Assembly (NCBI GenBank): GCA_021817185.1
Contig: JAKAVU010000048.1
Coordinates: forward strand, 1 to 12,160
Reading direction: 5' to 3'
Source: a bacterium
GTDB taxonomy: Bacteria > Chloroflexota > Dormibacteria > UBA8260 > Bog-877
Length of the DNA: 12,160 bases
The translations under genes and the position numbers were made by a program. Shown here piece by piece: positions 1 through 12,160 of this stretch (positions are counted from its first letter, which is position 1; every line of letters begins with the position of its first letter). The notes beneath the pieces were generated by a model, which was not told where the DNA came from, searched no databases, and worked only from the letters and a program-made list of their open reading frames with translations.

Positions 1-1
1 G

Positions 2-1219
2 TCGACCATCGGCAGCTTCTGGGTCGACACGGTCCGGGGACTGCTCTACATCCTGCTTCCGATCGCCTTTGTCGCCGGTCTCGTGTACGTCGCTCAGGGA
101 GCGGTTCAGACCTTGGCCGGCCCAGTCCTGGTCCACGACCCACTGAACGGGGTCACCCAGCTCATCCCGCTCGGCCCCGTCGGCTTCATGGAGGCGATCA
201 AGCAGCTGGGGACCAATGGTGGCGGCTTCTTCAACGCCAACGGCGCCGACCCGTTCGAGAACCCCACCGCCCTCACCAACTTCTTATCGATCGCGCTGCT
301 GCTGGCGATTCCGGTCGCGCTGACCTATACCTTCGGCCGCCTGGTGGGATCGCGCCGCCAGGGGGTGGCCCTGCTGGCAGCGATGGCCGTGATATTCGCG
401 ATCTGGACCTCCTTCACCACCTTGGCAGAGTCCCAGCCCAACCCGGCGGTCGCGGCTGCCGGCCTGATCCACCAGCCGACCGGGAACATGGAGGGCAAGG
501 AGGTACGCTTTGGCGCCCTAGATTCGGCGCTCTACGGAGTTGCGTCCACCCAGACCTCGACCGGATCGGCAGATGCCGCTTACGACTCCTTCAACCCGAT
601 GGGAGGGTTTGGACTGCTGACCGGGATGATGCTGGGTGAGGTGACCCCTGGGGGGGTCGGCAGCGGACTGTATACCATCCTCCTCGACGCCATCGTCGCG
701 GTGTTCATCGGGGGCCTGATGATCGGGCGAACCCCTGAGTACCTCGGCAAGAAGATTCAGGCCCGGGAGGTGAAGCTCGCCAGCCTTGGGGTTCTGGTCA
801 TGCCGATCACGGTGCTGGTCCTGACCGGCATCGCGACGACCCTGCCGGTCGGGCGGGCGGGAGCGTTCAACGCTGGGCCCCACGGGTTCACCGAGATCCT
901 CTACGCCTTCACCTCGCAGGCCAACAACAATGGGTCCGCGTTCGCGGGCTTGAACGGCAACACGCTCTTCTACAACGTGGCTGGCGGGATCGCCATGCTC
1001 CTCGGACGGTTCGGCATCATGGTCCCGGTTTTGGCGCTGGCCGGCTCGCTCGCCGCCAAGCCGCTGGTCCCGACCTCGGCCGGCACCTTCCGGACCGACG
1101 ACGTCATGTTCGTGGTGCTGCTGTTGGGAGTGATCGTCATCGTGGGCGGACTGACCTTCTTCCCGGCTGTGTCTCTGGGACCGGTGGTGGAGCAGCTCAG
1201 CCATGGGAGGTTCTTCTGA
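2..1219 (+). CDS. kdpA: KdpA, potassium-binding channel subunit of the Kdp ATPase (5' end outside window)
   Basis: KdpA is the membrane subunit of KdpFABC that selects and translocates K+, related to Trk/Ktr-type channels with four pore loops. The reading frame is open from the first full codon at position 2, so 405 C-terminal residues of a protein usually near 560 are present. The start and the first pore loop lie upstream. Seen directly are three later selectivity-filter regions: the GTNGGGFF loop (209-232) followed by a [10 protein letters not shown] stretch, the [13 protein letters not shown] loop (635-673) followed by the conserved [13 protein letters not shown] segment, and the [13 protein letters not shown] loop (about 914-952). 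Hydrophobic helices lie between them. The stop overlaps the kdpB start as TGATG, indicating translational coupling. Because the upstream region is missing, kdpF and the operon promoter cannot be assessed. The identification is very secure. Confidence 0.97.
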
Positions 1220-3288
1220 TGGGTCTTTTGAGCCCCATCGCCCGTCGGCGTTCGCCCGCCCACTCACCCCGCAGAGGGCCTCAGGCACGCGGCCTCTTCG
1301 ACCGCCGGATCCTCCGGCAGGCTGCTCTTGGGGCCGTCCTCAAGCTTGACCCCCGCGTGCAGATTCGCAATCCCGTGATGTTCGTGGTCGTGGTCGGAAC
1401 GGTGGTCACCCTGCTGGAGGCGGTGTTCCATCCCAACCTCTTCAGCTGGAGCATCACCATCTGGCTCCTGCTGACCGTCCTGTTTGCCAATTTCGCTGAA
1501 GCGGTGGCGGAGGGCCGCGGGAAGGCCCAGGCCGACGCACTCCGGCGCACCCGGTCCGACACCATGGCGCGCCGAGTGACCCGGGATGGCGCCGAGGACC
1601 ACGTCACCTCGGCCGAGCTTAGGCGCGGTGACCTGGTGGTCTGCGAAGCCGGGGACGTGATCCCCTCCGATGGGGAGATCCGTGAGGGCATCGCCTCCGT
1701 CGACGAGTCGGCGATCACCGGGGAGTCGGCCCCCGTGATCCGCGAGTCCGGGGGCGACCGTTCGGCCGTCACGGGTGGCACCAGGGTGCTCTCCGACCGC
1801 ATCGTGGTGGAGATCACCGCAGAGCGGGGCAACACCTTCATGGACCGGATGATCTCCCTGGTCGAGGGCGCCAACCGGCAGCGCACACCCAATGAAATCG
1901 CCCTCACGATTCTGCTGGCGGCGCTGACCATCGTCTTCTTGCCGGTGGTGGTGAGTCTGTATCCCTTCGCCCGGTATGCCGGCGGCTCGGTCTCCGTGGT
2001 AACGCTGGTGGCCTTGTTGGTGTGTCTCATCCCCACCACCATCGGGGCCTTGCTGTCGGCGATTGGGATCGCCGGCATGGACCGGATGGTCCAGCGCAAC
2101 GTGCTGGCCATGAGCGGTCGAGCGGTCGAAGCCGCCGGCGATGTGCAGACCCTCCTGCTCGACAAGACGGGCACGATCACCCTGGGCAACCGGATGGCCA
2201 GCGCCTTCATCCCGGTGGGGGGACACCAAGACCGTGAGCTGGCCCGTGCCGCCCTGCTGTCGTCCCTGGCCGATGAGACCCCGGAGGGGAGGTCCATCGT
2301 CACCCTGGCCCAAGACCGCTTCGAAGTCCACGAGAGCGCCCATCCCAGCGCGGCCACCTTCGTTCCCTTTTCCGCCACCACCAGGATGTCGGGAATCGAC
2401 AGGGAGGGGCGGCAGATCCGCAAGGGTGCGGCGGACGCGGTGCGCACGTGGGTCACCGAGCACGGTGGACGCATCCCCGTCGACCTTGAACCGATCGTGG
2501 CCGAGCTGGCACGGGCCGGGGCGACTCCGCTGGTGGTGGCCGACGGGCCGGAGATCCTGGGGGTGATCGAGCTCAAGGACGTGGTCAAGCCAGGGATCAA
2601 GGAGCGATTTGCCGAGCTGCGCAGCGCGGGAATCCGGACCGTGATGATCACCGGGGACAACCCCCTGACAGCGGCGGCCATCGCCGCGGAGGCGGGAGTG
2701 GACGACTACCTCGCAGAGGCGACTCCGGAGGCCAAGATGACGCTGATCCGCCAGGAGCAGACCGGCGGCAAGCTGGTGGCGATGACCGGTGACGGGACCA
2801 ACGACGCCCCGGCGCTGGCCCAGGCCGACGTCGGGCTGGCCATGAACACCGGCACCAACGCCGCCAAGGAGGCGGGCAACATGGTCGACCTCGACTCCAA
2901 CCCCACCAAGCTGATCGAGGTGGTCGAGGTCGGCAAGCAGCTGCTGATCACCCGGGGGGCGCTCACCACCTTCTCGATCGCCAACGACGTAGCCAAGTAC
3001 TTCGCTATCATCCCTGCGCTCTTCGCCGCCACCTATCCCCAGTTGGAGGCGCTCAACATCATGCGTCTTCACAGCCCTCAGAGCGCAGTGCTGTCGGCGG
3101 TCATCTTCAACGCGCTGGTGATCGTGGCGCTGATCCCGCTGGCGCTGCGGGGGGTGAGGTGGCGTCCATCGGGCTCGGCGGCGGTGCTGCGCCGAAACGT
3201 CCTGATCTACGGGGTGGGGGGACTCATCACCCCGTTCATCGGGATCAAACTGATCGACCTGCTGCTAACTGCAGCACATCTTTACTGA
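1219..3288 (+). CDS. kdpB: KdpB, P-type ATPase catalytic subunit of the K+ uptake pump
   Basis: KdpB hydrolyses ATP and drives K+ uptake through KdpA in the cytoplasmic membrane. The 689-residue length is normal for the family. Visible P-type ATPase signatures, in order, are the TGES actuator motif (residues 167-170), the phosphorylation motif DKTGTIT with D315 as the phosphorylated aspartate, the nucleotide-binding FSATTRMSG and KGA (K402) motifs, and the hinge TGDGTNDAP (523 onward). Membrane helices lie near residues 50-90, 225-280 and in the C-terminal 130 residues. The ATG at 1219 is chosen because GGGAGG at 1205-1210 lies 8 nt upstream and the start overlaps the kdpA stop. Long open frames on the opposite strand are mirror frames of this GC-rich gene. 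All catalytic motifs are intact, so the pump should be functional. Confidence 0.98.
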
Positions 3289-3291
3289 GGG
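3286..3291 (+). promoter_or_regulatory. Shine-Dalgarno sequence deciding the TTG start of kdpC
   Basis: TGAGGG spans the kdpB stop codon and lies 8 nt before a TTG at 3300. It supports a TTG start for kdpC. No ATG or GTG in this frame fits both the spacing and the family N-terminus. Confidence 0.7.
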
Positions 3292-3299
3292 CTGGCAAC

Positions 3300-3851
3300 T
3301 TGCTCACTGAACTGCGTCGGGCTGTGATCCTCGCTCTGGCGGCCCTGGTCGTGTTTGGCCTGGCCTATCCCCTGGTTGGGATCGGGCTCTCCCGAGCCCT
3401 CTTTCCGAGCCAGGCCCAGGGCTCGATCGGGCGCTACGGCTCTGCCCTGATCGGTCAGTCATGGAGCGGCAACCAGTGGTTCCATGGCCGTCCTGACGCC
3501 GACAACCCGCTCCAGGAGAATGGCCGGGCGGGGAGCTCGGGAGCCGCCAACCTGGGTCCGAGGTCGAAGGTGCTGGTGAACGATGTCCGCGAACTCATCC
3601 ATTACTGGCATGAGCGCGGGGTGAACCCCACCACCGATCTGGTGACCACGTCGGCCAGCGGGCTGGACCCGGACATCACCCCGGCCGACGCCATCGCCCA
3701 GATTCCCATGGTGTCGGCGGCAACCGGCATCTCCGCCCGAAGGCTGCGTGAGCTGATACGCGCCGAGACAACCGGACCGGAGCTGGGCTTTCTCGGCCCA
3801 GCCTATGTCAACGTGCTCGCGCTCAACGAGGCGCTGGCTCGCCTGCGCTGA
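3300..3851 (+). CDS. kdpC: KdpC, accessory subunit of the Kdp K+-transporting ATPase
   Basis: KdpC is a single-pass membrane protein that stabilises the KdpFABC complex and affects ATP affinity. From the TTG at 3300 the product is 183 residues, close to the family's usual 190 or so. It begins LTELRRAVILAL, and one N-terminal membrane helix covers about residues 8-30. Family landmarks seen are SWSGNQWFHGRPDAD, GAANLGPRSK, SASGLDPDITPADA and the C-terminal GFLGPAYVNVLALNEAL. A longer in-frame version from 3159 would overlap kdpB by about 130 bp and add a non-family N-terminus, so it is not used. The gene follows kdpB by 11 bp and is surely part of the kdpABC operon. Its last 29 bp overlap the end of the convergent kdpD-like gene. 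Confidence 0.95.
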   Translation: MLTELRRAVILALAALVVFGLAYPLVGIGLSRALFPSQAQGSIGRYGSALIGQSWSGNQWFHGRPDADNPLQENGRAGSSGAANLGPRSKVLVNDVRELIHYWHERGVNPTTDLVTTSASGLDPDITPADAIAQIPMVSAATGISARRLRELIRAETTGPELGFLGPAYVNVLALNEALARLR

Positions 3852-6090
3852 CCGCCGCCGGCAACAGGGTGCGCCCCAATATGTGAATGTCCGTGTCCTT
3901 GGCGAGCCGGATGACCTCGAAGGCGACTGATCGCTCCCAGGGCAGGCGGTGCCGGACCCGCGGGGCGGGCATGATGAGGGTCGTCACCTGATGGGACTCA
4001 GCCCACCCAACCAAGGTCGCCGCCACCGTACCGCTGCGCGGCAGCGGTACCAGTGCCACTCCGTTCTTGGCTGCGAGCCGCGAGAGCTCCTCCACCGCTC
4101 TTGCCTCCCTCTGGTCGGGCCGCGGCTGAGTGACCGTGACCAGCGACAGCTCCGCGTCCTCGCGTCTGGCCATGGTGAGACCGGCTTCCAGCAGCTGGGC
4201 CGCCAGATCCACCCGCTCCGGGCGCATGGCAACTGCAATCCGCTCCTGAACCGCCCATAGCGTCCTGATGGAGTTGGTGGCGATGTAGCGCTGCAGGCGC
4301 TGCTCGGTGTGCCGGGCCACCAACCTCAAGGTGGCATCACGCAGGTCTCCGAGGAGTTCCTCCCGGTAGGCAGACAGGGCTCCCGCCACCTCGTCAGGGG
4401 GCACGATCCACCCGGCTCGCACCCTCTCCCGCAGCTCGGCGGGAGGGATATCGACCAGCTCGATCTCGTCGGCCTGGTCCAGAATGCGGCTTGGCACTGA
4501 GCCCGTCAGCCCATGGTGCTGGTCGCGCAAGGCCTCCAACTGACCTCGAGCAATTTCAAACCCGGGCAGGTCGATGACGCCGATCGTGCCCACGACGTTG
4601 ATGCCCGCTGCCAGCAATCGCTGGACCTGGAGGTAGCGCGGCTCATGAGTCTCCAGGTCCCGCACCGACAGGTCGTCAACGCACGCGACGCTGGGGTTGC
4701 TGCGCAGCACCGCATCCACGTCGACGGCGCCCGTGGGCAGCGCCGGAATCTGGCGCAGTCGGCTGAGCAGGACCTGGACTGCGGCCCGCCCCCGACCCCC
4801 GACGGCGGCGACCACCACCTCAGCCCCGCGGCGCTGGCGGCGGCTTGCCTCCTCCAGCATCCGGGTGGTCTTGCCGACCCCGGGCGCGTACCCGATGTAC
4901 AGCCGCAGCGACCCCTGGGTTCCGCGCCTGGCCTCCCGCTGGAGGATCGCCGCCGGATCCGGGCGCGCATCCCCCGATCCCGCAGAGACTGCCCCCAGCC
5001 GCCGACCAATGACGTGCAGATGGCGGTCGTTGAGCTCCTCGAGCAGCCGCGCGAGCAGCGCCTGCTGGCGCGACCCAGGTCGACTGCCGGCAGGAGCCGC
5101 GAGCATGATGTGGGTGGCCTCGGAACGTTCGATCTCAGCGGCAATCGCCGCCACCGAGCCGGTGTCAGAGCAGGCTCTGTAGGTGGCGCCCAGGTCCTCT
5201 GCGAGGCGGGCGGCCTCTGCGAGCGCCTCAGTCCCATGGCCGGGCTCGCCCACCGCCATGACCTCGACCGGGGCCGACAGCCGTCGACCCATCCGCACCC
5301 CTCGGCGGATCAGACCCAGTGCGGTGGCATCGGCGGCCGCGACGATGAGAACCCGGTCGAGCGCCTGGCTCGGGGCCGCCGCGACGCTCCGGGCCTGCCG
5401 GTGCTGGACTGTGTAGAGAAGCGCCAACTCGCGCAGGGCCGCCAGATTCCCCTCCCGGAAGAAGCTGTTCAGGGCCACCTCGACCCGCTCTGGAGGATAG
5501 ATGTTCCCGTGGCGCATGCGCTTGCGCAGCGCTTCAGGGGTGATGTCAGCTAGGCGTAGCTCGGACGCGCTTTGGAGCACAAAGTCGGGCACGGTCTCCC
5601 GGACGGAGACCCCCGTCACCTGCTCCACCACATCGCGCAGGCTCTCGATGTGCTGAATGTTCACGGTGGTCCACACGTTGACCCCACCGTCGAGCAAGGC
5701 CTCGACGTCCTGCCAGCGTTTGGCGTGACACATTCCAGGCACGTTGGTGTGGGCCAGCTCATCGACCAGCGCCAGCTCCGGGCGGCGCTCAAGCGTCGCC
5801 TCCAGATCCATCTCCTCGACCTCAATGCCCCGGTACACCACCTTGAGCGGAGGAATCCGCTCAAGGCCGTCGAGCGCCTCCTCCGTGAGCGGTCGGCCGT
5901 AAGTCTGCACCCATGCCACCACCACGTCGGTCCCAGTGGTCAGCTCGCGGCGCCCCTCCTCCAACATCGAATACGTCTTGCCAACTCCGGGCGCGGATCC
6001 CAGGAACACGGTCAGCGTCCCCCGGCCCGCCACCTTCCCACGCCGTGGGACCGTCGCTGCCGGCTGGGCCGGCGTCATCCCAGAGGGCAC
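3823..6090 (-). CDS. kdpD: Tandem-duplicated KdpD cytoplasmic sensor protein without kinase domain
   Basis: The KdpD N-terminal domain and its USP-like domain form the cytoplasmic ATP/ligand-sensing half of the K+ sensor kinase KdpD. This 755-residue protein has that half twice and nothing else. Copy 1 has Walker A GSAPGVGKT (31-39), the Walker B-like VDELAHTN (109-116), NIQHIESL (144-151), and a USP-like segment at about 245-362. Copy 2 has Walker A GYAPGVGKT (400-408), VDDLSVRD (471-478), DEIELVDIPP (541-550), and a USP-like segment at about 608-742 ending in HILGR. I see no membrane helices, HisKA or HATPase. The GTG start is chosen for the strong SD upstream. The protein is convergent with kdpC (29-bp overlap) and divergent from a separate histidine kinase with the KdpD membrane domain, so it probably regulates that kinase in trans. 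Motif decay in copy 2 suggests the two copies differ in function. The family is certain; the role in trans is inference. Confidence 0.92.
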   Translation of the reverse strand: MPSGMTPAQPAATVPRRGKVAGRGTLTVFLGSAPGVGKTYSMLEEGRRELTTGTDVVVAWVQTYGRPLTEEALDGLERIPPLKVVYRGIEVEEMDLEATLERRPELALVDELAHTNVPGMCHAKRWQDVEALLDGGVNVWTTVNIQHIESLRDVVEQVTGVSVRETVPDFVLQSASELRLADITPEALRKRMRHGNIYPPERVEVALNSFFREGNLAALRELALLYTVQHRQARSVAAAPSQALDRVLIVAAADATALGLIRRGVRMGRRLSAPVEVMAVGEPGHGTEALAEAARLAEDLGATYRACSDTGSVAAIAAEIERSEATHIMLAAPAGSRPGSRQQALLARLLEELNDRHLHVIGRRLGAVSAGSGDARPDPAAILQREARRGTQGSLRLYIGYAPGVGKTTRMLEEASRRQRRGAEVVVAAVGGRGRAAVQVLLSRLRQIPALPTGAVDVDAVLRSNPSVACVDDLSVRDLETHEPRYLQVQRLLAAGINVVGTIGVIDLPGFEIARGQLEALRDQHHGLTGSVPSRILDQADEIELVDIPPAELRERVRAGWIVPPDEVAGALSAYREELLGDLRDATLRLVARHTEQRLQRYIATNSIRTLWAVQERIAVAMRPERVDLAAQLLEAGLTMARREDAELSLVTVTQPRPDQREARAVEELSRLAAKNGVALVPLPRSGTVAATLVGWAESHQVTTLIMPAPRVRHRLPWERSVAFEVIRLAKDTDIHILGRTLLPAAVSAGEPAPR

Positions 6091-6408
6091 TAACGGTCCC
6101 TCCTCCGCTCAGCGCGAAGCCGCACCGCCGGGCGGGTGAGAGCTACGAAATGAGAATCGCGGGCTGCCGCGTGCACGCGACCATCATGATCGGTTTCCCA
6201 GATCGAGGGCGCTCGGTCTGATCCGGGCGCACCCGGGTCCCACCCGAACCCGGTGGTGGGAGCCGCGCTCCGAAGCTCGACCACTCTCGCCAGGGCTGGG
6301 GCCGTTGGACGCTGACCAGCGCTGCCCGCGCTCCTGCTGAGCGTTGATGGGAGCGCTCGGACAAGCGGAGTATCGCTCGTTCTCAGCTTGCTACGATCGG
6401 AACCGAAC
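6091..6408. promoter_or_regulatory. Divergent control region between the KdpD-like gene and the histidine kinase
   Basis: No gene is supported in these 318 bp. They lie between divergent starts and so must carry promoters for both sides, unless transcription comes from further away. On the plus strand TACGAT (6392-6397) is a plausible -10 element ending 11 nt before the kinase ATG, which would give a leader of only a few bases. No convincing -35 was found. A perfect 7-bp inverted repeat, TCCCACC (6238-6244) with GGTGGGA (6255-6261), lies mid-region and could be a hairpin or an operator, for example for KdpE. AGCGCT palindromes recur near 6320 and 6351. The assignments are by eye. Confidence 0.4.
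6097..6106 (-). promoter_or_regulatory. Strong Shine-Dalgarno for the kdpD-like gene
   Basis: On the minus strand GGAGGAGGGA lies 6 nt upstream of the GTG at 6090. This supports the GTG over the in-frame ATG four codons later, and suggests efficient translation. Confidence 0.75.
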
Positions 6409-7656
6409 ATGGTGCAGCTGATTCCGCATTCTCTGCGCCGGAGAGCTGCGGGCGCGATCCGTCCGGTCGATGAGCCGGGCGCGTCACGATGGCGCGTCGT
6501 CCTGGGGCTCGTCCTCACCCTGGCCGCGGTGACCCTCCTCACGGCCCTTCTCAAGGCCCTGCGCCTGCCCGACCATACCCAAACGTACGAGTTCATCTAT
6601 CTCGCCGTGGTCGTGGCGGCTGCGGGGGTCTACGGGTTCCCAGCAGCAATGGCGGGCTCGCTTGCGTCGGCCTTGGCCGTCGACTACTTCTTTCTACCTC
6701 CGGTGGGCCGCCTCACCATCTACTCCACCACTGAGACCTTGGCCTGGGTCGCGTTCCTCCTGGTGTGTCTGGCGGTGGCCGGGCTCACGAATGCTCGCCG
6801 CCGCCACCTGCTGAGGCTGCGGGCGGCAACCGCGCAACTGAGAGCAAGCAACCTCGAGCTGCGCGCCGCCGAGGCGGAGTTGGAGAAGAGCATCGCCGCT
6901 CGGACTGAACTGGCCCGCACCGAAGCGGCCTTGGCCGCGACCCGGCGGGCGGAGGCCTTTCGGCGCGAGCTCCTGGCGACTGTCAGCCATGAGCTGAGAA
7001 CTCCGCTGTCAAGCTTGCTCGGATACAGCACCGCCCTGTCGGACGCAGACTGGCATAACCAGCGCTGGCGCGAGTATCCACAGCTCATCGCTGCGGAGGC
7101 GCGACGGATGAACCGCCTGTTGGACGATCTGTTGGAGATGGCGAGAATCGACACCGGGCAGGTGCACATCGAGACCCAGGTGATGGATCTGGGAGATGCC
7201 GCTAAGGAGGCGGCCCAGCGCTGGGCTCGGACGCTGGATCTGCAGGTGACTGTTCCGTCGAGCCCCACTCTGGTGATAGCCGACTGGCAGCGCGTCCAGC
7301 AGGTGCTGGACAACGCGCTGCGGAACGTGGAGCTCCATTCAGGCCAGACGCGGGCCGACATCGCGGTGCGGGAGGCGCCTCCTTACCGGCGCACCGCCAC
7401 CGAGTTGGTCGTGCGAGATCACGGGCACGGAATCGCCCCGGAGGTCCGGGATCGCCTCTTCCAGAGGTACGCGTCCGCCTCAGAGGGCGGCCTTGGCCTG
7501 GGGCTCGCCGTCAGCCGCGGCCTGACCGAGGCGATGGGGGGCGCGCTGTGGATCGACCACGCGCCCGACTCGGGAGTGCAGTTTCACCTCATGCTCCCCC
7601 GCCCTTCACAAGCGGCGGAGCCAGAAGCGGTGCCCGCACTTCTGGCATCACCATGA
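6409..7656 (+). CDS. KdpD-type membrane histidine kinase lacking the N-terminal KdpD/USP module
   Basis: This is a sensor histidine kinase that should phosphorylate the KdpE-type regulator encoded immediately downstream. From the ATG at 6409 it has 415 residues. The N-terminus holds four membrane helices in about 110 residues with the VDYFFLPPVGRLTI signature of the KdpD membrane domain (DUF4118-like). A charged, probably coiled-coil linker (about 130-185) follows, then the HisKA H-box SHELRTPLSS with H194. The ATPase core has an N-box with N302 (DNALRN), a G1 box DHGHGI (D337) and a G2 box GGLGLGL. Full KdpD proteins are near 850-900 residues and carry the sensor half at their N-terminus; here that half is encoded separately and divergently. 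A TTG at 6388 would add 7 residues and is possible; neither start has a clear SD. The stop overlaps the kdpE start by 4 bp (ATGA). Kinase identity is secure, and the assignment to Kdp rests on the membrane domain and neighbours. Confidence 0.93.
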   Translation: MVQLIPHSLRRRAAGAIRPVDEPGASRWRVVLGLVLTLAAVTLLTALLKALRLPDHTQTYEFIYLAVVVAAAGVYGFPAAMAGSLASALAVDYFFLPPVGRLTIYSTTETLAWVAFLLVCLAVAGLTNARRRHLLRLRAATAQLRASNLELRAAEAELEKSIAARTELARTEAALAATRRAEAFRRELLATVSHELRTPLSSLLGYSTALSDADWHNQRWREYPQLIAAEARRMNRLLDDLLEMARIDTGQVHIETQVMDLGDAAKEAAQRWARTLDLQVTVPSSPTLVIADWQRVQQVLDNALRNVELHSGQTRADIAVREAPPYRRTATELVVRDHGHGIAPEVRDRLFQRYASASEGGLGLGLAVSRGLTEAMGGALWIDHAPDSGVQFHLMLPRPSQAAEPEAVPALLASP

Positions 7657-8393
7657 GCGGAGTTCCGTCGGGGGCATCCGTGCTGGTTGTCGAGGACGAC
7701 CCCGGCATGAGTCGATTTCTGATCGATACGCTGGAGTCGGCCGGATACCGCACGCTCAAAGCGGAGGATGGGAAGGCCTGCCTGAGAGCCCTGGGGAGCA
7801 GTGCGGTGGACATGCTGATTCTCGACCTGGGGCTGCCGGACATCGATGGGATGGACTTGCTGCGCACCATCCGGCAGTGGGAGCAGACGCCGCTCATCCT
7901 GGTCGTCAGTGCCCGGGGACAGGAGGCCGACAAGGTGTCGGCCCTGCGCGCCGGCGCCGACGACTACATTGCCAAGCCCTTCGGGGTTCAGGAGCTCTTG
8001 GCCCGGCTCGAGGCTCGTTTGCGCCGCCAGCCCCGCTCGGAGTTCGATGCTCCGATCGACCTGGGGAGGGTGCGCGTTGACCTTGCGGCCAGCCAGGCAG
8101 TGGTAGATGGGCAGCCGGTGCGTCTGACACCGATGGAGAAGGGAGTCCTTCAGGACCTTGCCCGCCACCGTGGTCGCGTGCGCACCCACCGCGAGATCCT
8201 GGCAGCGGTCTGGGGTCCTTCCTATACGGCGGAACACGCGTACGTCCGCACCATCATCCAGCGCCTGCGCGCCAAATTGGAAGAGGAGCCGGAGGCTCCG
8301 CGGCTCCTGCTCACAGTGCCCGGGGTTGGGTACCTGCTGCAGGGACAGATCGCGGCCGTCGGCCCCGGAGACGCGCACGCTGAGCCACACTGA
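7653..8393 (+). CDS. kdpE: KdpE, OmpR/PhoB-type response regulator of the kdp operon
   Basis: KdpE is the DNA-binding partner of KdpD and activates kdp transcription when phosphorylated. The 246-residue product has a receiver domain (about 9-125) with acidic pair D15/D16, phospho-acceptor D58 in LILDLGLP, S86 and K108 in AKPF. A winged-helix DNA-binding domain follows at about 136-230, with LTPMEKGVL, HREILAAVWG, HAYVRTIIQRLRAKLE and GVGYLL. The ATG at 7653 is chosen because it starts just before the receiver fold and overlaps the kinase stop as ATGA. There is no separate SD, so translation is probably coupled. An upstream in-frame extension lies inside the kinase gene and is not used. The final dozen or so residues (AAVGPGDAHAEPH) are a non-conserved tail. 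The target is presumably the kdpABC promoter, which lies outside the window. Confidence 0.95.
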   Translation: MSGVPSGASVLVVEDDPGMSRFLIDTLESAGYRTLKAEDGKACLRALGSSAVDMLILDLGLPDIDGMDLLRTIRQWEQTPLILVVSARGQEADKVSALRAGADDYIAKPFGVQELLARLEARLRRQPRSEFDAPIDLGRVRVDLAASQAVVDGQPVRLTPMEKGVLQDLARHRGRVRTHREILAAVWGPSYTAEHAYVRTIIQRLRAKLEEEPEAPRLLLTVPGVGYLLQGQIAAVGPGDAHAEPH

Positions 8394-9018
8394 CGGCTAA
8401 CTTGAACTCTGGACCGATCATCTGTCCCGGAACGCCCGGCTGATTGCGGTCGGCGCTGGGGCACCCGCATTCAACTGGACGGGCTCGATTTGGCCCGGCT
8501 CGTCTGCTGTGAGTAGTTGTCCCGGCGAGCTAATCGGTTGGAGCCGCCTGCTGGACAAACTCAGCAGGCGAGCATGCGCCAACCCCAGCCGCTCACTCGT
8601 GTTGGCCACCAGTGCTTACTTTGACCTGGCCACTGGCAGCAGGACTCGACCCCATGTCTCAAGCCCCACCCCTGATCTTCGGCCATGACCCCGAGCAGCC
8701 GTGGCGATACCCCGGTCTTCGAACAGCCGCCGCTCAAACTCGGTCTGCCGCTCGTGCTGTCCCGGCAGCGTCCTTCCTGGGAAGGCTGGTAGGAGCCACC
8801 TGGTCGCACCGAACGCGAAGGATCTCCGAGCCAACCGACCCCGGCGCCAGCTGTAGGTAGCGGGACTGGACGGGAACAGCTTCGGCAAGGACTGGCACCG
8901 GGGCCCTCCTGTCGATCGCGTAGCCGGCTGCTACCGGACCCCGGTGCGCAGCGCCAGCTCCGTCAACTCCGCCCCACTTCCGGGCGTGCTGTTGCCTGCG
9001 CGCCATCACAGCCGCGGC
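8394..9018. other. Gene-free stretch between kdpE and the SRPBCC gene
   Basis: Short open frames exist on both strands of these 625 bp, but none has a recognisable domain, a good start signal and consistent codon use together. I find no tRNA and no convincing promoter. The clearest structure is a hairpin at 8545-8570. A weaker CCAGTG/CACTGG inverted repeat lies at 8609-8636 inside a repeated TGGCCAC motif. The stretch may be a decayed gene whose frame I cannot recover. The convergent arrangement of kdpE and the SRPBCC gene means no promoter is required here. Confidence 0.5.
8545..8570. other. Perfect 9-bp hairpin downstream of kdpE
   Basis: CGCCTGCTG and CAGCAGGCG pair perfectly around the 8-nt loop GACAAACT. 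No T-tract follows on either strand. It could be an atypical terminator between the convergent kdpE and SRPBCC genes, or an mRNA-stability element, but it lies about 150 bp past the kdpE stop. Confidence 0.35.
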
Positions 9019-9540
9019 TCAGTCGGTGCTGGTCGCGGGCTGGTCCCCAGAGCGCTCCAGCAGTTCAGCCAGGCGCTCCAAAGTCCTTGCCATGTTGGCC
9101 CTGGTCTTGGCCGGGAGGCCGAACAGCTGCAGGAATGGGCGCTGCCGATCCTCGGAGATATCCCAGGTCTCCTTGACCAGGGTACCGCCATCCACGGGGG
9201 TCAGCTCGTACCGCCAGACGCGACCACCGACCAGATGGCCGATGGGCGGGGGCGCCGTGGTTCGCCACGCAATTCGGCGGCTCTCCTCGTACTCGATCAC
9301 GGTGTTCATCATTGAGTACGGAAGCCCCATTTGCATCTTCATGCCGAAGCTGGCCCCACTGTTGAGACGATGGAGGCCGCTCACCTTTGGAGCCTTCACA
9401 GAGCCAGACCCGTCGATGTCCGGATGGCGTCGCGGATCGGCCAGGACTGCGAAGATGGCCGCCGGTGAAGCGGGGATCAGGCGTTCGACCGTTACCCGGT
9501 AGCGGTTAGCCGATTGCGTCGCGGGTCCGGTGTTGCTCAT
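9019..9540 (-). CDS. SRPBCC-fold protein (polyketide cyclase/dehydrase-like)
   Basis: The 173-residue product resembles the SRPBCC (START-like) fold, which binds hydrophobic ligands in a deep cavity. It shows the typical opening VTVERLIPASPAAIFAVLADP, with strand-helix-strand order, then RIAWRTTAPP, VWRYELTPVDGGTLVKETWD, and a long C-terminal amphipathic helix (TRANMARTLERLAELLE). The ligand and role cannot be told; many actinobacterial paralogues are of unknown function. The ATG at 9540 is chosen because the domain starts shortly after it. The frame runs on upstream without a stop, but that extension shows no domain and overlaps the ABC relic. On the minus strand CATACT (9552-9547) ends 6 nt before the ATG, which would suit a leaderless mRNA; no SD is present. 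It is cytoplasmic, with no signal peptide. Confidence 0.85.
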   Translation of the reverse strand: MSNTGPATQSANRYRVTVERLIPASPAAIFAVLADPRRHPDIDGSGSVKAPKVSGLHRLNSGASFGMKMQMGLPYSMMNTVIEYEESRRIAWRTTAPPPIGHLVGGRVWRYELTPVDGGTLVKETWDISEDRQRPFLQLFGLPAKTRANMARTLERLAELLERSGDQPATSTD

Positions 9541-9579
9541 GGTGCCAGTATGCGCCGAGCGCTCATTGCCCCTCGATCG

Positions 9580-9860
9580 CCAATGCAGGCGCCGCTGAGG
9601 CTCACCTCCGCCCTCCTCAGCAACCCGGAGCTGGCCATCCTCGGCGAGCCCACCTCGGACCTCGACCCGTGGGCCGGCACCACGCCCGAACCGCCCTCCG
9701 TAGCCTGTTCGATCGCGGCCGGGCGATCTTCCGCAACTCCTACCTGCTCGGCAAGCCTGAACACCTTTGCGATCCGGTGGTGATGATCTTGTGGGGACGC
9801 CTGATGCCCGCCGGCGCCATCGTGGAGGCGAACGGGAGGAGAGAGCTGGTCTACGATGAT
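9580..9860 (+). pseudogene. Relic of an ABC-transporter ATPase, C-terminal half, frameshifted
   Basis: Two frames together read as the second half of an ABC ATPase of the drug/lantibiotic-export type. Frame one (about 9580-9669) gives LRLTSALLSNPELAILGEPTSDLDP, matching the region from after the signature motif through Walker B and the D-loop. Frame two (from about 9669) gives GRHHARTALRSLFDRGRAIF, then the switch region as NSYLLGKPEHLCD, then ILWGRLMPAGAIVE. Restoring one base near 9668 would rejoin them as LDPVGRHH. The Walker B aspartate is Gly (ILGEP for ILDEP), the switch histidine is Tyr (NSYLL for SSHLL), and Walker A and most of the signature motif are absent. It cannot be a working ATPase. 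The remnant starts just upstream of, and in the same direction as, the VOC-DUF302 gene. A related relic follows that gene. Confidence 0.75.
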
Positions 9861-9902
9861 GGTGCCGCAGCAAGCCACGGCACAGCGCGAGATCGAGCTG
9901 TA

Positions 9903-9912
9903 GAGGAAGAGG
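9903..9912 (+). promoter_or_regulatory. Shine-Dalgarno of the VOC-DUF302 gene
   Basis: The purine-rich GAGGAAGAGG lies 7 nt before a GTG at 9920 and supports that start codon. No ATG in the frame is close by. Confidence 0.65.
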
Positions 9913-9919
9913 CATACGC

Positions 9920-10753
9920 GTGGAGGATGCGGGCTTCTTTGGCATCGGTCACGTCGATTTGTCGGTCTCCGACGTCGAGGTGAGCGCTACCTGGTACGAG
10001 CACGTGCTCGGGCTGCGGCGCCTACGGCGGACGGACTTTCCCGAGCGCACCATGATCGTGCTGCGCCACGACGCCTCAGGTCTCGTGGTCGGGCTCAACC
10101 AGCATCGGGGGTTCCACGGGGGGCCCTTCGACGAGCGCCGCGCCGGGCTGGACCACGTTGGCTTCGCCGTGGGCCGGCGTCAGGATCTCTATGTCTGGCA
10201 GGAGCGTCTGGCGGCGCTCGATGTCGAGCACTCGCCGGTGGCTGACACCGAGGTTGGCTCCGCGCTCGTCTTCAGAGATCCCGATCACATCCAGCTCGAA
10301 CTGTGGTGGTCCAAGTCCGCCGGGGACGCTTCGGCACCGCTGCCCGCTGATCGTGGCGTCGTCGAGCGCTCGAGCCCGCTCCCCGTCGACGAGGCGGTCC
10401 GCCGGCTCGCCGACGCGGTCACGGCTGCCGGCGCCACGGTGTTTGCCATCATCGACCATGCCGCCGGTGCACGGTCGGTCGGCCTAAACATGCCCGAGGC
10501 CAAGGTGTTGATCGTCGGCAACCCGGCTGCGGGGACGCCGGCGATGCTCGCCGCCCCTGACCTCGCCCTCGAGCTTCCGACCCGCCTCCTCGTCCGTCAG
10601 GCGTCCCGGGGCGCCTCGGGGAGCACGGTCCTCTTCTCCGACCCGACCGCCCTCGCTCGTCGCTACAGGCTCAACTCCGAGCAGGTGGCCGGCCTGGTCG
10701 GCCTGGTCTCGCTGGTCGACCGTGCGCTCGGGGGAGCGTCTGATGAGGAGTGA
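9920..10753 (+). CDS. VOC (glyoxalase/dioxygenase-like) domain fused to DUF302
   Basis: This 277-residue protein has two domains. Residues about 6-131 form a VOC module: GIGHVDLSVSDVEVSATWYEHVLG at the start, LDHVGFAV mid-way and FRDPDHIQLELWW at the end. H11, H79 and E127 sit at usual metal-ligand positions. Residues about 150-255 match DUF302: FAIIDHAAGARSVGLNMPEAKVLIVGNPAAGTPAM, then LPTRLLVRQ and FSDPTALARRYRLN. VOC enzymes include glyoxalases, extradiol dioxygenases and antibiotic-resistance proteins. DUF302 has no agreed function; it is also found in stand-alone proteins. The linker (132-150) is short and polar. The GTG start is set by the SD just upstream. No signal peptide or membrane segment is seen, so it is cytoplasmic. 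The gene is intact although ABC-ATPase relics flank it on both sides, suggesting selection for its function. The substrate is unknown. A sequencing-error fusion is unlikely because the frame is continuous. Confidence 0.88.
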   Translation: MEDAGFFGIGHVDLSVSDVEVSATWYEHVLGLRRLRRTDFPERTMIVLRHDASGLVVGLNQHRGFHGGPFDERRAGLDHVGFAVGRRQDLYVWQERLAALDVEHSPVADTEVGSALVFRDPDHIQLELWWSKSAGDASAPLPADRGVVERSSPLPVDEAVRRLADAVTAAGATVFAIIDHAAGARSVGLNMPEAKVLIVGNPAAGTPAMLAAPDLALELPTRLLVRQASRGASGSTVLFSDPTALARRYRLNSEQVAGLVGLVSLVDRALGGASDEE

Positions 10754-10887
10754 TCAGTGCATCGCAGGTCGTGATGCATCGCCCCAACGACCTGCTCTCG
10801 GCACATCGCGGCGAACGGCATGAGCCGATGAGGGCCGTCCCGACCACCGCCGTGGTCGCTGCCGGGCCGGCGGCGATCGCCGCGGCC

Positions 10888-11136
10888 GGCGAAGGCAACC
10901 CGGAGCCGGTCATACTCGGCGGGCCCGCCTCATTCCTTGAGCCCGTCGGCCGGCACCACACCCGGACCTTCATCCGGACCATGCGCGGCCGGGCTGTACG
11001 GTCTTCCTCAACTTCCAACCGCTGAGTGATGTCGATCGGGTCTGCGGCCGGGTGGCGGCGATCTCGCGCGGACGCCTGATGGCTTCAGGCGCCTTCAAGG
11101 ATCTTCTCGGTCCCAACGCGGTACACGCGGTTCGCG
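10888..11136 (+). pseudogene. Second relic of an ABC-transporter ATPase, C-terminal end, frameshifted
   Basis: Frame one (about 10888-10992) reads GEGNPEPVILGGPASFLEPVGRHHTRTFIRTMRGR, the Walker B and D-loop region of an ABC ATPase. The frame then shifts, and from 11001 another frame reads VFLNFQPLSDVDRVCGRVAAISRGRLMASGAFKDLLGPN, the switch region to the C-terminus. Walker B is ILGGP instead of ILDEP, and the switch motif is NFQPLS where NSHLLS is expected. Nothing of Walker A is recoverable upstream. The 5' part (10754-10887) has no recognisable homology. The relic is co-directional with the VOC-DUF302 gene, starting about 135 bp after it, and resembles the relic at 9580-9860. Past 11136 nothing is recognised until the toxin-antitoxin promoter. 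Confidence 0.72.
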
Positions 11137-11227
11137 AGTTACCGATGCGTGCAGCATGGCCGCGGTTCGGCGGTTGGTCGGGAAAGACCCACTGGGTGAA
11201 CTTCGCGTCCCATAGCCAGTGGCTTGT

Positions 11228-11253
11228 TGGTACCAAAGTGGTATCATCAGATC
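11228..11253 (+). promoter_or_regulatory. Promoter and operator-like repeat of the toxin-antitoxin operon, probably leaderless
   Basis: TATCAT (11242-11247) is a good -10 element lying exactly 6 nt before the antitoxin ATG, so transcription would start at or next to the start codon. No SD is present. An inverted repeat TACCA (11231-11235)/TGGTA (11239-11243) with a 3-bp centre overlaps the -10. The same stretch also contains direct repeats TGGTAC and TGGTAT spaced 11 bp apart. This is the pattern expected for ribbon-helix-helix antitoxin dimers binding on one DNA face. No clear -35 was found. Confidence 0.55.
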
Positions 11254-11460
11254 ATGGCCATGACAGTCCGCACCGACCCGGAGATGGAGCGGGCCTTGAC
11301 AGCGCTGGCTCAGGCCGAGGGCGCCTCCCGGCAGGAGGTCATCCGCCGAGCCGTGCTGGATCGCTACGAGCGGCACGGTCACCGTGCCCGTGTGGGAGCC
11401 AGCACAGAGAGACTAGCAAGCCGCTGGGAAGACGTCATCGAGCGGTTAGGCCGCGTGTGA
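11254..11460 (+). CDS. Ribbon-helix-helix (CopG-type) antitoxin
   Basis: This 68-residue protein starts MAMTVRTDPEMERALTALA, a beta-strand and first helix typical of ribbon-helix-helix repressors. The second helix, ASRQEVIRRAVLDRYERH, follows. The C-terminal half (about 40-68) is polar and probably wraps the toxin. Such antitoxins neutralise their toxin and repress their own operon by binding short repeats in the promoter; a matching repeat lies just upstream. The ATG at 11254 is chosen from the promoter spacing; a second ATG two codons on is possible, and an upstream in-frame extension would cover the promoter. The stop overlaps the toxin start by 4 bp (GTGA). Toxin pairing is inferred from this overlap. 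Confidence 0.85.
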   Translation: MAMTVRTDPEMERALTALAQAEGASRQEVIRRAVLDRYERHGHRARVGASTERLASRWEDVIERLGRV

Positions 11461-11837
11461 CCGATGTCGAGTACCTGGACCTCGAGGACCTGCTGGGGCT
11501 GACCCGAGCTCTAGGGGCCGGACCTGTTCGCGATCTGGGCCTCCTTGACTCAGCGGCTGCCCGGCCGCGGTCCAACGCCTTCGGAGAGAACGCCTACCCA
11601 AGCCTCGATCTCAAAGCGGCGGCGCTGCTCCATTCGATCGCCCGGAATCACGCCTTGGTCGACGGCAACAAGCGCCTGGCCTGGCTAGCGACGGTGGTCT
11701 TTCTGGATTTGAACGACCAGACCCCGGATCTCGATGACGACGCAGCCTTCGACCTGGTCATGGACGCTGCTCAGGGCACCGTGGAAGTCGAGGAGATCGC
11801 GGCGCGACTCCGTGTCGTTCGGACCAGCGCGAGTTGA
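11457..11837 (+). CDS. doc: Doc/Fic-family toxin
   Basis: Doc toxins are small Fic-fold enzymes; phage P1 Doc phosphorylates elongation factor EF-Tu and stops translation. The 126-residue product equals the length of P1 Doc. It has the N-terminal YLDLEDLLGLTRAL helix, the RPRSNAFGENAYPSLDLKAAALLHSIARN segment, and the catalytic motif H65-A-L-V-D69-G-N-K-R73, all key residues present. A C-terminal LDLN...DD region and helix follow. The GTG at 11457 overlaps the antitoxin stop (GTGA), so the pair is translationally coupled. The frame is open further upstream through the antitoxin, its promoter and part of the ABC relic, but that is chance. P1 Doc pairs with the antitoxin Phd; here the partner is a ribbon-helix-helix protein, which also occurs in Doc modules of actinobacteria. 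The target in this host is not known. Confidence 0.9.
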   Translation: MTDVEYLDLEDLLGLTRALGAGPVRDLGLLDSAAARPRSNAFGENAYPSLDLKAAALLHSIARNHALVDGNKRLAWLATVVFLDLNDQTPDLDDDAAFDLVMDAAQGTVEVEEIAARLRVVRTSAS

Positions 11838-12160
11838 AACCACGTGCCCCTCGTCAGAGGCCTTTCTTGCAGGCATGCTGTACGCCGCGCACCAAACCTC
11901 GTCGTGGGAGCAGAATCGCAAGCAACTCGCTCCAACCGCGCTGCGCCGCCGATCTGGGTTGAGCTCCGAGCACCCTCCTGTCAAGCTGGTGGGGATCTTC
12001 CCCAACTCCGCCTCCGTGCTCCGCCTGGCCACCAAGGCCCAACATGGCCGCCATCCCACATTGGAATCCAGTCAGCCGCTAACCTCGGTGCCCCGCCGGC
12101 GTGCGGCTTCGCTGCCGCACACGTTCCGACGCCGACCCGGGTGAATCGAAGTGGACCGCA
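11838..12160. other. Region after the toxin gene with no intact gene
   Basis: Apart from the transposase-like fragment, these 323 bp show no gene with domain support. A GTGCGGC/GCCGCAC hairpin (12101-12120, 7-bp stem, loop TTCGCT) lies near the right edge. It has no T-tract and may belong to a mobile-element end or to a gene outside the window. Confidence 0.4.
11965..12054 (+). pseudogene. Fragment resembling the C-terminus of an IS256-family transposase
   Basis: The frame reading HPPVKLVGIFPNSASVLRLAT (about 11971-12033) resembles the conserved C-terminal GIFPN(E/D)AS..RL motif of IS256-family (mutator-type) transposases. The expected following EQ.DEW segment is lost, and the sequence becomes unrelated after about 12035. 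Nothing upstream resembles the DDE core. The match is a single short motif, so confidence is moderate. Confidence 0.5.

Follow-up and report, generated by a model that had tools for sequence, protein, structure and literature searches.

In Escherichia coli, the KdpD domain acts on KdpFABC as an inhibitory atypical serine kinase (ASK), a role published in 2024, and its target is the serine of the KdpB TGES loop (PMC11018627). In that study, phosphorylation of KdpB S162 was almost fully gone when Walker A (G36/K37/T38) or W39 and R190 were mutated, and the substitutions D109A and E110A each removed it; ASK and histidine kinase (HK) split over separate chains were likewise described (PMC11018627). 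Soluble KdpD-USP proteins without a histidine kinase are known as short KdpD/Usp proteins (NF038185, KdpD_non_kinase; Deinococcus geothermalis DgKdpD), and NF038185 covers one unit in 373 positions. In tandem USPs (UspE 5cb0, 3loq and TTHA0350), the two USP domains of one chain are packed together. PMC8214093 treats the monomeric or dimeric state of USP domains in multidomain proteins as an open question and gives the USP domain of Staphylococcus aureus KdpD as mainly monomeric. A search of open-access PMC literature found no description of a tandem KdpD, the sole match to “KdpD-KdpD” being the name of a construct and primer; section 8 of PMC11018627 names no tandem, and “duplicat”, “double”, “two KdpD” and “repeat” are absent from its main text. 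As far as these searches tell, the parts are known, and a tandem in which one unit has been disabled is undescribed in the open-access literature searched and apparently unstudied.

Architecture of the tandem protein

The window (the whole stretch of DNA analyzed, 12,160 nucleotides of contig JAKAVU010000048.1) encodes on its minus strand (3823 to 6090) a protein of 755 amino acids with the order KdpD-USP-KdpD-USP, delimited by its open reading frame, PF02702 matches and self-alignment. Unit 1 comprises a KdpD domain (residues 23 to 227; 5410 to 6024, minus) and a USP-fold domain (residues ∼244 to 364; 4999 to 5361, minus); unit 2 comprises a KdpD domain (residues 392 to 594; 4309 to 4917, minus) and a USP-fold domain (residues ∼612 to 743; 3862 to 4257, minus). 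Scored apart, the two KdpD domains matched PF02702 with 293.2 and 147.8 bits (curated cutoff, 26.1 bits), and the two halves of the protein aligned at 31% identity over 381 columns (score, 365, versus 44.5 ± 7.8 in 200 shuffles). An earlier note on this DNA had described two KdpD-plus-USP units in one chain without a membrane or histidine kinase part, and had suggested the PF02702 search and the self-alignment of the halves as a check; both results bear the description out, with a USP fold placed after each KdpD domain by the AlphaFold model. By sequence, the USP parts did not reach the Pfam Usp cutoff of 24 (unit 2, 21.5 bits). No Pfam match to HisKA, HATPase or DUF4118 was found in the chain. 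The wording “kinase-less” in that note is therefore right with regard to a histidine kinase, but not with regard to the KdpD domain, itself a serine kinase in E. coli (PMC11018627).

Two KdpD families were tested, and neither cutoff was reached. Against NF007793 (KdpD sensor histidine kinase), membership of which entails HisKA/HATPase_c and DUF4118 on one chain, it scored 354 bits (cutoff, 1123), and against NF038185 it scored 449.2 bits over two stretches (cutoff, 550). Like the short KdpD/Usp proteins it is a soluble KdpD-USP chain without a histidine kinase, but with two units instead of one.

The kdp locus

The gene for the tandem protein lies within a kdp locus. On the plus strand are kdpA (2 to 1219; TIGR00680; 5′ end beyond the window), kdpB (1219 to 3288; TIGR01497, 1067 bits) and kdpC (3159 to 3851; PF02669), which is convergent with the tandem gene and overlaps it with its 3′ end. 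On the other side, and divergent from the tandem gene, are a separate DUF4118-HisKA-HATPase_c histidine kinase (6388 to 7656, plus; a 422-aa frame with a likely start at ATG 6409) and a response regulator of the OmpR/KdpE type (7548 to 8393, plus; the first residues of the frame are probably untranslated). In the kinase, DUF4118 ends at residue 143 and HisKA starts at residue 192, which leaves no space for a GAF domain. ASK and HK are thus found on separate chains, with kinase and regulator next to the kdp genes, and, because DUF4118 plus HisKA/HATPase corresponds to the C-terminal half of KdpD, the locus constitutes a split KdpD whose soluble N-terminal half is doubled.

The TGES loop of KdpB is kept in the window (ITGESAPVI). 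Its serine was also found in 47 of 51 listed KdpB open reading frames, irrespective of KdpD architecture, the other four being fragments, so this residue does not discriminate and is consistent with a serine kinase role. No Rfam family matched at its gathering score within the window. Farther along are genes for a 308-aa protein with Polyketide_cyc2 in its C-terminal half (9019 to 9945, minus), a glyoxalase domain fused to DUF302 (9920 to 10753, plus) and a Fic/DOC family protein (PF02661; 11052 to 11837, plus).

Catalytic residues of the two units

Both units were compared with the residues on which ASK activity depends (Walker A Lys/Thr, the next aromatic, Walker B Asp-Glu and Arg190; list from PMC11018627), using E. 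coli numbers verified against the K-12 sequence. Unit 1 has all of them (K38, T39, Y40, D110, E111 and R191): its Walker A GSAPGVGKT (residues 31 to 39; 5974 to 6000, minus) is followed by Y40 at the position of E. coli W39, and its Walker B pair D110-E111 (5758 to 5763, minus) corresponds to D109/E110. Judged by these residues, unit 1 is an intact ASK. Unit 2 keeps K407, T408, D472 and R556, but its Walker A GYAPGVGKT (residues 400 to 408; 4867 to 4893, minus) is followed by T409 in place of the aromatic, and its Walker B (D472-D473; 4672 to 4677, minus) has Asp for the catalytic Glu. Because of these two replacements, unit 2 is probably not an active kinase; weighing against an inactive reading of D473, the reported E. 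coli E110 mutant carried Ala and not Asp (PMC11018627). Compared with E. coli KdpD, therefore, the window's system shares Walker A and B, R190, the stacking aromatic (unit 1), adjacency to kdpABC and the USP fold after the KdpD domain; it differs in that the membrane and histidine kinase part is a separate gene, and in that the module is doubled, with a second copy lacking the catalytic Glu and the aromatic.

The same residues were counted in 120 tandem proteins, namely the window's and 119 of 120 listed matches (P0002, near-identical to the window's, was omitted), which as best matches to the window protein sample its own side of the family. Unit 1 was nearly invariant (Lys in 119, aromatic in 119, Asp in 120, Glu in 119 and Arg in 120, with a gap at Lys and the aromatic in one row). 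In unit 2, Asp and Arg were kept in all 120, Lys in 24, Glu in 43 and the aromatic in none; Lys, aromatic and Glu thus never occurred jointly (0/120), and the catalytic Glu was absent in 77/120. Unit 2 was also the more variable, with a mean identity of 0.54 versus 0.68 for unit 1. Its P-loop Lys was present in 22 of 23 proteins at least 50% identical to the window's (that protein counted; the remaining one has Arg), whereas below 50% identity it was kept by 2 of 97. The earlier note's claim that both units keep Walker A consequently holds within the window's clade and fails in the family at large, and its picture of two equivalent Walker sites has to be dropped, since unit 2 combines K407 and D472 with T409 and D473.

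Predicted USP pairing and candidate ligand

In the AlphaFold model of the window protein, the two USP domains are paired as in tandem UspE, a pairing deduced from the aligned length and range of superpositions; unit 2 was modeled with confidence. The internal dimer proposed in the earlier note is accordingly favored as a predicted pseudo-dimer, by the model and by the match to tandem-type UspE. Relative to UspE-type proteins, each USP domain is preceded by a P-loop KdpD domain, one of which lies between the USPs in sequence. An ArsA-like face-to-face pairing of the P-loops was found only as weak Foldseek rows with an rmsd near 27 Å and is unsupported.

Placed by a profile match to 7ji4, the c-di-AMP serines of the S. 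aureus KdpD USP domain (Ser244/Ser246) correspond to A252 and D254 in the window protein; Ser at the first position was present in 96/120 of the alignment. Diadenylate cyclase was found in 16 of 19 genomes searched, including 15 of the 16 tandem carriers among them (absent from G005). With both S. aureus binding serines replaced, c-di-AMP is not claimed as an input of the window protein.

Distribution and neighboring genes

Protein searching returned 6478 matches, the best 120 of which were 703 to 775 aa long and aligned over at least 91% of the query; organisms named among these 120 were Dormibacterota or Chloroflexota metagenome-assembled genomes and, once, Candidatus Angelobacter. The nearest tree rows to the window were L002 and L003 (Candidatus Dormiibacterota). 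In the class of the genome that carries L003 (G001), PF02702 matches counted by hand at E 1e-10 or better were present in 46 of 110 genomes searched: 30 carried two units in one frame, 7 had two adjacent units in different frames (a clear case in 4, less so in 3), and the other 9 had either one match or matches spread over separate contigs, in several cases at the ends of contigs. Across the phylum of G001, 48 of 151 genomes drawn were above the cutoff, with six one-frame tandems. In the class of Paenibacillus glycinis (G012), 41 of 121 genomes drawn had PF02702, 16 of them as a one-frame tandem, and in the order of G016 a PF02702 match was present in 104 of 121 genomes. No tandem was found among the 38 PF02702-bearing genomes of 120 drawn from Pseudomonadota (the phylum of Novosphingobium, G018). 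The architecture, which the earlier note had taken to be uncommon, can therefore not be called rare, given its frequency in KdpD-bearing genomes of the nearest named relative's class (30/46) and of the Paenibacillus class (16/41); it is widespread and little noticed. Many tandem proteins appear in databases as “histidine kinase” or “sensor histidine kinase KdpD” despite a full-length tandem match, and Bacillota tandems, where named, are often “universal stress protein” or “histidine kinase”; no histidine kinase domain was found in the two tandem proteins scanned.

Scanning contigs with unit 2 gave 78 loci (L002 to L079), 27 of which had a one-frame tandem. The window's order (kdpABC, tandem, divergent HK) was found in 8 of the 27, with the response regulator in seven of those, and a separate HK convergent with the tandem in 7; full-length KdpD and KdpE stood ahead of the tandem in 3 (L005, L006 and L011), an ABC-ATPase was fused to it in 5, and in the remaining 4 (L052, L054, L058 and L064) no separate HK was found in the examined stretch. 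All 15 separate kinases aligned with the window's kinase through DUF4118, or only into it in L009, which is cut, and in L077. The contigs of L002 and L005 belong to a single bin (LSA5.bin69) and those of L006 and L011 to a second one, so the three full-length-KdpD loci represent two genomes. The first of these genomes also contains L002, the closest relative of the window; given this shared bin, a second kdp locus may likewise be present in the window's organism. In all three loci, the full-length KdpD is eroded after DELAH, and unit 1 of the tandem keeps that conserved stretch, a loss that fits a serine kinase job handed over to the tandem. In four relatives of the window (L097, L100, L101 and L102), units 1 and 2 are encoded by two genes whose stop and start codons overlap as ATGA, and in L097, L100 and L102 these genes follow kdpB-kdpC.

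Bacillota tandems

With the Bacillota tandem of locus L058 as query, the best 120 of 6153 matches (771 to 820 aa) came from Paenibacillus, Bacillus, Priestia, Neobacillus, Brevibacillus, Cohnella and others. These proteins share the KdpD-USP-KdpD-USP order, a similar length and the predicted USP pairing with the window protein, but their damaged unit is the first, whereas that of the window protein is the second. Unit 2 was intact at the ASK residues in 120/120 listed proteins; unit 1 kept Lys, Tyr, D109 and R190, with Glu110 in only 4/120 (otherwise G in 55, A in 28, D in 13, V in 10, S in 7 and N in 3). The tandem-type USP pairing was seen in AlphaFold 2 models of both the window and Bacillota proteins, with Pfam Usp sequence matches below the cutoff; the model of the Paenibacillus durus tandem was weak overall (pTM 0.44).

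Five genomes of the Paenibacillus-class draw (G318, G285, G347, G369 and G270) had two PF02702 matches of ∼300 bits in one frame, and in the four of these that were examined (L110, L111, L112 and L114) both units were canonical. Three of these tandems directly follow kdpABC, and that of L112 follows kdpC. A second tandem in G270 (L113, 3445 to 5592, plus) lacked Walker motifs in both units. Judged by their residues, active+active, active+pseudo, pseudo+active, both-degenerate and two-gene forms all occur, and, because some Bacilli tandems keep both sites, a pseudo-unit is not required for the tandem architecture.

Phylogeny of the units

A careful tree of 93 selected units grouped the unit 2 rows from three sources, namely the window's relatives, the two-gene loci and the ABC fusions (four of five were placed), into one clade of 27 rows (support, 100/99), with Bacillota units apart from it. 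Unit 1 fell into two sets with the same membership as the main two sets of unit 2, which would be expected of units transmitted as a pair. In a quick tree of 94 units, constrained trees outscored the free tree in four clade tests. The AU test covered 63 of the 94 rows (the two longest branches were among the 31 removed) and, under LG+F+R4 with one search each, rejected only a single clade of all four unit sets (P = 0.0055). With Dormibacterota units denoted D1/D2 and Bacilli units B1/B2, it did not reject D1+D2 (P = 0.214), B1+B2 (P = 0.617), both together (P = 0.17), D2+B1 (P = 0.377), D2+B2 (P = 0.166) or D1+B1 (P = 0.246). One or several duplications are both compatible with these results. 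Going by the mirrored loss of sites, the tandems of Dormibacterota and of Bacilli may have arisen independently.

Proposed function and alternatives

Based on the observed domain content, residue states, distribution and gene order, together with the modeled USP pairing, we propose, with a probability of roughly 0.6, that the window protein is a covalent ASK/pseudo-ASK pseudo-dimer that controls the Kdp pump as the soluble half of a split KdpD. Unit 1, a KdpD-type ASK, would most likely phosphorylate the TGES serine of KdpB, by which the KdpFABC pump would be shut when potassium suffices. Unit 2 would be a copy that has diverged, is probably inactive (pseudo-ASK) and may still hold nucleotide in the window's clade. 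The USP domains are predicted to pack together as in UspE, giving the covalent pseudo-dimer; unit 2 and the USP pair would gate unit 1, with the USP pair probably carrying the signal, and the adjoining DUF4118 histidine kinase and KdpE-like regulator would do the transcriptional half. Weighing against this proposal are the Glu kept in unit 2 of 43 of 120 relatives and the weak Bacillota model.

An alternative would be a sensor in trans, by analogy with the N-terminal domain of E. coli KdpD acting on the C-terminal half: the tandem would bind the adjoining DUF4118 kinase and set its kinase/phosphatase balance, and serine kinase activity would be minor or absent. Of the 27 tandem loci, 15 do have a separate kinase without a KdpD domain next to the tandem, all 15 kinases aligning with the window's kinase through or into DUF4118, and a study by Heermann in 2000, going by its title, reportedly dealt with complementation of two E. 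coli KdpD halves. We nevertheless consider this reading unlikely, in view of the strict conservation of ASK residues in unit 1, the four tandem loci with no such kinase in the examined stretch and the three with a full-length KdpD next to the tandem. The two-input sensor, which the earlier note had also offered, would have two ATP-binding, active units, with a different ligand read by each USP. It would fit the GKT kept in both P-loops of the window protein and the Bacilli tandems after kdpABC in which both units are canonical, but it is difficult to reconcile with a unit 2 that never has the aromatic at the adenine position, lacks the catalytic Glu in 77/120 and, below 50% identity to the window protein, has nearly always lost the P-loop Lys kept by its closer relatives, and it is quite improbable. 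The greater variability of unit 2 might also reflect a neutral duplication in decay, yet its clade of 27 is well supported and therefore old, its invariant residues are kept and its model is confident; decay is very hard to credit as an explanation.

Returning to the ASK/pseudo-ASK pseudo-dimer, the tandem KdpD proteins might more generally be a class of bacterial serine kinase/pseudokinase pairs joined by a UspE-like USP pair, with one active ASK unit and the other converted into a nucleotide-holding regulator, on opposite sides of the chain in Dormibacterota and Bacilli. To this tentative generalization we give somewhat less than even odds; if it is true, single-unit KdpD would be expected to act as a USP-mediated homodimer. 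The natural tandems (with either the first or the second site lost, with both intact, or split into two genes) are ready-made single-site variants and make the dimer question testable with soluble proteins.

Other KdpD-type arrangements

The five ABC fusions (L015, L020, L022, L027 and L048; e.g., L048, 2252 to 5731, plus) are from Actinomycetota, with frames of 1160 to 1272 aa; a fusion of ABC_tran and AAA_assoc_C to the tandem KdpD was shown for three of them. None of the units in these proteins combines the P-loop Lys with the catalytic Glu. In all five loci kdpABC was absent from the examined stretch, and kdpA was present elsewhere in all five genomes. A BPD_transp_1 permease lies upstream of the fusion in L027. 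In a Terriglobia locus (L070, 6889 to 10079, plus), two KdpD-type genes adjoin each other, the first with a damaged Walker B.
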